In this document: positions 1 to 64,000 of the stretch, piece after piece
How positions within the stretch are numbered: the stretch's first letter is position 1
How the letters are laid out: each line of letters begins with the position of its first letter
Origin: Phycisphaerae bacterium
Lineage (GTDB): Bacteria; Planctomycetota; Phycisphaerae; UBA1845
Direction of reading: 5' to 3'
Length of the DNA: 64,000 nt
Assembly: GCA_029260215.1 (NCBI GenBank)
Contig: JAJDDQ010000021.1
Location: 1 to 64,000, forward strand
Program-made: the position numbers and the translations under genes
The notes under the pieces: model-generated
The model's database searches: none
The model's input: the letters and a program-made list of their open reading frames with translations, nothing else
Told to the model about the DNA's origin: nothing

Positions 1-917
1 TGAGGCTTGGGCTTCATGGAATCCGTTCCGTTTTGCAAGGTTTCGACCGTCCATCCATAGCTTCCCTGCAAAGGATACCACCAATCGCCTCAATTTCAGA
101 CTGGAAAAATAGTGGATTCGTGGTTTTTCAGGGACGACTAAATCGCGATTTTTTCCGTTTTCTGTGTCAGAAATCCCGCCGAACCACGACATCCTCCTGA
201 CAACGAACGCAATGGGCGGCTGGCAAGCATCGAGCGACGCCATCACATGCCGATAATCGCGTCCGTCGTCACAACAATTTGGACCCCTACCGGGCCGGCG
301 GAGCCCGGATCGGCGTTTGCAGAGGAAAGGTTCTCGTTCGCGAGGATTGATCCGGCGATTGGCCGCTCGTGCGGCAATCGTAAAATTTAAGGTGATCGAA
401 CACCGCAAGCCACCACGCGCCGATTCGGAAACCGCCGGCCATTTTTTGCGCGCATTTCCAGCGCAATCACAGGCCACCGCTTTTCTCGGACTTCACGTTG
501 CCGAAACTCACCACGCCGTCACAGGTGTCCCGCGTTCGACCGCGCAACATCGCCCATAAAAACGCCCACAGCGCGCTGCCTCGCTTGATGCCTGCCTGCG
601 CACGGGCTTACGGAGCATCGTAAGTCTGCATCGTGCTGCCTTGACCGGTGGATGCGCGACAACCGCGCTCCGCAGGGAAAGACGCAAATGTGGACTCATC
701 GGTTTTTTCAATTTTTTCTGCGTAAGCTCAAAATCGCGTTTCTCGCGTTCATGTGCTACGCAGCGCTGTGCTGATCGCAGGGTGGCGGGAAGATTGCGTC
801 AGCGGGCATGTCGCACCGGTATCACCTGCCGCTTGCGCCCAACCGCGAGCCGCGGACTTCAGTCCGCGCGGATTCCGACCCGAAAAGATTTTGCCACGCA
901 AGGATTTCAGTCACGCG
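1..917. other. Intergenic stretch with no supported gene
   Basis: I see no credible gene here. The open frames on both strands are short, rich in Arg/Ser/Pro, lack ribosome binding sites and resemble no family I know. The only clear structure is the palindrome at 851-868. The region lies downstream of the minus-strand cyclophilin lipoprotein, so it may hold that gene's 3' end signals, but no hairpin followed by a T tract is visible next to the stop codon at 918. Confidence 0.6.
849..870. repeat. Short near-perfect palindrome
   Basis: CGCGGACT, two bases (TC), then AGTCCGCG form a perfect 8-bp stem at 851-868. It lies in intergenic DNA about 50 bases past the stop of the cyclophilin gene. It has no T run, so it is not an obvious terminator. 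It resembles the other short palindromes between genes in this window, but only one copy of this sequence was seen here. Confidence 0.5.
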
Positions 918-2543
918 CTATTTAGGCGCACCGATACCCAAAAGCGTGGTATCGCCCTCACGGTCATCATCCACACCGCCAGCGCTCAACTGCTCACGAC
1001 GAAAACTGAGAATCGTGATATCCTCAGCCGGCGCATCGAACAGGCTCGTTCCATCTTCCGTCACCTCAAGCGTGTCGGTCTCCGCGTTGAACATCGCCTC
1101 GACCAACTCAAACCCCTCAACAACTCTGCCGAACGCCGTGAACCCATTTTCGTCCAGGAACGAATTGTCCTTCATGTTGACGAATATCTGCGACGTGCCG
1201 CTGTTCACATTGCTGCCGAGCAGCGCAAGCCCCAGCGTGCCCTCCGTATTGCCGATGGACGTCTCGTTCTCGCTCACCACAGGATCGCGCAGGCCTTCGA
1301 TACGCGCGATTTCATCGCCGCTACGCTCAAACCCGCCGAACTGCGCCACGAACGGCTCATCATCTGTATCGAGCGCCAGGCGATGCCAAAACGTATTGAA
1401 ATAGAACGTGCTGTCGATGTAGTTCACAAGGTTGGCCACCGTTTTCGGCGTAGCCCGCGCATCAAACTCGAACACGATCGTACCGCTCACGCCTTCATTC
1501 TCCGACGTGACACGCATGACGAATCTCGGAAGAAGATCCGACAGAACAACAAGCTCAATCTCGTCCGAGGCTTCCTGAGCCGTCCCGTTCACCATGCCGG
1601 AGGCTGTCACACCCAAAGTAATCGTCAGCAGTGAGTTGCCCGTTACACCAGCCGTCTGCGCATTCTCGTTGTCCAGCACAACACCGCTGCCCTTAACAAC
1701 CACCCACTCATAATCCAGAGAGGCTGGATCAACATTCGGATTCGTGATGTTGGCCGTCAGCGTCTCGCGATCCCCTGCCAGCAGAAGGTCGGGGGCTTCG
1801 ATGTTCACCAGGAAAGCGTTACCCAGCTCGAAGATGATCCGCACCGTCGCACGGGCCTGCTGGATCATTTCGTTGTTGTTCACCAGAATTTGCAGGACAA
1901 CCTCGCCCGGCTCCGCAGCCGTCACCACAACAACACGCTCGTCCGCACCGTCGAGTTCCACCTCCGGACCGCTCATCTGCGTCCAGGAAAAGCTGAAATC
2001 ACCGGTCATGTTGGCGTTTGCGGTCAGCGTCAAAGGCTCAGCCGTGCTGGCCATCAAAGCCTCCTCCTCGTCCTCCGGCGCCTCCTCGATCGTCACGCGC
2101 AACGGCGTCGGGCCGACATCGATAGCCACAAAATCGCTGGCTGTCCGACCGGCTGAATCCGTCACCCGAATGCGGTACACATACATGCCGATTTCAAAAG
2201 GAGCCGTGTCGATCGCCGGTTCCGTGTTGTCCGCCAGATTCGGAATCGCACCGTCCAGCAATTCTTCGGGGTCATCAGGCACGACTTCCACATTCCACCG
2301 ATATATATAGGGCGGCGTCCCCCCGCTGGCTTCAGCCTCCAGCGTCAGCGTCTCCTCTTCCGTGGCGAACTGATCCGCCCCCGCGTCCACAACCAGCCGG
2401 TTTGCATCCACCGGCGGATTGAACGGATTCGCCGCCGGCGATGGATCGAACGGGCTGAAAGTCTCCTCGCATCCAACGATGAAGCCCACAGACCCAAAAA
2501 CCAAAACCGCCAAACCCAACCGCGTGAACTGCGTGCGATTCAT
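918..2543 (-). CDS. Secreted lipoprotein with PKD-like domains and a C-terminal cyclophilin-type peptidyl-prolyl isomerase
   Basis: 541 residues from ATG 2543. A longer frame starts at 2594, but the internal start puts a lipoprotein signal at the N terminus (MNRTQF, hydrophobic stretch, then VGC with the lipidated Cys at 25). Residues of about 45-340 look like two or three Ig/PKD-like beta domains (GGTPPYIYRW, SFSWTQMSGP). From about 350 to the end there is a cyclophilin domain: TVANLVNYIDSTFY, FWHRL, QFGGFER, GTLGLALL, SQIFVN and TAFGRVVEG match the conserved core, including the His-Arg pair and the Gln of the active site. The likely role is cis/trans isomerisation at Xaa-Pro bonds in exported proteins, tethered to a membrane outside the cytoplasm. 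It is a single gene facing away from purB. The enzyme fold is secure; activity and substrate are inferred. Confidence 0.85.
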   Translation of the reverse strand: MNRTQFTRLGLAVLVFGSVGFIVGCEETFSPFDPSPAANPFNPPVDANRLVVDAGADQFATEEETLTLEAEASGGTPPYIYRWNVEVVPDDPEELLDGAIPNLADNTEPAIDTAPFEIGMYVYRIRVTDSAGRTASDFVAIDVGPTPLRVTIEEAPEDEEEALMASTAEPLTLTANANMTGDFSFSWTQMSGPEVELDGADERVVVVTAAEPGEVVLQILVNNNEMIQQARATVRIIFELGNAFLVNIEAPDLLLAGDRETLTANITNPNVDPASLDYEWVVVKGSGVVLDNENAQTAGVTGNSLLTITLGVTASGMVNGTAQEASDEIELVVLSDLLPRFVMRVTSENEGVSGTIVFEFDARATPKTVANLVNYIDSTFYFNTFWHRLALDTDDEPFVAQFGGFERSGDEIARIEGLRDPVVSENETSIGNTEGTLGLALLGSNVNSGTSQIFVNMKDNSFLDENGFTAFGRVVEGFELVEAMFNAETDTLEVTEDGTSLFDAPAEDITILSFRREQLSAGGVDDDREGDTTLLGIGAPK

Positions 2544-2850
2544 GCTGAATATCCCAAATCCTGTTTGAAAACCGAAGCCAATCGCCCAAAACACAGAGCG
2601 CAGGTGCCGCTCGCTCTTTCAGGGCCGCGACCGTGAGGGAGCGGTTGAGCACGACAAACGCACATTACGCCCAGTCACACTCCCACCGCCGCAATCCGGA
2701 TTACGCATCGTCTCAAGCGTAACCCGGCCCCAACGCCTCCAAAGCATTCTAGCACGCCCCAACCGCCCGACAATCACTCCCCACTGGCCTACACGCCCGC
2801 GACCGCTAAGATCGATACCCTTGTATCGCCCGACGCAGGAACGGAGTCCC
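2544..2850. other. Divergent intergenic region between the cyclophilin lipoprotein and purB
   Basis: This 307-base gap separates two genes that point away from each other, so it should hold both promoters. I could not pick confident -35/-10 boxes. It contains one copy of the dispersed repeat family A (2602-2648). An AGGAACGGAG ribosome binding site sits just before the purB start at 2851. Confidence 0.5.
2602..2648 (+). repeat. Dispersed repeat family A, copy 1
   Basis: The segment GTGCCGC-TCGCTCTTTCAG-GGCCGCGACC-GTGAGGGAGC-GGTTG recurs with small changes at 9470-9541, where about 27 extra bases split the tail. Both copies are in the same orientation in intergenic DNA. Nothing suggests coding. 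It may be a small non-autonomous repeat or a conserved transcribed structure. Confidence 0.5.
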
Positions 2851-4281
2851 ATGAACCCGCACGAATTTTACACGTCGCCGCTCGTCGCCCGAAACGCCTC
2901 GCCATACATGAGCAGGCTCTTCGGAGCCGAGCACCGCATCCGCACCTGGCGACGGCTGTGGATCGCGCTCGCCTCCGCCCAGCGCAAAGCGGGACTAAAA
3001 ATCTCGGCCGCACAAATCCGCGCGCTCGAACGAACCATTGATGATATCGACTTCAAAGCCGCAGCACGCTACGAGAAAAAGCTCCGCCACGACGTGATGG
3101 CCCATCTGCACGCATTCGCCGACAAAGCCGAAATCGCCCGCCCCATCCTCCACCTCGGGGCCACCAGCGCCTTCATCGTCGACAACGCCGACCTCATCAT
3201 CATGCGATCCGCATTGGAAGCGGTTCGGGACTGGCTCATCAACGCCATCGACGCCCTCGCCACATTCGCCAAAAAGCATCGCGCGCTGCCCACGCTCGGC
3301 TTCACCCACTATCAACCGGCCCAACTGACCACGGTAGGCAAGCGGGCAGCCCTTTGGTGCTACGATTTTGTCCGCGACCTCGAAGAAATCGAATCCCGCC
3401 TCGAACGACTGCGCTTTCGCGGCGTCAAGGGGACCACCGGTACCCAAGCCAGCTTCCTCACGCTGTTCGAAGGCGATGCGAAAAAAGTCGACACCGTCGA
3501 ACGCGCCGTCGCCTCCGCCTTCGGATTCAGCGCCTGCGAACCCGTCACAGGCCAAACCTACTCGCGCAAGGTCGATGCCCAGGTCGCAGCCGCGTTGGCT
3601 GGCATCGCCGCGAGCACACACAAATTCGCCAACGACATCCGACTGCTGGCCAACCTGAAAGAAGTCGAGGAACCGTTTGAAACGGCACAGGTCGGCTCCA
3701 GTGCGATGGCCTACAAGCGCAACCCCATGCGCGCCGAGCGTGCCACGGGTCTGGCACGATTTGTCATGTCCATCGCAACTTCACCGCTGCACACCGCCGC
3801 CGAGCAATGGTTCGAACGCACGCTCGACGACTCCGCCAACAAACGACTCGCCATCCCCGAAGCCTTCCTCGCCACCGACGGAACGCTTCGACTCGTCGTC
3901 AACATCGCACGCGGACTCGTCGTCTACCCCAAAACAATCGCCGCCCGAGTTGAAGCTGAACTACCATTCATGGCCAGCGAAAACATCCTGATGGCTGGCG
4001 TGCAGGCAGGGGGCGACCGGCAAGCGTTACACGAGCGCATCCGCGAACACGCCCAAAAAGCGGCCGCAGTGGTCAAGCTCGAAGGCAAACCCAACGACCT
4101 GATCGAGCGATTGGCCGACGACGAAGCCTTCGCCAACGTAAACCTGCGCCGCGCGCTAAACCCGAGAGACTACACAGGCCTGGCCCCGGAGCAGGTCAAC
4201 ACGTTCCTGCGCGAATTCATCACGCCCATAAGACGCAAACACCGCAACAAACTTGGAATGGACGCCGAACTCAATGTCTAA
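2851..4281 (+). CDS. purB: Adenylosuccinate lyase
   Basis: 476 residues. It cleaves adenylosuccinate to AMP and fumarate, and SAICAR to AICAR and fumarate, in purine synthesis. ATG 2851 was chosen over a TTG ten codons upstream because AGGAACGGAG sits at the right distance and the resulting N terminus (MNPHEFYTSPLVARNAS) matches PurB proteins. The fumarase/aspartase superfamily signature GSSAMAYKRNPM is at residues 282-293, where Lys289 and Asn291 contact substrate. Upstream are GATSAFIVDNAD and GFTHYQPAQ, the latter carrying the conserved His. Length is normal for the family. Its last eight bases overlap the pyrE start, so purB, pyrE, the formyltransferase and the PIG-L gene are probably one transcript. 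The other two purine genes here, purH and apt, are separate. Confidence 0.95.
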   Translation: MNPHEFYTSPLVARNASPYMSRLFGAEHRIRTWRRLWIALASAQRKAGLKISAAQIRALERTIDDIDFKAAARYEKKLRHDVMAHLHAFADKAEIARPILHLGATSAFIVDNADLIIMRSALEAVRDWLINAIDALATFAKKHRALPTLGFTHYQPAQLTTVGKRAALWCYDFVRDLEEIESRLERLRFRGVKGTTGTQASFLTLFEGDAKKVDTVERAVASAFGFSACEPVTGQTYSRKVDAQVAAALAGIAASTHKFANDIRLLANLKEVEEPFETAQVGSSAMAYKRNPMRAERATGLARFVMSIATSPLHTAAEQWFERTLDDSANKRLAIPEAFLATDGTLRLVVNIARGLVVYPKTIAARVEAELPFMASENILMAGVQAGGDRQALHERIREHAQKAAAVVKLEGKPNDLIERLADDEAFANVNLRRALNPRDYTGLAPEQVNTFLREFITPIRRKHRNKLGMDAELNV

Positions 4282-4822
4282 GAACACAATCGAGAAACCC
4301 GACCGATCCGAACTGGCCCAAGCCATCAAACAGGCAGCCTACCTCGAAGGCGACTTCACGCTGCGCAGCGGGCGAAAAAGCAAATACTACCTCGACAAAT
4401 ACCGCTTCGAAACCAAGCCGGAAATCCTGCGCGCATTGGGCAAAATGTTCGCCGAGCACACAACCGACACAACCACACTCATCGCCGGTGCCGAACTTGG
4501 CGGCGTCGCATTGGCAGCGGCCACATCCCTGACCGCCAACCTGCCCTTCGTCATCGTCCGCAACGCCAAGAAAGGCTACGGCACGAGCAACCTCTTCGAA
4601 GGCGAAATCGCACCCGGCGATTCCGTACTCCTTGTCGAGGACATCGCCACCACCGGCGGACAGGTGCTCGAAGCCGCCAAAGCCATCACCGAACACGACG
4701 CCAAAGTCGAACGCATCGTAGCCGTCATCGATCGCCTCGAAGGCGCTCGCGAAAACATCGAGTCCGCCGGGTTCACCTTCGCGTCGCTCTTCACCATCCG
4801 CGACCTCGGCGTAAACGCATGA
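4274..4822 (+). CDS. pyrE: Orotate phosphoribosyltransferase
   Basis: 182 residues. It joins orotate and PRPP to make orotidine 5'-phosphate in pyrimidine synthesis. The PRPP-binding loop VLLVEDIATTGGQ is at residues 118-130, and the orotate side is marked by FTLRSGRKSKYYLDKY near the N terminus, a typical PyrE motif with the conserved Lys-Tyr. The ATG at 4274 overlaps the purB stop; an upstream in-frame ATG at 4253 would overlap purB further and is less likely. Its own stop overlaps the next start (ATGA at 4819), so translation is probably coupled along the run. A different PRPP enzyme (apt-like) was considered, but the N-terminal orotate motif favours PyrE. Confidence 0.93.
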   Translation: MSKNTIEKPDRSELAQAIKQAAYLEGDFTLRSGRKSKYYLDKYRFETKPEILRALGKMFAEHTTDTTTLIAGAELGGVALAAATSLTANLPFVIVRNAKKGYGTSNLFEGEIAPGDSVLLVEDIATTGGQVLEAAKAITEHDAKVERIVAVIDRLEGARENIESAGFTFASLFTIRDLGVNA

Positions 4823-5775
4823 TTTCAAGCCATCGCCCTACCAGCATCGCCCTGATCGGCAGTGTCAGCTCCAGTTGGCACGCGCTCGACGCTTTGATCC
4901 GCAGCCGCGTCAACGTAACCTGCGTCCTCGGCGTCAACGAATCCGAAGCCAATCGCATCAGCGATTTCCGCTCACTGCGAACGCTCGCCACCGACGCAGG
5001 CATCCCCTTTCAACCGTTCGTGAAAATATCCGACAGCCCCGTCGAACCATTCCTGCGCTCCCACACCCCCGACATGCTCTGGGTCATAGGCCTGTCGCAG
5101 CTCGTCCCCGACCGGCTCATCAGCATCGCACCGATGGGCGGCGTCGGCTTCCACCCGACCATGCTCCCCGAAGGCAGAGGCCGAGCACCCGTCGCGTGGA
5201 CCATCCTCAAGAACGCCCGAGCAGCCGCCAACCTCTTCTTCCTCACCGACCAACCCGACGCCGGCGACATCATCGTCCAACGCGAAGTGCCCGTCCTGCC
5301 CGATGACTACTCCGAAGACCTGATCCAACGCACCAACGAAGTCCTCGCCACCGCCATCCATGAGTTGGCCCCAAACCTGAACGCGGGCGTCGTCCCCCGA
5401 ACACCGCAGAATCACTCAAAAGCCACCTTCTACCCCAAACGTACGCCAGCCAACGGTGTGATCGACTGGTCCCGACCCGCCGGCGAAATCTACCGCCTCA
5501 TCCGCGCCGCAGGCAGACCCTACCCCGGCGCGTTCTCCCACTCAGGCGGGAAAAAACTGACCATCTGGCGGGCCCGACCGGATTCCACCCACGCAATCGC
5601 GAATTCAATTCCGGGAACCGTGCTGGAAATCGACGATAACAAAAACGTGCTCATCGCCGCGGGCGACGACGCCATCCGGCTGACCGAATTCGAAATCGAA
5701 GGCTATACCGATCCGCTCGACGCATTGAAAATCGGCGAGACGCTCGAATCGCCCGCAAAGGAACCCAACGGATAA
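4819..5775 (+). CDS. Formyltransferase-family protein (Fmt/ArnA-like)
   Basis: 318 residues with the two-part layout of methionyl-tRNA formyltransferase: an N-terminal Rossmann-like formyl transfer domain (about 8-190) and a C-terminal barrel (about 210-310, FYPKRTPANGVIDW, then YPGAF). The folate-site segment reads GFHPTMLPEGRGRAP at 110-124. Its His112 is kept, but the Asn found two residues earlier in Fmt and ArnA is a Gly. The later Asp is present in DAGDIIV. The RGRAP wording is closer to sugar or metabolite N-formyltransferases such as ArnA than to typical Fmt (RWRGAAP). It overlaps pyrE by four bases (ATGA) and is followed six bases later by a PIG-L deacetylase. It could formylate an amino sugar freed by that deacetylase, or it could still be the genome's Fmt. 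Family certain, substrate not. Confidence 0.8.
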   Translation: MISSHRPTSIALIGSVSSSWHALDALIRSRVNVTCVLGVNESEANRISDFRSLRTLATDAGIPFQPFVKISDSPVEPFLRSHTPDMLWVIGLSQLVPDRLISIAPMGGVGFHPTMLPEGRGRAPVAWTILKNARAAANLFFLTDQPDAGDIIVQREVPVLPDDYSEDLIQRTNEVLATAIHELAPNLNAGVVPRTPQNHSKATFYPKRTPANGVIDWSRPAGEIYRLIRAAGRPYPGAFSHSGGKKLTIWRARPDSTHAIANSIPGTVLEIDDNKNVLIAAGDDAIRLTEFEIEGYTDPLDALKIGETLESPAKEPNG

Positions 5776-5781
5776 CTACCC

Positions 5782-6477
5782 ATGCGCGTTTTGGTAATCG
5801 CTCCCCATCCCGATGACGAAATCCTGGGCCTTGGCGGGACCATCAACCGCCTCATCAACCACGGACACAATGTCACCGTCGCCATCGCGACAAAAGGTTG
5901 GCCGCCCCTCTTCCCCGACGAGCAGGTGGCCCGAGTCCGCACAGAGGCGATCGCCGCCAACAAGACAATAGGCCTGACCGACCTGCGTTTCCTCGACCTG
6001 CCGGTAACGAAACTTCACGCGATACCCGAACACGAACTGAACGCCGCCTTCAGCCAATTGGTCGAAGACGTGAAACCCGAAACCGTCTTCCTCCCCTTCC
6101 CCAGCGACCGACACGAGGACCATCGCCAGGTCTTCGACGCTGCCCTCGTCGCGCTGCGCCCCGTCGGAACGGGAAGCCGCGTCCGACGCATCCTCTGCTA
6201 CGAAACCGTGTCGGAAACCCACTGGTCCGCCGCCGGTTTGGAAAAAGCCTTCGACCCCCACCTTTTCGTGGACATCGGCGACAACCTCGACGCGAAACTC
6301 TCCGCCATGAGCCGCTACGCCTCCCAAGTCAGGCCCGCCCCCGACGCCCGATCGCTGGTAGCGGTCCGATCGTTGGCAGTCTGGCGAGGCAGCGTGGTCG
6401 GTTTCGCCGCCGCGGAGGCCTTCGTCGTCGTCCGCGAAACCTGGCCCGCCGGCTCCGACCCGCTCAGCCGCGATTGA
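5782..6477 (+). CDS. PIG-L/LmbE-type zinc deacetylase
   Basis: 231 residues. The family removes N-acetyl groups from GlcNAc-containing or related small molecules. The metal site is complete: APHPDDE at residues 7-13 (His9, Asp12) and DRHEDHR at 109-115 (His114). The length fits the family. The start at 5782 directly follows the formyltransferase stop with a short gap. The pairing suggests a two-step exchange in which this enzyme frees an amine and the neighbour formylates it. The true substrate cannot be told from the sequence; bacillithiol-type, mycothiol-type and glycan deacetylases all share these motifs. Confidence 0.88.
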   Translation: MRVLVIAPHPDDEILGLGGTINRLINHGHNVTVAIATKGWPPLFPDEQVARVRTEAIAANKTIGLTDLRFLDLPVTKLHAIPEHELNAAFSQLVEDVKPETVFLPFPSDRHEDHRQVFDAALVALRPVGTGSRVRRILCYETVSETHWSAAGLEKAFDPHLFVDIGDNLDAKLSAMSRYASQVRPAPDARSLVAVRSLAVWRGSVVGFAAAEAFVVVRETWPAGSDPLSRD

Positions 6478-6551
6478 ATCCGGCGCTCGACTCGCCCCAC
6501 GGTGGGTGTTATCCTATGGGTGTAACTATGGTTGGTTTAAGGAGTTTGCCG

Positions 6552-6899
6552 ATGCCGGTGGATCATATCACCGTCACCAAAAACGACGGCGTGAGCTTGG
6601 TCGAGTTCAACGATCGCAAGATTCTCGACGAATTGTCCATCCGAGAGTTGGGCGAGCAGCTTCGCGAGGTCGCGGATGGGCCTAACGTTCGCGTACTGCT
6701 GAATTTTCAAAACGTCGAGCATTTGTCCTCAGCCGCGCTGGGCATGCTCATTACACTCGACAAGCTGATAAAGGAGCAAAAAGGAAAGCTCAAGCTCAGC
6801 AACATCAACCAGCAGATCCTTGAAGTTTTCAAGATCACGCGGTTGAACAAGCTGTTCGAGATTCACGACTCCGCTGCCCAAGCATTGAAGTCGTTCTAG
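6552..6899 (+). CDS. STAS-domain anti-sigma factor antagonist (SpoIIAA/RsbV-like)
   Basis: 115 residues, a single STAS domain. It is the switch partner that binds an RsbW-type kinase when unphosphorylated and releases that kinase's target. The conserved phosphoserine region is NVEHLSSAALGML, with Ser59/Ser60 as the candidate site. ATG 6552 was chosen because TAAGGAG lies six bases upstream; in-frame codons further 5' overlap the PIG-L gene and have no such site. The next gene, 58 bases on, is the matching RsbW-like kinase. The phosphatase that would reset the Ser is not adjacent, but a PP2C/SpoIIE-type phosphatase lies at 38944-40566. Confidence 0.9.
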   Translation: MPVDHITVTKNDGVSLVEFNDRKILDELSIRELGEQLREVADGPNVRVLLNFQNVEHLSSAALGMLITLDKLIKEQKGKLKLSNINQQILEVFKITRLNKLFEIHDSAAQALKSF

Positions 6900-6957
6900 A
6901 ATCCTTCCCAGGGGAAACGAGAACCGTTTATTTCGCGCGCCGACCGGCGTCACGATC

Positions 6958-7410
6958 ATGGCCAAACCCGACCCCAAAGTCGAAAGCACCTACCGAGAGA
7001 TTCGGATCAAGAGCACCCTCCAGGATGCCAAAAAGCCCGAAATACAGATTCTGGCCGACGTACGCGATTGCGGCTACGACGAAGAGGCGATCTTCGCCAT
7101 CAAGCTCGCACTCGAAGAGGCCATGACCAACGCCGTCAAGCACGGCAACTGCAACAACCCCGACAAGAACATCACCGTACGCTTCGCGGTGGACAATTAT
7201 ATGGTCGCCATCTGCGTGCGCGACGAGGGCTGCGGATTCACACCTGAAGAAATCCCCGATTGCACCGACGAGGATCGCATCTCCCTGCCCAACGGCCGCG
7301 GCATCATGCTCATCCGCGCCTACATGGACGACGTCGAGTACCGCAGCGACGGCCGCGAAATCTTCATGACCAAACGCAACAAAAAGAAACGCCCCCACGA
7401 ACCAAGCTGA
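6958..7410 (+). CDS. RsbW/SpoIIAB-like serine kinase (anti-sigma factor type)
   Basis: 150 residues, one GHKL ATPase domain (HATPase_c_2). N box: LALEEAMTNAVKHG at 50-63. G1 box: DEGCGF at 89-94. G2 box: GRGIMLI at 113-119. These proteins phosphorylate a STAS partner and often hold a sigma factor inactive. The STAS gene lies immediately upstream, so the pair almost certainly works together. No sigma factor gene is next to it, so the output target may be elsewhere or may not be a sigma factor. The C-terminal tail is very basic (KRNKKKRPHEPS). It ends converging on purH, with about 150 bases between. Confidence 0.9.
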   Translation: MAKPDPKVESTYREIRIKSTLQDAKKPEIQILADVRDCGYDEEAIFAIKLALEEAMTNAVKHGNCNNPDKNITVRFAVDNYMVAICVRDEGCGFTPEEIPDCTDEDRISLPNGRGIMLIRAYMDDVEYRSDGREIFMTKRNKKKRPHEPS

Positions 7411-7458
7411 ACACGCGCTCTCCCGCACAGCAACGCACACGATTCGCCCCACTTAGCC

Positions 7459-7476
7459 GTGTCGCGTGCGACACGA
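7459..7476. terminator. Small hairpin between convergent genes, possible terminator
   Basis: CGTGTCG, four bases, then CGACACG form a 7-bp perfect stem between the RsbW-like gene (+) and purH (-), whose 3' ends face each other. No T tract follows on either strand, so intrinsic termination is doubtful. Confidence 0.25.
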
Positions 7477-7561
7477 TCCCCCCAATCAGCAATACGCACA
7501 AAATGGTCTGCGCCCGGTCGCCCGGAGCATCACCACCCGAAACCCACGACAACCCGTTCCA

Positions 7562-9322
7562 TCAATGCTTGAAGTGCCGCGTCCCGGTGAAGATCATCGC
7601 CACATCGCGCGCATCGCAAGCCGCGATCGTCTCCGCATCACGCTTCGACCCACCCGGCTGAATGATGGCCCGCACACCAGCGTCGATGAGGACATCAGGC
7701 CCGTCCCGAAAGGGAAAAAACGCATCCGAAGCAGCCGCCGACCCCGCCATCGCCGCCGCATGCCCGTTCTCCGTCGCCAGCCACGTCGCAATCCGGCAGC
7801 TCATCACCCGCGACATCTGCCCCGCACCGTTGCCGATCAGCATACCGTCCTTGCACAGGCTGATGGCGTTGCTCTTAGTATGCTTGCAAACCAACCAAGC
7901 CAGCCGAAGATCCCGCATTTCCGTGTCAGTCGGCGTTCGTTTGGTGACGACCTTCCATTCATCTTCATTCAGACCGACGGTGTCGCGGGTTTGCAACAAC
8001 ATGCCCCCGGTGATGGTGCGGTGCTCCTGCTCTTGGGAATCAGAATCAGTGTAAGTGTAAGTGTCGCCAACGCCGAGCAACCGAACACGATTGCCCCACT
8101 TCTTGCGTGTTTGAATGATATCGATCGCGTCATCGTCAAACGCCGGTGCCAACCACAATTCGATAAAGAAAGCACCGGGCGCAGCCGGATGCCCCAAGTC
8201 CTTGAGAGGCTTGCCGAATCGCTGATACGTCTCCATCACAGTCTCGGCGAACCCGGCATCGACTCTGAAATTGACGGCTAATACGCCGCCCATCGCGGCA
8301 TTGGGATCACCCAGATACGCGCGTCGGTACGTCTCGACCCGGGTCTCCTCGACCGACTGAGGTGCGCCATCCCGGATGCTTCCCCTGCCGGCACCGCAAG
8401 CATTCGTATGTTTGACGAAGACACACACCGGCGTAACCCTTGACATGGCCTCTTGTGTGGCACCACACGGCCGCGTCAACTCCGTGCAAAGTAATAACGC
8501 CGCGTCAGCGTCGGCAAGGTTGTTGAACGAAAGTGTTCCACCGGAAACCACACTTCGAAGCGACAACTCTTCTCCGGCCTGGTCTATGAACGCAGCCATT
8601 TGATGCGGGTTTTCGCCGTAACGAAGTTCCTGCACATGCTTCGGATAAAAAACTCGGTCTTCCTTGCTCTGATCAGAATTTTCCGCAGGAAAATCTGCGT
8701 CGCCGCACGAATCCAAGCGCGAAGCGGACATCTGTTGAGCGAAGTACTCTTCGACCCCGCGATCGTAGGACCGCGTCGTATTGAATGCGATGCCGGCAAG
8801 CCAAAAGCGCTCAGCCTCATCAACGCCTTGTGCTTCCCGAAAAAGGCTAAGCACATATTCGAGCCACTCAGTTTGCACGATCGGTACAACATGACGATGA
8901 TTCTTCGCGGCCGCCCGCAGCATGCACGGACCGCCAATATCAATCATCTCGATCGCGTCCTCGAACGTGCAATTCGGGTCAGCCACCGTCTCCGCGAACG
9001 GATAGAGATTGACCACCACCATGTCGATCGGTTCGATGCCCGCGTCGGACAACTGCTGCATGTGTTCCGGCTTGTCGCGGTCAGCCAGTATCGCAGCGTG
9101 TATCTTGGGGTGCAGCGTCTTGACCCGCCCGTCCAGCATTTCGCCGAACCCGGTCACCTCCTCAACCAGTGTCACCGGTATGCCCGAATCTCGAAGGAGC
9201 TTAGCCGTCCCGCCGGTCGAGAGAATTTCAATGCCGAATTCGCCGTGCAACGCCCGCGCGAACTCGACGATCCCGGTCTTGTCATATACACTAATCAGCG
9301 CACGTTTGATGGCAGCAGGCAT
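7562..9322 (-). CDS. purH: Bifunctional purine synthesis protein PurH (AICAR formyltransferase and IMP cyclohydrolase)
   Basis: 586 residues. It carries out the last two steps to IMP. The N-terminal IMP cyclohydrolase part has the MGS-like fold (ISVYDKTGIVEFA, EILSTGGTAKLL, RVKTLHPKIHA). The C-terminal AICAR transformylase part has RYGENPHQ and KHTNACGAG. In the latter the usual bacterial KHxNPCG reads N-A-C-G, while the catalytic Lys-His is kept. The protein is about 60 residues longer than E. coli PurH, with the extra mostly in acidic stretches of the transformylase half (for example DTYTYTDSDSQEQEH). ATG 9322 is preceded by an in-frame GTG at 9325; either could start. It stands alone on the minus strand, separate from purB. 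Confidence 0.95.
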   Translation of the reverse strand: MPAAIKRALISVYDKTGIVEFARALHGEFGIEILSTGGTAKLLRDSGIPVTLVEEVTGFGEMLDGRVKTLHPKIHAAILADRDKPEHMQQLSDAGIEPIDMVVVNLYPFAETVADPNCTFEDAIEMIDIGGPCMLRAAAKNHRHVVPIVQTEWLEYVLSLFREAQGVDEAERFWLAGIAFNTTRSYDRGVEEYFAQQMSASRLDSCGDADFPAENSDQSKEDRVFYPKHVQELRYGENPHQMAAFIDQAGEELSLRSVVSGGTLSFNNLADADAALLLCTELTRPCGATQEAMSRVTPVCVFVKHTNACGAGRGSIRDGAPQSVEETRVETYRRAYLGDPNAAMGGVLAVNFRVDAGFAETVMETYQRFGKPLKDLGHPAAPGAFFIELWLAPAFDDDAIDIIQTRKKWGNRVRLLGVGDTYTYTDSDSQEQEHRTITGGMLLQTRDTVGLNEDEWKVVTKRTPTDTEMRDLRLAWLVCKHTKSNAISLCKDGMLIGNGAGQMSRVMSCRIATWLATENGHAAAMAGSAAASDAFFPFRDGPDVLIDAGVRAIIQPGGSKRDAETIAACDARDVAMIFTGTRHFKH

Positions 9323-9398
9323 CACGTCACGATACCAAACACACCGCCCCCGGCAACCCGAGTAAGTTGACGCGCTCCATGCGATGGGTGCAACCCGA

Positions 9399-9431
9399 TG
9401 GGTGGCATGCCCACCTCAAAGGCGGGCATGT
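9399..9431. repeat. Dispersed hairpin repeat family B, copy 1
   Basis: GGTGGCATGCCCACCT, CAA, then AGGCGGGCATG form a stem with one mismatch around a short loop. A near copy is at 14950-14982 (CATGCCCGCCTCAAAG, then ACGGACATGCCACCC). Both are intergenic. Family A copy 2 follows directly. Confidence 0.55.
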
Positions 9432-9469
9432 TGCGCTTGCAGCGTAGTGGTTCGAGACGACAAAGACCG

Positions 9470-9541
9470 CGAGTGCCGCACGCTCTTTCAGAGCCGCGAC
9501 CCTGAAAGCGACCAAAGCGGGAGCACGAAGGGAGCAGTTGG
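9470..9541 (+). repeat. Dispersed repeat family A, copy 2
   Basis: Same orientation as the copy at 2602-2648. GTGCCGCACGCTCTTTCAGA and GCCGCGACC match it, and the end AGGGAGCAGTTG also matches after about 27 inserted bases. It is located upstream of purH on its 5' side, between purH and the end of the next minus-strand gene. Confidence 0.5.
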
Positions 9542-9643
9542 CGAGAACCCATGCATCGAGGTGTCACCATGTATCAGGCAGTGGTGAGCGCAATCACTCT
9601 GGATTTTGTGAAATGAATTCGCAAACGAGCTATGGCGACGTCG

Positions 9644-10663
9644 CTACTCGCCTGCGCCCATCATGTCGCTCATAGCCCAGTACTGGTGTCGCCCGCCGAT
9701 GCGCAGCACCGCCACAACCTCGCCCAAATCCGACGCCTGCTCAACAGCGTCGCGGAACGGCAGCTTCAAATCGGGCGTAGCCAACACCAACGCCCCATCG
9801 CGATGCACGATGCGCATCGAACGCAGCAACGCATTGCGACGGTCGCGCTCTTCTTCCAAATCGCGCTTGGCCAACAACAGCGACTCGCGCTCGCGCTCCA
9901 ACGCCTTACGCTTCCGCGACAAAACGATGAACGGCTCCTCCGTACCCCAGTTATCGAAGCTCTCATGAGCGATGCGGTCTTCGATGTTCATGTCCGGATC
10001 GCGGTACAACGCCTTCTGACGGGCACGCGAATAACGCACATCGAGGTACTCCGCACGGTCAGCCACAACATCCAGCTCGCGATCGATATCGTTGATCGCC
10101 TGGAAAAAGCAGACGTCGTGCTCCTGCCGAACCCTGTCGAGGTCCGCCACAAAATACACCTGCTCAATCATATCGCCCTGCCGAAGATGATCGAACTCCG
10201 TGCGCTCCAGTCCCTCGGTGTAGGAAAGATCGCGCGTCGGGTGCAGATGCTCCGCCTCCTGATGCTCATGACTGGGAAGACGAAGCGGAATGAACGAATG
10301 GGCCGCGAACGCGCGAGCCTGCTTGTGCTGCGCATTGCGGATTTCCAACTCACCGTAAACCGTCGCATCCTCCAGACCAGCCGCACTCTTGTACGCGATC
10401 CGATAGCGACCCGGCGGAAGATCGTACACCGCAAAATCCTCGGTCTCATGCTCAAGCCGGTTGCCGATCGGATCGTCCGAGCGGACAGCCGCACTCAGGT
10501 GAGCCTCGTCGCGCACGACCACCGTCGATCCGGGCGGAGCGTAGAATTGAACCTGGACAGCCTCCATCGACGTGGCACACCCCGTCGACAAACCGACCAG
10601 ACAAACAACAAACGCCACCGCGAGCGAGCGACGCATCATATTGGTACGCGAAACCCCGAACAT
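9644..10663 (-). CDS. Lipoprotein of unknown function with a coiled-coil C-terminal half
   Basis: 339 residues, not a family I recognise. ATG 10663 was chosen for its AGGAG seven bases upstream; upstream in-frame codons lack one. N terminus: basic stretch, hydrophobic segment and lipobox (VGLSTGC), so it is exported and lipid-anchored. Residues of about 30-110 contain a short PEGA-like beta segment (APPGSTVVVRDEA, VYDLPPGRYRIAY), as in proteins that format a value or decorate a surface. After that comes a highly charged helical part (RKRKALERERESLLLAKRDL) likely to form a coiled coil. His-rich patches occur near residue 130. It lies downstream of the beta-propeller gene on the same strand, 335 bases away. 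Confidence 0.7.
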   Translation of the reverse strand: MFGVSRTNMMRRSLAVAFVVCLVGLSTGCATSMEAVQVQFYAPPGSTVVVRDEAHLSAAVRSDDPIGNRLEHETEDFAVYDLPPGRYRIAYKSAAGLEDATVYGELEIRNAQHKQARAFAAHSFIPLRLPSHEHQEAEHLHPTRDLSYTEGLERTEFDHLRQGDMIEQVYFVADLDRVRQEHDVCFFQAINDIDRELDVVADRAEYLDVRYSRARQKALYRDPDMNIEDRIAHESFDNWGTEEPFIVLSRKRKALERERESLLLAKRDLEEERDRRNALLRSMRIVHRDGALVLATPDLKLPFRDAVEQASDLGEVVAVLRIGGRHQYWAMSDMMGAGE

Positions 10664-10998
10664 TGCGAGTCTCCTTCTGGGGATCGAAACGCCGCACCGG
10701 TCGGTGCCGCCCCTAAGCATCGGCCAGCCGGCGGAAATACGTCCGGACCAGCCGCTCCGAACTTGACGGAACGGATCGTAGCCGAGGCATGCAAAGTGTC
10801 AAGACTGCCCCGCCGGCGGAAGGGTGCATCCCAATACGGGTGCCAATTCGCAGTGCAGGGTGGCACGGTCTACCGGCGCAGTCGGTAGGCCGTGGGCGTT
10901 GCGGAACTCCACGGCCTGGCTGCGCCAGACCGTGCCACCCAGAATGGGATGCACCCCCGGCGGAACAGGGCATGCATCCCGGAACAAGGCGACCGAAT
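10664..10998. other. Intergenic region filled by a long nested palindromic repeat
   Basis: Apart from the ribosome binding site of the lipoprotein gene at about 10670-10675, most of this 335-base gap is repeat family C (10810-10963, described separately). A GCATCGGCCAGCCGGCGG stretch precedes it. I see no gene, and frames that cross it are antisense extensions. Confidence 0.6.
10810..10963. repeat. Dispersed repeat family C, full-length copy with nested inverted repeats
   Basis: The outer arms GGGTGCATCCCAAT (10822-10835) and AATGGGATGCACCC (10943-10956) are inverted with one mismatch, and GC-rich flanks CCGCCGGCGG and CCGGCGG extend them. The inner arms GGTGGCACGGTCT (10859-10871) and AGACCGTGCCACC (10927-10939) are a perfect 13-bp inverted repeat. 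Between these are two more hairpins, CACGGTCTACCG with CGGTAGGCCGTG and ACGGCCTGGC with GCCAGACCGT. The left part recurs at 31865-31907 and the right part at 33476-33558. The structure suits a MITE-like or REP-like element. Confidence 0.7.
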
Positions 10999-12264
10999 TC
11001 AGCGGTCCAAGCTGCTGCGAAACGGATCCCCGGGAATCTCGTGCAAGTGCAGCCCCAAGTGCATCCCACCTGGCCGGGCCGCCGCTTCGTGCGCGTGCTC
11101 GGTGAGGCCGGCTCGCGCTTGAATCACATCGTCGCGACGCAGATAGGGGTAATCGTCCGGCGCCGCGCACAACACTCGACCATCGGCAGCGAACAGGTAG
11201 ATTACAGCGTCGCGTTCGTTCGCAATGGTGCGTGCATCGTCCGGCAGGCGAAGAATGCGCTCGATGGACCCGGTATTGTTGTCCACGAACATGAGATCGC
11301 CCGATTCCGCTTCGAGCACCAGATGTTCCGCAGCGCGCGCTACAAACCGGCGCGCCAGGCGATTCTGCCACATCCGCTCACGCGAATCGACATCGAACGT
11401 GAACAGGCCTTCACCCGGACAATACTGATACAACGTCCGCTGAACGACCGTCGGCGTATCGAACAAAGGCCCCGGCAACAGGTACCGCCGAATGCGCTCG
11501 CCCGTATCGGTATCCAAAACGTGAATGTTGCGGTCCGTTCCCGCGAAGTACACACCCGACTCATCCACATGCAAACCGCCGGCCACCTCGGCCCGCACAC
11601 TGTATGCCCAGAGCAGCCGCTTGTCCGACGGGCGCACGCAATAGACCACGCCGCCGTCCGAAACGGCATACAACCTGCCGAATTTCAGTACCGGTTGCGA
11701 CGTGACCGATCCGCGCACACGCGCTTCCCACGCCACACCCGACACAGCGCCCCCGTCGGCCCAGTGAAGATTTTGCAACAACCCGTGGCTTGTCCCCAGG
11801 AAAACGGAAGACCCCGCCGCCACGGCGCCGCCGCCACCCGAGGAAGGCAGCGAAATGTCCGCCACGAGACTCCCCTGGCGCCGATCGAAAAGCTGGACGC
11901 GCGAATGCGTCGCGAAAACGACAGGCCCGTCGCCCGCATCGTTCACCAGATGCGACGGTGCGTGCTCGCGCACGATGTGCTCATCGAGATCGACCACCCA
12001 ACGCATAACGCCGGTGTCCGCATGAACCGCAACAATGCGCCCGGAAGACGCGACAAAATAAAGGTTTTCATCGAGCAGGTAAGCCCAGCGAATCCCCTCA
12101 CCACCAACCGGCAGCGTCATGTCCCAATACTTCTGATAGCCCACCGCAGCCAAACGCTCCGGGGAGACCAGCTCCTTCGAAAACTGCGCCTGCGAAGCGG
12201 TGCAAACCGCGATCAGCAACACGCCAGCCAGACAGGCCTTCCGTGTCCAACGTTCGTTTTGCAT
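10999..12264 (-). CDS. Secreted PQQ-type beta-propeller repeat protein
   Basis: 421 residues. ATG 12264 gives a classical signal peptide (MQNERWTRKACLAGVLLIAV, cleavage after SQA). The body is a run of beta-propeller blades with the usual wording of PQQ-like or BamB-like proteins: SGRIVAVHADTGVMRWV, SRVQLFDRRQGSLVADI, RNIHVLDTDTGERIRRY and SGDLMFVDNNTGSIERI. The blades are short, and no quinone-binding residues are identifiable, so an enzyme is unlikely; a scaffold or binding role outside the cytoplasm fits better. It follows the TlpA-like gene by 63 bases on the same strand, so the two are probably co-transcribed. BamB of the outer membrane assembly complex is a possible relative, but the propeller fold alone does not prove it. 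Confidence 0.75.
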   Translation of the reverse strand: MQNERWTRKACLAGVLLIAVCTASQAQFSKELVSPERLAAVGYQKYWDMTLPVGGEGIRWAYLLDENLYFVASSGRIVAVHADTGVMRWVVDLDEHIVREHAPSHLVNDAGDGPVVFATHSRVQLFDRRQGSLVADISLPSSGGGGAVAAGSSVFLGTSHGLLQNLHWADGGAVSGVAWEARVRGSVTSQPVLKFGRLYAVSDGGVVYCVRPSDKRLLWAYSVRAEVAGGLHVDESGVYFAGTDRNIHVLDTDTGERIRRYLLPGPLFDTPTVVQRTLYQYCPGEGLFTFDVDSRERMWQNRLARRFVARAAEHLVLEAESGDLMFVDNNTGSIERILRLPDDARTIANERDAVIYLFAADGRVLCAAPDDYPYLRRDDVIQARAGLTEHAHEAAARPGGMHLGLHLHEIPGDPFRSSLDR

Positions 12265-12327
12265 GGTCAATATCCGGGTTGGATTGTGGCGCGCATGACG
12301 GCGATCGTGCGATGAGGAACGCACGGA

Positions 12328-13395
12328 CTATTGTACCTGCTCGGCTTGAAGCGATTTACAGACCCTGTAGAAATCAGCCACTTTTTCCATGGCGGCGCGA
12401 CGGGCATCATCGCCGTTGACCATCGCGATGGCCTTGGTTTGCAGGTCGATGGCGCGATCGACCAAGCCAATCTCGAACAACGCCCGCGCGTATGTGTCCA
12501 GCGTCACGCAGTCAGTCCCCTCACACGCATCGTAGGCGGCTTTGGCGGCGTTGAGCGCGAGGACGGGTTTGCGATTTTCGAGGTCTGAAATACTCATCAA
12601 AGAAATTGCGAGTGTGGTCAGTGCCTTTGAATTCGTGCGGTTCGCAGCGATGTGACTCTCAACCCACTCCTTCAGGCCCGCTTCATCGTCTGTCTCAAAC
12701 AGGCAGGCGTAAATCATCGCGCCCATAGCTGAATCGTTTTGCGGATCCAATCCCAATATGGTCTTGGCCATGGATTTGAAGCCTTCCCACTCACCGGCTT
12801 GCTGCAACCGGTTGAGACGTTGATACATCGGCATCAACTTCTCCTGGAGCACGGCGTAGCTGGCGTCGTAGGTTCCCTTGACCACCTGATCGACAATCTC
12901 GGGAACGGTCGGATCCAACGGATGGCCGTGCCAAACGAGTTTGCCGTTCTTGTCCACCAGAAACGCCCAAGGCAGGCCGTATGCTCCGACCGCACCCATA
13001 TAGGCATCAACCGTCTTGCGGGCACCGTCGTACGCAATTGTGTAGCTCATGGCATCGCCGCGCGCACGGACGAAGCGTTTGACCTTGGTCAGCGTCTCCC
13101 CTTTGCCGGGGCTGGCGATGCCGAGGACTACCAGGTCTTTCTTGTGTTTACGCTGCATCTCGGTGAGATGCGGGATGGATTCGATGCACGGCGGGCACCA
13201 CGTCGCCCAGAATTCGACGAACACAGCCCGCTTGCCTTTTTCCTTGCCAACGTCAATGGGATCACCCCTGACCCAATCGCTGATGGTCAGCTTGGGGGCG
13301 TCGTCGCCCAGCTTCAGCGACTGCCCAAACGCGCCCTGCCCCGTGAAAACCAAGGCTGCAAGCGCCAGCACCATCGCCCGATTTGACCCATTCAT
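12328..13395 (-). CDS. TlpA/ResA-like exported thioredoxin with a helical C-terminal extension
   Basis: 355 residues. Signal peptide at 1-24 (MNGSNRAMVLALAALVF, cleavage near AFG). Thioredoxin domain at about 30-180: FVEFWATWCPPC with the redox pair Cys67 and Cys70, then YGLPWAFLVDKNGKLVWHGH with the cis-Pro. Such proteins reduce disulfides or feed electrons outside the cytoplasm, for example in cytochrome c maturation. The last 170 residues are helical with TPR-like spacing (KAAYDACEGTD, YARALFEIGLVDRAIDLQTK), which may recruit a partner. It is close to the beta-propeller gene downstream. No cytochrome maturation genes are in the window, so the target is open. Confidence 0.88.
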   Translation of the reverse strand: MNGSNRAMVLALAALVFTGQGAFGQSLKLGDDAPKLTISDWVRGDPIDVGKEKGKRAVFVEFWATWCPPCIESIPHLTEMQRKHKKDLVVLGIASPGKGETLTKVKRFVRARGDAMSYTIAYDGARKTVDAYMGAVGAYGLPWAFLVDKNGKLVWHGHPLDPTVPEIVDQVVKGTYDASYAVLQEKLMPMYQRLNRLQQAGEWEGFKSMAKTILGLDPQNDSAMGAMIYACLFETDDEAGLKEWVESHIAANRTNSKALTTLAISLMSISDLENRKPVLALNAAKAAYDACEGTDCVTLDTYARALFEIGLVDRAIDLQTKAIAMVNGDDARRAAMEKVADFYRVCKSLQAEQVQ

Positions 13396-13570
13396 CGTTA
13401 CTACTCCGGCGGGAAATCCCTACCCCATGCCCCGTGTTCGGAGCGTGTTCCAAGCCCAACATTGCCTGTAGTTTAAGCGCGACAGGCTGGTAAATCAACG
13501 AATCCGCACGCGGAAGCCGTTTCGTCGCGACGCTCACCTCTGCCGACAAAACCCGACAAACGGTACCCAT

Positions 13571-14737
13571 TCACCCCGCCCGGCATGCCAGACGTCGCAA
13601 ACGTGCGCACGCCTCCTCCAGATCGGCCATCTTCTTCGCGTAGCAGAATCGAAGCTGGTTTTGGCCGTCCTTCGGATCACGATAGAAAGCCGACCCCGGC
13701 ACGGTGGCAACGCCGACCTCCTCCAGAATCGATTCCGTCGCGTGCGTTGCGTCGCGATATCGGCCCGCCTCGAAGGCCGCCAGCATATAGTAACTGCCGT
13801 TGGGCACATACGGCTCGAATCCGATCTCGCGCAAAGTGCCAGCCAACATGTCGCGTTTGACGAGGTAATCGTCCGTCATGTCCCGATAATACTGATCGGG
13901 CAGATTCAAGCCGGCGACGATTCCGTGCTGCAAAGGCGACGGGGCACAAATCGTCAGGTGGTCGCTGACCACGCCCATCTTGTCGATCACCTCCGCCGGT
14001 CCGATCGCATAGCCCACACGCCAACCCGTGACCGCGTACGTTTTCGACGCCCCGCTGATGGTGAGGGTTCTGCCCTCGCCGTCGGGCAGGCTGCCGGCGC
14101 TCACGTGGGGCGCTCCGTAGGTGATGTACTCGTAAATCTCATCCGTCACGACCCAGGCGTTGTGCTTTTTGGCCAACGCGGTGATTTCGTTCAGTTCCTC
14201 TTCGGAAAACACTTTGCCGCTGGGGTTGGCCGGCGTGTTGATGAGCACGATGCGCGTGCGTTCGTTGAACGCGGCAGCCAACTCGTCAGATTTGTATCGC
14301 CAGCCGGGCGGATGTGTATCCACGTACCGCAACTTGTTGCCGAACAGCGTCAGCAGATTCACGTGATAGCTGTAATACGGTGAAAATACGATGGCTTCGT
14401 CGCCAGGGTTCATCAACGTCAACGCGGCGCAGGCGAAGGCTGCGGCTGTGCCTACGGTAACGGCAATTTCGGTTTCGGGATCGGCTTTGATTCCGTTGAA
14501 CGCGAGCATCTTGTCCGCGATGGCTCCGCGAAGCTCGGCAATGCCGCGCATGTGCGTGTAGATAGCGTGGTCTTCATCGATGGCCAGCTTCGCGGCGGCT
14601 TTGACTTCGGGCGGTGCCGGCTGATCGCACACACCCTGTGAAAGGTTCACACCGCCGACCCGCGCGCACCACGCCGAGAACCTGCGAATGTCCGACTGCT
14701 GAAGCGACTCAACCCGTTCGGCGAAACGAATGTCCAT
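13571..14737 (-). CDS. PLP-dependent aminotransferase, class I/II
   Basis: 388 residues. ATG 14737 is preceded by GGGAG eight bases upstream; a longer frame to 14995 lacks similarity in its extra part. Fold-type I signature: SGASKTYAVTGWRVGYA with the PLP-binding Lys232, NTPANPSGKVF, the DEIYEYI Asp that pairs with the pyridine nitrogen, and FSPYYSYH. A C-terminal Arg in NQLRFCYAKK probably holds the substrate carboxylate. Members of this subgroup include aspartate, aromatic and kynurenine aminotransferases, so the amino acid cannot be fixed. It precedes the thioredoxin/propeller pair on the same strand with a 175-base gap, perhaps its own transcript. Confidence 0.9.
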   Translation of the reverse strand: MDIRFAERVESLQQSDIRRFSAWCARVGGVNLSQGVCDQPAPPEVKAAAKLAIDEDHAIYTHMRGIAELRGAIADKMLAFNGIKADPETEIAVTVGTAAAFACAALTLMNPGDEAIVFSPYYSYHVNLLTLFGNKLRYVDTHPPGWRYKSDELAAAFNERTRIVLINTPANPSGKVFSEEELNEITALAKKHNAWVVTDEIYEYITYGAPHVSAGSLPDGEGRTLTISGASKTYAVTGWRVGYAIGPAEVIDKMGVVSDHLTICAPSPLQHGIVAGLNLPDQYYRDMTDDYLVKRDMLAGTLREIGFEPYVPNGSYYMLAAFEAGRYRDATHATESILEEVGVATVPGSAFYRDPKDGQNQLRFCYAKKMADLEEACARLRRLACRAG

Positions 14738-15047
14738 AGGGATACTCCCGAAACGTTCAAAGGCCCCAACCCACCGCCAACTCATTCTATCGGCTACCGC
14801 GTTCCCGGACCACCAGAGCGTCCGAAGTTTGGAACACCGGGCTAATATGAATAGAACGTCGCAGGCGCGCACTTCTTGACCGAAAAAAGCGCGCGCCCGT
14901 GGGGCCGTACTGAGAACGCTGATTGGAGTACGATTTCGGGGGGGGCTGCTCCATGCCCGCCTCAAAGACGGACATGCCACCCACGAGCGTTCCATTCACC
15001 CGCTACCCCCCCGATCGCGCGTACATTCAGAATCCGTAAATGGAATG
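14738..15047. other. Intergenic region with a family B hairpin
   Basis: This 310-base gap lies between the aminotransferase start and the stop of the next minus-strand gene. It contains repeat family B copy 2 (14950-14982) and a G-run at 14938-14945. Nothing in it looks coding. Confidence 0.5.
14950..14982. repeat. Dispersed hairpin repeat family B, copy 2
   Basis: CATGCCCGCCT, CAA, AGACGGACATG, then CCACCC. It shares the core and the GGTGGCATG/CATGCCACC edge with the copy at 9399-9431. Confidence 0.55.
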
Positions 15048-16001
15048 TCAGCGGTTTGCGCCGGTGAACGCGATCTGGAATTGGCCGAAGTCCACGAGAT
15101 CGACATCGCCATCTTCGTCCGAGTCGAATGACGGCTCGCCGACACAAACCGTGAGAGCGAGTGGGTCGCTCGTCACAGACTCATCGTCGGCATCGGTGAC
15201 GACAAGCCTGTACGTCGTGGACGATTCCGGGGAAACGATGACGGTGGGGTCTGACCCGATCGACGACCATGTGTCTGCTCCGACCTGCTCCTGCCAGTCG
15301 AAAGCGAACGGCGGGACACCGCCTGAGATAACGGCTACGAGTTCCACGTCGTCCAAGCTGCATGCCGTACCGCATCCGCCGTCGGCTTCGATCGTGACGC
15401 CCAACGGCCCGAACCCGGAGGCGGGCGAGAAGTTATCAAAAGCGAGGCCTATGTTGTTACCTCCTGCACCGGTATATCGAAGTCGAATGCGGTGTATGGC
15501 GGGCGTGGGGAACTGAAACATCCACGGCGACGCCGACCCGTTTCCCGCAGGACTCAGGACGATCGTTTCGAGCAGGACGTCTTTGGCACCGTACGCTTCG
15601 ACGGACCATTGTTCACTAAAGTCGATGTCGATGATGACGCCCGATGCCTGCTGTGCAGGCGTTGAATAGTCGATAACCAGCGGCGACGGCGGGGAGCCGA
15701 CAACGCCGTCGTCGGTCAGAAACGACACCCCGACATTAATGTTGGGTCGCGGCATATCGGGACCACCAAAACCCGCGAACGCGGTCTGGGGCGGCCCGAC
15801 CTTGGCGATGACCGGAAAATTTCCGTCCTCCAGGCTGAACGAAACACCGAACTCCGCTTCATATTGATCCGAGATGGTCTGCCCGTCCGCCGGGATTGTA
15901 CCGTTGGGGAGTGTCTCGAAGTCGAGTACCTGGCCATCAGCCCGCAGGCCGGCGACCCCGACAATCAAAAGTGCCCATGCGAAACGACTTACCGAGTTCA
16001 T
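15048..16001 (-). CDS. Secreted protein with a dockerin-like C-terminal repeat
   Basis: 317 residues. ATG 16001 has AGGAGG nine bases upstream and opens a signal peptide (MNSVSRFAWALLIVGVAG, cleavage near ADG). Residues of about 25-200 form a beta-rich domain starting LDFETLPNGTIPADG, the wording of extracellular jelly-roll domains; an Ig/PKD-like part follows (VISGGVPPFAFDWQE). The last 25 residues read DSDEDGDVDLVDFGQFQIAF, which matches the Ca2+-binding dockerin/EF-hand-like loop DxDxDGxVDxxD common in planctomycete secreted proteins. The tail may dock to a cohesin-like partner or act in surface sorting. No cohesin gene is in the window. Function otherwise unknown. Confidence 0.75.
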   Translation of the reverse strand: MNSVSRFAWALLIVGVAGLRADGQVLDFETLPNGTIPADGQTISDQYEAEFGVSFSLEDGNFPVIAKVGPPQTAFAGFGGPDMPRPNINVGVSFLTDDGVVGSPPSPLVIDYSTPAQQASGVIIDIDFSEQWSVEAYGAKDVLLETIVLSPAGNGSASPWMFQFPTPAIHRIRLRYTGAGGNNIGLAFDNFSPASGFGPLGVTIEADGGCGTACSLDDVELVAVISGGVPPFAFDWQEQVGADTWSSIGSDPTVIVSPESSTTYRLVVTDADDESVTSDPLALTVCVGEPSFDSDEDGDVDLVDFGQFQIAFTGANR

Positions 16002-16294
16002 GCTCGTCCTCCTCAAGACACCGCCCATTGGTTTACATCTGCGTGGTTGATTCGCGTACAGAGCACCCCGCCTGCCCCGCAAGAAGGCTGACAGGCTGCT
16101 GCGTATCGCAATTTTGGTGCGACCGGCGTTGGTACGCGACGCGCGGTGATTGTACACGATCCCGCGACGGTAATCCGGCGTAAAAAGGAAACAACGCCGG
16201 AAGCGGATTATCGGCCGCTTCCGGCGTGGGTAGATTTCTTATTATGAACGGGGTCTTTCGCCTAAATGCCCCGATGGCCGATTTCGGCAGGCCG
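16002..16294. other. Intergenic region between the dockerin-tailed protein and hppA
   Basis: It holds the hppA terminator (16182-16226) and the unmarked promoter of the downstream minus-strand gene. Nothing else is recognisable. Confidence 0.5.
16182..16226 (-). terminator. Rho-independent terminator of hppA
   Basis: CGCCGGAAGCGG (16195-16206) and CCGCTTCCGGCG (16215-16226) form a perfect 12-bp stem with an 8-base loop. On the minus strand the stem is followed by TTGTTTCCTTTTT. It lies about 70 bases past the hppA stop codon and reads in the right direction. Confidence 0.85.
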
Positions 16295-19111
16295 TTACGG
16301 CAGGCCGATGAAGCCGCCGATTACCGGCGCGAACTTCACGATCAAGCCGGCGAACACAACGCTGACCATGCTCATCAACTTGATGAGAATGTTCAGGCTC
16401 GGGCCTGATGTGTCCTTGAACGGATCGCCCACGGTGTCGCCCACGACACCGGCTTTGTGGTCCTCACTGCCCTTGCCGTAGACGATGTAATCGTCGGCGG
16501 CCCGCTCCGCACGGCTGGCGATATCGGCGCGGATGGCTGCCGGCACTTTCTCGCGGACCTTGGGATCGTCGCGGAACATCTTGGCGGTGATGGCCCCGTA
16601 GGTTTCGATCAGCTTCTTGGCGTTGTCCCACGCACCACCGGCGTTGGACATGAAGATCGCAACAGCAAAGCCCGACGTCAGTCCACCGGCCAACAGGCCC
16701 ATGACACCGGCGACATCCAGGAACAGCCCGACGATGACCGGCGTGGCGATGGCCATCACCGACGGGAGGATCATTTCCCTCTGGGCACCGACCGTCGAAA
16801 TACTCACGCACAACGCATAGTTGGGGTAGTTCGTCCCCTCGAAGTCCACCGGTCTTGAGGGCCAGTTGTCAGGGTCAGCCACGAAGTCTTCATCCTTGCC
16901 CTGCGCGCGAAGGTAATCGCGCATCTTGCCGAACTGCCTGCGACACTCGATCATCATTGCGCTGGCCGCCCGCCCGACGGCTTCCATCGTCATCGCACAG
17001 AACACGAACGCCAGCATCACACCACAGAACATACCACACAGCACCTTCGGGTTCATCAGTGTGACGTCGTAGAACTCCATGTACTGAGCCATCGACGCGG
17101 TCTGTGCTGAAACAAGCTCGTACCGCTGGCCTTCAAGGTCGAGGTAGCGGCGGTGATGATCGTCCACCGCCGAAACACGGTAGAGCGACATGTCGTCGTT
17201 CTTGAACGCACTGTCGTCCTTGTCCATCAGCATCAAGCAGTCAGCCGACTCGCGGCCGTCGTGCGTCGTGATCTTCATGGCGAACTTGCCATAGCCAAGG
17301 TACATCGCACGCGTGTCGTCCGGCTCGGTGATGATGTGCTCAACGCGCGTCTCAGCCTCACGGATTTGGCCAACTCGAACTTCTTCAACGTAGGCAGCCA
17401 ACAACGCCAACGCGGTCAGAGCGGCGGATCCGATGGCGAAACCCTTGCCCGTAGCCGCCGTCGTGTTACCGAGCGCGTCCAGAGCGTCAGTACGCTCACG
17501 AACGTCTGGCTCCTGCTCGGTCATCTGAGCGTTGCCGCCCGCGTTGTCCGCGATGGGCCCGTAAGCGTCCGTGGCAAGCGTGATGCCCAACGTGGCGAGC
17601 ATGCCGACGGCTGCAATGCCCACACCATAAAGACCAAGCATGAATTCGTGTCTACCCCCGGCTGCCACGAAAGCGACCAGAATGGCCACCACGATGGTCA
17701 GCAGCGACGCCCAAGTGCTCTTCATGCCCGATGCCGTGCCGGAAATAATAACCGTAGCCGGTCCGGTGATGGCCTGCTCGCTGATGTGCTTGGTCGGTGC
17801 GTATTCGTAGCTCGTGTAGTATTCGGTGGATTTCCCGATGATGATGCCAGCCAACAGACCAGTGACAATCGCGATCCAGATGCCCCACCACTGCACGATG
17901 CCGGCAGCGTCGCCGTGCAACACGTTCGAGTTGAACAACATGTAACACACGCCGGCGGCGGCAATCGCGATGAGCGCCGAACTACCGTTGACGCCCTTGC
18001 CCAGGGCACCCATCAACTGGCCCATCGTCGCGTTTTCCTTAGTCTGCACCATGTAGATGCCGATGATCGAGAGCAAAATGCCGACGCCCGCGAGCACCAT
18101 CGGGGCGGCCAGGAATCGCATGCCGTTGGCCAAGGCGACATCCGGGTCGCCCAACGCCATCGCAGCCGCGGCTGCGACGCCCAGAGCAGCCGTCGCCAGA
18201 ATCGATCCACAATAACTTTCGTAAAGGTCCGCACCCATGCCCGCAACATCGCCGACGTTGTCACCGACGTTGTCCGCGATGGTGGCCGGGTTACGCGCGT
18301 CGTCCTCAGGGATACCCGCTTCCACCTTGCCGACCAAGTCGGCACCGACGTCAGCCGCTTTGGTGTAAATACCACCGCCCACACGGGCGAATAGTGCCTG
18401 AGAACTGGCGCCCATGCCGAACGTCAGCATGACCACGGTCACCTCGGACAATGGCATGTGGAAATCGGGCATGAACATCGGCACGACCTTGGTGAGAACC
18501 AGGAACCACCCGGTGATGTCCAACAGGCCGAACCCGACGACGACCAGCCCCATAACCGCACCCGCGCGGAAGGCGACGACCAAACCGCGGTTCAGCGAAT
18601 GACGAGCACCAGCCGCAGTGCGATGGGCCGCGTTGGTCGCGGTTTTCATACCCAGGAACCCGCACAATCCGCTGAAGAATCCGCCCGTCAGAAACGCGAC
18701 AAAGACGATTTCGTGCTGCACGTGGAAGACAAAGGCCATCACCGCCAGAAGCGCCGACACCACAATAAAGAAGATGAAAACGACCTTGTATTGCTGTCGA
18801 AGGTACGCATACGCACCGTCGCGCACATAGGCCGCGATTTCGATCATGTCGGCGTCGCCTTCGTCGGCTTCCATCATCCCGCCGTAGAACTTCCAGGCGA
18901 AAATGAGTGCGATGATCGATCCGATCGGAGCGATCCACCAGATCATGGGGATGTCGATGGTGGCAGCTGCGGTCGAAACCGCTGCGTCCGTTGCTGCGGT
19001 GACCGCCGCCGGGGCGTCATCTTGTGCGAACGCGAAATCGGCTGAAAAACCGACGCATGCCGCCACAGTCAAGGCTAGAAGGGTCATGGATGAAAGTTTG
19101 CGGGCAAACAC
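16295..19111 (-). CDS. hppA: Membrane-bound ion-translocating pyrophosphatase (K+-dependent type, long insertion)
   Basis: 938 residues from GTG 19111, chosen for the AAGAGGAG seven bases upstream; the frame is open further but without a start signal. It hydrolyses cytoplasmic PPi and pumps H+ or Na+ outward. The PPi/Mg site is intact at about residues 252-290: [37 protein letters not shown] second acidic cluster is near the C terminus ([24 protein letters not shown]). About 16 membrane spans follow a signal-like N terminus ending near [19 protein letters not shown] (about 547-562) has Ala and Gly where K+-independent enzymes have Lys and Thr, so K+ dependence is expected. A soluble stretch of about 110 residues (575-685) enlarges it over the usual 670-800. 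A terminator follows. Confidence 0.95.
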
Positions 19112-19275
19112 GAATAATCTCCTCTTGGTAATTCCCGTTGAACGGGCTGGTGTTGTGCGTGACGCAACCAGCCAACCGGTTTCGTCTCGCCTATGCGGGA
19201 ATCGTTCTAAACTTATTCCTGGACATTGATTACGAAGCGTGCTCCGACGGAATCCGCGCCATTTTTCCGGCGAAG

Positions 19276-19304
19276 CCTGCCGCCAAACGATGCGATGCGG
19301 CAGG
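19276..19304. promoter_or_regulatory. Inverted repeat in the hppA-apt divergent region
   Basis: CCTGCCGC and GCGGCAGG are perfect inverted arms around 13 bases, immediately upstream of the candidate apt -35 box. Its position suits an operator shared by two divergent promoters, but a chance hairpin cannot be excluded. Confidence 0.35.
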
Positions 19305-19305
19305 A

Positions 19306-19332
19306 TTGACAAGCACAGCGGCGGAATATAGC
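19306..19332 (+). promoter_or_regulatory. Candidate sigma-70 type promoter for apt
   Basis: TTGACA at 19306-19311 matches the -35 consensus fully. TATAGC at 19327-19332 is a fair -10 box, but the 15-base spacer is shorter than ideal. The apt start is 114 bases downstream. Confidence 0.35.
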
Positions 19333-19445
19333 AAACTTTACGGCTGCGTCCAGCCTTTCGCGGGCACTGCCGTTGCTTTGCATCCGCGCCACGGGTACGG
19401 TCTTGCCCAATAACCGACATCACAACCTCAGGATGCTCAATACTC

Positions 19446-20000
19446 ATGACGCCCGATAAGAGCGAATCGCCAGCGCCCGTGCACGTTCGATTGAAGGAAT
19501 TCGTCCGCGACATACCCGATTTCCCCAAACCAGGCATCCTTTTCAAGGATATCACGCCCCTCCTGGCTGATCGAGCCGGGCTGTCCCTCGCGATAGAGTA
19601 TCTCACTCAGCCGTTCCTCAAGGAAAACGTGGAGCTGGTGACCGGGGCGGAATCCCGAGGCTTTATTTTCGCATCAGCCGTCGCCAGAAACCTGTCCGCC
19701 GGATTTATCCCCATCCGAAAGCCAGGCCGACTGCCGCATGAGGTGCAATCCCAGGAATACGAGCTGGAATACGGGACGGACAAGCTGGAAATCCACCGGG
19801 ACGCCATCCCGAGCGGCGCACGCGTGCTGCTGGTGGACGATTTGCTGGCGACCGGCGGCACGATGAACGCCTGCATCCAACTGGTCCAGGCGCTGGGCGG
19901 CGAGGTGGTCGGTGCCGCGTTTCTAATTGAACTGGTCGCCCTCAACGGACGACAAAAACTTGGAAACGTGCCCATACATTCGATACTTAAGTACCCGTGA
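19446..20000 (+). CDS. apt: Adenine phosphoribosyltransferase
   Basis: 184 residues. It salvages adenine with PRPP to give AMP and PPi. The PRPP loop VLLVDDLLATGGT is complete. FKDITPLLAD and GAESRGFIFASAVA are the flexible-hood and base-side motifs of Apt rather than of other type I phosphoribosyltransferases. ATG 19446 fits the usual N terminus (LKEFVRDIPDFPKPGILF). The reaction releases PPi; the adjacent divergent gene hppA consumes PPi, a link that may be coincidence. Apt and the anion transporter downstream are on the same strand but 84 bases apart. Confidence 0.94.
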   Translation: MTPDKSESPAPVHVRLKEFVRDIPDFPKPGILFKDITPLLADRAGLSLAIEYLTQPFLKENVELVTGAESRGFIFASAVARNLSAGFIPIRKPGRLPHEVQSQEYELEYGTDKLEIHRDAIPSGARVLLVDDLLATGGTMNACIQLVQALGGEVVGAAFLIELVALNGRQKLGNVPIHSILKYP

Positions 20001-20084
20001 TTGCGTAACTTGCGCTGAATCGGCAAAATTCCGCAGGCCCGCAATCGGACTGAACCGGCGTCACCGGGCATTCCGGAAGCATCC

Positions 20085-21884
20085 ATGACAGCAGCCGCGA
20101 TTATCGCACTCCTGATCGTCGTCGGCGTTGTTCTGTGCCTGTCGCTGACGGACATCGCACCGGATGCCATCCTCATGGCAGCGTTGGCCGCCATGTTGGC
20201 TGTTCCCGTGCCTGTGGAGGGTGCCTGGCAGTTCGGCGTCCTGAGTCTCGGCGACGCGCTGGCCGGCTTCAGCAATCCGGGGTTGGCCACCGTGGGCATC
20301 CTTTTCGTGGTGGCCACCGGACTTCGCGAAACGGGGTCCATCGACTGGATCGCCGATCGTTTGCTGGGCCGTCCCAAAGGCCTGCGACCGGCCATCTGCC
20401 GCACCGTCCTTCCGGTTTGCGGCATGAGCGCGTTCCTCAACAACACGCCCGTGGTGGCCATGATGATCCCCGCCGTCGCGGACTGGGCCAAGCGCCTGCG
20501 ATTGCAACCTTCCAAACTGATGATCCCGCTCAGCTACGGTGCCATCCTCGGCGGGACATGCTCGCTGATTGGTACGAGCACGAATCTCGTGGTCAACGGC
20601 CTGGTGATCGCCAACACCGACATGGGTTCGCTGGGCATGTTCGATATCACGTGGATCGGGCTGCCGTGCGCGATCGTCGGCCTCACGTTTGTGATCTTCG
20701 TCGGGCCTAAACTCTTGCCGAATCGCGGGTCCGCCACATCGGCCTTCACCGACCCGCGCGAGTACACGTTCGAGCTTCTCGTGCCCGAGGGCAGCCCGCT
20801 GGCCGGTAAAACCGTCGAGCAAGCCGGCCTGCGTTCACTGCCGGGGTGTTTTCTCGTGGACATCGATCGCGATGGGGACGCACTGGGCGCCGTCGGCCCG
20901 GACCAGCTTCTGCACGCGGGCGACCGCCTGATTTTCGCCGGGGTCGTCGAGGCTATTCGCGATCTGCAACGGCTGCGCGGGCTTGCACCGGCGACGGATC
21001 AGGTTTTCAAGCTGGATGCGCCCCGCTTTCGCAGGCGGTTGTTCGAAGCCGTCATTTCCGATTCCTGCCCCATCGTCAACAAGAACATTCGCAACGCCCG
21101 CTTCCGCAACCATTACAACGGCGTGGTCATCGCCGTGGCCCGCAACGGCCGGCGCGTCGGCGGGAAGATCGGTGATATCGAGATCAAGCCGGGCGACATT
21201 CTGCTCATCGAAGCCGATCAGAACTTCGCCGAGCGCGTCCGAAATTCGCGCGATTTCCTGCTGGTCAGGTCGCTCGAAGATTCGACGCCGAGGCGACACG
21301 CCCGCGCCCCGATCGCCATCGGCATCCTGCTTGTCATGGTCGTCATCGCTGCGGCTGGGTGGATGGACATGCTGGTAGCCGGCATGGTCGCGAGCGTGCT
21401 CATGATCGTCACACGCTGCTGCACGGTGTCTGAGGCTCGACAGAGTATCGACTGGTCCGTGCTCATTGTCATTGGTGCGGCACTCGGCATTGGCAGGGCG
21501 CTGGACACGACCGGCGGTGCCCAGGTCGTCGCGGACTCCATCATAGGTGTGGCTGGTGAGAATCCCTGGCTGCTGCTGGCCGCCGTCTATCTGGTCACGG
21601 CGGTTCTGACTGAAGTGATTACGAACAATGCAGCCGTCGCACTCGTGTTCCCCATCGCACTGTCGACCGCGCGGCAGGCCGACATCGACTTCTTGCCTTT
21701 TGTGATGGCCATCATGATCGCGGCGTCAGCCAGTTTCGCCACGCCGATCGGTTATCAAACGAACCTGATGGTCTACGGCCCCGGCGGGTATCGGTTCAGC
21801 GATTTCCTGCGTATAGGCCTGCCAATGGACCTGCTCATCGCCGCGACGGCGATCGGATTGATCCCGCTGATTTGGGGGTTTTGA
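20085..21884 (+). CDS. DASS/SLC13-type anion transporter with two TrkA-C domains
   Basis: 599 residues, about 11-12 membrane spans in two halves. Each half carries the substrate-loop Asn-rich motif of the divalent anion:Na+ symporter family: MSAFLNNTPVVAMMIP and EVITNNAAVALVFPIA. Between the halves (about 220-400) are two RCK/TrkA-C domains (LPGCFLVDIDRDGDALG, NHYNGVVIAVARNGRRVGG), the hallmark of the SAC1-like group often linked with sulfate or other anion uptake. The GTSTNLVVNG and PIGYQTNLMVYGPGGY segments fit the inner pore. Substrate is uncertain: sulfate, phosphate, arsenite or dicarboxylate. It may share the apt promoter. Confidence 0.88.
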   Translation: MTAAAIIALLIVVGVVLCLSLTDIAPDAILMAALAAMLAVPVPVEGAWQFGVLSLGDALAGFSNPGLATVGILFVVATGLRETGSIDWIADRLLGRPKGLRPAICRTVLPVCGMSAFLNNTPVVAMMIPAVADWAKRLRLQPSKLMIPLSYGAILGGTCSLIGTSTNLVVNGLVIANTDMGSLGMFDITWIGLPCAIVGLTFVIFVGPKLLPNRGSATSAFTDPREYTFELLVPEGSPLAGKTVEQAGLRSLPGCFLVDIDRDGDALGAVGPDQLLHAGDRLIFAGVVEAIRDLQRLRGLAPATDQVFKLDAPRFRRRLFEAVISDSCPIVNKNIRNARFRNHYNGVVIAVARNGRRVGGKIGDIEIKPGDILLIEADQNFAERVRNSRDFLLVRSLEDSTPRRHARAPIAIGILLVMVVIAAAGWMDMLVAGMVASVLMIVTRCCTVSEARQSIDWSVLIVIGAALGIGRALDTTGGAQVVADSIIGVAGENPWLLLAAVYLVTAVLTEVITNNAAVALVFPIALSTARQADIDFLPFVMAIMIAASASFATPIGYQTNLMVYGPGGYRFSDFLRIGLPMDLLIAATAIGLIPLIWGF

Positions 21885-21957
21885 AGTTGCCGAGGCTGAA
21901 CACAACGCGAGATCAGCAATTGACAAGCTACGCCCCCGTTTCATTCTCGGAAATAAA

Positions 21958-21974
21958 GTGTGCGTCCCCCGAAT
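21958..21974 (-). repeat. Repeat family F, inverted degenerate copy
   Basis: GTGTGCGTCCCCCGAAT matches the reverse complement of the 25501-25526 copy with about two changes. It flanks the left side of the methyltransferase/PIN pair in the opposite orientation to the right-side copies. Confidence 0.4.
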
Positions 21975-22139
21975 ACTCCCAAGTCGTTCGAGGATTTGCT
22001 TGATGGATTCAGGGAATACAAGGGCGAGGGATGATCGTTGCTCGCCGCGTTCTGCGTTCGCAATCGGCTGGGTTTGACCTCAGCCTGCGACCACGATCAA
22101 TCTGGGTCGCCTCAAGAACGGCGAGCTGGTAAGCTCCAA

Positions 22140-22181
22140 GGGGGGCGACCGGCCGGTAGAGGGGGGCGACCGGCCGGTAGA
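22140..22181. repeat. Perfect tandem duplication, 2 x 21 bp
   Basis: Two adjacent identical copies of a 21-base unit (22140-22160 and 22161-22181), beginning with six G and containing GACCGGCCGGT, itself palindromic (ACCGGCCGGT). It lies about 140 bases upstream of the methyltransferase ribosome binding site. Confidence 0.8.
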
Positions 22182-22398
22182 CAGCTTGGCCGCCTAGCCA
22201 GCCGCTTCGGCAGCGAGCGTTTCAAGCGGATGACCGATGGTGGATCGTGCCATACAATACGGGTATTCGATCGATGTTGGCTAACGAATTTTCTAACGTC
22301 GCGGTCTGCCGGAGGAGAATGCTGTCGCGCCTGAATCCGCACAACGAATTGAAGATATAAAGTCGCTTCTTGGCGAGTGCGGGTATTCCGGCGCGCGC

Positions 22399-24903
22399 TT
22401 GGCGAGTGATTATGTCGTCGGCGACGCCAGATTCCCTTTAGTCGGGTTCGCAGGGAAGCCGTGGGATCATCGTTCGGCATGCATCGCGGTCGTCGAGGCC
22501 AATGGCAATCCTGCCGATGCCGTTCGTTCATGCCGCGATTTGGGTGCGCCGATTGTTTGGATTCTCCACCGTGGCACGGTGGAATGGTGGATCCAGCACG
22601 CCGCCGATCCGACTTGCCGCCACTCGGTTTCGGCGTCCCAATTCCCAAAACTTGTCCGTCAGCACAAGAACGACCTTGATCCCATCAGCGTGTATCGAGC
22701 GAAGACGCTGGGACGCCTACCGGGCGAGAAGCAACTGGATTTCGTCGATATCGGGCTGATGCCGCTGCTTGAGCAACGCGCCGGAGAAAAGCTCGGTGGT
22801 CTCGTTGAGGAAATGATCCGTGCGGTGTTCGGCGAAATCGAGAGAAGCCAGCCGAGCAAGAAGCGAGTACGTGAGGTTTTTACGGCGGTCTTCCGGATTC
22901 TTGCCGGAAAGGTTCTCAAGGACAAGAAGGTTCACGGATTTGCCAGCTTGAACCTTCGTGACTCTCAAAATGTACTCGCAGCCGTGGGCAAGCATTACAA
23001 CTCCGGCGATCCAGTTGCGAGAATGTCGCGCGAGTGGAAAGATGCGCTAGCCGCAGCGAGCGACTTGGTTGCGCAATTTGGCAACGTACGATCCGTTTCG
23101 CCTGAGACTCTTGCCTATGTCTATGAACACACTCTCGTCAACAAGGACATTCGGAAGAAACTGGGCATCCACGCGACACCGCTCTATCTAGTTGATTACA
23201 TCGTCTGGCAACTCTACGACTGGATTAGAGAGATTCCATGCGCGGATCGCCACGTCTTTGAACCGGCTTGTGGGCATGCCCCCTTCCTACTCACCGCAAT
23301 GCGGATGTTGCGGATGGAAATGCAAGATGAACCTGACAAAAAAGTTCACACCTACTTAAAACGCCACATTCATGGCGTGGAGGTGGATGAATTCGCGCGC
23401 GAAATCGCAAGGTTGTCCCTCACGCTCGCAGATGTTCCCAATCCTAACGGCTGGGATCTTCAATCTGGCGACATGTTCATGTCGGATGTCCTTGCGGAAG
23501 AGACCAAGAGATGTCGCATCCTTCTATGCAACCCGCCCTACGAGCGTTTCAGTAGTGCGGACAAGCTGCGATACGAAAAGTCCGGGTTTGTAGTACGCCC
23601 CAGCAAAGCGGTCGAGCTACTCAACCGCACAGTCAAGCACTTAGCGCCTGGCGCGGTGTTTGGTGTCGTCGTGCCTCAAGGCGTTCTTCAAAGCAAAGAG
23701 GCGAAAGAAATTCGTGCGCTGTTGCTTCGTGAATTCGAGATTCGCGAAGTATCCCTATTCGCAGACAAAGTGTTCGCAGAAGCTGACGCAGAGACAGCCG
23801 TGATCTTGGGGCGACGCCGCACTGAGGCAGGCAAAAGTTCAAATAAAGTGACTTTTCGGCGTGTCCGAGAAGAGTCGGTCGTCCAGTTTTCTGAGAATTA
23901 TTCTTTCGATTCGGAGCATGTCGCATCCATTACTCAGCTAGATGTTCATCCTGACAAACACCTTTACATTCCGGATCTCCCCGACGTATGGGCGCATATC
24001 AGCGGCAATCCCACGCTTGGCGATGTTGCTGGCATCGGCGAAGGCTTCTCGTTTGCCGAGAAGGGGCTGATCGAGAAGGCGCGGTTGGCGGGGATGCGCC
24101 AAACTGTAGACTCAGTTCCCACTTACCTAACTGGCGTGAGCAGACTTTCGATCTGGAACCTCCCCGAACAAATTTGGCTCAGCCCTAAGCGAACACCGGT
24201 GCAGCCATGGCGAAACGGTGACCACACAAGCAAGCCCCAAATACTGGTCAATCACATTCGCGTAATGCGAGGGCCATGGCGAATGAAAGCCCTCATGGAC
24301 CCGAAAGGACACGCGGTCAACAACACATACCTAACCGTTCGGCCACGGAAAGGCGAACCAAGAATCACCTTCGTTTGGGCCATACTCAATTCTCCCCTAG
24401 CCAATGCTTACATACACTGCCACACTTTTCGTCGGCACATTTACGACGGTCTCCTTGCTTCCTTACCTTTGCCTACCCAATGGCAAGATCATGTTGTACC
24501 CATCGTTGCTGCCGCCAATGCATATCTAAAGCTCGTGCGAAAGATTGATGAGTTCACGCTGCAAATAGACCAGAGTTCTGTTGTTTGCGACGCATTGTTG
24601 AATATGGATGCGGCGGTCATGAGGGCCTATGACCTGCCCATTCGACATGAGCGAGCCGTGCTAGACTTGTTTCGTCTACCGCATGGACCGAAGAAGAATC
24701 GCCGAAGGAAGGGGGTCGGCTGCGAGTTCGGCGACTACTACCCTGCCGAATTCAAATCTCTCGTTCCGCTTCACAAGTACATTTCCGCCAACTATCGGCG
24801 TTCGACCGTCGAAAACGTTGCGACCCGGATGAAACCGGGCAAATCAAAGGAAGTACTCGCTGCCCTTCGTTCCGCGTCTGATGCGTTCGGGAAGGAAGAT
24901 TGA
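22399..24903 (+). CDS. N6-adenine DNA methyltransferase, type IIG/PglX-like architecture
   Basis: 834 residues from TTG 22399; the true start is probably further 5'. The frame is open from 22297, a GGAGGAG site lies at 22311-22317, and family-like sequence (RIEDIKSLLGECGYSGARLA) precedes the TTG, but the only nearby ATG (22319) is out of frame. Catalytic core: FEPACG (287-291) binds S-adenosylmethionine and NPPY (378-381) is the gamma-class N6-adenine motif. Residues of about 30-70 look like an N-terminal domain where some relatives carry a nuclease, but I see no clear PD-(D/E)xK set. About 500-800 looks like a target-recognition part. The gene is more AT-rich than its neighbours, suggesting transfer. 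The next gene begins immediately after its stop. Roles to consider: restriction-modification, phage defence or epigenetic regulation. Confidence 0.85.
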   Translation: MASDYVVGDARFPLVGFAGKPWDHRSACIAVVEANGNPADAVRSCRDLGAPIVWILHRGTVEWWIQHAADPTCRHSVSASQFPKLVRQHKNDLDPISVYRAKTLGRLPGEKQLDFVDIGLMPLLEQRAGEKLGGLVEEMIRAVFGEIERSQPSKKRVREVFTAVFRILAGKVLKDKKVHGFASLNLRDSQNVLAAVGKHYNSGDPVARMSREWKDALAAASDLVAQFGNVRSVSPETLAYVYEHTLVNKDIRKKLGIHATPLYLVDYIVWQLYDWIREIPCADRHVFEPACGHAPFLLTAMRMLRMEMQDEPDKKVHTYLKRHIHGVEVDEFAREIARLSLTLADVPNPNGWDLQSGDMFMSDVLAEETKRCRILLCNPPYERFSSADKLRYEKSGFVVRPSKAVELLNRTVKHLAPGAVFGVVVPQGVLQSKEAKEIRALLLREFEIREVSLFADKVFAEADAETAVILGRRRTEAGKSSNKVTFRRVREESVVQFSENYSFDSEHVASITQLDVHPDKHLYIPDLPDVWAHISGNPTLGDVAGIGEGFSFAEKGLIEKARLAGMRQTVDSVPTYLTGVSRLSIWNLPEQIWLSPKRTPVQPWRNGDHTSKPQILVNHIRVMRGPWRMKALMDPKGHAVNNTYLTVRPRKGEPRITFVWAILNSPLANAYIHCHTFRRHIYDGLLASLPLPTQWQDHVVPIVAAANAYLKLVRKIDEFTLQIDQSSVVCDALLNMDAAVMRAYDLPIRHERAVLDLFRLPHGPKKNRRRKGVGCEFGDYYPAEFKSLVPLHKYISANYRRSTVENVATRMKPGKSKEVLAALRSASDAFGKED

Positions 24904-25464
24904 GTGAGGGACTTCCTTCTCGATACTCAAATCGTGCGGTATTGGTACGATGATAAGTGTGCGCAGCACGCAGCCGTTCTTCGCAATATCGAATTATTGA
25001 GGAAGCAGGCGAAATCACTCGACTACGCACCAAGATTGTTGGTATCCGTTGTCACTCTCGGAGAAATCGAATTTGGCCATCGCGTGCAGCAAGGAGAGTT
25101 CAATAAAAATCAAGAAGCGTACAGTCGGTTCGTCCACCAAGAACTTCCGGTGACCCTGGAACTTACAGAGGACGCCGTAGCGGCATACGGCGATATCAGA
25201 GCGAGGCTATTCAACAAGTACGCGCCGGGAGAGAAGCGAAAACGAGGAATGCGGCCCGAACAGTTGACTGACCTGAGTACCTCGTTGGAATTGGGAATTC
25301 AAGAAAACGATTTGTGGCTGTGCGCACAGGCCGTCGGCCATGATATGGTGCTTGTCACCAACGATAAGATGGCCCGTATACACGAAGCCAGCAAAGGCAT
25401 GGAGCCTGCCTTGTTGGTCCAGAATTGGACTCGCGACGACGGTGCCAGCCTAGCAGGCCACTAA
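24904..25464 (+). CDS. PIN-domain (VapC-like) nuclease coupled to the methyltransferase
   Basis: 186 residues. The GTG start at 24904 directly follows the TGA stop of the methyltransferase with no gap, so translation is surely coupled. The acidic residues of PIN nucleases are all visible: Asp7 (LLDTQI), Glu54 (LGEIEFG), Asp136 (ENDLWLCAQA) and Asp154 (VTNDKMARI). These bind Mg2+ and cut RNA, or in some cases DNA. No VapB-type antitoxin lies next to it, unlike ordinary toxin-antitoxin pairs. The partner is a DNA methyltransferase, so it may be the cutting arm of a defence pair. It is about 40-50 residues longer than typical VapC. Function is inferred from context. Confidence 0.85.
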   Translation: MRDFLLDTQIVRYWYDDKCAQHAAVLRNIELLRKQAKSLDYAPRLLVSVVTLGEIEFGHRVQQGEFNKNQEAYSRFVHQELPVTLELTEDAVAAYGDIRARLFNKYAPGEKRKRGMRPEQLTDLSTSLELGIQENDLWLCAQAVGHDMVLVTNDKMARIHEASKGMEPALLVQNWTRDDGASLAGH

Positions 25465-25500
25465 ATAACTCAGTTCTTGGATATCCACCAAACATACGGG

Positions 25501-25526
25501 AATCGGGGGACACACACCTCAATTAT
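25501..25526 (+). repeat. Repeat family F, copy 2
   Basis: AATCGGGGGACACACACCTC followed by AATTAT. It shares GGGACACACACCTnAATTAT with 25775-25796 and ACACACCT(T)AATT with 62322-62335. It looks like the short repeat associated with the transposase remnant at 25830. Confidence 0.6.
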
Positions 25527-25616
25527 GGCCAAAACCGCACAGAAACGCTCAGCCAGGGGCGCGCGCACCGCGCGAATCAGCACCGACGTTATATTAGTGA
25601 AGGCAGAGTCGTTTTC

Positions 25617-25756
25617 CTAACCCTTGGCGGCAGCCGGCACCGCATCGTAGTTCGGGTGCTCAGCCACTTCGGAGACCTATTCGACATGTTTAATCGTATC
25701 GTCCTTGTCCACAACGAACACCGCACGGCATCCAACACGCAGATTCGGAATCAGCG
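25617..25756 (-). pseudogene. C-terminal fragment of a thiol peroxidase (Tpx-like peroxiredoxin)
   Basis: Read on the minus strand, the segment encodes IPNLRVGCRAVFVVDKDDTI, KHVE, a TAG stop, then VSEVAEHPNYDAVPAAAKG and a final TAG. It matches the C-terminal end of thiol peroxidases, where the interrupting TAG replaces the Tyr of VEYV. No upstream catalytic part is visible, so this is a broken remnant, not a working gene. It sits between two copies of repeat F. Confidence 0.75.
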
Positions 25757-25774
25757 TACTGGGTTTGGGTTCCG

Positions 25775-25796
25775 TGGGACACACACCTTAATTATT
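25775..25796 (+). repeat. Repeat family F, copy 3, upstream of the transposase relic
   Basis: TGGGACACACACCTTAATTA. It lies 34 bases before the ATG of the REP-associated transposase remnant, a common place for repeats mobilised by this class of enzyme. Confidence 0.6.
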
Positions 25797-25829
25797 GGCG
25801 CTCCTCGGGGCGGGACTTCGGTGTGTGGC

Positions 25830-25980
25830 ATGCCTCGGATTGCACGCGTCGTTGTTCCAGGCCAGCCGCACCATGTGACCCAGCGGAGCGTGCGATCGAT
25901 GCGCGTATTCTTCAGCGACGAAGGGAATTCGGGCACGCTGCCGGACCATACCGGAGGACTGCCGCGTCACGGAATCATCA
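25830..25980 (+). pseudogene. 5' fragment of a REP-associated tyrosine transposase (RAYT, Y1 type)
   Basis: From ATG 25830 the frame reads MPRIARVVVPGQPHHVTQRS then VRSMRVFFSDEG. This is the well-conserved N terminus of TnpA-REP proteins, with the HxH-type metal motif region (PHHVTQR). After about 32 residues, near 25925, similarity is lost in frame and seems to pass into another frame (RREFGHAAGPYRRTAASRNH), then ends. The catalytic Tyr domain is absent. The relic explains the nearby repeat F copies. Confidence 0.75.
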
Positions 25981-26188
25981 TGTTTCCAACAATGAGGGAA
26001 ACGACGCGCAGTCGGTGCTGCGCGCATCTGACGAGCGTTGTTCCCCCGAAATCCCCCACACCCATCCGCCGCCGCCTGCCGCACCGCACACCGTCCTCGC
26101 CACGCAAGCTGTGTGCCGAACAGGATTGCTCCCGGCTCCTTAAATCTGCGTTTTGTCCGAATGGGGCATGTGACGTACAATTGGGGCT

Positions 26189-27241
26189 ATGAGTGACATG
26201 TTGTCGGAACTGACGCGGCGGTTGGCGGGGCGGGCTTCGGAAGTCGACCTGACCGGGACATGGCCTGCGGATTCGGTCAAGATTCTGGACGAGTTCGGGT
26301 GTCGCCGGTGGATGATCCCGCGCTCGCTGGGCGGCGATGCGCTGGGGCCGCTGGAGATGATGCGCGGCTATGAAGCCATCGCCCGAGGGTGCATGAGCAC
26401 GATTCTGATCTTCACGCAACACGACGCGGCGGTCGATCTGATCGTGACGGGCGACAACGATGAACTCAAGGAGCGTCTTTGTCCCGCGCTGTCGGACGGA
26501 ACGCTGCTGCTGACTGTGGGGTTGAGTCAGCTTACGACTTCCCATCAAGGCGGCAAGCCGGCGATGGCGGTCGATTGGGACGGCCGGCAGGCGAGCTTTA
26601 CGGGTCTGATGCCGTGGGTGACCAGCGCGACGCAGGCGGACATGATCGTGACCGGCGGCGTACTGCCCGATGGGATGCAGATTTCCGCGTGTGTCGCAGC
26701 CGACTCTGCGGGGCTGTCGTTCGGTGAGCCGATGAAGCTGGCGGCGCTGAATGCGACGATGACCGCATCGGTTCACTGTGAACAAACCGTGGTCGATGCA
26801 CGGAACGTCATTCGCGGACCGGTGGGCAAGGTGATGTCGGTGCGCGGAACGGTGCGTCCGATGGTGGTCAGCTCGGCTGGGCTGGGGTTGGCGGGCGCGA
26901 TCGTCGATGAGTTGAAAAGCTTGGTCGGGCGACGTTCGCGGGAACTGGCTGCGTGCGCCGAGTCGATTTTTGAGCACTACGAGCGCGTGCGTGAGAAAGC
27001 CTACGCGGCGGCGGGGGAGTTGTCGGGCGGCGGCGTGGACGACGACAAGAAAAGCGAGATGCGTGTGGCTGTGAACGATCTCCTGGTTCGCGCATCCACC
27101 ACTCTGATGACGCTGGCCAAGGGAACGGGTTATCTGAACAGTCGGCCCGCACAGCGCATGGTTCGTGAGGCTATGTTCTTTCTGGTCTGGTCTATTCCGG
27201 ATTCGGTTCAGGTGCGCACGTTGCATGCACTGTGGGATTGA
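26189..27241 (+). CDS. Acyl-CoA dehydrogenase-like flavoprotein
   Basis: 350 residues from ATG 26189. The segment layout is that of the acyl-CoA dehydrogenase superfamily: an N-terminal helical part (LDEFGCRRWMIPRSLGGDAL), a middle beta part (LTVGLSQLTTSHQGGKPAMA, TGLMPWVTSATQADMIV) and a C-terminal four-helix region (AGLGLAGAIVDELKSLVGRR, VRASTTLMTLAKGTGYLNSR). It is shorter than classical 380-400 residue members, and I cannot point to the catalytic Glu, so it might be a monooxygenase-like or non-canonical member. Codon third positions here favour G. It is a single gene, with neither electron transfer flavoprotein nor beta-oxidation genes nearby. Substrate unknown. Confidence 0.75.
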   Translation: MSDMLSELTRRLAGRASEVDLTGTWPADSVKILDEFGCRRWMIPRSLGGDALGPLEMMRGYEAIARGCMSTILIFTQHDAAVDLIVTGDNDELKERLCPALSDGTLLLTVGLSQLTTSHQGGKPAMAVDWDGRQASFTGLMPWVTSATQADMIVTGGVLPDGMQISACVAADSAGLSFGEPMKLAALNATMTASVHCEQTVVDARNVIRGPVGKVMSVRGTVRPMVVSSAGLGLAGAIVDELKSLVGRRSRELAACAESIFEHYERVREKAYAAAGELSGGGVDDDKKSEMRVAVNDLLVRASTTLMTLAKGTGYLNSRPAQRMVREAMFFLVWSIPDSVQVRTLHALWD

Positions 27242-27289
27242 CGCGGGCGTTATGCATCGCAGCGCTCAGGGATCGGTCACCAATTTCAG

Positions 27290-28684
27290 TCACACGAATT
27301 CAATGACGTTGTGATACTCGGGTTGTTCCGCGTCGATCTGGAACTGTTCCTGAATTTTCGCTGCGAGCGCGACGCGAGCGCGGGATTCCCCATGCGTCAG
27401 CACAAGGCGAGGTTTGGACGGGGCTACGTGGCTGAACCAGTCGATGAGTTGCACCTGACCGGCGTGTCCTGAGAATCCGCCGAGCGTGTGTACTTTCGCG
27501 CGAACAGCCACCTTCTGCCCCATGACGCGCACGAATGGGTCGCCGTCGATAAGCCGCCGGCCTAGTGAGCCGTAAGACATGTAGCCGACAATCAACACGG
27601 AGACTTTTTCGCGCCAGAGATTGTGCTTGAAGTGGTGGAGGATGCGCCCGCCGTTGCACATTCCCGAACCGGCGATGACGATCGAACCTTCGGTCGATTC
27701 GTTGACGGCCCGCGATTCACTGGCTGATTCGAGATAGTGAAGGTTGCGCAAGTCCTTTTCGATCTGGTGGCTGGCGACAAGCTCTTTCGCTTCTTCGTCG
27801 AAGTTGCGTTTGTGTTTTTCGTAAAGCTCGGTCGCGGCGATGGCCATCGGACTGTCGAGGTAAATGGGGAATTCGGGCAATTTTTCGTTGCGAATGAGTT
27901 CGGCGATGTGGTAGAGCACCAGTTGTGCTCGGCCTATGGCGAACGACGGGATGAGCACTTTCTCTCGAGCACGGACCGAATCGATCACGGTGGATCTGAA
28001 TTCCTCGACGGTGTCTTCGAGCGGGCGATGATTGCGATTGCCGTAGGTCGATTCCATGAAGACGAGGTCGGCTTGGGTGAAGGGCGTCGGATCGCGAAGG
28101 ATGGGGATGTCCCTCGGGCCGATGTCGCCGGAGAAGATGACGATTCGCTCGCGACTGCCCTCTTTGATACGCATTTCGATGCTGGCGGATCCGAGGATGT
28201 GGCCTGCATCGACGAGCCGGATGGTCACGCCGGTAGCTATTTCGCGCGTGGTTTCGTAACGCAGCGGCTCGAAGAGGTCGTTCAGCGCGGAGACGTCATC
28301 CTGTTCATACAAAGCATCCAATGGCGGTTTGCCGGCGCGTTTGCGTTTTCGATTCTGACGGGAGGCATCGTAGTGCTGAATTTTGGCGGAGTCTGCGAGG
28401 ATGAGCTTGGTGAAATCGACGGTGGCTGGCGTGCAGTGAATGCGCGCGGTCAGGCCTTCGCGTACGAGAAGAGGTAGTCGTCCGGTGTGGTCGAGGTGGG
28501 CGTGGGTGAGCACGACGGCGTCAAGTGATTTCGGTTTCACCGGCCCCAGTGTTCGGTTCTTGCGCGGCGTGGCAGACCGACCTTGAAACATGCCGAAATC
28601 GACAAGGACGCGGGCATCGGCGGTTTCGACGAGGTAGCCGGAACCGGTGACTTCACCGGCTGCTCCGCACAGGGTAATTCGCAT
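27290..28684 (-). CDS. Metallo-beta-lactamase/beta-CASP hydrolase (CPSF-like RNA nuclease family)
   Basis: 464 residues. ATG 28684 is preceded by AGGAG; the frame extends upstream but into non-conserved sequence and the repeat E hairpin. The zinc site THAHLDHTG (His61, His63, Asp65, His66) is intact. Further motifs are VDAGHILGSASI, MESTYGNR (beta-CASP motif A), IPSFAIGRAQ, IAGSGMCNGGRI, GGFSGHAG and a late His (LTHGE). This composition is that of bacterial homologues of the CPSF73/Ysh1 endonuclease, which act on RNA. It probably lies in one transcript with hutI upstream (156-base gap), but no metabolic link is evident. Confidence 0.9.
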   Translation of the reverse strand: MRITLCGAAGEVTGSGYLVETADARVLVDFGMFQGRSATPRKNRTLGPVKPKSLDAVVLTHAHLDHTGRLPLLVREGLTARIHCTPATVDFTKLILADSAKIQHYDASRQNRKRKRAGKPPLDALYEQDDVSALNDLFEPLRYETTREIATGVTIRLVDAGHILGSASIEMRIKEGSRERIVIFSGDIGPRDIPILRDPTPFTQADLVFMESTYGNRNHRPLEDTVEEFRSTVIDSVRAREKVLIPSFAIGRAQLVLYHIAELIRNEKLPEFPIYLDSPMAIAATELYEKHKRNFDEEAKELVASHQIEKDLRNLHYLESASESRAVNESTEGSIVIAGSGMCNGGRILHHFKHNLWREKVSVLIVGYMSYGSLGRRLIDGDPFVRVMGQKVAVRAKVHTLGGFSGHAGQVQLIDWFSHVAPSKPRLVLTHGESRARVALAAKIQEQFQIDAEQPEYHNVIEFV

Positions 28685-28786
28685 ATCGTTGCACTCCTGT
28701 CTGATCGTTGACGCGACGGATTGTTCCAGCCGCGACTTGCCTGCTGTTAGCGGGCTGACCTCAAAGCATGCATGGGTTTCCAACCC

Positions 28787-28807
28787 GCACCGGTCGAAAA
28801 CCGGTGC
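28787..28807. repeat. Hairpin repeat, family E
   Basis: GCACCGGT, a short CGAAA loop, then ACCGGTGC form a perfect 8-bp stem between hutI and the beta-CASP gene. GGGTTTCCAACCC just upstream is a second small hairpin. It may be a processing or attenuation signal in the joint transcript, or one more dispersed repeat. Confidence 0.45.
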
Positions 28808-28839
28808 CACACGGGAAGCTCACATTCTTCGACATTCCG

Positions 28840-30078
28840 CTAATCGTTTCGCTGGCTGACGACCATTCCTTTTTTGATAACTGTGCTGACGCAGTTTCGG
28901 CCTGCGTTGTAGGGCCATTGATTGAGATTGTCCACGTCGAGGATGACAAGGTCAGCTTGATAACCCGGAGCTATGCGACCCAGGCGGTCGGCGCGGTTTA
29001 GTGCGGCGGCGGCGCTTACGGTGGCGGCGCGAAGCACCTCGGCCGGTGTCATTTTCATCTGCGTGCAGGCGATGGCCATGCATAGGGGGAGGGATTCGAC
29101 CATTGAGGAGCCGGGGTTGTAGTCGGTGGCGATGGCCACGGTCAGGCCCGCGTCGATGAGTTTTCTGGCGGGGGCCTGGTCCACGCCAAGGAACCAGGAA
29201 CATCCCGGCAGCAGCACTGCCACAACACCGGCATCCTTCATGGCTGTAACGCCGCCCGCGTTGATGGTTTCGAGGTGATCGGCGGAAACGGCACCGACTT
29301 CGGCGGCCAATCGCGAAGCGCCTATCTGCGTAATCTGATCGGCGTGAAGTTTGGGCGTTAGGCCTCGCTCTTTGGCGGCGAGGAGAATCTTGCGCGATTC
29401 CTCAACCGAGAAGGCGGTGCGTTCGGTGAAAATGTCGCAGAACTCTGCCAGCTCCTGCTCAACAATTTGGCCCAGCATTTCGTCGCTGATGACAAGATCG
29501 ACATAGGCGCTGCGACGATATTGGTATTCAGAGGGTACGGTGTGGGCGCCCAGAAAAGTCGCGACGATGTCCATCGGCACGTGGTCGCAAAGATCGCGAA
29601 CGGCTGTGAGCATTTTGATTTCGTCGGCGACGGTCAGGCCGTAACCGCTCTTGATTTCGACCGTGGTCACGCCGCCGGCAAACATGCGCCGCAGTCGCGG
29701 GACAGCCAGCGCGACAAGCTCGTCAACCGAAGCATTGCGAACGGCTTCGACGGACGTCTTGATGCCGCCGCCTTCTTCGGAGATTTTCACGTAGCTTTTG
29801 CCCTGAATGCGTTTGACGAATTCGTCCTCGCGCGAGCCGGCGAAGACGGTGTGCGTGTGACAATCGATGAGGCCTGGGACGACGCATTTGCCCGCAGCGT
29901 CGATGATCTCTGCGTCCGGTGGCGGGTTGCAGTCGCGGTCCGAACCGACTTCGGCGACCGTTTCGCCATCCACGGCGATGAAGGCGTTTTCGATCGTTTC
30001 AATTGCACTGTCAGCGCCAGTCGGGGATTCGTGCGCCCCCGGCAGAACGAGCTGGCCGATGTTACGAATGATTAGCAT
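28840..30078 (-). CDS. hutI: Imidazolonepropionase
   Basis: 412 residues. It hydrolyses 4-imidazolone-5-propanoate to N-formimino-L-glutamate in histidine breakdown. It is an amidohydrolase: metal ligands in DCHTHTVFAG, the FLGAHTVPSEY loop, LHADQI and the active Asp in ATDYNPGSS. VEIKSGYGLT, TDYNPGSS and SREDEFVKRIQGKSY are typical of HutI rather than of other amidohydrolases. Length is usual (about 405). No other hut genes (hutH, hutU, hutG) are in the window, so the pathway is split in this genome. It starts at ATG 30078. Confidence 0.93.
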   Translation of the reverse strand: MLIIRNIGQLVLPGAHESPTGADSAIETIENAFIAVDGETVAEVGSDRDCNPPPDAEIIDAAGKCVVPGLIDCHTHTVFAGSREDEFVKRIQGKSYVKISEEGGGIKTSVEAVRNASVDELVALAVPRLRRMFAGGVTTVEIKSGYGLTVADEIKMLTAVRDLCDHVPMDIVATFLGAHTVPSEYQYRRSAYVDLVISDEMLGQIVEQELAEFCDIFTERTAFSVEESRKILLAAKERGLTPKLHADQITQIGASRLAAEVGAVSADHLETINAGGVTAMKDAGVVAVLLPGCSWFLGVDQAPARKLIDAGLTVAIATDYNPGSSMVESLPLCMAIACTQMKMTPAEVLRAATVSAAAALNRADRLGRIAPGYQADLVILDVDNLNQWPYNAGRNCVSTVIKKGMVVSQRND

Positions 30079-30131
30079 AGTATGTTCGGTATACCTCGCT
30101 TTGTGTTGGCATGGAATATGTCAATATGCTG

Positions 30132-31766
30132 CTACTGCGATTCGGGCGTCCGTGCGATTGCGAAAACGGCTGGCGTGGCGAACTCGTCGTAGAGCGTAAG
30201 GTTCCAGCCGTTGTCTGTTTCGGCGATTTCGTAGCCGAACGGAACGTCGCCTTGGGGTGGCTGAAACTTTTGGCTGCGAGCAGCCGACGACCCGGTCGCC
30301 TCGCGCACGATTTCACGCCATTGGGCTTGAAAATCAACGGCTGTACCGTCCGGAAATTTCTCTTGCAAACTTGTGGCATAGCCGCTTGCGAGAACATATA
30401 TGCCGAGTTGCCGACGCGACGAAACGACACTTGCGTCGGTAGTCGGCAGGAGCTGATACCCGATTAAGCCGGCGGCTGCCCCGATCGCGAATCCAGCTAC
30501 AACCCATGTTCGCAACGGACCAATATTCCCGGGCGGCAGACGCTTGCAGGCCAATGTTCCCAGCACCAGTATCAAGATGAAAGCGCTTCCTGAGAATTTC
30601 ACGGCCAGCGCGCGGGCGGCGGTTCGGGTGTAGACGGATGTGCGGATCGGCTGCTGTTCGCTGAATTTCAATTGCGCATCCGTCTTCATTTGTTGAGGCG
30701 TGAGTTGGCCTCGCAGGTGCGTCAACGTGCATTCCGGCCACATCAATGCGGTGACTTCGGGATGGCCTATTGCGAGATTGACTTCGCTCGCGGTGTATTT
30801 CGTTCCGACAAACGTAACCAAACCGGTCCTGTCTTCTTGCAATCGGTGCCAAGCGCGTTGGCTCGGGACCGACGGGGCATAGCGATCGCCGGACAGTCGC
30901 TTCAAGTGTGTTGCGTAGGCTGCCTTGTCGGCGATGACGTAAAGATCGAGTTGCATCTCGGAGTTACCCAACGCGGTCAGCCGTAGCGGATAGACCGGCT
31001 GCTTTGTCTCGAACGTGAATTTCACCGGATGTGTCGAGGCTTGGCTCGATGCGTCTTTTCGCACTTGCGCGACCGCGAAACACCAGCCGTTGGCCAGGTA
31101 ATCCGCGATGATCGACCTTGCGGAATCGGGAATATCGAATTTCCGATCGGTAAGCCAGGCGACGACCGCACTGTCAGAAGAGCCGGTGATCACTTGAAGG
31201 TCGTAGACGCCGATTTGATGGCTTTGCAACAGTGAAACTCCGGATCGCGCAAGCCCTCGCCTTCCCGCATCGAGCGATGGCAAGCTAACGAAAACAATCG
31301 CTGCCCCGGCGATGCCCAAGGCCAGCATCTGTCGAGGGGCCAATACGGTACGACCGCGAAGGTGATTCGCGATGATAAGGCAGCAACACAGGACCACGAA
31401 GCCGAATAACGTGAGCGCGCCGCGTGTCCGTTGTATATCGTGGGGCACGACTTTGGGTTGGATGAGGTTGAACGTCGAGGCCAACGTTCCCGGTGTGCAT
31501 GCGGAAATCCCGGTCGGCTCGGACGGCAGCGGGATGACCCAGCCAAGGTCGGTGGCGGCGGTGTTGACCGTCGATTCCACGATGAGCGTCTCGATGCCGT
31601 CTCGAAAACTGATGATTGCACGCTGATGGGGGATGGTCGGCGTGGCTTCCGTCGCGCGGACGAAATACTTGCCGTCTGCATTGGCGATACTCGGCACGGT
31701 GATGCAAGCCAACAGCAGCACGCGGGCGATGGCCGTGCGTTTTGAGACTGAGTTGTGGACGTGCAT
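30132..31766 (-). CDS. DUF2330-family membrane protein
   Basis: 544 residues from ATG 31766; an in-frame start at 31793 is possible. A signal peptide (MHVHNSVSKRTAIARVLLLA, cleavage after IANA) is followed by a DUF2330-like part: QRAIISFRDGIETLIVESTV, TDLGWVIPLPSEPTGISACT, then after a first membrane segment CFAVAQVRKDASSQAS and AALGNSEMQLDLYVIADKAA. Three further membrane segments are predicted (around 130-150, 155-175 and 410-460). The family has no known enzyme activity. The C-terminal part is probably outside the cytoplasm. It lies upstream of hutI with a 53-base gap, but its role is unclear. Confidence 0.7.
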   Translation of the reverse strand: MHVHNSVSKRTAIARVLLLACITVPSIANADGKYFVRATEATPTIPHQRAIISFRDGIETLIVESTVNTAATDLGWVIPLPSEPTGISACTPGTLASTFNLIQPKVVPHDIQRTRGALTLFGFVVLCCCLIIANHLRGRTVLAPRQMLALGIAGAAIVFVSLPSLDAGRRGLARSGVSLLQSHQIGVYDLQVITGSSDSAVVAWLTDRKFDIPDSARSIIADYLANGWCFAVAQVRKDASSQASTHPVKFTFETKQPVYPLRLTALGNSEMQLDLYVIADKAAYATHLKRLSGDRYAPSVPSQRAWHRLQEDRTGLVTFVGTKYTASEVNLAIGHPEVTALMWPECTLTHLRGQLTPQQMKTDAQLKFSEQQPIRTSVYTRTAARALAVKFSGSAFILILVLGTLACKRLPPGNIGPLRTWVVAGFAIGAAAGLIGYQLLPTTDASVVSSRRQLGIYVLASGYATSLQEKFPDGTAVDFQAQWREIVREATGSSAARSQKFQPPQGDVPFGYEIAETDNGWNLTLYDEFATPAVFAIARTPESQ

Positions 31767-31864
31767 TTCGTGTTTCCGTTTGAGCCTGTGCATCGACGAT
31801 GGGCTGAGCCGTTCTATTGTTGTCCACGCATCCGGGCGGGTCCATGCCGCGCTTGCAATTGAGT

Positions 31865-31907
31865 GGCGGAGGGGTGCATCCCAAAACGGGTGGCAATTCG
31901 CAGTGCA
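31865..31907 (+). repeat. Repeat family C, left half, ending at the IS110 element
   Basis: GGCGGAGGGGTGCATCCCAA, then AACGGGTGGCAATTCGCAGT and GCA. It matches 10816-10857 with three differences and stops exactly where foreign sequence begins at 31908. The missing right part is at 33476-33558. Confidence 0.75.
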
Positions 31908-32201
31908 TCTATGAGCGAGTCTCCGTCAAGAGGGTTGCGGGAAGAATTCGGGATCTTTCCAAGCATCTATTCGGCATCGCCACCAGGGTGTGCCATTTAA
32001 CGATTTCGAGCCAGCCCCATTCACGGTCGCGGCGTCTTGTCTTGCGCCATGCCACCACTACGGGGTCCGACATTTGATCCCGCCTGCTCCCTTGACGGCA
32101 CCTCTCGATGCCACCGCCCTGTACGCCTCCCCCGCGGAACGCAATCTTCATACCCCAGCCACGGCCGCCCACGGCACAAGCCAAACAGCAGTTCCACTGA
32201 G

Positions 32202-32286
32202 GCCTGCGGCTCGGGACCCTGTCGGCCGTCGCTCACCCTGTTCGAGCGCAGCGAGTGGGCGACGGCTGACAGGGTGGGCCGCAGGC
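32202..32286. ncRNA. Long hairpin in the IS110 3' non-coding end, candidate bridge RNA part
   Basis: GCCTGCGGC (32202-32210) pairs with GCCGCAGGC (32278-32286), then ACCCTGTCGGCCGTCGCTCA pairs with GTGGGCGACGGCTGACAGGG with two wobble-type mismatches. The stem is close to 30 bp in total around a small loop. IS110-type elements encode a structured guide RNA in one non-coding end; this is the most structured non-coding part of the element. The identity as a bridge RNA is an inference. Confidence 0.35.
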
Positions 32287-32330
32287 CGGCCCTGCGGACG
32301 GGCTTCCCGAGGCCCGAGCCACCCGCACAT

Positions 32331-33375
32331 TCACGCCGCCTGCGCGTCCGCCTGTCGCGCCGCGTCTTCTCCATCGAATCGCCACAACTCTCCGCTACGC
32401 AGCATGGAATGCATCACCCGAACCAGGTAATGCGCCGTGGCAATCAGCGCGATCTTTTTCCTTTGCTCGTCGCCGTTCTGCACACGCTCGAAATACGATC
32501 GGATGTGCGGGCTGCGACGAATGCCCTGCCAGGCTGCTTCGGTCAACAGCTTGCGTACCGTGGCGGGGCCTTCACGCGTGATGTGTCCCAGGCGATTCCG
32601 ATCGCCCGTCTGATCCTGGCTGGGCACCAACCCGAAGTAGCTGCCAACCTGCTTGTTGCGCGCAAACCGATCCGCCCGATCGATGTAGGCCACCACCGCT
32701 TCGGCTGTACGCGGACCGACGCCGGGAATCGTCCGCAGCAGAAAGACACCGGCATGCCCCTTGGCGATGGCACTCAGTTCTTTTTCCACCCGATTGATCT
32801 GCGTATCGAGATGGTCCAACTCCTCGACGCCGATATCCCGTTGCAATGCGATCTGACGCGTGGGCAGTTCCACAGCCGCCAGCCACGCCGCTGCGTGTCC
32901 ACAACTTCTCGCGCGAAGGCTGTTCCACGCCGTGCCCGCGCAACACAGCCCGCAAGGAATTCTTGACGCGCGTTCGCTTGGCCACCAGGCGATGACGAAA
33001 CTCGATCAGTGATCGCCAACTTCGCACGTCCACGCTCGGGACGTGGATCGTCGGCACCTGATCCAGAAACAGCAGCGTCGCCAGTTTCTTCGCGTCCACG
33101 CGGTCGTTTTTCTTCTTGGTGTGAAAGATCAACCGAAGCTGCCCGGGATGAGCCACGACGACGCGCTTAGCCTGTTTGCCGAGCAGATCGTGCAGGTGGC
33201 CATAGCCGCAAGAGGCCTCGTAGCACACGTTGAACGGCTCATTGACGCACCGCAGTGTGTCCAGCAGTTTCGCCAGAGTCCCTCGCAGTTTCATCTGTTT
33301 GACCACCTTGCCATGTTCGTCGAGAATGCAAACGGCGAACGAACGCTGATGAACATCGATTCCGATCGACCACAT
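32331..33375 (-). pseudogene. IS110-family DEDD transposase with a frameshift
   Basis: ATG 33375 has AAGGAG upstream. The first part (about 160 codons) has the RuvC-like acidic residues: GIDVHQRSF, YEASCGYG and NDRVDAKKLA. Near 32885-32905 the frame is lost. One frame reads EKLWTRSGVAGGC; the correct continuation HAAAWLAAVELPTRQIAL is one base further on. The second part carries the C-terminal Transposase_20 domain (IPGVGPRTAEAVVAYI, NKQVGSYFGLVPSQDQTG, RLGHITREGPATVRKLL) and ends at 32331. Joined, the protein would be about 347 residues, normal for the family. The break is either a real mutation or a sequencing error. Confidence 0.85.
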
Positions 33376-33475
33376 AGTGAGTCTCCTTATTGAGGTTCTG
33401 GGGCTTCCATGTCGGGGATACGACCCCCGATTCAAGACCCCGAACGTACCCAAGGGGAGGCTCGCTTCATAGTTT

Positions 33476-33558
33476 CACGGTCTACCGGCGCAGTCGGTAG
33501 GCCGTGAGGGCTTGGTGACGCCACGGCCTGACTACGCCAGACCGTGCCACCCAGAATA
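33476..33558 (+). repeat. Repeat family C, right half
   Basis: CACGGTCTACCGGCGCAGTC begins it, and CCAGACCGTGCCACCCAGAA followed by TAGGATGCATG ends it. It matches 10864-10954 with a few changes, in the same orientation as the left half at 31865. Together they make one interrupted element. Confidence 0.7.
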
Positions 33559-33718
33559 GGATGCATGACGATCCGTCGGCGCCCACGAGCGTCGTGTCTA
33601 CATCGATTTCTTCGGTCAGCGCCAGCGACCCCGGACGAATTCGTACGGATTTGACCTCCGGCAGGATTGGAATTCCGGCAGGGGCGCGCTATAGTCCCCT
33701 GCCGACGAAGCCTCCCAT

Positions 33719-33749
33719 AACGCATCCGCGGACGAGACGCGGATGCGTT
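33719..33749 (+). promoter_or_regulatory. Perfect 12-bp hairpin before the RND operon
   Basis: AACGCATCCGCG and CGCGGATGCGTT are perfect inverted arms around a 7-base loop, 53 bases before the membrane-fusion gene start. Repressor operators of RND pumps are often palindromes in this place. It could instead be a terminator for leftward or rightward transcripts, but the T run is short. Confidence 0.45.
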
Positions 33750-33802
33750 GAAGTTTCGTGTGGAACGAATGCATCCCTTGTCCCGATAGAGATCATACTG
33801 CG

Positions 33803-35104
33803 ATGGCTTTTCAGGCGCGAAGAATCCTTGTCTCGACGGTGCTCATCCTGAGCGTCCTGGCAGCCTCAATCGGCATCGCCTGGCAACTCAACGCGACCAA
33901 GCCGCAGGCTGTCCGCACCGACACGCCGGCCCTGCCACCGCTCGTAAAAATCCATACTTTGCAAAGAAGGGACATCCGCGATCAATTCGTGGGCTACGGA
34001 AGCGCACGCGCCGAACACGACGTCAGCATCGCAGCCGAGGTAAGCGGCTTGATCGTTGAGACAGCCGACGGCTTGAACGAAGGCGTGCATGTGCAAGAGG
34101 GCGAACAACTGCTGCGTATCGACGATCGATCCTATCGTCAGAGACTTGCCCGCGTCGAAGCCAACCAGGACGAACTGCGCGCTCGCATCGCACAGCTCGA
34201 TGTCGAGCGACTGAACAACCAAAAACTCGCAGCCATCGCTGATGAAGAGCTCGCGGTCAGTCGGGCGGAATTCGAACGTGTGGGGGATTTGAAGCAAAGG
34301 AACCTCGCTGCCAAGAAAGAAGTGGACTTCGCCAGATTGGCCTACCGGCAGTCGCAGCGGCAGTTGCAGACTTTTCGCAACCTGGTCGCATTGATCGAAC
34401 CACGCCGCCAATCGCTCGTCGCGTCCCTGGCGGCTGGGGAAGCCGACGCGGAGCTGGCCCGTCTCGATCTGGAAAAGTGCGTCATCAGAGCACCCTTCGC
34501 CGGACGCATCGTGGCGCTGCTGGTCGAGAAGGGCGACCATGTCATGCCCGCCACGCAGATGCTTCGTCTTGTGGACCCCAAACTGATCGAGGTTCCCGTC
34601 TCACTGCCCGCGTCCGCCTATTCAATGGTACGCGTCGGCGTCGAGTGTGCGTTGTACTCCGACACGCTGCCCGACCAGTCCTGGCGAGGGCGCATCGCCC
34701 GCATCGCGCCGTTGGCGGACGCCCGCAGCAGGACTTTTTCAGCGTTCGTCGAAGTGGACAACGCTGAACAGACCTCGCCGCTCATCGCCGGCTACTTCCT
34801 CAAAGCGAACGTGCAAGGACCGATCTACGCAAACGTGTTTGCCATCGATCGCGCCGCCCTAGTCAACAACCGCGTCTTTGTTGCCAACGGTGCCCACGCC
34901 CACAGACGCGATGTGTCCATCACGCGATACATCGGTGAAAACGCGATTATCGAAGGCGATATCGCCGCCGGCGATGAGATCATCCTCACGAATCTCGACG
35001 TGCTCTTCGACGGTGCCGATGTGCGCGTAGGCGACGGCGACGAGCCTGAACCCCGGCGCGAAGACGCAGGCCAACTGCCGGTCATCGCAGGCGGGGGTTC
35101 CTGA
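33803..35104 (+). CDS. RND efflux periplasmic adaptor (membrane fusion protein)
   Basis: 433 residues. ATG 33803 was chosen because it places a membrane anchor (ILVSTVLILSVLAASIGIAW) at the N terminus; an upstream start adds a non-hydrophobic tail. HlyD/AcrA-like order: barrel-sandwich half (SIAAEVSGLIVETADGLNEG), long coiled-coil hairpin (about 100-230, RVEANQDELRARIAQLDVER), barrel-sandwich second half (IRAPFAGRIVALLVEKGDHV) and beta-barrel (ALYSDTLPDQSW). It joins the inner membrane pump to an outer membrane channel. It overlaps the pump gene by one base (TGATG). No TolC-like gene is seen here. Substrate unknown: drugs, metals or lipids. Confidence 0.9.
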   Translation: MAFQARRILVSTVLILSVLAASIGIAWQLNATKPQAVRTDTPALPPLVKIHTLQRRDIRDQFVGYGSARAEHDVSIAAEVSGLIVETADGLNEGVHVQEGEQLLRIDDRSYRQRLARVEANQDELRARIAQLDVERLNNQKLAAIADEELAVSRAEFERVGDLKQRNLAAKKEVDFARLAYRQSQRQLQTFRNLVALIEPRRQSLVASLAAGEADAELARLDLEKCVIRAPFAGRIVALLVEKGDHVMPATQMLRLVDPKLIEVPVSLPASAYSMVRVGVECALYSDTLPDQSWRGRIARIAPLADARSRTFSAFVEVDNAEQTSPLIAGYFLKANVQGPIYANVFAIDRAALVNNRVFVANGAHAHRRDVSITRYIGENAIIEGDIAAGDEIILTNLDVLFDGADVRVGDGDEPEPRREDAGQLPVIAGGGS

Positions 35105-38100
35105 TGTCCCTGCCGCGCTTCGCCGTCAACAACCCCGTGCTCACCAACCTCTGCATGTGGACCATTCTCATCGGCGGGGTCTACTCCGCAGCCACGCTCG
35201 TGCGCGAGATGTTCCCCGAATCGTCCCCCAACGCTGTGGTCATCAGCACGCCCTACCCCGGTGCCACACCCGCCGAAATCGAGAAGGGCATCTCCGTCAA
35301 GATCGAGGAGGCCGTCAAAGACATCGAGGAAATCGACGAAATCAACACCACCATCAGCGAAGGGCTGAGCAGCGTCCTGTGCATCCTGCACAACGATGTT
35401 GGTGACGTCGATCAGGTCGTGAGCGATATCAAGTCCGCCATCGACACCATCCCGCGCGACGACTTCCCCGACGAGATGGAAGAAACACAGGTCCGAAAGC
35501 TCGAACCCAACATCCCCGTCATCAACGTCTCCTACTTCGGCGACATCGGCGAAGCCCGGCTCAAAGTCGTCGGGCGACGACTGCGCGACGACCTGCTCCT
35601 CGTGCCCGGTATCACCGAGGTGGTTCTTCAGGGCGTCCGCAACGATGAAATCAGCATCGAGGTACTCCCCGAGCATGTGAACGCCCACGGACTGTCTCTC
35701 CCCGCGATCGCCGACGTGGTCGCAAAAGCCAACCTCGATCTGCCCGGCGGGCAGGTAAGAACCCGAGACGCCAACGTCTCCGTGCGCACCTTGGGTGAAC
35801 AGGACCATGCCAAGCAAATCGGAGAAATCATCGTCAGCAGCGACACGTCCGGCAAAGTTGTCCGGCTCAACGAGATCGCAAACGTGCGCGAGACGTTCGA
35901 GGATATCGACCTTCGGGGCCGATTCAACGCGAAGCCGACCGTCATGGTCACCGTGCTCAAGAACCCGCGGCAGGATGCGATCGACATATCGAAGAAGGTC
36001 AAAGCGCTCGTGGCCGGCAAGATGCACCAGCCGCTCGAACGGGATTGGCTTGCCCGCCTGAAAAACAGTCTCGGCATCAAAAGCGAAATCGAGCAGATTT
36101 ACGAAGAAGCCTGGAACAGCCCCTACCCCGCCGGAGGACAACTGCAAACGTCCACCAATCTCGCGCGCTTCATCGAGGGGCGACTCGACCTGCTCAAACG
36201 CAACGGCTTTTGGGGATTGATCTTCGTGTTTCTTTCCCTGCTTGTTTTCCTCAACTGGCGCGTCGCGCTCTGGGTCATGGTGGGCCTGCTGCTGTCCATC
36301 GCGGGCACGATCATCATGATGAAGATGATGGGGCAATCACTCAACCTCATCAGCATGTTCGGATTGATCGTTGTCCTCGGGTTGCTCGTTGACGATGCCA
36401 TCATCGTCGGCGAACACATTTTCACGCGCGTCGAAGAAGGCATGGCCCCGAAGCTGGCAGCCATCACCGGAGCTGAAGCAGTTACCTGGCCCGTCGTGTG
36501 CGCCATCGTTACGACCATTGTTGCGTTCGCGCCGTTGCTCTTTGTACAAGGGCAGATCGGCGACTTCATGGGCGTGCTGCCTGTCATCGTAATGATTGCG
36601 CTTGGCGTTTCTCTGTTCGAAGCCCTCTCCATTCTTCCCTGCCATCTGGCTGAGTGGCTCAAACCCTTCAAACAGACCGAAGAGGATCGACACCGTGCAT
36701 CGTGGACCAAGCCGTTTCGAGATTTCCAACACTTCATGCTCAAGGACATGATGATCGGCGGATACGAACGGTTCCTGCGCGTGGCTGTTCGCTACCGCTA
36801 CGTCACCATGAGCGTGCTTGTTGGATTGCTGATTGTCACGCTGGCCATGGTGGTAGGCCGTCGCGTTCCCTTCGTCTACATACAGAAGATGGATTCCGAA
36901 ACGCTCATGGCCAGCCTGAAGATGCCGGTCGGCTCGCCCATCGATTTGTCCGACCAGGCCATCGCCGTTGTTGAGCGTGCAGTGATCGAAATGGGCGATG
37001 AACTCGATTCACTCTTTACGCTGGTCGGAGTCCAATACACTTCCGAAGGTCGCACCGCCGGCAACGGCACGCACCTTGCGCAGCTCATCATCGAGCTGAA
37101 GACCACCGAAGAACGCGATCGCGACAGCGAGCAGATTCTTCAGGATATCCGCAGCCGCACACGGGACATTCCTGGCGTGAACTCCTTGAAATTCAGTGCC
37201 ATTCAGGGCGGCCCCGGTGGTGATGCCGTTGCCATCGAAATAAGCGGGCGCGATCTCGACCATCTCAAGGAAGTGTCCAACATCATCCAGGCGAAACTGG
37301 CTGACTACGCGGGCGTGTTCGACATCGATGACGACTTCGACGAAGGGCGGCGCGAGGTCAAAATCAAACTCCTCGACTCCGCCAGGGCGATCGGCATGAC
37401 AACCGAATCGCTCGCCACCCAGATTCGGGCTGCGTTCTACGGTTTCGAAGCCCGAAAAATTCAACGCGATCGCGAAGACGTGAAAATCATGGTGCGCTAT
37501 CCGGAGTCGTCCCGCACGCGCATCGCCGACATTGAATCTATGTGGGTGGCTGCCCCCAACGGCGAAATTGTGCCGTTTCGCGAGGTCGCACGCATCGAGG
37601 AGGGACGTGCCTACGCCACAATCCGGCGCTTTAATCAGCGACGCACCGTTACCGTCACCGCCGACGTCGATCAGGCCGTCGGCAACGCCCGTGAAGTCAC
37701 AGCGGACATCGCTACCGTTTTCCCTGATTTGCAGCGTCGTTTTCAGGGCGTCAGGATCGATTTCGGCGGGCAAAGCCGGGAATTCCGAAAATCGTTCGGC
37801 TCGCTCAAAAAAGATTTTCTGATCGGTTCCATGCTGATCTACGTCATCCTCGTTGCGCTTTTCAAGAGCTACGTTCAGCCGCTCATCGTCATGACGGCCA
37901 TCCCGTTCGGCGTCATCGGTGCCGTCGCAGGCCACCTTTTAATGGGTTTTCCGCTCACCATCATGTCACTTATCGGACTCGTGGCTTTGACCGGAATTGT
38001 CGTCAACGACTCCCTGATTCTCGTCGACTGGATCAACCACCACCGCACCGCAGGGGTATCCACCTTTGAAGCCGTCATACTCAGCGGGCGTTCGCGGATG

Positions 38101-38379
38101 CGGGCCATTCTGCTGACTTCCATCACCACAATCCTGGGCTTGGCTCCGCTTCTTCTCGAAACGTCTTTCCAGGCGAGATTTCTGATCCCAATGGGCATTT
38201 CCATCGCAGCCGGGGTAGCCTTCGCAACCTGCCTGACGCTTGTCGCTATACCCTCACTTTACATGATCCTCGTCGATGTTCAGAGCATTTTTCGATCACT
38301 AGGGAAAACCCTGGGGTTTGCGACGTCGGTTTCGCAAGGTGCTGGTGTGAATTCCCCATTGCGCGCAGATGAAATCTAA
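35104..38379 (+). CDS. RND-family efflux transporter, inner membrane pump
   Basis: 1091 residues, typical for a drug or hydrophobe RND pump. Two repeats, each with a first membrane helix, a large periplasmic part and five more helices. The proton relay Asp pair is in helix 4: LGLLVDDAIIVGEHI. The N terminus (SLPRFAVNNPVLTNLCMW) and GATPAEIEKGISVKIEEAVK are usual. Late helices appear near GVIGAVAGHLLMGFPLTIMS and MRAILLTSITTILGLAPLL. Compared with AcrB it has an extra piece near 300-340 (ALVAGKMHQPLERDW). It follows the adaptor directly. It resembles the broad HAE1/AcrB class rather than the CusA metal class, which carries a Met relay. Confidence 0.92.
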   Translation: MSLPRFAVNNPVLTNLCMWTILIGGVYSAATLVREMFPESSPNAVVISTPYPGATPAEIEKGISVKIEEAVKDIEEIDEINTTISEGLSSVLCILHNDVGDVDQVVSDIKSAIDTIPRDDFPDEMEETQVRKLEPNIPVINVSYFGDIGEARLKVVGRRLRDDLLLVPGITEVVLQGVRNDEISIEVLPEHVNAHGLSLPAIADVVAKANLDLPGGQVRTRDANVSVRTLGEQDHAKQIGEIIVSSDTSGKVVRLNEIANVRETFEDIDLRGRFNAKPTVMVTVLKNPRQDAIDISKKVKALVAGKMHQPLERDWLARLKNSLGIKSEIEQIYEEAWNSPYPAGGQLQTSTNLARFIEGRLDLLKRNGFWGLIFVFLSLLVFLNWRVALWVMVGLLLSIAGTIIMMKMMGQSLNLISMFGLIVVLGLLVDDAIIVGEHIFTRVEEGMAPKLAAITGAEAVTWPVVCAIVTTIVAFAPLLFVQGQIGDFMGVLPVIVMIALGVSLFEALSILPCHLAEWLKPFKQTEEDRHRASWTKPFRDFQHFMLKDMMIGGYERFLRVAVRYRYVTMSVLVGLLIVTLAMVVGRRVPFVYIQKMDSETLMASLKMPVGSPIDLSDQAIAVVERAVIEMGDELDSLFTLVGVQYTSEGRTAGNGTHLAQLIIELKTTEERDRDSEQILQDIRSRTRDIPGVNSLKFSAIQGGPGGDAVAIEISGRDLDHLKEVSNIIQAKLADYAGVFDIDDDFDEGRREVKIKLLDSARAIGMTTESLATQIRAAFYGFEARKIQRDREDVKIMVRYPESSRTRIADIESMWVAAPNGEIVPFREVARIEEGRAYATIRRFNQRRTVTVTADVDQAVGNAREVTADIATVFPDLQRRFQGVRIDFGGQSREFRKSFGSLKKDFLIGSMLIYVILVALFKSYVQPLIVMTAIPFGVIGAVAGHLLMGFPLTIMSLIGLVALTGIVVNDSLILVDWINHHRTAGVSTFEAVILSGRSRMRAILLTSITTILGLAPLLLETSFQARFLIPMGISIAAGVAFATCLTLVAIPSLYMILVDVQSIFRSLGKTLGFATSVSQGAGVNSPLRADEI

Positions 38380-38655
38380 TAATTGGGGTAAAACCACTCG
38401 GAATTTTCGGGCAATGCTGTTATGATAGGCCGTCCGCAGGGGGCATTTGGATTGAGCTAATCCGGATGCGTGATTTGGCTAAAAAATGTGGTTTGGAATG
38501 AAACGGTGTTTGGCGCGGTTTGCGTGCGAGGGGAATCGCGGGTGTACGGTCATGCGGGGGCGAGCAGTTCTTCGGCCCGCGTTCGACCGGGTTCGTCGCG
38601 AGATGCGTGGTCATTCCGAAATCCAGAGAACAAAGAAGGGTGTCAAACCTTTTCG

Positions 38656-38910
38656 ATGAACGATCAAAAAAGCGTACTGACGACCGGCCAGGCAGCTAAG
38701 ATTTGCAAAGTATCTCCGCGAACCGTTTCCAAATGGCTGGATAACGGTTTGCTTCAAGGTTACAGAATTCCCGGCAGCGATCATCGGCGCGTTCCTGTGG
38801 GTGAGCTCGTCGGTTTCATGAAGAAGCACGGAATCCCGTTGGCGGGTATGGATGACCAAGTGGAAGCAAAGCCCACCAACCTAACGAGCGCGCTCATCGA
38901 CTTGAACTAA
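38656..38910 (+). CDS. BldC/MerR-like helix-turn-helix regulator
   Basis: 84 residues. The domain KSVLTTGQAAKICKVSPRTV, SKWLDNGLLQGYRIPGSDHR, RVPVGELVGFMKKHGIPL is a single winged HTH of the BldC/excisionase class, binding DNA with the helix and wing residues. ATG 38656 is the last start that keeps the whole domain; upstream in-frame codons run through non-conserved sequence. It converges on the FHA-PP2C gene, with 33 bases between. These small proteins are often development regulators or, when near mobile DNA, excisionases; neither role is shown. Confidence 0.8.
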   Translation: MNDQKSVLTTGQAAKICKVSPRTVSKWLDNGLLQGYRIPGSDHRRVPVGELVGFMKKHGIPLAGMDDQVEAKPTNLTSALIDLN

Positions 38911-38943
38911 ATCCCTGCCGGCGCGGCTCGATCGTGTCGGAGT

Positions 38944-40566
38944 TTATTTGATGTGAAAAGCGAGCATCGTGATGTCGTCGCTTTGGGCGGCATCGCGACA
39001 GTGGCTTGTGACGGCTTTGCGCATACGTTTGATCGCCGTGTGGGCGTCGAGATCACCACACGCTGCGAGCACTTTTTCCATTTCCGGTTCACCGAATAGG
39101 TTTTCGTTCGGGTCCATCGCTTCCGACACGCCGTCGGTGTAGCAGAAAACCACGCACGGCTCGGCTCCCAATTCAAACGTACGGGCTGTGTACGTTGCGT
39201 CGTCGACAACGCCCAGTGGAAAGTCGGCGGGCACGTGCATCACCTTGGGCAATGACCGTTCTCCGAGTACCAGGTAGGGCGGTTGATGGCCCGCAGCCAC
39301 AAATTTCAGTGAACGCTTGGCAACGTCTACGATTCCCGTCAGGCAGGTGATGAATTTCGTTGCATCTGTGTTTGTGTAGATCAAATCATTCCAACGCGCG
39401 ACCAAGCCTCCGAGATCGTCGCTGGATGGAAGCGATAACCGCACCGCCGCTTGCAGATTCGACATGAGAAGCGCCGAAGCCACGCCCTTGCCCGTCACAT
39501 CCGCGACGACGAAACCGAACCGATTCTTGTCGAGCGGTACGATGTCGTAGTAGTCGCCGCTGACGGTTCGGCCGGGTTCGTTCAGCACGGCGAACTCGAT
39601 TCCGTCATGTCGAGGAAGTACCCTGGGAAACAGGCCTTGCTGAATTTCGCGGGCAAGATCAATTTCCTTCTCAAGTGCCAGCTTCGATTTTTGCTCTTCC
39701 AGCAGCCGGGCGTTGATCAGCCCGATGGTCACCTGTCCTGCGAGGGCTGCCAGAAAATCAAGCTCTTCCTTTGAATAGTGCGTGCCGGTCGTCGTGCGAT
39801 CTCCATAGATGACGCCAAGAACCGCATCGCCATGCTTGAGCGGGACGCACAAAGCCGTGCGAATACCGTGCTGCACCATGCTGACCGTTGGGTCCACGCG
39901 CTGGCCTCCGGCGTCCGTAACGACCGCACGCTCCCCGAAATCCATCGCCCGGCCCAGCACGCTTCGGCTGATGGTTAGTTCTCCGGTGTTGGAGCGCAGA
40001 TTGCGCACGACAGGCCAATCGACTGTGCGTTCGCCAGCCTTGCGTACCGCGATCGCGCCGCGCTCAAACCGCAGCGTTTCGAAACAGATCGACATTGCTT
40101 CTTCAAGCAAACCTTGCGTGTCGCGCAGTGTCAGCAGCCGTTCGCTCAGGTCGTAGAGCATTTCGAGGCGACGCTGGTTTAGTTCGAAGTTCGCGCTCTT
40201 GGACGTGTACTCAGCCGTCTCCACTGTGGCTTCGCCGTCCGCGACGACGACCGTGCTCGCTCGCTTTGCGGCGACGGATTCTTCGGAAATGAATTTGACT
40301 TCCACGGAGCCGATCAGAATTTCATCGAGGTGGCAAAGATCAACCGTGGCGATGCGACGGTGATTCACCAGGGTGCCGTTCTTGCTCCCGAGGTCTTCGA
40401 GTGCGAAGCACGGGCCGTCGCAGCGTACGACGGCGTGTTGTCGCGACGCGCTTGGATCGTCCAGCACGATGTCGCAACTCGGATCCCGACCCATCACATG
40501 CACGCCTGGATCGAGGGAGTACTTGGTCATGCGACCGTCTGGAAGATTGATCAACATCATCGCCAT
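38944..40566 (-). CDS. FHA-GAF-PP2C (SpoIIE/RsbU-type) serine phosphatase
   Basis: 540 residues. N-terminal FHA domain at 1-95 (VMGRDPSCDIVLDDPSASRQ, LGSKNGTLVN), which reads phosphothreonine. Middle GAF-like domain at 130-290 (LYDLSERLLTLRDTQGLLEE, ALCVPLKHGDAVLGVIYGDR), which may bind a small ligand. C-terminal PP2C phosphatase at 300-540 with the metal residues in SGDYYDIVPLDKNRFGFVVA, DVTGKGVASALLMS, YTDGVSEAMDP and SDDITMLAF. Such enzymes dephosphorylate the STAS partner of an RsbW-type kinase. The STAS/RsbW pair at 6552-7410 could be the target, though 31 kb away. It is cytoplasmic and has no membrane segment. Confidence 0.92.
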   Translation of the reverse strand: MAMMLINLPDGRMTKYSLDPGVHVMGRDPSCDIVLDDPSASRQHAVVRCDGPCFALEDLGSKNGTLVNHRRIATVDLCHLDEILIGSVEVKFISEESVAAKRASTVVVADGEATVETAEYTSKSANFELNQRRLEMLYDLSERLLTLRDTQGLLEEAMSICFETLRFERGAIAVRKAGERTVDWPVVRNLRSNTGELTISRSVLGRAMDFGERAVVTDAGGQRVDPTVSMVQHGIRTALCVPLKHGDAVLGVIYGDRTTTGTHYSKEELDFLAALAGQVTIGLINARLLEEQKSKLALEKEIDLAREIQQGLFPRVLPRHDGIEFAVLNEPGRTVSGDYYDIVPLDKNRFGFVVADVTGKGVASALLMSNLQAAVRLSLPSSDDLGGLVARWNDLIYTNTDATKFITCLTGIVDVAKRSLKFVAAGHQPPYLVLGERSLPKVMHVPADFPLGVVDDATYTARTFELGAEPCVVFCYTDGVSEAMDPNENLFGEPEMEKVLAACGDLDAHTAIKRMRKAVTSHCRDAAQSDDITMLAFHIK

Positions 40567-40626
40567 GTTTGAATTGATTCCTGCTTCAATGGCGGGCTGA
40601 ACGCATTGAACGGTTCGCCCTTCGTC

Positions 40627-40920
40627 TTACTTTTTCGTGTCGCACGTGCAGAGCATCTCACCACAACCAGGGCAGCCCAGACCGTACTTGTTTCGGATGG
40701 CTGAGGTCAGGTCGATTCCCTCGACATTCGCCAGCGTCGTGACCCAAGCCAGCACGTCGGCGAATTCCTCTTCCATGTCTTTCTTTGTTCCCTCGCGGAT
40801 GGCCGACGCCAATTCGCCCACCTCTTCCGCCAGCCACATGAAGGTCGCAGCTGACCCCCTCGCCCGATCCTTGGCTGAGTACATGTGCTCGATCAGATCC
40901 TGAAATTCCTTCAGCGTCAT
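40627..40920 (-). CDS. MazG-like nucleotide pyrophosphohydrolase with a Cys tail
   Basis: 97 residues, one all-alpha NTP-PPase domain. EFQDLIEHMYSAKDRARG, WLAEEVGELASAIREG and EEEFADVLAWVTTLANVEGI have the metal-binding acidic motifs (EExxE and ExxD) of MazG. It hydrolyses NTPs, often to clear damaged or abnormal nucleotides. The tail GLGCPGCGEMLCTCDTKK is unusual and could form a small metal knuckle. It sits 60 bases past the 5' end of the FHA-PP2C gene on the same strand. Confidence 0.85.
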   Translation of the reverse strand: MTLKEFQDLIEHMYSAKDRARGSAATFMWLAEEVGELASAIREGTKKDMEEEFADVLAWVTTLANVEGIDLTSAIRNKYGLGCPGCGEMLCTCDTKK

Positions 40921-41121
40921 TTTTCAGCCTCTCCGAGGAAAACGGGCTTCCACAACCCAAACGTAGAGTATACCAGACCTGTGCCTCCGAAACAGCCACG
41001 CGAGGCCGCGCGAGAATCGACCTGCGGCTCGGTCGATTCGGCCCCGCATTCAGGAAACGACTCCCGACCCCTTAAATTCTGGCGTTTCATGGAATGTTGT
41101 GGATAATGATGTTTCCTGTGA

Positions 41122-42432
41122 ATGTTCTATGTCTTGCAGTTGAGTTGTAGCTTGCCAATGACAACACACACGCCAAACGATGCGATGGCTGGCCTGTCCG
41201 GTTCCGGGCAGCAGTCTGATTCATCCGGTGATGTGCGTCCGGTCAGGCGTTTCGGCTGGCGCGCTCGGGTGTTGGCGGTCTTATTGTCGTTTGTGGTGGC
41301 GATGATGTTGGCGGAGGTTGCCCTGCGCGTCCTTGGTGTTCAAAAGGGCGGCATCATTGTGATGAACGACTATTGGACGGGCAGCAGTTACATTCCCAAC
41401 CGCGAGTTGATGAACGAACGTGAAGGCCGATCGCTGGTGCGGATCAACAGCGTGGGACTTCACGATCATGAGACAACCGTCGCCAAGCCGGACGGCGTTT
41501 TTCGGATCGCGTTTCTCGGTGACTCGTTTATCGATGCCCGTCAGGTTGATCTGGAGGAGGCTGTTACGGAGAAGCTGGAAAAGAAGTTGAGCGAGCAGGG
41601 ACGATACGAGGTGCTCAACTTCGGCGTGAACGGTTTCTCGACCGCTCAGGAGTATCTGCGGCTGCGCGAGTTCGCCATGCCGTTCGAGCCGGATGTGGTG
41701 ATCTTCGGCCTGCACACGGGCAACGATATTCGGGATAATCACAAATCTTTGTCTGCTTATACTCGGCCATTCTTTCATCTGACTGAGGACGGGGGTTTGG
41801 AATTTGATGCCGGGTTTCGCGATTTCACCGGGTGGCGGTTCGCGCTTCGGAATGAGGACTCGAAGACCTGGCGGGCGATCAGTTGGGTGACGACGCACGT
41901 TCGGTTGGCGGGGGTGGCTATCGAGGCGCTTCGTCACACGCTGGCCAAGCCCAGGGCGCCGCGGGCGGACGGCGGGTTGGCCAAGTATCATCCGGGGATC
42001 GCCGGGGACTGGCGCATCTATGATCCGAATCCGACGGGGGAGTGGGCTGAGGCGTGGACGATTACAGAGAGACTCTTGCTGCGGTCGAGGGAATTGTGCG
42101 ATGCGCACGGCGCCCGGTTTGTGGTGGTTGCGATTACCAATCCGCCGCAGGTGTGGGATGAGGCACGGACGTACTTCGCCGAGCACAAACCCGAACTGGA
42201 CCTCGATGACCCCGATCGACGATTGGCTGATTTTTGCGGTCGGAATGGCATTGCGTTTCTGACGCTTGTGCCCGAGTTCTTGCAGCATCACCGGGACAGT
42301 GGCGATCTGATGCACGGGTTTGGAGAACAAGCCGGGCTGGGGCATTGGAATCAGACCGGTCATCGGCTGGCTGCGAACCGTATCGCCCGATTTCTGGTGG
42401 AGGAGCGACTGATTCCGATGGCTGCGCCGTGA
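41122..42432 (+). CDS. Membrane-anchored SGNH-hydrolase-like protein
   Basis: 436 residues (424 if the start is ATG 41158; neither has a good ribosome binding site). A membrane segment (VLAVLLSFVVAMMLAEVALR) is followed by an SGNH/GDSL domain: GDSF (Ser nucleophile), NFGVNGFST (Gly, Asn), GLHTGND and the late GHWNQTGH with the catalytic His. This layout belongs to O-acetyl or other ester modifying enzymes of surface glycans. It heads a co-directional cluster with a YLDPGTG small protein, a kinase-like/methyltransferase protein and a sulfatase-like protein. Likely reaction: acylating or deacylating a surface polymer outside the membrane. Confidence 0.8.
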   Translation: MFYVLQLSCSLPMTTHTPNDAMAGLSGSGQQSDSSGDVRPVRRFGWRARVLAVLLSFVVAMMLAEVALRVLGVQKGGIIVMNDYWTGSSYIPNRELMNEREGRSLVRINSVGLHDHETTVAKPDGVFRIAFLGDSFIDARQVDLEEAVTEKLEKKLSEQGRYEVLNFGVNGFSTAQEYLRLREFAMPFEPDVVIFGLHTGNDIRDNHKSLSAYTRPFFHLTEDGGLEFDAGFRDFTGWRFALRNEDSKTWRAISWVTTHVRLAGVAIEALRHTLAKPRAPRADGGLAKYHPGIAGDWRIYDPNPTGEWAEAWTITERLLLRSRELCDAHGARFVVVAITNPPQVWDEARTYFAEHKPELDLDDPDRRLADFCGRNGIAFLTLVPEFLQHHRDSGDLMHGFGEQAGLGHWNQTGHRLAANRIARFLVEERLIPMAAP

Positions 42433-42519
42433 ATAGGTGGTGGGGCGGCTGATTGGAAATGTTGCATTTCGTGTTAGCATTGATGCTTGTGGTTGTCGTG
42501 GTCTATGGGTAACGGGCGA

Positions 42520-42732
42520 ATGCGAATTGTTCCGGGTGTTGTCGTTTGTACGCTGTGGCTGTCATCGGACGCGCTGGGTTACCTGGACCCAGGGACGGGG
42601 AGCTTCATTTTTCAGGCGGTGATCGCGGTCGTTTGCGGTGCGGGGTTGGGGATCAAGATGTTCTGGTCGCGCATTCGGGCTGCATTCAGTCGCAAAGGCA
42701 AGGGCGACTCCGACGAGCGGTCGAAACCGTGA
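42520..42732 (+). CDS. Small YLDPGTGS membrane protein
   Basis: 70 residues from ATG 42520; an earlier start at 42505 adds five residues. A signal-like N terminus (MRIVPGVVVCTLWLSSD) is followed by YLDPGTGSFIFQAVIAVVCG and a second hydrophobic segment (AGLGIKMFWSRIRAAFSR), with a basic tail. I recall similar YLDPGTGS small proteins in exopolysaccharide clusters, but no function has a firm name. It overlaps the next gene by four bases (GTGA). It may be an assembly factor or a lipid-carrier partner for this cluster. Confidence 0.75.
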   Translation: MRIVPGVVVCTLWLSSDALGYLDPGTGSFIFQAVIAVVCGAGLGIKMFWSRIRAAFSRKGKGDSDERSKP

Positions 42733-44114
42733 CGGACAAGGTCGATGCCGCTTCATTCCGCGATCCGAGCGGATTCGTCTACGGCCGCGATGGGCGAATC
42801 CTGCGGCAGGTCAACCAATCTTACAAGACTCACTTCGACGGCCTGATTGAATCGGGTTTGTATGACGAACTGGTCGCGGATGGTTTGCTCGTTTCGCACG
42901 AGGAGATGTCGCTGGCTTATGCGCATTGTGGCGAAGTCGCGTACAAGGTGATTGCGCCGAAAGTTGTGCCGCTCATTTCGTATCCGTATGAATGGTGTTT
43001 CAGTGCCTTTTGTGACGCGGCACTGTGTACGCTGGAGATTCAGCGGCGCGCGATGGATCGCGGTATGTGTCTCAAGGATGCGAGTGCTTACAACATTCAA
43101 TTCGTTGACGGCGAGCCGGTGCTGATCGATACGCTCTCGTTTGAGCTGTACGAGGACGGGCGACCGTGGACGGCTTACCGGCAATTTTGTCAGCATTTTC
43201 TGGGGCCTTTGAGTTTGATGAGCCGTTGCGATGTGCGTTTGGGACAGTTGATGCGCGTGTATCTTGACGGTGTCCCTCTTGACCTGGTGTCGTCACTTCT
43301 GCCGGGGCGGACGCGGTTGAATCTGGGCTTGGGGATGCATATACACGCGCACGCGAGGGCGCAGCGGCGATACGCGGGCGTTGCGGCGCGCAGCGGGGAG
43401 CGTCGCGTTTCGAAATTCGGATTGGCTGCGTTGGTGGACAGTTTGACGTTGGCTATTCGTCGGTTGACGTGGCGACCCGAGGGGACGGAGTGGGGCGGTT
43501 ACTACAAGAATACGAACTACGCGGCTGAGGACATGGCGTGTAAGCGGAAACTTGTTGGGGATTTTTTGAGTCGTATCGAGGCGGGGACGGTGTGGGATGT
43601 CGGTGCGAACATCGGGGAGTTCAGTCGGACGGCGATGGGATTGGGAGCGTCAGTTGTGTCGTTTGATATTGACCCGGCTGCGGTGGAGAAGAATTATCTC
43701 GCGGTGCGGGCGGCGGGTGAGCGGGGGATTCTGCCGCTGCTCATCGACCTGACGAATCCGAGTCCGGCGATCGGGTGGGCCAATCGCGAGCGCGGGACGA
43801 TCGCCGAGCGGGGTCGGCCTGACGCGGTGATGGCGCTCGCACTGATTCATCATCTGGCGATATCGAACAATGTGCCGTTGGCGATGACGGCTGAGTATTT
43901 TGCGTCGCTGAGCGATCGTCTGATTATCGAATGGGTGCCGAAGACGGACTCGCAGGTTCAACGTTTGCTGGCCACGCGCGAGGATATTTTTGGCGAATAC
44001 ACGCAGGCGGGGTTTGAGGCTGCGTTTGGAACGCACTTTGAGACGTTGACCAGTGAGCGCGTTGGCGGTTCGCAGCGACGACTCTACCTGATGCGCGGGG
44101 TGCGGAAAGCGTGA
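42729..44114 (+). CDS. Kinase-like domain fused to an S-adenosylmethionine methyltransferase
   Basis: 461 residues from GTG 42729, overlapping the preceding stop; codons further upstream are in the previous gene. Residues of about 5-200 contain CLKDASAYNIQFVDGEPVLI followed by DTLSFE, reminiscent of the catalytic loop and Asp of aminoglycoside/LPS kinases. From about 270 comes a class I methyltransferase: TVWDVGANIGEFSRTAMGLG (SAM motif I), VVSFDIDPAAVEKNY (motif II) and ALALIHHLAISNNV. Such fusions are seen with NoeA-like proteins, which alter sugars. The product likely methylates a sugar, with the N-terminal domain possibly binding or phosphorylating it. Membrane segments are absent, so it acts in the cytoplasm before export. 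Confidence 0.75.
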   Translation: MTDKVDAASFRDPSGFVYGRDGRILRQVNQSYKTHFDGLIESGLYDELVADGLLVSHEEMSLAYAHCGEVAYKVIAPKVVPLISYPYEWCFSAFCDAALCTLEIQRRAMDRGMCLKDASAYNIQFVDGEPVLIDTLSFELYEDGRPWTAYRQFCQHFLGPLSLMSRCDVRLGQLMRVYLDGVPLDLVSSLLPGRTRLNLGLGMHIHAHARAQRRYAGVAARSGERRVSKFGLAALVDSLTLAIRRLTWRPEGTEWGGYYKNTNYAAEDMACKRKLVGDFLSRIEAGTVWDVGANIGEFSRTAMGLGASVVSFDIDPAAVEKNYLAVRAAGERGILPLLIDLTNPSPAIGWANRERGTIAERGRPDAVMALALIHHLAISNNVPLAMTAEYFASLSDRLIIEWVPKTDSQVQRLLATREDIFGEYTQAGFEAAFGTHFETLTSERVGGSQRRLYLMRGVRKA

Positions 44115-45652
44115 TGGCCGACGCGAAGCGTGCATCTTGGCCTGTGCATCTCTTGTTGATCGCGTTGTTTCCGGTGGTTTCGCTGCTCGGGCAGAATGTG
44201 GATCGCCTTCATGGTACGGAGCCTTTGCTGCCTATGGTGTGTGCGTTTGTGTTGGCAGCTCTTGCGTGGGGCGTGGCGTGTGTGATCGTGCGGGACGGGC
44301 GACGTGGGGCGCTGTTCGCGTCGTGGACGATGTTTCTGTTTTTCGCGTTCGGACATGGGGCGACAATGGCGCAACGTGTCGTTTCTTATGAGCGTGCAGC
44401 CGCTGCGGTGGGTCTCGGTTTCGGTTTGCTTTGGATAGGCGGTCTTTGGGTTTTGCACTTGGCCAAAGCGCATACGAACATGCTGACGACTCTGTTGAAT
44501 CGGATCGCGTGGATACTCGTGCTGATACCAGCCGCAACGGCTGCGTTTCGTGTGGTGGGGGGTGGATCGGGGCTAACCTCGACGCTGGAGCCGATTCGGT
44601 TTTCGGCGAGTTTGGATCACAAGCCGGACATCTACTTCATCGTGCTTGACGCCTACGGTCGCGGTGACGTGTTGCGTGAGTTGTTCGACTATGACAACCG
44701 TGAGTTTCTCGACGGATTGCGCCGGCGCGGGTTCTTTGTGGACGAGCTGGCGCGATCGAACTATGTGCAAACGTTCTTGTCGGTGGCGTCTTCGTTGAAT
44801 GCCTGCCATCTCGATCATGTGGTGGCCGCAGTGGGGAAGGAGCGTGTCGATCGCGGGCCTCTCGGCGAGATGATCCGTGACAGTCGGGTGGTTCGGGCGT
44901 TGCGGCGGGAGGGCTATCGGCATGTCACGTTCGCGACGGGCTATTGGGGAACGGAGATTTGGACGGCTGACGAGAGGTTGTCGCCTCGGTGGGCGTTGAG
45001 CGAGTTTGACAATCTGTGGCTGAGTATGACGCCGCTGCCGTATTTTGGTGTGCTGACGCGCGGCGTGCAGTATGCGTCGCATCGCAACCGCGTGCGGTTC
45101 ACGCTTGATTCGCTGGGGACGCTCGACGATGTTGAGGGGCCTAAATTCGTGTTCGCCCACGTGGTCGCGCCGCATCCGCCGTTTGTGTTTGATGCGAAGG
45201 GGAACCCGCTGACGCCGAGTCGACCGTTCTCGTTTGCGGACGGCAGTCACTTTATGATTCAGGGTGATCGGGAGGAGTATCGACGCGGGTACGTGGGGCA
45301 GGTGGCCTACCTGAACACGCAGTTGATGGCTGCGATCGATCGGCTGCTCGCGTCGCCGCGGGGTGAGCCGGTGATTATTCTGCAGGGCGATCATGGGCCT
45401 GGGTCTGAATTGGACTGGTGGAGCGTGGAGGAGAGCAACTTGCGCGAGCGTACGGCGATACTCAGTGCGCTGCGTTTGCCCGGTGGGGCGGTCGATGGGC
45501 TACGCGATGGCATGACGCCGGTGAACACGTTCCGCGTGGTGCTCAACGAATTGTTTGGGGCGGGGTTGGAGATGCTTGACAATCGGAGCTTCTATTCCGC
45601 GATCGATAGGCCTTATGATTTGATTGACGTGACGGAGTTGGTTGGAGAGTGA
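44114..45652 (+). CDS. Membrane sulfatase/LTA-synthase-like phosphotransferase
   Basis: 512 residues from ATG 44114 (TGATG overlap with the previous stop). The N-terminal 150 residues hold about four membrane spans. The catalytic part begins near HKPDIYFIVLDAYGRGDVLR, with the alkaline-phosphatase-fold metal site (Asp) and the expected nucleophile region, then FVFAHVVAPHPPFVFDAKGN and ILQGDHGPGSELDWWS with the late Asp-His pair. LTA-synthase, sulfatase and phosphoethanolamine transferase all share it. It most likely transfers or cleaves a phospho- or sulfo-group on surface glycans. It closes the cluster. Confidence 0.82.
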   Translation: MADAKRASWPVHLLLIALFPVVSLLGQNVDRLHGTEPLLPMVCAFVLAALAWGVACVIVRDGRRGALFASWTMFLFFAFGHGATMAQRVVSYERAAAAVGLGFGLLWIGGLWVLHLAKAHTNMLTTLLNRIAWILVLIPAATAAFRVVGGGSGLTSTLEPIRFSASLDHKPDIYFIVLDAYGRGDVLRELFDYDNREFLDGLRRRGFFVDELARSNYVQTFLSVASSLNACHLDHVVAAVGKERVDRGPLGEMIRDSRVVRALRREGYRHVTFATGYWGTEIWTADERLSPRWALSEFDNLWLSMTPLPYFGVLTRGVQYASHRNRVRFTLDSLGTLDDVEGPKFVFAHVVAPHPPFVFDAKGNPLTPSRPFSFADGSHFMIQGDREEYRRGYVGQVAYLNTQLMAAIDRLLASPRGEPVIILQGDHGPGSELDWWSVEESNLRERTAILSALRLPGGAVDGLRDGMTPVNTFRVVLNELFGAGLEMLDNRSFYSAIDRPYDLIDVTELVGE

Positions 45653-45702
45653 GGGCGACGTATGCGGGCGGAGTGCGTGCGCCGCGTGAACAAAGAGCTT
45701 CA

Positions 45703-46698
45703 TTACTCCCGTTGCATTTTCCGCTCAAGTAGTTTCTTTGAAATGTCCCAAATCATGTTGTGGCCTTCTATGTGAATCTGGATTGACGTCGCGATTGCAC
45801 ACATGCCTAGGTACGTCGCTTTTTCAGTTCCATGCATCCACACGTTGTCTCCGATAGTTTGCACGTGAGCGATGCCGTCGCCGTCAACTGACTGCTGCGA
45901 GACGCCGACATTTCGACAAGAAGAATTTGGATGGCAGAACTCAGATAGATAGTCGTATACCACTAGAATGTGCGCATGTTCACGGCGTTTTTGTATTTTT
46001 TCAAGCAGCGAGAGTATATTGATTTGGTTGATTTTGAAGAAATCAAGAATCTCGCCTGCTTTGCTTTGGTCCTCTTGTTCAGACTTAGGTTTCGATGTGT
46101 ACTGAGTGCTATTTCTGAAACGCTTCCACCCCGCGACGTCGTCTGTTTCAATCCTTCCCGTGACAAGTTGGCGCGATCCGTGTTGGAATCGGGTAAGATC
46201 ATCAACTAAGTCCGATTTATAGAGTCCAGAATCTCCAACAGAATTATCGTCATCGAGAAAACCCAGCACATTTTGTTCGATAAGCTCGCGTTTTCCCTGA
46301 ATTTTGTAGCACAAATTGTAGTAACTCGCGGAGCATTCCAACGCCGATCTCGCCGTGAGCGCCATGACCGACGCAATCCTGTGCTCCAAGCCCAACATGA
46401 ATCCGTCAACCAAATCCCGTAGATTGCGGTCGGCAGAAGACATCGCAACCCTTATTCGTCCGCCGATCTCGTACCAGTGATTGACGTAGTATTCTCTTTG
46501 CGCTTCGTTCTCTTCGGGCATCGTTGCCGGAAAAGAATGAGTCATCGTTTTCGGGATTGTGTCGAATAGGCGAGCGGCTTTGGAAATTGAGTCAAAGAAG
46601 TCTCGAATGACATCAGCCTCGATTTCACTCTGGGATAGCGATTCATCAGCAGCGCTAGATAGCTGATGGATTGAATGAGCTTCATGTTGATGTTTCAT
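45703..46698 (-). CDS. Orphan protein of unknown function, AT-rich
   Basis: 331 residues from ATG 46698; the frame is open to 46785. I recognise no family. It is helical and soluble, with no signal peptide or membrane segment. A central part (LTARSALECSASYYNLCYKI) and YDYLSEFCHPNSSCRNVGVS look like all-alpha nucleic-acid or HEPN-like folds, and RREHAH could imitate the R-x4-H pattern of HEPN nucleases, but this is weak. It is clearly more AT-rich than its neighbours, so it may be a recent arrival. It lies between the glycan cluster and mrp. Confidence 0.6.
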   Translation of the reverse strand: MKHQHEAHSIHQLSSAADESLSQSEIEADVIRDFFDSISKAARLFDTIPKTMTHSFPATMPEENEAQREYYVNHWYEIGGRIRVAMSSADRNLRDLVDGFMLGLEHRIASVMALTARSALECSASYYNLCYKIQGKRELIEQNVLGFLDDDNSVGDSGLYKSDLVDDLTRFQHGSRQLVTGRIETDDVAGWKRFRNSTQYTSKPKSEQEDQSKAGEILDFFKINQINILSLLEKIQKRREHAHILVVYDYLSEFCHPNSSCRNVGVSQQSVDGDGIAHVQTIGDNVWMHGTEKATYLGMCAIATSIQIHIEGHNMIWDISKKLLERKMQRE

Positions 46699-46877
46699 GG
46701 TTTCTGTTACGTCTCGCTCATCGCGCTGCCAGCAGACCGGCAGAAAAGTGGGTTCAACAGATTCCTGTTCGGTACATGCCGTCAAGGCGACCTAGCAACG
46801 ACATTACAGATTCGCCCCAAAGCGTGCAATAGGCAACGGAATCCGAACGTTACGGGCTGGCAACATGCGCCTGTGTG

Positions 46878-47957
46878 TCATTCGATGGACAGCGACGGCT
46901 GGGCGGTGGGCATCAGATTGCGCACGCTGATTTGCCCGGCGGTGGCGGCGGCCATTTCCTCGACGGCGCGGATGACTTCGTCGGGGGCTTTGGTGAACGT
47001 GTCTTCGGGTGTGCCCTGGTCGGCGAATTCGCGAATTCTCGCGTTTAACGGGATCGCGCCGAGGAAGGGCACGTCCATTTCGTGGGCGGCTTTTTCCGCT
47101 CCGCCGTGGTCGAAGATTTCGTCGCGATTGCCGCACTTGGGGCAGAGGTAGTAGCTCATGTTCTCGACAATGCCGAGACAGGGCACATTGAGTTGGTTGT
47201 ACATCATGATAGCGCGGCGGGCGTCGATGAGGGCGACATCCTGCGGCGTGCAGATTACCACCGACCCGGTCATGGGGATCGACTGCGCGAGGGTCAGCGG
47301 GACGTCGCCGGTTCCGGGTGGCAGGTCGACGATGAGGTAATCCAGCTCGCCCCAATCCACCTGTTCGAGGAACTGCTTGACGACGCCGTGCACCATAGGC
47401 CCGCGCCAGATGAGCGGCTTGTCGCGCTCGACCATGAATCCGATGCTCATGACTTTTAGATTGCCGGCTTTGACGGGAAGAATTTTCTCGTCACGGACGG
47501 CTGGCTTGGCATCTTCCAAACCCAGCATGGTGGGGATGGACGGCCCGTACACATCCGCATCCATGAGGCCTACGCTCGCACCCTTGCGACTCAAACCCAA
47601 GGCCAAGAGGACGGCGGCTGTGCTCTTGCCCACGCCGCCCTTGCCCGCTCCGACCGCGACGATGTTCTTGACACCGGGCAACCCGTCACCGGCGGCGCCA
47701 TGCTTGCGGACGGAGGCGGTGAATTCGATTTCCACGCTTTCCACGCCGGGAATCCGCTCGACAGCAGCCGTCGCGTCCTTTGTGATTTGCTCGCGCATGG
47801 GACAGGCGGGCGTGGTCAATTCGACGTGAACCGTGACCTGGGGGCCGTCGATGACGACATCCTTAATCATGTTCAGGGTGACCAAATCCCGATGCAACTC
47901 GGGGTCGTTTACGGTGCGAAGTTGTTCGATTACCTGCTCGCCGGTCACTAGGCCCAT
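46878..47957 (-). CDS. mrp: Mrp/NBP35-family iron-sulfur cluster carrier ATPase
   Basis: 359 residues. ATG 47957 has GGAG ten bases upstream; the open frame before it adds a non-conserved stretch. N-terminal MIP18-like part (1-85, LRTVNDPELHRDLVTLNMIK, TTPACPMRE). P-loop ATPase: GAGKGGVGKST at 103-113 (deviant Walker A), DADVYGPSIP and DLPPGTGD. The bridging Fe-S Cys pair CPKC is at 272-275. It carries and delivers Fe-S clusters as a dimer. It is preceded on its 5' side by the divergent histidine kinase gene, 166 bases away. Confidence 0.95.
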   Translation of the reverse strand: MGLVTGEQVIEQLRTVNDPELHRDLVTLNMIKDVVIDGPQVTVHVELTTPACPMREQITKDATAAVERIPGVESVEIEFTASVRKHGAAGDGLPGVKNIVAVGAGKGGVGKSTAAVLLALGLSRKGASVGLMDADVYGPSIPTMLGLEDAKPAVRDEKILPVKAGNLKVMSIGFMVERDKPLIWRGPMVHGVVKQFLEQVDWGELDYLIVDLPPGTGDVPLTLAQSIPMTGSVVICTPQDVALIDARRAIMMYNQLNVPCLGIVENMSYYLCPKCGNRDEIFDHGGAEKAAHEMDVPFLGAIPLNARIREFADQGTPEDTFTKAPDEVIRAVEEMAAATAGQISVRNLMPTAQPSLSIE

Positions 47958-48122
47958 CGTGTTGGAACTCCAAAAGGGTGCTTCGGTATTTGAAGGCACT
48001 ATAGTGTCGTGGGCGTGATTCTTCCAGACAGGCCTTCACCCGCCGCCCGGAAGGGATCATAGTGGTGCAAAGTTTTTTCGAATTCCCGACGGGATGAATC
48101 CTGGCGTGTCAGGTGCAAAGCG

Positions 48123-49688
48123 ATGAGCATTGAGCAGCGCAATCCAAGAAAGCGATGGCGATCTGCCGGTGCTGTGATCGTGGTGGCAGCGGTTGTACTG
48201 GTCGGGTTCGCGCTGTTTTTCGCGGTTAGCCAGCCTCGGACGGTGTCCTTGCTGCATATCGCCGCAGCGCAGAATGAGGCCATCCAGATTCGCTCGTCCG
48301 CCACGGGGCAGATTCGTCGGGTAGCAGCCAGGCGACTGGTACGCGTGGTTCAGCACTACGCGGGCGGAGGGCGGGACGATCCGTTCGACGGCGCGCGGCA
48401 GCCTCGATGGTTGACTGACTACATCGTTTGGAACGGCGAGCGACTGTTGTGGTGGGGGGCTGCCGGCCCGGGCGGAAAGGTGCTTCCGGTCGCGTCGGAG
48501 CTTCGCGCCGAGGTGCAGGAACGCGTCGCGCAGAGATTCTCGGCGATGTCCGACGCTCCGCACGAGCCGCTGGGTTTCGTCAAAAGCGTGGCTGGCGGGC
48601 AGCCGTTCGTGATCGCTTATCTCGTGAGCGATGTGGGCGCAGGACGAACGGTGTTGGCTGGCGCGTTGATCGATCTTGATCTGCTCCGCAAAGACCTGCT
48701 CGAACCCCTGTTCGCCGTGTCGGGCAGGCTGAGCGTTGTGCGTCAACCGGAGCGTTTGCGGACGTTTTGGTATGAGCCGATTTCCGAGGTGATGCCGCTC
48801 GTGGTCACGCCGTCCGAGCAATTCGTCGCGAGTGAGTTTCGGGCCGCCCGAATTCAGCAGGTTATCCTGGTCGCTATCGCGATTGTTTTTCTGATCGTGT
48901 TGGCGCTGATGGTCTGGAAGCTCATCACGCTGGTGGAGCGGGAACTCCGCCTGAGCGAACTCAAGAGCAATTTTGTGGCCGACGTCTCGCATGAGTTGAA
49001 GACGCCGCTCGCGTTGATTCGCATGTTCGGCGAGATGCTCAGCGAAGGGCGCGTGCCGTCGGAAGAGAAGAAGCAGGAATACTACGGGATCATTACGCGT
49101 GAAAGCACGCGACTCACCCAGCTTATCGAAAACATCCTCGATTTTTCGCGAATCGAAGCCGGGCGCAAGACCTACCACCTGGCCCCTGTGGACATTGGTC
49201 AGGTTGTTCGGGCGACGTACGAGAACTACCGGGCGGAGCTGAACCAGAAGGGGTTCACGCACACGCTGCGCGTCGCGGATGGTTTGCCGACGGTTTCCGC
49301 CGACGCGGACGCCGTGGCACAGGCGATGGTGAATCTGATGAGCAACGCGATCAAATACAGCGCCGAGGAGAAGGAGTTCGAAATCGAGATCAAAACCGAG
49401 ACGCGGCGTGACAGGCATGGCGTGTTGATTTCTGTCAAGGATCGGGGGATCGGCGTCAGCCCGGAGGACCGGTCGCGGCTTTTTGACGGTTTTTTCAGGG
49501 CGACCGACGATCGCGTGCGTCAGGTTCGCGGAACGGGGTTGGGTCTGAGCGTCGTACACCAGATCGTCGGTGCCCACGGCGGGAGTATTGATGTAGAATC
49601 GAGGCTGGTCAAAGGTAGTGTGTTTCGCATATTCTTACCGGCGTCATCCGCCGATCTGAAGACCGGCGACGAAAACGATTCCCAATAA
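48123..49688 (+). CDS. Membrane sensor histidine kinase
   Basis: 521 residues. Two membrane segments: about 15-38 (AGAVIVVAAVVLVGFALFFA) and 240-265 (VILVAIAIVFLIVLALMVW), enclosing an extracytoplasmic sensor domain of about 200 residues with no known fold. HisKA: FVADVSHELKTPLALIRMFG with phospho-His290. HATPase: N box NLMSNAIKYSA, G1 KDRGIGV, G2 GTGLGLSV. The partner response regulator begins 24 bases downstream, so they form a two-component pair. The N-terminal start at ATG 48123 is supported by the membrane segment. The signal detected is unknown. Confidence 0.93.
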   Translation: MSIEQRNPRKRWRSAGAVIVVAAVVLVGFALFFAVSQPRTVSLLHIAAAQNEAIQIRSSATGQIRRVAARRLVRVVQHYAGGGRDDPFDGARQPRWLTDYIVWNGERLLWWGAAGPGGKVLPVASELRAEVQERVAQRFSAMSDAPHEPLGFVKSVAGGQPFVIAYLVSDVGAGRTVLAGALIDLDLLRKDLLEPLFAVSGRLSVVRQPERLRTFWYEPISEVMPLVVTPSEQFVASEFRAARIQQVILVAIAIVFLIVLALMVWKLITLVERELRLSELKSNFVADVSHELKTPLALIRMFGEMLSEGRVPSEEKKQEYYGIITRESTRLTQLIENILDFSRIEAGRKTYHLAPVDIGQVVRATYENYRAELNQKGFTHTLRVADGLPTVSADADAVAQAMVNLMSNAIKYSAEEKEFEIEIKTETRRDRHGVLISVKDRGIGVSPEDRSRLFDGFFRATDDRVRQVRGTGLGLSVVHQIVGAHGGSIDVESRLVKGSVFRIFLPASSADLKTGDENDSQ

Positions 49689-49712
49689 CGCTGCATGCGG
49701 GAGGGCTGACAC

Positions 49713-50393
49713 GTGGCACGCATTCTGATCGCTGAAGACGAGCCGGACATGGCTATGGGGCTGCGCGACAATCTTCAATTCGAAGGGTTCGAGGTGCTGA
49801 GCGCCGCCGACGGTGAGCAAGCCCTGGAAATTGCCAAAACGCAACGGCCTGATCTGATCCTGTTGGACGTAATGATGCCCAAAATGGACGGCTTCGAGGT
49901 ATGCAAGAGCATCCGCGAATCCGGGTTCAATGTTCCGATTATCATGCTGACGGCCCGTTCGCAGGAAATGGACATCGTGCGCGGTCTCGAACTCGGTGCT
50001 GACGACTACATTACCAAGCCGTTCAGCATTCGCGAATTGCTCGCGCGTATCAAAGTCTCGCTGCGACATTCCGGGGCAGCGCCTTCGACGTCGCGCGTGT
50101 TGAACGTGGGTGAGTCGGAAATTGATCTCATCAAGGGCGTTGTGGTGCGTGGTGACCAGAAATTCTCGCTGGGGTACTTCGAGATCGAGTTGCTCAAGAT
50201 GCTGACCGAGCGCGCGGAGCAGCCGGTTCCCCGTGCGGAGCTTCTTGAAAAAATATGGGGCTTGGACGCGTTCCCGACGAATCGCACGGTGGACAACCAC
50301 ATCGTGTCGCTGCGAAGAAAAATCGAGATCGATGCCAAGGATCCGCAACACATCATCACGGTTCACACGATCGGCTACAAATTCGTGCCTTGA
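49713..50393 (+). CDS. OmpR/PhoB-type response regulator
   Basis: 226 residues from GTG 49713. Receiver domain at 1-120: LIAEDEPDM acidic pair, Asp52 phosphorylation site (LILLDVMMPKMDGFEV), Thr80 and Lys102 (DDYITKPFS). DNA-binding winged helix at 130-226: FEIELLKMLTERAEQPVPRA, IWGLDAFPTNRTVDNHIVSL, RRKIEIDAKDPQHIITVHTI. Linked to the upstream sensor kinase. Its stop overlaps the start of the next gene (TGATG), so the lipoprotein that follows may be made with it. Confidence 0.95.
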   Translation: MARILIAEDEPDMAMGLRDNLQFEGFEVLSAADGEQALEIAKTQRPDLILLDVMMPKMDGFEVCKSIRESGFNVPIIMLTARSQEMDIVRGLELGADDYITKPFSIRELLARIKVSLRHSGAAPSTSRVLNVGESEIDLIKGVVVRGDQKFSLGYFEIELLKMLTERAEQPVPRAELLEKIWGLDAFPTNRTVDNHIVSLRRKIEIDAKDPQHIITVHTIGYKFVP

Positions 50394-51187
50394 TGACCAA
50401 ACGACTCCGCCCGCTTCATCTTTCGGTGGTTTCCGCCGTCGTCGCAGCCGTGCAGGTCTGCGCCGGGTGTGCCGGTCCGCGCGCGGGCGAGAAGCCCAGC
50501 GGGATGGCCAAAGCAGCGGACACCATCACCCGGCAACTCGACATCACACGAACACGCGAACGCAACGAGCAGATTACCGAGACGGCGCGCAGCGCACGCA
50601 CGCGAATCGATCAGATCGACGTGCATGCGTTCAACGCGACGGTCATGGAGATCAACGTGCTCACCCACGAGTTGCGCGAACGGGCGGTATGCGTCATTGA
50701 CGACTTCAATACGCGCCTGAATTCCGAGTTGGACGCTGCTGAGATCGATGCGGTCAGCCGCGACACGCGCAAAGTCTTGAACGAGGTGTTCGCGGGCGTG
50801 TCGGCCTTTGATATCGAAGCGTACAACGCCGCCGTCCGCCGCCTGGATACGCTGGTAGCGCAAATTTCCGAGCGTACCGAGAGAATCGACATCGACGCCG
50901 CGAACGAGTTGATTGGGGAATACAGATTCTTGAGCGCCGAAATGCGCGGCACTATCGTTGATGTGCGCGCTCTGGTGGACAGTATGAATGAGACGGTGGC
51001 TGCTCTTCCCGTACGTTCAGCCGCCGCAACGATTCAGCAGGTGGAGGAAGCTGCGTCGGAATTGATGCCAGCCATCAATCGCCTGATAAACCTTTCGATT
51101 GCGGGGATGGTGTTCGTTCTTCTCGCTCTTGTGCTGGCTCCGGTGCTGATCCATCGCCGCGAACGTTCGCACTCAGCCGACCGATAA
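50393..51187 (+). CDS. Coiled-coil lipoprotein co-transcribed with the two-component system
   Basis: 264 residues. ATG 50393 overlaps the response regulator stop. A lipobox is clear (HLSVVSAVVAAVQVCAGC), so it is membrane-anchored. The body is a long heptad-rich coiled coil (DTITRQLDITRTRERNEQIT, FNATVMEINVLTHELRERAV, IDIDAANELIGEYRFLSAEM) followed by a C-terminal membrane segment (AGMVFVLLALVLAPVLIH). No catalytic motif is visible. The shape resembles methyl-accepting or phage tape-like coils, but no signalling domain is present. It could sense or tune the kinase from the extracytoplasmic side. Confidence 0.75.
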   Translation: MTKRLRPLHLSVVSAVVAAVQVCAGCAGPRAGEKPSGMAKAADTITRQLDITRTRERNEQITETARSARTRIDQIDVHAFNATVMEINVLTHELRERAVCVIDDFNTRLNSELDAAEIDAVSRDTRKVLNEVFAGVSAFDIEAYNAAVRRLDTLVAQISERTERIDIDAANELIGEYRFLSAEMRGTIVDVRALVDSMNETVAALPVRSAAATIQQVEEAASELMPAINRLINLSIAGMVFVLLALVLAPVLIHRRERSHSADR

Positions 51188-51296
51188 GTCTCGCGATTCA
51201 CCCCGCACCGCCTTCCCGCGATTATGGGCTGACACACACGCCGACCATATCGTAGTTCTAAGGGAATGGGAGTCTTCACACGGACGGGGAGAGACT

Positions 51297-51473
51297 ATGA
51301 ACGCTACGGAAACATCGCCGCTGGAATCGCTCTATTGCGAACGTGACCGCCTGCGGGCCTCGCTGGCACACGCATTGGAGATGCGTCAACCGTTGGACGA
51401 CGTCAAGCGCATCGAGAACCGGATTCGCGAACTCTGGGCGCGGATTGAATCGCTTGAGCACGCCGCGCCTTAG
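51297..51473 (+). CDS. Short coiled-coil protein, 58 residues
   Basis: A small frame from ATG 51297, with GGGGAGAG five bases upstream, to TAG 51473. MNATETSPLESLYCERDRLR, ASLAHALEMRQPLDDVKRIE, NRIRELWARIESLEHAAP: amphipathic helices and heptads suggest a coiled coil. No known family. It is the last gene before the tRNA-Thr fragment, so it probably belongs to the old chromosome side of the island. Confidence 0.6.
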   Translation: MNATETSPLESLYCERDRLRASLAHALEMRQPLDDVKRIENRIRELWARIESLEHAAP

Positions 51474-51615
51474 AGCGAAGCCAACGAATTCGCGACGGTC
51501 TTGGTCTGTAATGCTTGAACGAAGCGCGCGAATTGAGATTCGCGGTTGGCTACCTGCTGGCTCCAAGCCGATTCGCGTGGCGGAAAAAACGAGACGCGGT
51601 GCAACGAAACACAAC

Positions 51616-51667
51616 AAAGCCAGTGAAGGGACTCGAACCCATGACCTGCGGTTTACAAAACCGCTGC
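51616..51667 (-). repeat. Distal attachment site: 3' half of tRNA-Thr
   Basis: It matches 61900-61951 at 51 of 52 bases, with the same orientation. It covers the anticodon loop, variable and T arms and acceptor 3' strand of the tRNA-Thr(UGU) gene but lacks its 5' half, so it is not a functional tRNA. It is the typical remnant made when an island recombines into the 3' end of a tRNA gene. Confidence 0.9.
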
Positions 51668-51724
51668 GGTGAATCGCTAACCGCTGAAACCACCGACACT
51701 TACGAATCCGACGAAAAAAACTAG

Positions 51725-51853
51725 GCGTTCTGCTTGGCGCTCTTGCGGGAGAAATCGCCCGACTTGGCGCGGGTTGTTGAGGCTTGGGATGATCTATCGG
51801 AAGCTGTCAAGCGCGGCATCGTGGCGATGGTCCGGGCATCGGCGGTCAATTGA
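51725..51853 (+). pseudogene. C-terminal coding fragment near the left island edge
   Basis: After an in-frame TAG, about 42 codons read LLREKSPDLARVVEAWDDLS, EAVKRGIVAMVRASAVN and stop. It resembles the C-terminal tails of small planctomycete proteins next to integrases, and no start or upstream domain is present. Low confidence. Confidence 0.35.
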
Positions 51854-51976
51854 TCGTAGTCACGCTACGCCCGCGTGATCGTATACGGCAACGGGTTTCA
51901 ATCGGCTGCGGCGTCTCAGGCCCGGGGCGATGCGCCCACGGAGCGAATCAATCGAATCTCGGCCTTTGGAACGGGT

Positions 51977-52474
51977 TTACGCACGGCGGGATCGTCGCCG
52001 GTACATGGTCACGTATTCGTGCAATTGCCGAATGAACGTGTCGTGTCGCAATCCTGCTTCGCGAGCGATCTTGGCAAGTTCTTTAAGGGCGCGGATTTCC
52101 AACTCGACCGTGCCCAAGTCTGTGAATTGGTTCGGCTCACCTTCGGTCCGGGACCACGAATCGTGAGCGCGGATTGCGGTTTGGCAGGCAAACGCCAGAG
52201 CAAGGCCCGACCGGTTGTCGAGCCTGCCGCCACCGAGTTCCGCGACGGTTCGCAGCATCAGGTCGCGGATGTCGTACAACGAAAGCGGCCCTGTAACCCG
52301 TTTCCCCTTGGGGACATAACGGCGCCGGTTTTGGCGTTCCTTGGCCTGCGATGCGAGCCGGCGCGCGCGGATTTCGGGGGCGTTTTCATGCACGTAGCAT
52401 CGCCGGTAGCCATGCATGCTGGGCATGGTGCAGTTCTTGCCATTCTCTAAGTTAATGCCGCATTCGGGCGTCAT
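51977..52474 (-). CDS. Mobile-element-associated protein with a Cys/His N-terminal knuckle
   Basis: 165 residues from ATG 52474; the frame continues upstream without a plausible start. The N-terminal MTPECGINLENGKNCTMPSM, HGYRRCYVHEN has a C-x8-C-x9-C-x2-H pattern typical of small phage or island proteins that bind Zn. Then come a basic helical stretch (RARRLASQAKERQNRRRYVP) and an acidic/basic helical part (SGLALAFACQTAIRAHDSWS). No known activity. It is the first gene inside the left att site, and its position suits a regulatory or accessory mobile gene. Confidence 0.6.
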   Translation of the reverse strand: MTPECGINLENGKNCTMPSMHGYRRCYVHENAPEIRARRLASQAKERQNRRRYVPKGKRVTGPLSLYDIRDLMLRTVAELGGGRLDNRSGLALAFACQTAIRAHDSWSRTEGEPNQFTDLGTVELEIRALKELAKIAREAGLRHDTFIRQLHEYVTMYRRRSRRA

Positions 52475-52899
52475 TCGCGTGTCCTTGGATTGTGAGTCGA
52501 TTGGTGGGGCATCACAATCCCACACGCACGCACGTATTCTAACACGGTTCTCAGGCTTGCGAGCCTGATCTTTCTGCGAGAATGATCGCCAGGAGATTGT
52601 CCGAGTATTCGATTTGACCTGTATGGATCGGCACTTTGGCCCCTCTGGGCCTGAAGGGTGCGAGGAGGTCAAAACTCCATTCCGTGAGCCGTTGTTGTGT
52701 TACTCGGGCAAACTCCTAATACGGACTTGTAGGCTATGAGGTGATCGTTGCCCTGGATCGACCGCCTGAACTGTTGGTAGGCGACGAAACGCCGTGGCGT
52801 TGCCAGGATTCGAGCAAGTATCCGGGAATCCGTCACCATTCGTTGCCAACCCTGCCCAAGCCGTGGCGACAGCGGTAAGCCAGCCGTTATGATGCTTCA

Positions 52900-55014
52900 A
52901 TGTCAACGAGGTATCTTGATGATCTTAATGCGGACCAGCGTCGGGCGGTGGAATTTGGGGACGGGCCGCTGCTTGTAATTGCGGGAGCGGGGACCGGCAA
53001 AACGCGAACGCTGGCCTGCCGGGTGGCACATCTCATCGAACAGGGGATCGGAGCCGAGCGAATCCTGCTGTTGACATTCACGCGGCGTGCGGCCTCGGTG
53101 ATGGTACGTCAGGCGGAACGCATGTTGGGGTCGGATGATGTCCGAACCGTCTGGGGCGGGACATTCCACGCCGTCGCAAACAGATTGCTGCATGTTTACG
53201 GGCACGCTATCGGACTCGCACCGGATTTCACGATTCTGGATCAGGGGGATGCGGGTGACTTGCTGAATCTGATTCGCCACGACTTGGGATTCGCCAAGGC
53301 CAAGACGCGATTCCCCAAAAAGCAGACGCTGCTCGACATCTACTCTCATACCGTCAATGCACAATCGTCTTTGGACGCTGTTCTTAAGCGATATTTCCCC
53401 TGGTGTGCCCATGCGAAGGACGGCATCGTCGAGATATTCGAGGCATACGTCGATCGGAAATCAGCCCAAAACGTGCTCGATTTTGACGATTTGCTCTTGT
53501 TCTGGAAAGCGTTGTCGGAGTTGCCTGAGGTTGGAGACGTGGTTGGTAGGCGATTCGAGCACGTCCTCGTCGACGAGTATCAGGACACCAACTCGATTCA
53601 GAGTGGCATTCTTCGTGGGATGCGTCGTAACGTGAGCAATATCATGGCGGTCGGTGACGACGCGCAATCGATCTATTCCTTCCGCGCCGCCACCGTTCGA
53701 AACATGCTCGATTTTCCGGATCATTTTTCCGGCGCGGAGACCATGACGCTGGAGCAAAATTATCGATCAACGCAGCAGGTGCTTGACGCGAGCAACACCC
53801 TGATGGAGCAGGCGGGGGAACGATACACGAAGAATCTGTTTTCGCATCGACCGGCTGGTCACCGGCCTGTGTTGTTGACATGTGCTGACGAACCGCAGCA
53901 GTGCAACGCGGTGTGTGATCGGATTCTTGAACATCGGGAACGGGGCGTCATGCTGATGGATCAGGCCGTGCTCTTCAGGGCGGGACATCACAGCGCTGAA
54001 TTGGAGGTGGAATTGAATCGCCGCAAGATTCCGTTTCACAAATACGGTGGCTTGAAGTTCATCGAAGCGGCTCACGTTAAGGATATGCTCGCGTTCCTTC
54101 GCATTCTCGAAAACCCGTTCGATGCCGTAAGCTGGCTAAGGTTATTGCAACTGCTTACCGGGGTCGGGCCTCAGATCGCATCGCGCATGATGCGAGATAT
54201 TGGTGTTCGGACCGATTCACGTTCAGCTGGTGACTGCGGTGGAGGTAGGCGTCAGGAGCCTTTTTCGACACCGCTGGCGAAGTTGCGAGATGCACCGCCC
54301 GTCGTGCCAAGCGCTGCTCGTGACGAGTTCGAGGGCATTCGGCTGGCATTGTTGGATTGTCTGGATCCGTCTCGTAATCACGGCGGCAATGTTGACGGTA
54401 TTTCTGCGTCCGGCACGGTCGCGGTTGAGATTGAGCGATTGCGCTTGTGTTATGCGCCGATTTTTGAACGAATCTACGACAAATCTGAAATGCGGCTTCG
54501 CGATTTGGAACAGTTGGAACTCATTGCCGCCGGATATCAGTCACGAGGGCGATTCATCGCGGATATGACGCTCGATCCGCCGTCGTCAACTTCCGATCTC
54601 GCGGGGCCACCTGTTCTGGATGAAGACTACTTGGTCCTTAGCACGATTCATTCAGCCAAGGGCTGCGAATGGGATGTCGTGCATATCATCCATGTGGCCG
54701 ACGGCATGTTGCCGTCCGACATGTCTACGGGCGACGAGGAAGGTATCGATGAGGAGCGGCGTCTCTTGTATGTGGCGATGACGCGCGCCAAGAATCATCT
54801 GTATCTCTATTTTCCCCTGCGGTATTACCACACGAAGCACCGCCGGGGTGACGGTCATAGCTATGCGCAGCTCTCGCGATTCGTTTCGCCTAAGGTGCGG
54901 TCCTACATGAACTTGGGCGGTGGCACGAAAGTAGGTGACGACGATGTTGACACGTCAATCCGGGTTGACTCCAAGTCGGTTCGCGATCAAGTCAGGAATC
55001 TTTGGCGAAGTTGA
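52900..55014 (+). CDS. UvrD/Rep-family superfamily 1 DNA helicase (island cargo)
   Basis: 704 residues. Helicase motifs in order: Q motif/Walker A (DLNADQRRAVEFGDG, AGAGTGKT at 28-35), motif Ia (LLLTFTRRAA), motif II (VLVDEYQDTN), motif III (AVGDDAQSIYSFR), motif IV (LEQNYRSTQ), motif V (STIHSAKGCEWD) and motif VI (VAMTRAKNHL). All residues needed for ATP-driven 3'-5' unwinding are present. It converges with the mutasome genes on the opposite strand and has 34 bases to the dnaE2 stop. UvrD-type enzymes work in mismatch and nucleotide-excision repair and clear stalled forks, which suits the damage-tolerance cargo. Confidence 0.92.
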   Translation: MSTRYLDDLNADQRRAVEFGDGPLLVIAGAGTGKTRTLACRVAHLIEQGIGAERILLLTFTRRAASVMVRQAERMLGSDDVRTVWGGTFHAVANRLLHVYGHAIGLAPDFTILDQGDAGDLLNLIRHDLGFAKAKTRFPKKQTLLDIYSHTVNAQSSLDAVLKRYFPWCAHAKDGIVEIFEAYVDRKSAQNVLDFDDLLLFWKALSELPEVGDVVGRRFEHVLVDEYQDTNSIQSGILRGMRRNVSNIMAVGDDAQSIYSFRAATVRNMLDFPDHFSGAETMTLEQNYRSTQQVLDASNTLMEQAGERYTKNLFSHRPAGHRPVLLTCADEPQQCNAVCDRILEHRERGVMLMDQAVLFRAGHHSAELEVELNRRKIPFHKYGGLKFIEAAHVKDMLAFLRILENPFDAVSWLRLLQLLTGVGPQIASRMMRDIGVRTDSRSAGDCGGGRRQEPFSTPLAKLRDAPPVVPSAARDEFEGIRLALLDCLDPSRNHGGNVDGISASGTVAVEIERLRLCYAPIFERIYDKSEMRLRDLEQLELIAAGYQSRGRFIADMTLDPPSSTSDLAGPPVLDEDYLVLSTIHSAKGCEWDVVHIIHVADGMLPSDMSTGDEEGIDEERRLLYVAMTRAKNHLYLYFPLRYYHTKHRRGDGHSYAQLSRFVSPKVRSYMNLGGGTKVGDDDVDTSIRVDSKSVRDQVRNLWRS

Positions 55015-55048
55015 GCTTTGAACGTGGTTTCGAGCCGCGCCGGGCGAG

Positions 55049-58000
55049 TCAGCGAAAATCACGTGAGAGATACGGAAGCTGAGCCATCCACGATTCGATG
55101 TTCTTGAATTTCCGGGCGAGCACGTGGACGACGATCCCTTGCCGTTCGACCTTTCCCCGGACGATGACGGCTCTCGCGTGGATCGCAGCTTCTCGGTACT
55201 GCTGATAAACTTGTGGCCGAACGATCAGATCAATGCGGGCGGTTTCATCCTCAAGGGTCATGAACATGATGCCTTTGGCGGTTCCCGGTCGCTGTCGAAA
55301 GAGCACGACGCCGGCGACCGCCACGAACCGTCCATATGGTGTTCGTCTTTGGTCTTTGACCTCCGCCGCCGTCAGAACACCACAATGAACAAGTCGTTCG
55401 CGCAGAAACGAGAGCGGGTGAGCCTTCAATGACAATCCGGTCGCGGTGTAGTCCTTCAGCGCGTCGTCCGATCGTGATGCCGATGGCAGTTCGATGCTCG
55501 GCCCAATAGACTCGGGCCTGGAATCCAGCAATGGCAGGTCATCATCACGAAGTCGGCGAACCTCCCACAGTGCATGCTGCCGATCCACCCCCATCGACCC
55601 GAAAGCGTCCGCCTGAGCGAGCGCCCGAAAGGATGCGACACGGGCACCGCTCGCCCGCCACAACGCAAAGACCGAGGAGAATCCTGCCCGACGCTTGGTT
55701 GCGTCCGCGATTGCGCATCCATCTGATTTCCCGAGGCCTTTCACCATGCGCATGCCCAATCGCAACACCTCACCGCCATCTTCGAGCGTGCAATCCCATT
55801 CGCTGAGGTTGGTGTCGACCGCCCGCACACGAACGCCGTGGTCCCGGGCATCACGGACGATCTGGGCCACCCCATAGAAACCCATCGGCTGACTGTTCAA
55901 CAACGCAGCCGCAAACGCTGCCGGGTAACGGTATTTCAGCCATGCCGAGGCATAGACCAGTAACGCAAAGCTGGCGGCGTGAGACTCGGGAAAGCCATAC
56001 TCGCTGAAACCCTTCAATCGCTGGAAACACCAATCGGCGAATTCTTTGCTGTATCCGTTGGCAAGCATTCCCTCGATGAAACGTGTGGTGTAGCGAGCAA
56101 TTCTGTCTTTGCTTGTCCAAGCCGTGATCGCACGCCTGAGTTGTTCCGCCTCTCCCGGCGTGAAACCCGCAGCCACGATCGCCAGCGCCATTGCTTGTTC
56201 CTGAAAGATGGGCACCCCGAGCGTTCGTTGCAAAACGTCGCGGATTTTATCGTCGGGATAATACGGTTCTTCTTTACGGTCCCGACGGCGAAGATACGGA
56301 TGCACCATCTTGCCGATGATCGGTCCGGGGCGGACGATGGCCACTTCGATGACCAGATCGTAATAGTTGCGGGGCTTGAGTCTTGGCAGCATGGTCATTT
56401 GTGCCCGCGACTCAACTTGAAACACGCCCAACGTGTCAGCCCGGCAAAGCATGTCGTACACGCCGGTATCTTCCGGGGGGAGCGTCGCCAGCGTGACGAC
56501 TTGGCTGTGATGTTTTTTCAGAAGCTCAAAGCCCTTGCGAATGCAGGTCAACATCCCCAGCCCGAGGATATCCACCTTCAACATCCCCAAGGCATCGATG
56601 TCGTCCTTGTCCCATTCGATCACGGTTCTGTCGGGCATGGCTGCGTTTTCGATTGGCACGAAATCATGCAACGGAGATTGCGTAATGACAAAGCCGCCCG
56701 GATGCTGGGAAAGGTGTCGCGGGAAACCGATCAATTCCTGAACACGCTTCACCAACAGGCGAATCGTGCGATCATGGGGATTGAAACCTAGCAATTCCAG
56801 CGTTCTCGATCCCTCACCATTGAAATCTCTGATCCAGTGGCTCAGCCGTTTGGCCAACCGATCAACCGCATCCTCTGAAAGTCCCAACACCTTGCCCACG
56901 TCACGCACGGCGCTTCTGCCGCGGTAAGTAATGACGACCGCCGTTAGTGCGGCGCGATCCCGGCCGTATTTTTCGTATATATATTGGAGTACTTCCTCCC
57001 GCCGTTCATGCTCGAAGTCGATGTCGATATCCGGCGGTTCGTCCCGCTCCCGGCTGACGAACCGTTCAAACAACACGTTGATTCTGTCGGGATCAACCGA
57101 GGTCACACCGAGGCAGTAACACACAGCCGAGTTGGCGGCTGCGCCCCGACCCTGACACAAAATGTTTCTGGATCGCGCAAAGGAAACGATATCATGCACG
57201 GTGAGAAAATACGGGGCGTATTGCAGTTCCTCTATCAGTGAAAATTCGTGTTCGATTTGCCGGGTGACCTTGTCCGGAACGCCACAGGGAAACCGATCGT
57301 GAGCGCCCTTCCAAGTCAACTTCCGCAGATACGCCATCGGCGTCACGCCTTTGGGGCGGTGCTCATCGGGATATTCGTAGCGAAGCTGGTCCAGCGAAAA
57401 ACCCGCCGCCCGCTCTGCGATCGTCTGTGTTCGTGCAATCGCATCGGGATATTCGGTGAAGAGTCGGATCATTTCATCCGGTGGTTTTAGATAGCGTTCG
57501 CCGTTGGGAAACAACCGAAAACCGGCTTCGGTGATCGTGCAACCGTGTCGAACGCACGTCACCACATCCTGCAACGCCTGTCGCTCGGGATGGTGGTAGT
57601 GAACATCGTTGACCGCCACCAGAGGCACTTCGGCGTCTTTGGAAAGCCTAACGATTTCTGTTGCGTGCTGTGTGTCTTGCGGGCCGTAAAAGCGAACAAG
57701 GGCTACAGAGAGACGGTCGTCGTCAAACACCTTCCGTAGCTTTCGAAGCCACTGAACCGCATCACCTGGAATCTCATGACACAACACGACGGCGAGTAGG
57801 CCATCGTGATGTTCGAGAAGATCGTCGACCGTCAGCAGGCATTTCCCTTTAGAGGCTCGTCGTTTTCCCAACGTGAGCAATCGACAGAGTCGGGCATAGG
57901 CATCGCGATTCGTGGGATACACTAAAATGGAAAGCCAATCATGATCCGCAAACCGCAGGCGACATCCCACGATAAGCTGCACGCCAGTTTCCTTCGCCGC

Positions 58001-58240
58001 GACGTGTGCCCGAACCATACCGGCGATGGAATTGGTGTCCGTCAAAGCGATAGCGTCATAGCCAATCCGGGCTGATTGATCGACCAGTTCGTCGGGATGG
58101 CTTGCTCCCTGCAGAAACGAAAAGTTGCTCGTAACGGCGAGTTCAACATAGGGGGACTGCTTGTGTGGAGACGTGGTCGTCTCATGGCTTGCTCTGAGAT
58201 ACGGATGGACATGAACTTTGGAATCGGGTGGATCGGGCAT
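55049..58240 (-). CDS. dnaE2: Error-prone DNA polymerase DnaE2 (mutasome catalytic subunit)
   Basis: 1063 residues. PHP domain at about 31-270 (YVELAVTSNFSFLQGASHPD, IALTDTNSIAG), palm with the catalytic Asp residues in PDIDIDF (403-409) and MLKVDILGLG (Asp557), then fingers, helix-hairpin-helix and a C-terminal OB-fold (FVAVAGVVLFRQRPGTAKGI, about 960-1050). The length of about 1060 distinguishes it from the replicative DnaE1 (about 1150-1200). It lengthens primers across lesions with ImuB. ATG 58240 lies three bases after the imuB stop, so imuA-imuB-dnaE2 form one translationally tight unit. Typically SOS-induced, but no LexA-like box was identified. Confidence 0.95.
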   Translation of the reverse strand: MPDPPDSKVHVHPYLRASHETTTSPHKQSPYVELAVTSNFSFLQGASHPDELVDQSARIGYDAIALTDTNSIAGMVRAHVAAKETGVQLIVGCRLRFADHDWLSILVYPTNRDAYARLCRLLTLGKRRASKGKCLLTVDDLLEHHDGLLAVVLCHEIPGDAVQWLRKLRKVFDDDRLSVALVRFYGPQDTQHATEIVRLSKDAEVPLVAVNDVHYHHPERQALQDVVTCVRHGCTITEAGFRLFPNGERYLKPPDEMIRLFTEYPDAIARTQTIAERAAGFSLDQLRYEYPDEHRPKGVTPMAYLRKLTWKGAHDRFPCGVPDKVTRQIEHEFSLIEELQYAPYFLTVHDIVSFARSRNILCQGRGAAANSAVCYCLGVTSVDPDRINVLFERFVSRERDEPPDIDIDFEHERREEVLQYIYEKYGRDRAALTAVVITYRGRSAVRDVGKVLGLSEDAVDRLAKRLSHWIRDFNGEGSRTLELLGFNPHDRTIRLLVKRVQELIGFPRHLSQHPGGFVITQSPLHDFVPIENAAMPDRTVIEWDKDDIDALGMLKVDILGLGMLTCIRKGFELLKKHHSQVVTLATLPPEDTGVYDMLCRADTLGVFQVESRAQMTMLPRLKPRNYYDLVIEVAIVRPGPIIGKMVHPYLRRRDRKEEPYYPDDKIRDVLQRTLGVPIFQEQAMALAIVAAGFTPGEAEQLRRAITAWTSKDRIARYTTRFIEGMLANGYSKEFADWCFQRLKGFSEYGFPESHAASFALLVYASAWLKYRYPAAFAAALLNSQPMGFYGVAQIVRDARDHGVRVRAVDTNLSEWDCTLEDGGEVLRLGMRMVKGLGKSDGCAIADATKRRAGFSSVFALWRASGARVASFRALAQADAFGSMGVDRQHALWEVRRLRDDDLPLLDSRPESIGPSIELPSASRSDDALKDYTATGLSLKAHPLSFLRERLVHCGVLTAAEVKDQRRTPYGRFVAVAGVVLFRQRPGTAKGIMFMTLEDETARIDLIVRPQVYQQYREAAIHARAVIVRGKVERQGIVVHVLARKFKNIESWMAQLPYLSRDFR

Positions 58241-58243
58241 GGT

Positions 58244-59788
58244 TTAAGCCCACTCGCCGTGGATGAACCATTGGCCGGAATTACACTCACGAAAGAGCCA
58301 GAACCACCGGCCCGCGTCCGTTTGCACGGCGAAATAATCACGCACCGATACGGAATCGTCGCTCCACCAGGGCAGCGTAATTCGTTCCGGCCCAAAGCTC
58401 ACTTGAACGTTACTGGCCCATCCTCGCCATTGCATCCAAGCGGGCGGACCGTCGGGCACGAGGGCCAGAACACGAACGCGTTCGGGGCGATGAAATAATT
58501 GCGAGGGACGGGGCGCATCGTACGTCGCCGCGTCGGGTGATCGTGCGTGTTGAAGCATGCTCAGTGGTCTACCCGTAAACGCCCGTTCTGGCACATGGGT
58601 CTCACACGGTTGAATCGTCGCCACCGCCTGTGTGCCCAGACGATTGGTGAGTTGGTCGAGCAAGATTCCCAGATCGGCTTCGGAGCAGGTTTTGTCGGGT
58701 TCCAGGTCGGGCGACAACGAAAGCTGATCGCAAACAACCGGAGCGGTGCGTTCAGCCTCAAGCTCGATGCAGAGAACTCCGCGTCCGAGATGGGTTCGTT
58801 CCAGCTTGGGTTCAAGCAATTTCCACACGTGACGCTCGTCTCGCGTGGGATAGCTGAGTGCCAGCGACAGAATGGCGGGTGGCAGGCCGCTTCGCTGAAC
58901 CGTTCCCTTGAAACGCATCAGCCCATGCTCCCGGCGTTCCAGTTGTTTGAGGAGGTCGGCGAGAAGTTTTTTTGTGACATTTTGAATGATTGAAGCTCTG
59001 ACCACAGGGGCGTTGAATTCGTGAGCGGCCACGTCCCTTGTTTCGGGCCACAAAGGCGTGATGGTTTCATGTTTGCGACCAAGAGCCTGATCGAGTCGCT
59101 TCAATAGCGTGCCATCAAACCGGGCAACCAGTTCCGCGCGTGGGATCGTGAACAATTGGCCTATCCGTTCGATCGAAACGTCGGACAGTGCTGCACACGT
59201 TTTCGGTTCAACCCGCAAACCCGCAATCGGCAACGGGGCAAGCGTGGCTTCCAATGTGTCATGCGGCACGAATGTTTGGAGACAAACCCCGTAACGGGCC
59301 ACCGCCCACGCACATCCAAACGTGGGTGCAAGCGCGACACAGGCACGCAGACCGAGTTGTTTCAGAGCGTAATAAACTTTATCAACAAGCGGTCGTTCGC
59401 CGCCAAAAACCCGCTCACAACCAGCAATGTCAACCAACACGCCATCGGGATAATCCGCCGCGACGAGAGGTGAAAAACGGTGCATCCAGCGAGCGAGCTT
59501 TCGCAGCGCCTCTCTGTCTTCCGCAGGCGTGTGATCCATAACGTGAATGTTCATGCCATGCAGCAACGAACGGGCGTGGGTGAGCGTCATACGCAATCGA
59601 ACACCGGCCTTCTGTGCGTGTCGGCAAGCCTGAACGACAAGCTGTTTACCATGTGTCGTAGCCACAATCAGCACCGGATCAGGCTGGGATGACGTTGGCT
59701 GCCCGTTGTTCGCCGCTTGTTTCGTCAGCCTTCTGGTCGCCAACTGGATCGGCCAATGTGGTAGATAAATCGAGAGTGCTCGTTGCAC
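58244..59788 (-). CDS. imuB: ImuB, catalytically inactive Y-family-like mutasome hub
   Basis: 514 residues from GTG 59788, chosen because GGAG lies seven bases upstream. The Y-family fold is recognisable (RALSIYLPHWPIQLATRRLT at the N terminus, GVLVDIAGCERVFGGE), but the Asp and the DE pair of active polymerases are absent, as in all ImuB. The long C-terminal tail (FRECNSGQWFIHGEWA at the end) normally binds the beta clamp, ImuA and DnaE2. It overlaps imuA by 110 bases. It is a scaffold, not an enzyme. A DinB-like polymerase was considered and rejected for the missing acids. Confidence 0.9.
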   Translation of the reverse strand: MQRALSIYLPHWPIQLATRRLTKQAANNGQPTSSQPDPVLIVATTHGKQLVVQACRHAQKAGVRLRMTLTHARSLLHGMNIHVMDHTPAEDREALRKLARWMHRFSPLVAADYPDGVLVDIAGCERVFGGERPLVDKVYYALKQLGLRACVALAPTFGCAWAVARYGVCLQTFVPHDTLEATLAPLPIAGLRVEPKTCAALSDVSIERIGQLFTIPRAELVARFDGTLLKRLDQALGRKHETITPLWPETRDVAAHEFNAPVVRASIIQNVTKKLLADLLKQLERREHGLMRFKGTVQRSGLPPAILSLALSYPTRDERHVWKLLEPKLERTHLGRGVLCIELEAERTAPVVCDQLSLSPDLEPDKTCSEADLGILLDQLTNRLGTQAVATIQPCETHVPERAFTGRPLSMLQHARSPDAATYDAPRPSQLFHRPERVRVLALVPDGPPAWMQWRGWASNVQVSFGPERITLPWWSDDSVSVRDYFAVQTDAGRWFWLFRECNSGQWFIHGEWA

Positions 59789-60494
59789 GATCCCACTCCA
59801 TGATCCATTTTGCACGGATTGTTTCGAGCTGCACTCCCTTGCAACGCACAAGTTCAAGTGTCCAACAGGGTTTGATGGATACCGTGTTGCTACTCAATGT
59901 TGGATGCACCAACCACCGACTCTGGGCTGCGGACAGTTCGTGTCGTTCCCACGGCGGCCTTGTCAGCAGTGCCCACGTCTGATGGCTTTGGGCGAGCAAC
60001 TGAACACGACGCGTCGCCGCCATCGAAAACGTACTCCCGTCGGCAATAACCGCACCGACGGCAGGACAACGAAGGGCGACATCGATAGCCCAGAAGTGCG
60101 AATCAGCATTCTTCGTGGTAATGAACAACGACTGTTCCAACATCGCGCGTTTCCGGTCCCTTCCGACAAGAGCCGCGCCGTAGGGAAAGCATCGCTCGCC
60201 GACCCAGACAACCCATCGCATCGGCCAAGCCCGTTTAACCCGCCGAGCAAGATGCACCAGCGCGCAGACAGGTGGACTCCAGCGTCCTCGCCGTGCTCTT
60301 GATCGTTTTTGCTGAAAGGGCTGATCCGCAACCCCAAACCATTCATGCAAACCGCAAGGCAGACCGCCGAACGATTCATCCACCGCATGCCAGCCGGTTT
60401 TGAGTACCGCGTGTTTTCGATCGTGCCACGATCTGATGTGAGACCGCGTCGCATGTTCCCGCTCGATATCACGGATACGATGCGCAAGATTCAT
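59679..60494 (-). CDS. imuA: ImuA, RecA-like mutasome accessory protein
   Basis: 271 residues. RecA/SulA-like fold, with LKTGWHAVDESFGGLPCGLH at the start and VVWVGERCFPYGAALVGRDR in the middle. No intact Walker A is visible, as usual for ImuA. The position directly upstream of imuB and dnaE2 confirms the identification. It overlaps imuB by 110 bases, which is long and fits a start inside the previous gene. It regulates mutasome assembly with ImuB. Confidence 0.88.
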   Translation of the reverse strand: MNLAHRIRDIEREHATRSHIRSWHDRKHAVLKTGWHAVDESFGGLPCGLHEWFGVADQPFQQKRSRARRGRWSPPVCALVHLARRVKRAWPMRWVVWVGERCFPYGAALVGRDRKRAMLEQSLFITTKNADSHFWAIDVALRCPAVGAVIADGSTFSMAATRRVQLLAQSHQTWALLTRPPWERHELSAAQSRWLVHPTLSSNTVSIKPCWTLELVRCKGVQLETIRAKWIMEWDRATSTLDLSTTLADPVGDQKADETSGEQRAANVIPA

Positions 60495-60606
60495 GACGCC
60501 CCCAACCTTCCCCCGGACCGGCGAGTGTTAGGTTTATGTTAGGTATTCGGCGCGAGGATTGCAAGCCCCAAAAATGAAAATTTACAAGCCGTGTTCCTGT
60601 AATGCG

Positions 60607-61293
60607 TTACGACGCAGCGGCTAAGCAAGCCGGGTCGTCGTTACGCGGATTGTTCACGTGACGCGACACCGGATACGCAGCCAGTATCTCCGGGGCTGGC
60701 GCCAACAACGGTGTGAGCCGTTCCACATCCCTCATGGATGGGTCAAACCAAAGCTCGTAATCGCGCGGTTCGAGAATGACGGGCATACGGTTATGCAACT
60801 CGGCCATGAGTTTATTCGGTGAGGTCGTCAGAATCGTATACGACTCAATCGTCTCTCCGTTCGGGTCGCGCCATCGTTCCCACAAGCCTGCGAAGGCGAA
60901 CACACGTTCATCAATCCGGCGGATATTGAACGGCTGCTTTTGAGGCTTGCCGCCGTTGTCGCTACCTTCGCACTTCCATTCGTAAAATCCGGTTGCGGGC
61001 ACAAGGCATCGTTGGCTTTGCAACGGTTTGCGAAACGATGGTTTGTCCGCAACCGTCTCCGAGCGGGCGTTAATCATTCGGCTGCCGATCCCCGCATCTT
61101 TCGCCCAATGCGGAATGAGTCCCCAGCGAAGCTGTTCAAGTCGTGGCCTTGAATCCCCCTCCAACACACGAACTACCGGCGCAAACTGAGTCGGAGCGAT
61201 GTTGTATCGCGAATCAAGAAAAACCGCCCCCCCAAGATCAAACGCCGGGATGAGTTCCTCGTCCGACGTTGCAAAGCTGTAGCGTCCGCACAT
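60607..61293 (-). CDS. yedK: SRAP-domain protein (YedK/HMCES, abasic-site shield)
   Basis: 228 residues. The N-terminal MCGRYSFAT provides Cys2, which bonds covalently with abasic sites in single-stranded DNA once the Met is removed. Also present are YNIAPTQ, WGLIPHWAKDAGIGSRMINA followed by RSET, GFYEWK with the catalytic Glu, and HNRMPVIL with the His. All active-site residues are intact, so it should protect replication forks at abasic lesions. It is the most tRNA-proximal whole gene of the island, on the same strand as the mutasome (113 bases upstream of imuA). The two could share a promoter. Confidence 0.93.
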   Translation of the reverse strand: MCGRYSFATSDEELIPAFDLGGAVFLDSRYNIAPTQFAPVVRVLEGDSRPRLEQLRWGLIPHWAKDAGIGSRMINARSETVADKPSFRKPLQSQRCLVPATGFYEWKCEGSDNGGKPQKQPFNIRRIDERVFAFAGLWERWRDPNGETIESYTILTTSPNKLMAELHNRMPVILEPRDYELWFDPSMRDVERLTPLLAPAPEILAAYPVSRHVNNPRNDDPACLAAAS

Positions 61294-61901
61294 TCAAGTA
61301 ACTCCACGAGAGGCGATTCCCCTCAAACCCCTATGATACTGGAAGGAGAGTCGCCACTCCATACTACGCTCGAATGCGAAATCGGTGGCGATTGGATAGC
61401 ACGTTGCCGCGAAAGTAGGAAATCCGTAAGCGCAGGGTGATGCAGTTGTTGTCGGCGTCAACAAGCATACTTGAAGACATGCATCACAGCTTGACTCAAA
61501 TGACCGGTTGAATCGGAACCATGTCCATCGAATTCAAACCCATCCAACGTGGCCTCCGTATCATCTACGATTCGGGAGGTATTGGCGACATTCAGACGTG
61601 AACTTGACGCTTCGACGGTACACCCACACGTTGCTGCCGGACCGATCAAGCGCCATTCAGAAACTGCCGGACTTCTCACAACCCGAACGCAATGTTGCCA
61701 AAGCGACCGGTACGCATGATGTAGCGCTCGCTGATTCTGACTCGGCGTCCTGCTTGGGGCTACAGGGACAATCAACAGAGGCGCAGGTAGACGCTGGTGG
61801 ACAAGACACGCCGAAGTGTCACCCGCCCAGCACACCGAAGAAACTCTGTAAATCACGGGGGAAACGCCGTTTTGACCGGAAATCCAGGCGTTCAACATCA
61901 A
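61294..61901. other. Right part of the island with a recombinase remnant
   Basis: It contains the tyrosine recombinase fragment (61580-61681) and upstream and downstream degenerate sequence with stops in all frames. No whole gene. Confidence 0.55.
61580..61681 (+). pseudogene. C-terminal fragment of a tyrosine recombinase (integrase)
   Basis: YWRHSDVNLTLRRYTHTLLP then DRSSAIQKLPDFS is the end of a planctomycete-type tyrosine recombinase. The Tyr of RRYTHTL is the catalytic nucleophile and RHSD is the conserved His box. No N-terminal part with the Arg and HxxR motif was seen in the window. It lies about 220 bases from the tRNA gene, as integrase genes do in islands, so the element has lost its own mobility. 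Confidence 0.8.
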
Positions 61902-61951
61902 AGCCAGCGAAGGGACTCGAACCCATGACCTGCGGTTTACAAAACCGCTGC
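61900..61951 (-). repeat. Proximal attachment site inside tRNA-Thr
   Basis: The 3' part of the intact tRNA-Thr gene, sharing 51 of 52 bases with 51616-51667 in direct orientation. Together the copies bound a 10,284-bp segment. Confidence 0.9.
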
Positions 61952-61974
61952 TCTACCAACTGAGCTACGCTGGC
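61902..61974 (-). tRNA. tRNA-Thr (anticodon UGU)
   Basis: Reading the minus strand: acceptor GCCAGCG pairs with CGCTGGC; D arm with AGCTCAGTTGGTAGAGC; anticodon stem GCGGT/ACCGC with loop TTTGTAA, anticodon TGT; variable loop AGGTC; T arm GGGTTCGAGTCCC. All arms fold, 73 nt, discriminator base T. CCA is not encoded. It is the integration site of the adjacent island and remains whole. Confidence 0.95.
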
Positions 61975-62506
61975 AAGAATGTCGTAAACCGTTATATGAT
62001 AGCTGTTTACGATCCAATCCTCGTCGTCGCCCATTTTCCCACCTCGATATATTGGAAAACGAGGGGAAAACGTGCCTATCCTGCACAACAATCAAATCGA
62101 CGCGTTGGGCAGGAAACGATCCCTTCATGCCAGCCTTCAAAGAAGGCAATGCCCAAGCCGACAGGACCGACGGTCGCAAGTCTATCATTATTCGCGTTGC
62201 GAGCAACGGTCAGGTCGCCTGCCAAAGGATCCACCTCAAGCCGATCCATCACCGGCACGCCTGTCGTCGTGCCCGAGCGACCGTGTCCCGCAATGAGCGA
62301 TCCGACAGCGCCCTGTACTCCGACACACCTTAATTGATGAGTCGGGTGGCATAGCTGGGCGCAGCGTAGCCATGATTACACCACTGGTGCAACATATCCG
62401 CCATCGAGGCGTTGCATGCCACTCATCGCTTGCAGATCTGTTGTGACGCGACAGGAGAAAGATCGCGTAGCGTTAAGACTGAAGCTGAGTTCTTGTTGTA
62501 TGCTTG
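61975..62506. other. Intergenic region upstream of tRNA-Thr
   Basis: It holds the presumed promoter of the tRNA and a partial repeat F copy (62322-62335). Several overlapping frames exist, but none resembles a protein. It ends at the stop codon of the beta-helix gene. Confidence 0.5.
62322..62335 (+). repeat. Repeat family F, partial copy 4
   Basis: GACACACCTTAATT matches the core of the copies at 25501-25526 and 25775-25796. It is too short to be sure by itself. Confidence 0.35.
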
Positions 62507-64000
62507 TCAGAGCGATCCCCCCGAGGGTGCTTCGTATGCCCCGATGTCAACGATGGGAGGTGTGCCTTGGCCTGTGTCGGTGGTGTTGACGTCGTCCGTG
62601 AATCGTGGACCGCCACCCAGATCGGTGGTCAGACCGAGAAGCAACGGTGGGGCGTTGTTACCCGCGTCGATGCACGGCGCCCCGACACCGAGGCGGAAAT
62701 CGTTGGTGTTCTCGTCGATGAAGAGCGGGTCAAGATCAATGTTCATCAAGCCGGGGAACACGGATTGGTCGCCGGGGATGTCGTCCTGAATGCAACTGAA
62801 CGTGACGCTCGTCCCGTCGGAACCACCACTTATTTGCTGCGAAAGTACGGCACCGGATGAGGCGGTGTTACCCCAGAGAATCGTATTGGTGACGGTTGAG
62901 CTGGTCTGGCCGAAATCGTAAAACCGGATTCCGCCGTTGAAAAAGGCCGTGTTCTGAGAGACGGTGCTGTTGATCAGATCGACGCCAGCCTCGTCCGAGC
63001 AGAAGACAGCGCCGCCAGTGTCGTCGGCAGTATTGTCGTGAAAGAGACTGTTAGCGATTTCGGATGAGCTGAAGTCGCCATTGTAAATCGCGCCGCCGTG
63101 GCCGCTGCACTCGCCGCCTCGTGCAGTGTTGCCGGAGAACACGGACGATGTGATGGCTGTGTTGCTCGTGCCCGTGCAGGCCATTGCTCCGCCTTTTTCC
63201 GCACTGTTGTCCGTAAAGGTGGAGTCGAAGAACATTGGCCCGCTGTCTGCGTTGAAGACCGCACCGCCGTCGGAGCAGATTTGAACGGTCATGTTCGAGT
63301 CAAACGTGCAGTTCGTGTAAACGCCGCTGCTCGCCTGATTTGCAACAGCGCCGCCGTCCAACGTCGTTGACATGTTGCCGCTGATTGTTGTGTCCATCAC
63401 CGAAGCGGTCGAGGCTGAATTGTAGACGGCACCTCCGGTCTTGGCTGTATTTCCGGTGAACGTGCAGCCTGTGGCTGTGTAGTTCGCGGAGTCGTGGGCC
63501 ATGGCACCGCCCGGTCCAATGGTCGCTCTGTTGTTTGTGAAAGTGCAACGAGTGAAGGTTGGGTTTCCACTCTTGTTTCCTACACCTCCGCCGGAACCGC
63601 CATTGAACGCGGTGTTGCTGGTGAACTCGCAATCAGACAGTGTCGGGTTGGCGCTTGTCATAAAGAGGCCGCCGCCTCCGACCTGGGCGGTGTTGCTCCG
63701 AAACGTGCAGTTGTCGATGTTCGGATTGATGGAGTCGACGTACAAGCCTCCGCCGGAGCCGTTGCTGGAATCGGCGGAAGCGGCTGTGTTGCCATCGAAC
63801 AGGCATCGCGTGAGTGGGACATTGTCGGTGCTGCCGATGGCCAGGTACATGCCGCCGCCGTCGATACTCCGATTCGTGGTGAATGCGCAGTCGGTGTAAG
63901 CGCTGTCGTCGCCGGATTGGTCGAAGACCGCACCGCCGGCACCGATGGTGGAGGTTGTGATGTTGTTGGTGAAAGCGCAGTTCGACGCAAAGACCGTGCC
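62507..64000 (-). CDS. Secreted right-handed beta-helix protein, choice-of-anchor Q type (5' end beyond the window)
   Basis: At least 497 residues; the N terminus lies past the right edge, because the frame stays open to 64000. The body repeats a unit of about 20-25 residues such as CTFRSNTAQVGGGGLFM, CEFTSNTAFNGGSGGGV and CTFTNNRATIGPGGAMA, the pattern of parallel beta-helix (pectin lyase-like, Pmp-like) surface proteins. The C-terminal end (LTTDLGGGPRFTDDVNTTDT, GQGTPPIVDIGAYE) is the choice-of-anchor Q domain. The protein is probably anchored at, or released from, the cell surface and may bind or cut polysaccharides or adhere. No catalytic triad is identifiable. Confidence 0.88.
   Translation of the reverse strand, partial: GTVFASNCAFTNNITTSTIGAGGAVFDQSGDDSAYTDCAFTTNRSIDGGGMYLAIGSTDNVPLTRCLFDGNTAASADSSNGSGGGLYVDSINPNIDNCTFRSNTAQVGGGGLFMTSANPTLSDCEFTSNTAFNGGSGGGVGNKSGNPTFTRCTFTNNRATIGPGGAMAHDSANYTATGCTFTGNTAKTGGAVYNSASTASVMDTTISGNMSTTLDGGAVANQASSGVYTNCTFDSNMTVQICSDGGAVFNADSGPMFFDSTFTDNSAEKGGAMACTGTSNTAITSSVFSGNTARGGECSGHGGAIYNGDFSSSEIANSLFHDNTADDTGGAVFCSDEAGVDLINSTVSQNTAFFNGGIRFYDFGQTSSTVTNTILWGNTASSGAVLSQQISGGSDGTSVTFSCIQDDIPGDQSVFPGLMNIDLDPLFIDENTNDFRLGVGAPCIDAGNNAPPLLLGLTTDLGGGPRFTDDVNTTDTGQGTPPIVDIGAYEAPSGGSL

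Follow-up and report, generated by a model that had tools for sequence, protein, structure and literature searches.

Our results show that three adjacent genes, coding for a small YLDPGTG membrane protein (YLD), a kinase-like/methyltransferase protein (KMT) and an alkaline-phosphatase-fold membrane protein (SULF), are a recurring unit whose core is the YLD–KMT pair. Judged by sequence, KMT is related to NoeA and SULF to NoeB, two host-range proteins of the alfalfa symbiont Sinorhizobium. We tentatively propose, at somewhat less than even confidence, that the trio is a decoration unit of the NoeA–NoeB type, in which KMT would phosphorylate and methylate, YLD would serve as a bridge and SULF would work outside.

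Organization of the locus

The window, a stretch of 64,000 nucleotides from a Phycisphaerae bacterium, carries at this locus four open reading frames, all verified:

41122-42432, + strand: SGNH, 436 aa, with a second in-frame ATG at 41158
42520-42732, + strand: YLD, 70 aa, with alternative starts at 42487 and 42505
42729-44114, + strand: KMT, 461 aa, with a GTG start
44114-45652, + strand: SULF, 512 aa, with an ATG start and a GTG alternative at 44111

The ORF coordinates bear out the preliminary description of one co-directional cluster whose last three genes overlap by 1–4 bases: YLD and KMT share 4 bases, and KMT and SULF share 1 base, or 4 if SULF begins at the GTG. SGNH and YLD are separated by 54–87 bases, depending on the starts used. 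A scan for promoters and terminators was uninformative, with about as many sites as in shuffled sequences.

YLD, KMT and SULF recur together

Relatives of the trio recur together in loci to which the tree tool gave 23 phylum names, and such co-recurrence is not due to chance. In genome profiles, which ignore the kinship of the genomes, KMT was found in 53 of 794 genomes from three phyla; YLD was present in 50 of these 53 and occurred alone in 3. The two proteins co-occur in 19 of 294 genomes of Planctomycetota (KMT in 21, YLD in 20), in 25 of 201 of Chloroflexota (25 and 26) and in 6 of 299 of Pseudomonadota (7 and 7). Because the YLD profile was derived from KMT-linked copies, it may overlook YLDs elsewhere and make the pairing look somewhat closer than it is. 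A genome check covering 50 of 80 fetched loci detected YLD in 49 of the 50 genomes, with some copies far from KMT. Where the DNA ahead of KMT was available, 68 of 76 other loci carry the YLD gene no more than 700 bases before it. YLD is therefore a near-obligate partner of KMT. SULF is a looser companion: at E 1e-60 it was found in 12 of 294 Planctomycetota genomes, 11 of them with KMT, and of the 70 other loci whose DNA extends past KMT, 31 do not have it as the next gene. Sequence distances of KMT correlate with those of SULF (r 0.55, 30 loci) and of YLD (r 0.43, 58 loci); with host kinship left in, none of 2000 permutations reached either value.

The preliminary description had treated the four genes as a unit, and this did not hold. 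SGNH looks like an accessory neighbour outside the conserved unit. It is classed as an SGNH/GDSL-type hydrolase from a Lipase_GDSL_2 match of 32.6 bits (E 1.5e-7) that falls just below the Pfam cut-off of 32.9; hydrophobicity marks a single N-terminal membrane segment at residues 44–74. Its family was sought in 138 other stretches, which overlap in part, and occurs near trio relatives in only two: L182, where it adjoins YLD, and L077, where it lies about 4 kb past KMT and is reversed. With six more SGNH relatives elsewhere in its own genome, the quartet was ruled out as a unit.

The surroundings of the trio were scanned by taking the nearest ORF on each side under a crude longest-ORF rule, which covered 87 of 135 neighbours, mostly same-strand or larger ones. 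Sulfatase was the sole recurring family (12 of 87), every other family having at most 3 members, and a plain surface-polymer cluster was rejected on this count. The earlier proposal that the genes decorate a polymer thus survives in part: decoration is still the likeliest role, but the target may not be a polymer, or even a glycan, as no glycan-assembly or glycosyltransferase family appeared in more than 2 of the 87 scanned neighbours. NeuB-type and Wzt-type genes neighbour some trio relatives. A phage link was rejected, a search of 50,697 phage records having given no match at E 0.001.

Features of the three proteins

KMT is 37.3% identical to an annotated Sinorhizobium noeA product over 97% coverage (E 2e-73). 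It consists of an N-terminal kinase-like part (about 1–250) and a C-terminal class I SAM methyltransferase (252–460), in agreement with the fusion recognized in the preliminary description, while Pfam gave just a sub-threshold methyltransferase match. R26, D117, N122 and D134 are kept in all 70 rows of the KMT alignment (69 of 79 usable rows plus the window), and may correspond to those that section 8 of PMC9758233 describes for Lani_1194. In fold comparisons of the predicted model (pLDDT 91.7), the 50 entries listed are class I methyltransferases (Z 16.6–18.6) that cover residues 252–460 only; as this one domain filled the list, the absence of kinase rows from it says nothing about the kinase half. 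Among the matches listed, MePCE, titled methylphosphate capping enzyme, is one of the nearest (Z 18.5, rmsd 3.3, 193 aligned), as is BCDIN3D (Z 16.9); WbdD was Foldseek rank 4. These are tied with ChlM (Z 18.6) and NodS (Z 17.9), enzymes with non-phosphate targets, so the fold matches by themselves do not point to phosphate. By sequence, the KMT profile gave WbdD only E 0.43–0.63, level with other methyltransferases. Resolution of the KMT tree is poor, with 44 of its 78 inner branches open, and its five Planctomycetota rows need 5 changes, the same as shuffles, so that transfer between phyla may have occurred. Among the KMTs surveyed in Planctomycetota, the most divergent one (L146, 27% identity) is encoded behind an ABC-2 permease and an ATPase that carries a Wzt C-terminal domain; this copy has neither YLD nor SULF, and its role may differ.

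YLD, the tiny YLDPGTG protein noted earlier, is ordered as a signal-peptide-like segment, the YLDPGTGS motif, one membrane segment (residues 25–49) and a basic tail. It has no Pfam match above cut-off, and no relative with a solved structure was found up to E 1. Y21 and D23 are kept in 69 of 69 rows (67 of 73 YLD rows, the window and one rhizobial row), some seeds having been chosen by the Y-x-D-P pattern. The N-terminal hydrophobic segment is present in 64 of 73 relatives, and the tail is poorly conserved. Sixteen YLD copies distant from KMT were counted at a match limit of 1e-4, which leaves out G250 and G656, among others; 13 of them have an alkaline-phosphatase-superfamily gene no more than 3 kb away, versus 71 of 453 baseline positions. 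At one locus, L133, YLD sits between a SULF gene and phosphonate genes, the latter in KMT's usual place; an MBOAT gene is also near the trio relatives there.

SULF matches Sulfatase (PF00884) just above the cut-off (26.1 versus 25). Its model (pLDDT 92.1) shows five N-terminal helices within residues 12–148, four of them marked by a plain hydropathy scan, followed by an alkaline-phosphatase-fold domain, consistent with the membrane enzyme of this fold predicted at the outset. Among the closest folds listed are EptC, YejM/PbgA, sulfatases and MCR-1; EptC is the best (Z 22.7, rmsd 3.5, 288 aligned), and sulfatases reach Z 21.6. With hydrolases this near, the predicted action is transfer or cleavage. 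The conserved residues include D179, T220, D426 and H427 in an alignment of all 45 SULF rows and the window. T220 is the likely nucleophile; this position, within QTFLSVASSLN, is T in 42 and S in 4 of the 46 rows, and H427 is replaced by E in 8. Formylglycine sulfatases carry a Cys/Ser-x-Pro/Ala-x-Arg motif, and SULF was rejected as one of them, the motif being absent at T220.

Proposed role and alternatives

In our tentative scheme, cytosolic KMT would phosphorylate a hydroxyl of a lipid-linked sugar or headgroup and would then methylate that phosphate, much as WbdD does with its domains in the opposite order. YLD, with its YLDPGTGS end outside and its basic tail inside, would keep KMT at the membrane beside SULF, and SULF, apparently built like EptC, EptA and LtaS, would move or trim a phosphate-linked group at the outer membrane face. 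A glycan or lipid of the cell surface would thereby gain a small ornament of phosphate type, and in Sinorhizobium the decoration unit would have come under nodulation control. The distant KMT beside a Wzt-type exporter, the kind of exporter served by WbdD, fits this mechanism. A doubtful extension is that YLD is the dedicated membrane-spanning subunit of a two-sided machine, its YLDPGTGS end binding enzymes of the alkaline-phosphatase fold outside and its basic tail binding KMT inside; KMT and the phosphonate synthesis of L133 would then be interchangeable headgroup modules, each handing a headgroup made in the cytosol to a transferase outside.

Other explanations were weighed against this decoration scheme. 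The unit could modify proteins in a regulatory circuit, the kinase half of KMT being a regulator or pseudokinase, the methyltransferase having a membrane protein or the YLD tail as its target, SULF being a phosphatase and YLD the substrate. YLD is indeed KMT's most faithful companion, and KMT could reach the basic tail of YLD if that tail lies in the cytosol; but the tail is poorly conserved, the catalytic-type D117, N122 and D134 are invariant, unlike in a pseudokinase, and some relatives stand next to nodL, NeuB-type or Wzt-type genes, which indicates glycan or small-molecule work. We hold this reading to be unlikely. Similarly improbable is that the trio modifies a secreted lipo-oligosaccharide-like signal before or after its export, as proposed for Nod factors and for Legionella. 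Reportedly, a 1995 study found Nod factors unchanged in noeA or noeB mutants, which counts against it and against our own scheme as well; we found no product for noeA/noeB. Patescibacteria, Chloroflexota and numerous further groups that are not known for nodulation also have relatives, making Nod factors unlikely as the original target. On its side are the noeA/noeB host-range genes of Sinorhizobium, presumed to modify Nod factors (PMC9048898, PMC4053727), and the suggestion by Krysinska et al., in section 8 of PMC9758233, that a secreted molecule or the envelope is decorated.

A four-gene polymer cluster, with SGNH as an O-deacylase on the same polymer, seems very unlikely. All four genes run in the same direction in the window, and some relatives have O-acyl genes nearby (nodL in rhizobia, MBOAT in L133, SGNH in L182). 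Against this, conservation of the trio does not extend to SGNH, the gap ahead of YLD sets it apart, and the 25 commonest families of the 87 neighbours include none of O-acyl type.

Comparison with known systems

In E. coli O9a, WbdD phosphorylates and then methylates the phosphate, capping the O-antigen (PMC3482155). WbdD and KMT both combine a kinase-like part and a class I methyltransferase within one chain, but the WbdD order (methyltransferase, kinase, C-terminal coiled coil) is reversed in KMT, whose last methyltransferase strand ends at 457 of 461, with no room for such a coiled coil. WbdD serves an O-antigen ABC exporter, whereas none was seen beside the window trio; ABC_tran was found in 2 of 87 scanned neighbours, and a Wzt-type exporter stands beside the KMT of L146. 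SULF resembles EptC, EptA and LtaS in its five N-terminal helices, its alkaline-phosphatase-fold domain and the Thr at the nucleophile position, but shares only 8–13% identity with the chains of EptC, YejM and MCR-1 that were listed.

The kinase-methyltransferase family and its conserved neighbours had already been described by Krysinska et al. (2022), with Lani_1193 in 65% and Lani_1195 in 38% of 816 Lani_1194-family neighbourhoods (PMC9758233). Lani_1194 and KMT have the same domain pair and belong to one family through common NoeA homology. Section 8 of that account, which proposes decoration of a secreted molecule or of the envelope, mentions neither YLDPGTG nor a genome-wide pairing and leaves the nature of Lani_1193, possibly a YLD, unstated; what we add is YLD as the near-obligate partner of KMT, a small protein that accompanies NoeA-like proteins almost without exception.

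The nodL-noeA-noeB operon of S. meliloti and S. medicae (nod box n5) has, like the window, a YLDPGTG–NoeA–NoeB-like order: nodL is followed by a 71-aa YLDPGTG gene, unnamed in the rhizobial annotations examined, then noeA and a sulfatase-like gene. With the SULF profile, the gene that follows noeA is picked up at E 5e-18 in L082 and 7e-18 in L085, and more weakly, in two pieces, in L086. The window trio differs in that KMT is only 37% identical to NoeA and that the SGNH gene lies alongside instead of nodL. Host-range genes is how noeA and noeB have been listed since 1995. An ancestral nodulation role of the NoeA family is unlikely because trio relatives are spread so widely, and the 23 phylum names suggest that noeA and noeB were recruited from an older envelope or headgroup system.

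RESULTS

Gene content of the window

The preliminary description had reported four co-directional genes, and the ORFs read in the window bear this out; the last three overlap by 4 bases and 1 base:
41122-42432, + strand, SGNH, an SGNH/GDSL-type hydrolase
42520-42732, + strand, YLD, a 70-aa YLDPGTGS membrane protein
42729-44114, + strand, KMT, a NoeA-family kinase-like/methyltransferase protein
44114-45652, + strand, SULF, a NoeB-like protein with an alkaline-phosphatase-fold domain

In family scans of the window proteins SGNH is a borderline GDSL hydrolase and SULF a Sulfatase-family protein, and no name was returned for YLD and KMT. SGNH is at most an accessory gene in the window's lineage. 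Just downstream of the YLD-KMT-SULF trio there is a convergent 360-aa ORF (45703-46785, - strand), for which a Pfam search up to E 0.01 found nothing. A further row looks like an SOS mutagenesis cassette:
55049-61293, - strand, DNA polymerase III alpha, impB/mucB/samB-family protein, unmatched 271-aa ORF and SOS-associated peptidase
In the naming of ImuA/ImuB/DnaE2 cassettes, the polymerase is likely DnaE2 and the unmatched ORF likely ImuA.

YLD accompanies KMT across phyla

A scan of species genomes gave 532 KMT relatives. The best 80 of their loci (KMT 53-60% identical to that of the window) come from Planctomycetota, Chloroflexota, Bacillota, Patescibacteria, Omnitrophota, Myxococcota and others, and in the KMT tree 63 of the 81 rows are assigned to 23 phylum names; since these loci were picked via KMT, they are uninformative on its frequency. 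Of the 76 other loci with upstream DNA, 68 carry YLD no more than 700 bases ahead of KMT; of the 70 with downstream DNA, 39 carry SULF no more than 700 bases behind it (69/77 and 40/71 with the window's own locus counted). As for the 8 loci with no YLD upstream, it is beside KMT and divergent in L023, just after it in L029, and elsewhere in the genome in L016, L024, L052 and L065; the other two are L037 and L058, of which L058 offers just 305 bases of upstream DNA. The trio also occurs, at 58% identity, in a record titled Klebsiella pneumoniae MAG (L047), a label that may be wrong.

Genome surveys show that KMT is patchy (7% of Planctomycetota, 12% of Chloroflexota and 2% of Pseudomonadota genomes) and that YLD tracks it, as follows from the counts in the three phyla. 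Among 294 Planctomycetota genomes, counting that of the window, 21 had KMT (E 1e-20) and 20 had YLD (E 0.001), with both in 19; YLD adjoins KMT in 19 of the 21 KMT loci, window included. The sole YLD-only genome (G250) has a match of E 1.6e-4 inside a 475-residue frame, two further YLD matches (E 0.001-0.01) fall in long unrelated frames, and the KMT-only genomes are G093, with KMT at a contig end, and G152, with the most distant KMT. Among 201 Chloroflexota genomes, the 25 with KMT (by profile, E 1e-10), of which G439 has it in pieces, all have YLD too; G371, with YLD but no KMT, brings the YLD total to 26. In Pseudomonadota the figures were 7/299 for each, with both in 6 (G668, KMT only; G656, weak YLD only). 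These last two surveys were each centred on, and contain, one genome picked for having KMT. The overlap expected by chance, kinship ignored, is 1.4, 3.2 and 0.2 genomes, respectively, and the YLD profile used was derived from KMT-linked copies. At L209:6060-6885 a KMT in pieces over several frames adjoins an intact YLD, owing either to gene decay or to faulty assembly.

With at most five candidates scored per genome, the closer SULF family (E 1e-60) was found in 12 of the 294 Planctomycetota genomes, and 11 of these 12 also have KMT; 10 of the 21 KMT genomes had no SULF at this cut-off, and several of these 10 have a more distant superfamily match at the locus. In the Pseudomonadota loci L226-L228 a weak superfamily match lies between YLD and KMT (E 4e-5, 7e-6 and 4e-3).

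YLD away from KMT

By a crude test, 64 of 73 YLD relatives have a hydrophobic N-terminal segment, with a cleavage-like end in 57 of the 64, and the other nine have none. Either way, the positive-inside rule would place YLDPGTGS on the outer side and the basic tail on the inner side.

We identified 16 distinct YLD copies with no adjoining KMT (18 rows, since L041 and L188 share two of the copies). Within 3 kb of 13 of them there is a gene that matches the SULF profile or a phosphodiesterase query, some of these matches being weak (down to 6e-4) and two of the loci, L179 and L180, coming from close relatives. The baseline, taken at positions more than 6 kb away from every YLD and KMT, is 71 of 453, and the figure for KMT-linked YLD rows is 69 of 94, overlapping loci kept in. 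No such match was found within 3 kb of YLD in L135, L136 and L182; in L182 an SGNH gene adjoins YLD. The setting of YLD in L179 and L180 (Leptolinea) includes NeuB and cytidylyltransferase genes. Other arrangements were:
L185:7103-9892, L206:7016-11698, L207:6277-8937, recurrent in Chloroflexota, YLD, a type I phosphodiesterase-family gene, then a sulfotransferase-family gene (L206 also has a sulfatase-family protein in between)
L133:1892-6807, one Planctomycetota genome, phosphonate genes directly after YLD, between two SULF genes

The L133 phosphonate genes code for a PEP mutase with cytidylyltransferase, a phosphonopyruvate decarboxylase and an iron alcohol dehydrogenase; an MBOAT gene lies nearby.

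Predicted structures

The SULF model (pLDDT 92.1) has five helices ahead of the domain, and in fold it comes closest to EptC (Z 22.7, rmsd 3.5, 288 aligned) and YejM/PbgA, then to sulfatases and MCR-1. In 46 aligned rows, some from loci where SULF does not adjoin KMT, D179 is kept in 45, T220 in 42 (S in 4), D426 in 46 and H427 in 38. In the KMT model (pLDDT 91.7), R26, D117, N122 and D134 of the first half are invariant in 70 rows, and a fold search identifies the second half as a class I methyltransferase, with ChlM, MePCE, NodS and others tied at Z about 17-18.6. The MePCE entry is titled methylphosphate capping enzyme. BCDIN3D is described as methylating an RNA end phosphate.

DISCUSSION

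What we observe for the trio is homology, pairing and folds; what YLD does, which reaction is carried out and on what substrate, we infer. The simplest explanation is a unit tied to the membrane, in which KMT would make a methylated phosphate group and SULF would act on the outer side, on a group linked through phosphate.

In outline, units of this kind are already known. KMT aligns to Sinorhizobium noeA over 97%. On a Rhizobium plasmid (L085) the order is nodL, an unnamed 71-residue YLDPGTG protein, a NoeA-like methyltransferase and a sulfatase-like gene; in S. medicae (L082) the annotation gives nodL, the small gene and noeA, and the gene after noeA matches the SULF profile. According to two genome papers, noeA and noeB are host-range genes (PMC9048898, PMC4053727) that are thought, in one of the two, to modify Nod factors, and the NoeA-type family is described as a kinase plus methyltransferase with two conserved neighbours and a proposed role in decorating secreted factors or the envelope (Krysinska et al. 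2022, PMC9758233). Our literature search with NoeA-like wording and Lani_1194 gave nothing beyond that paper, and no mention of 'YLDPGTG' was found in the literature searched. What seems to be new is how constant YLD is, together with its link to genes of the alkaline-phosphatase superfamily at large.

The distant KMT of G152 (27% identity), which has neither YLD nor SULF, lies in the following context:
L146:5576-9250, KMT immediately preceded by an ABC-2 permease and an ABC ATPase carrying a Wzt C-terminal domain

WbdD, which ranks fourth in Foldseek for the window's KMT, caps an O-antigen that uses the exporter type found beside the G152 KMT, and this Wzt-type exporter supports glycan-end capping in that branch.
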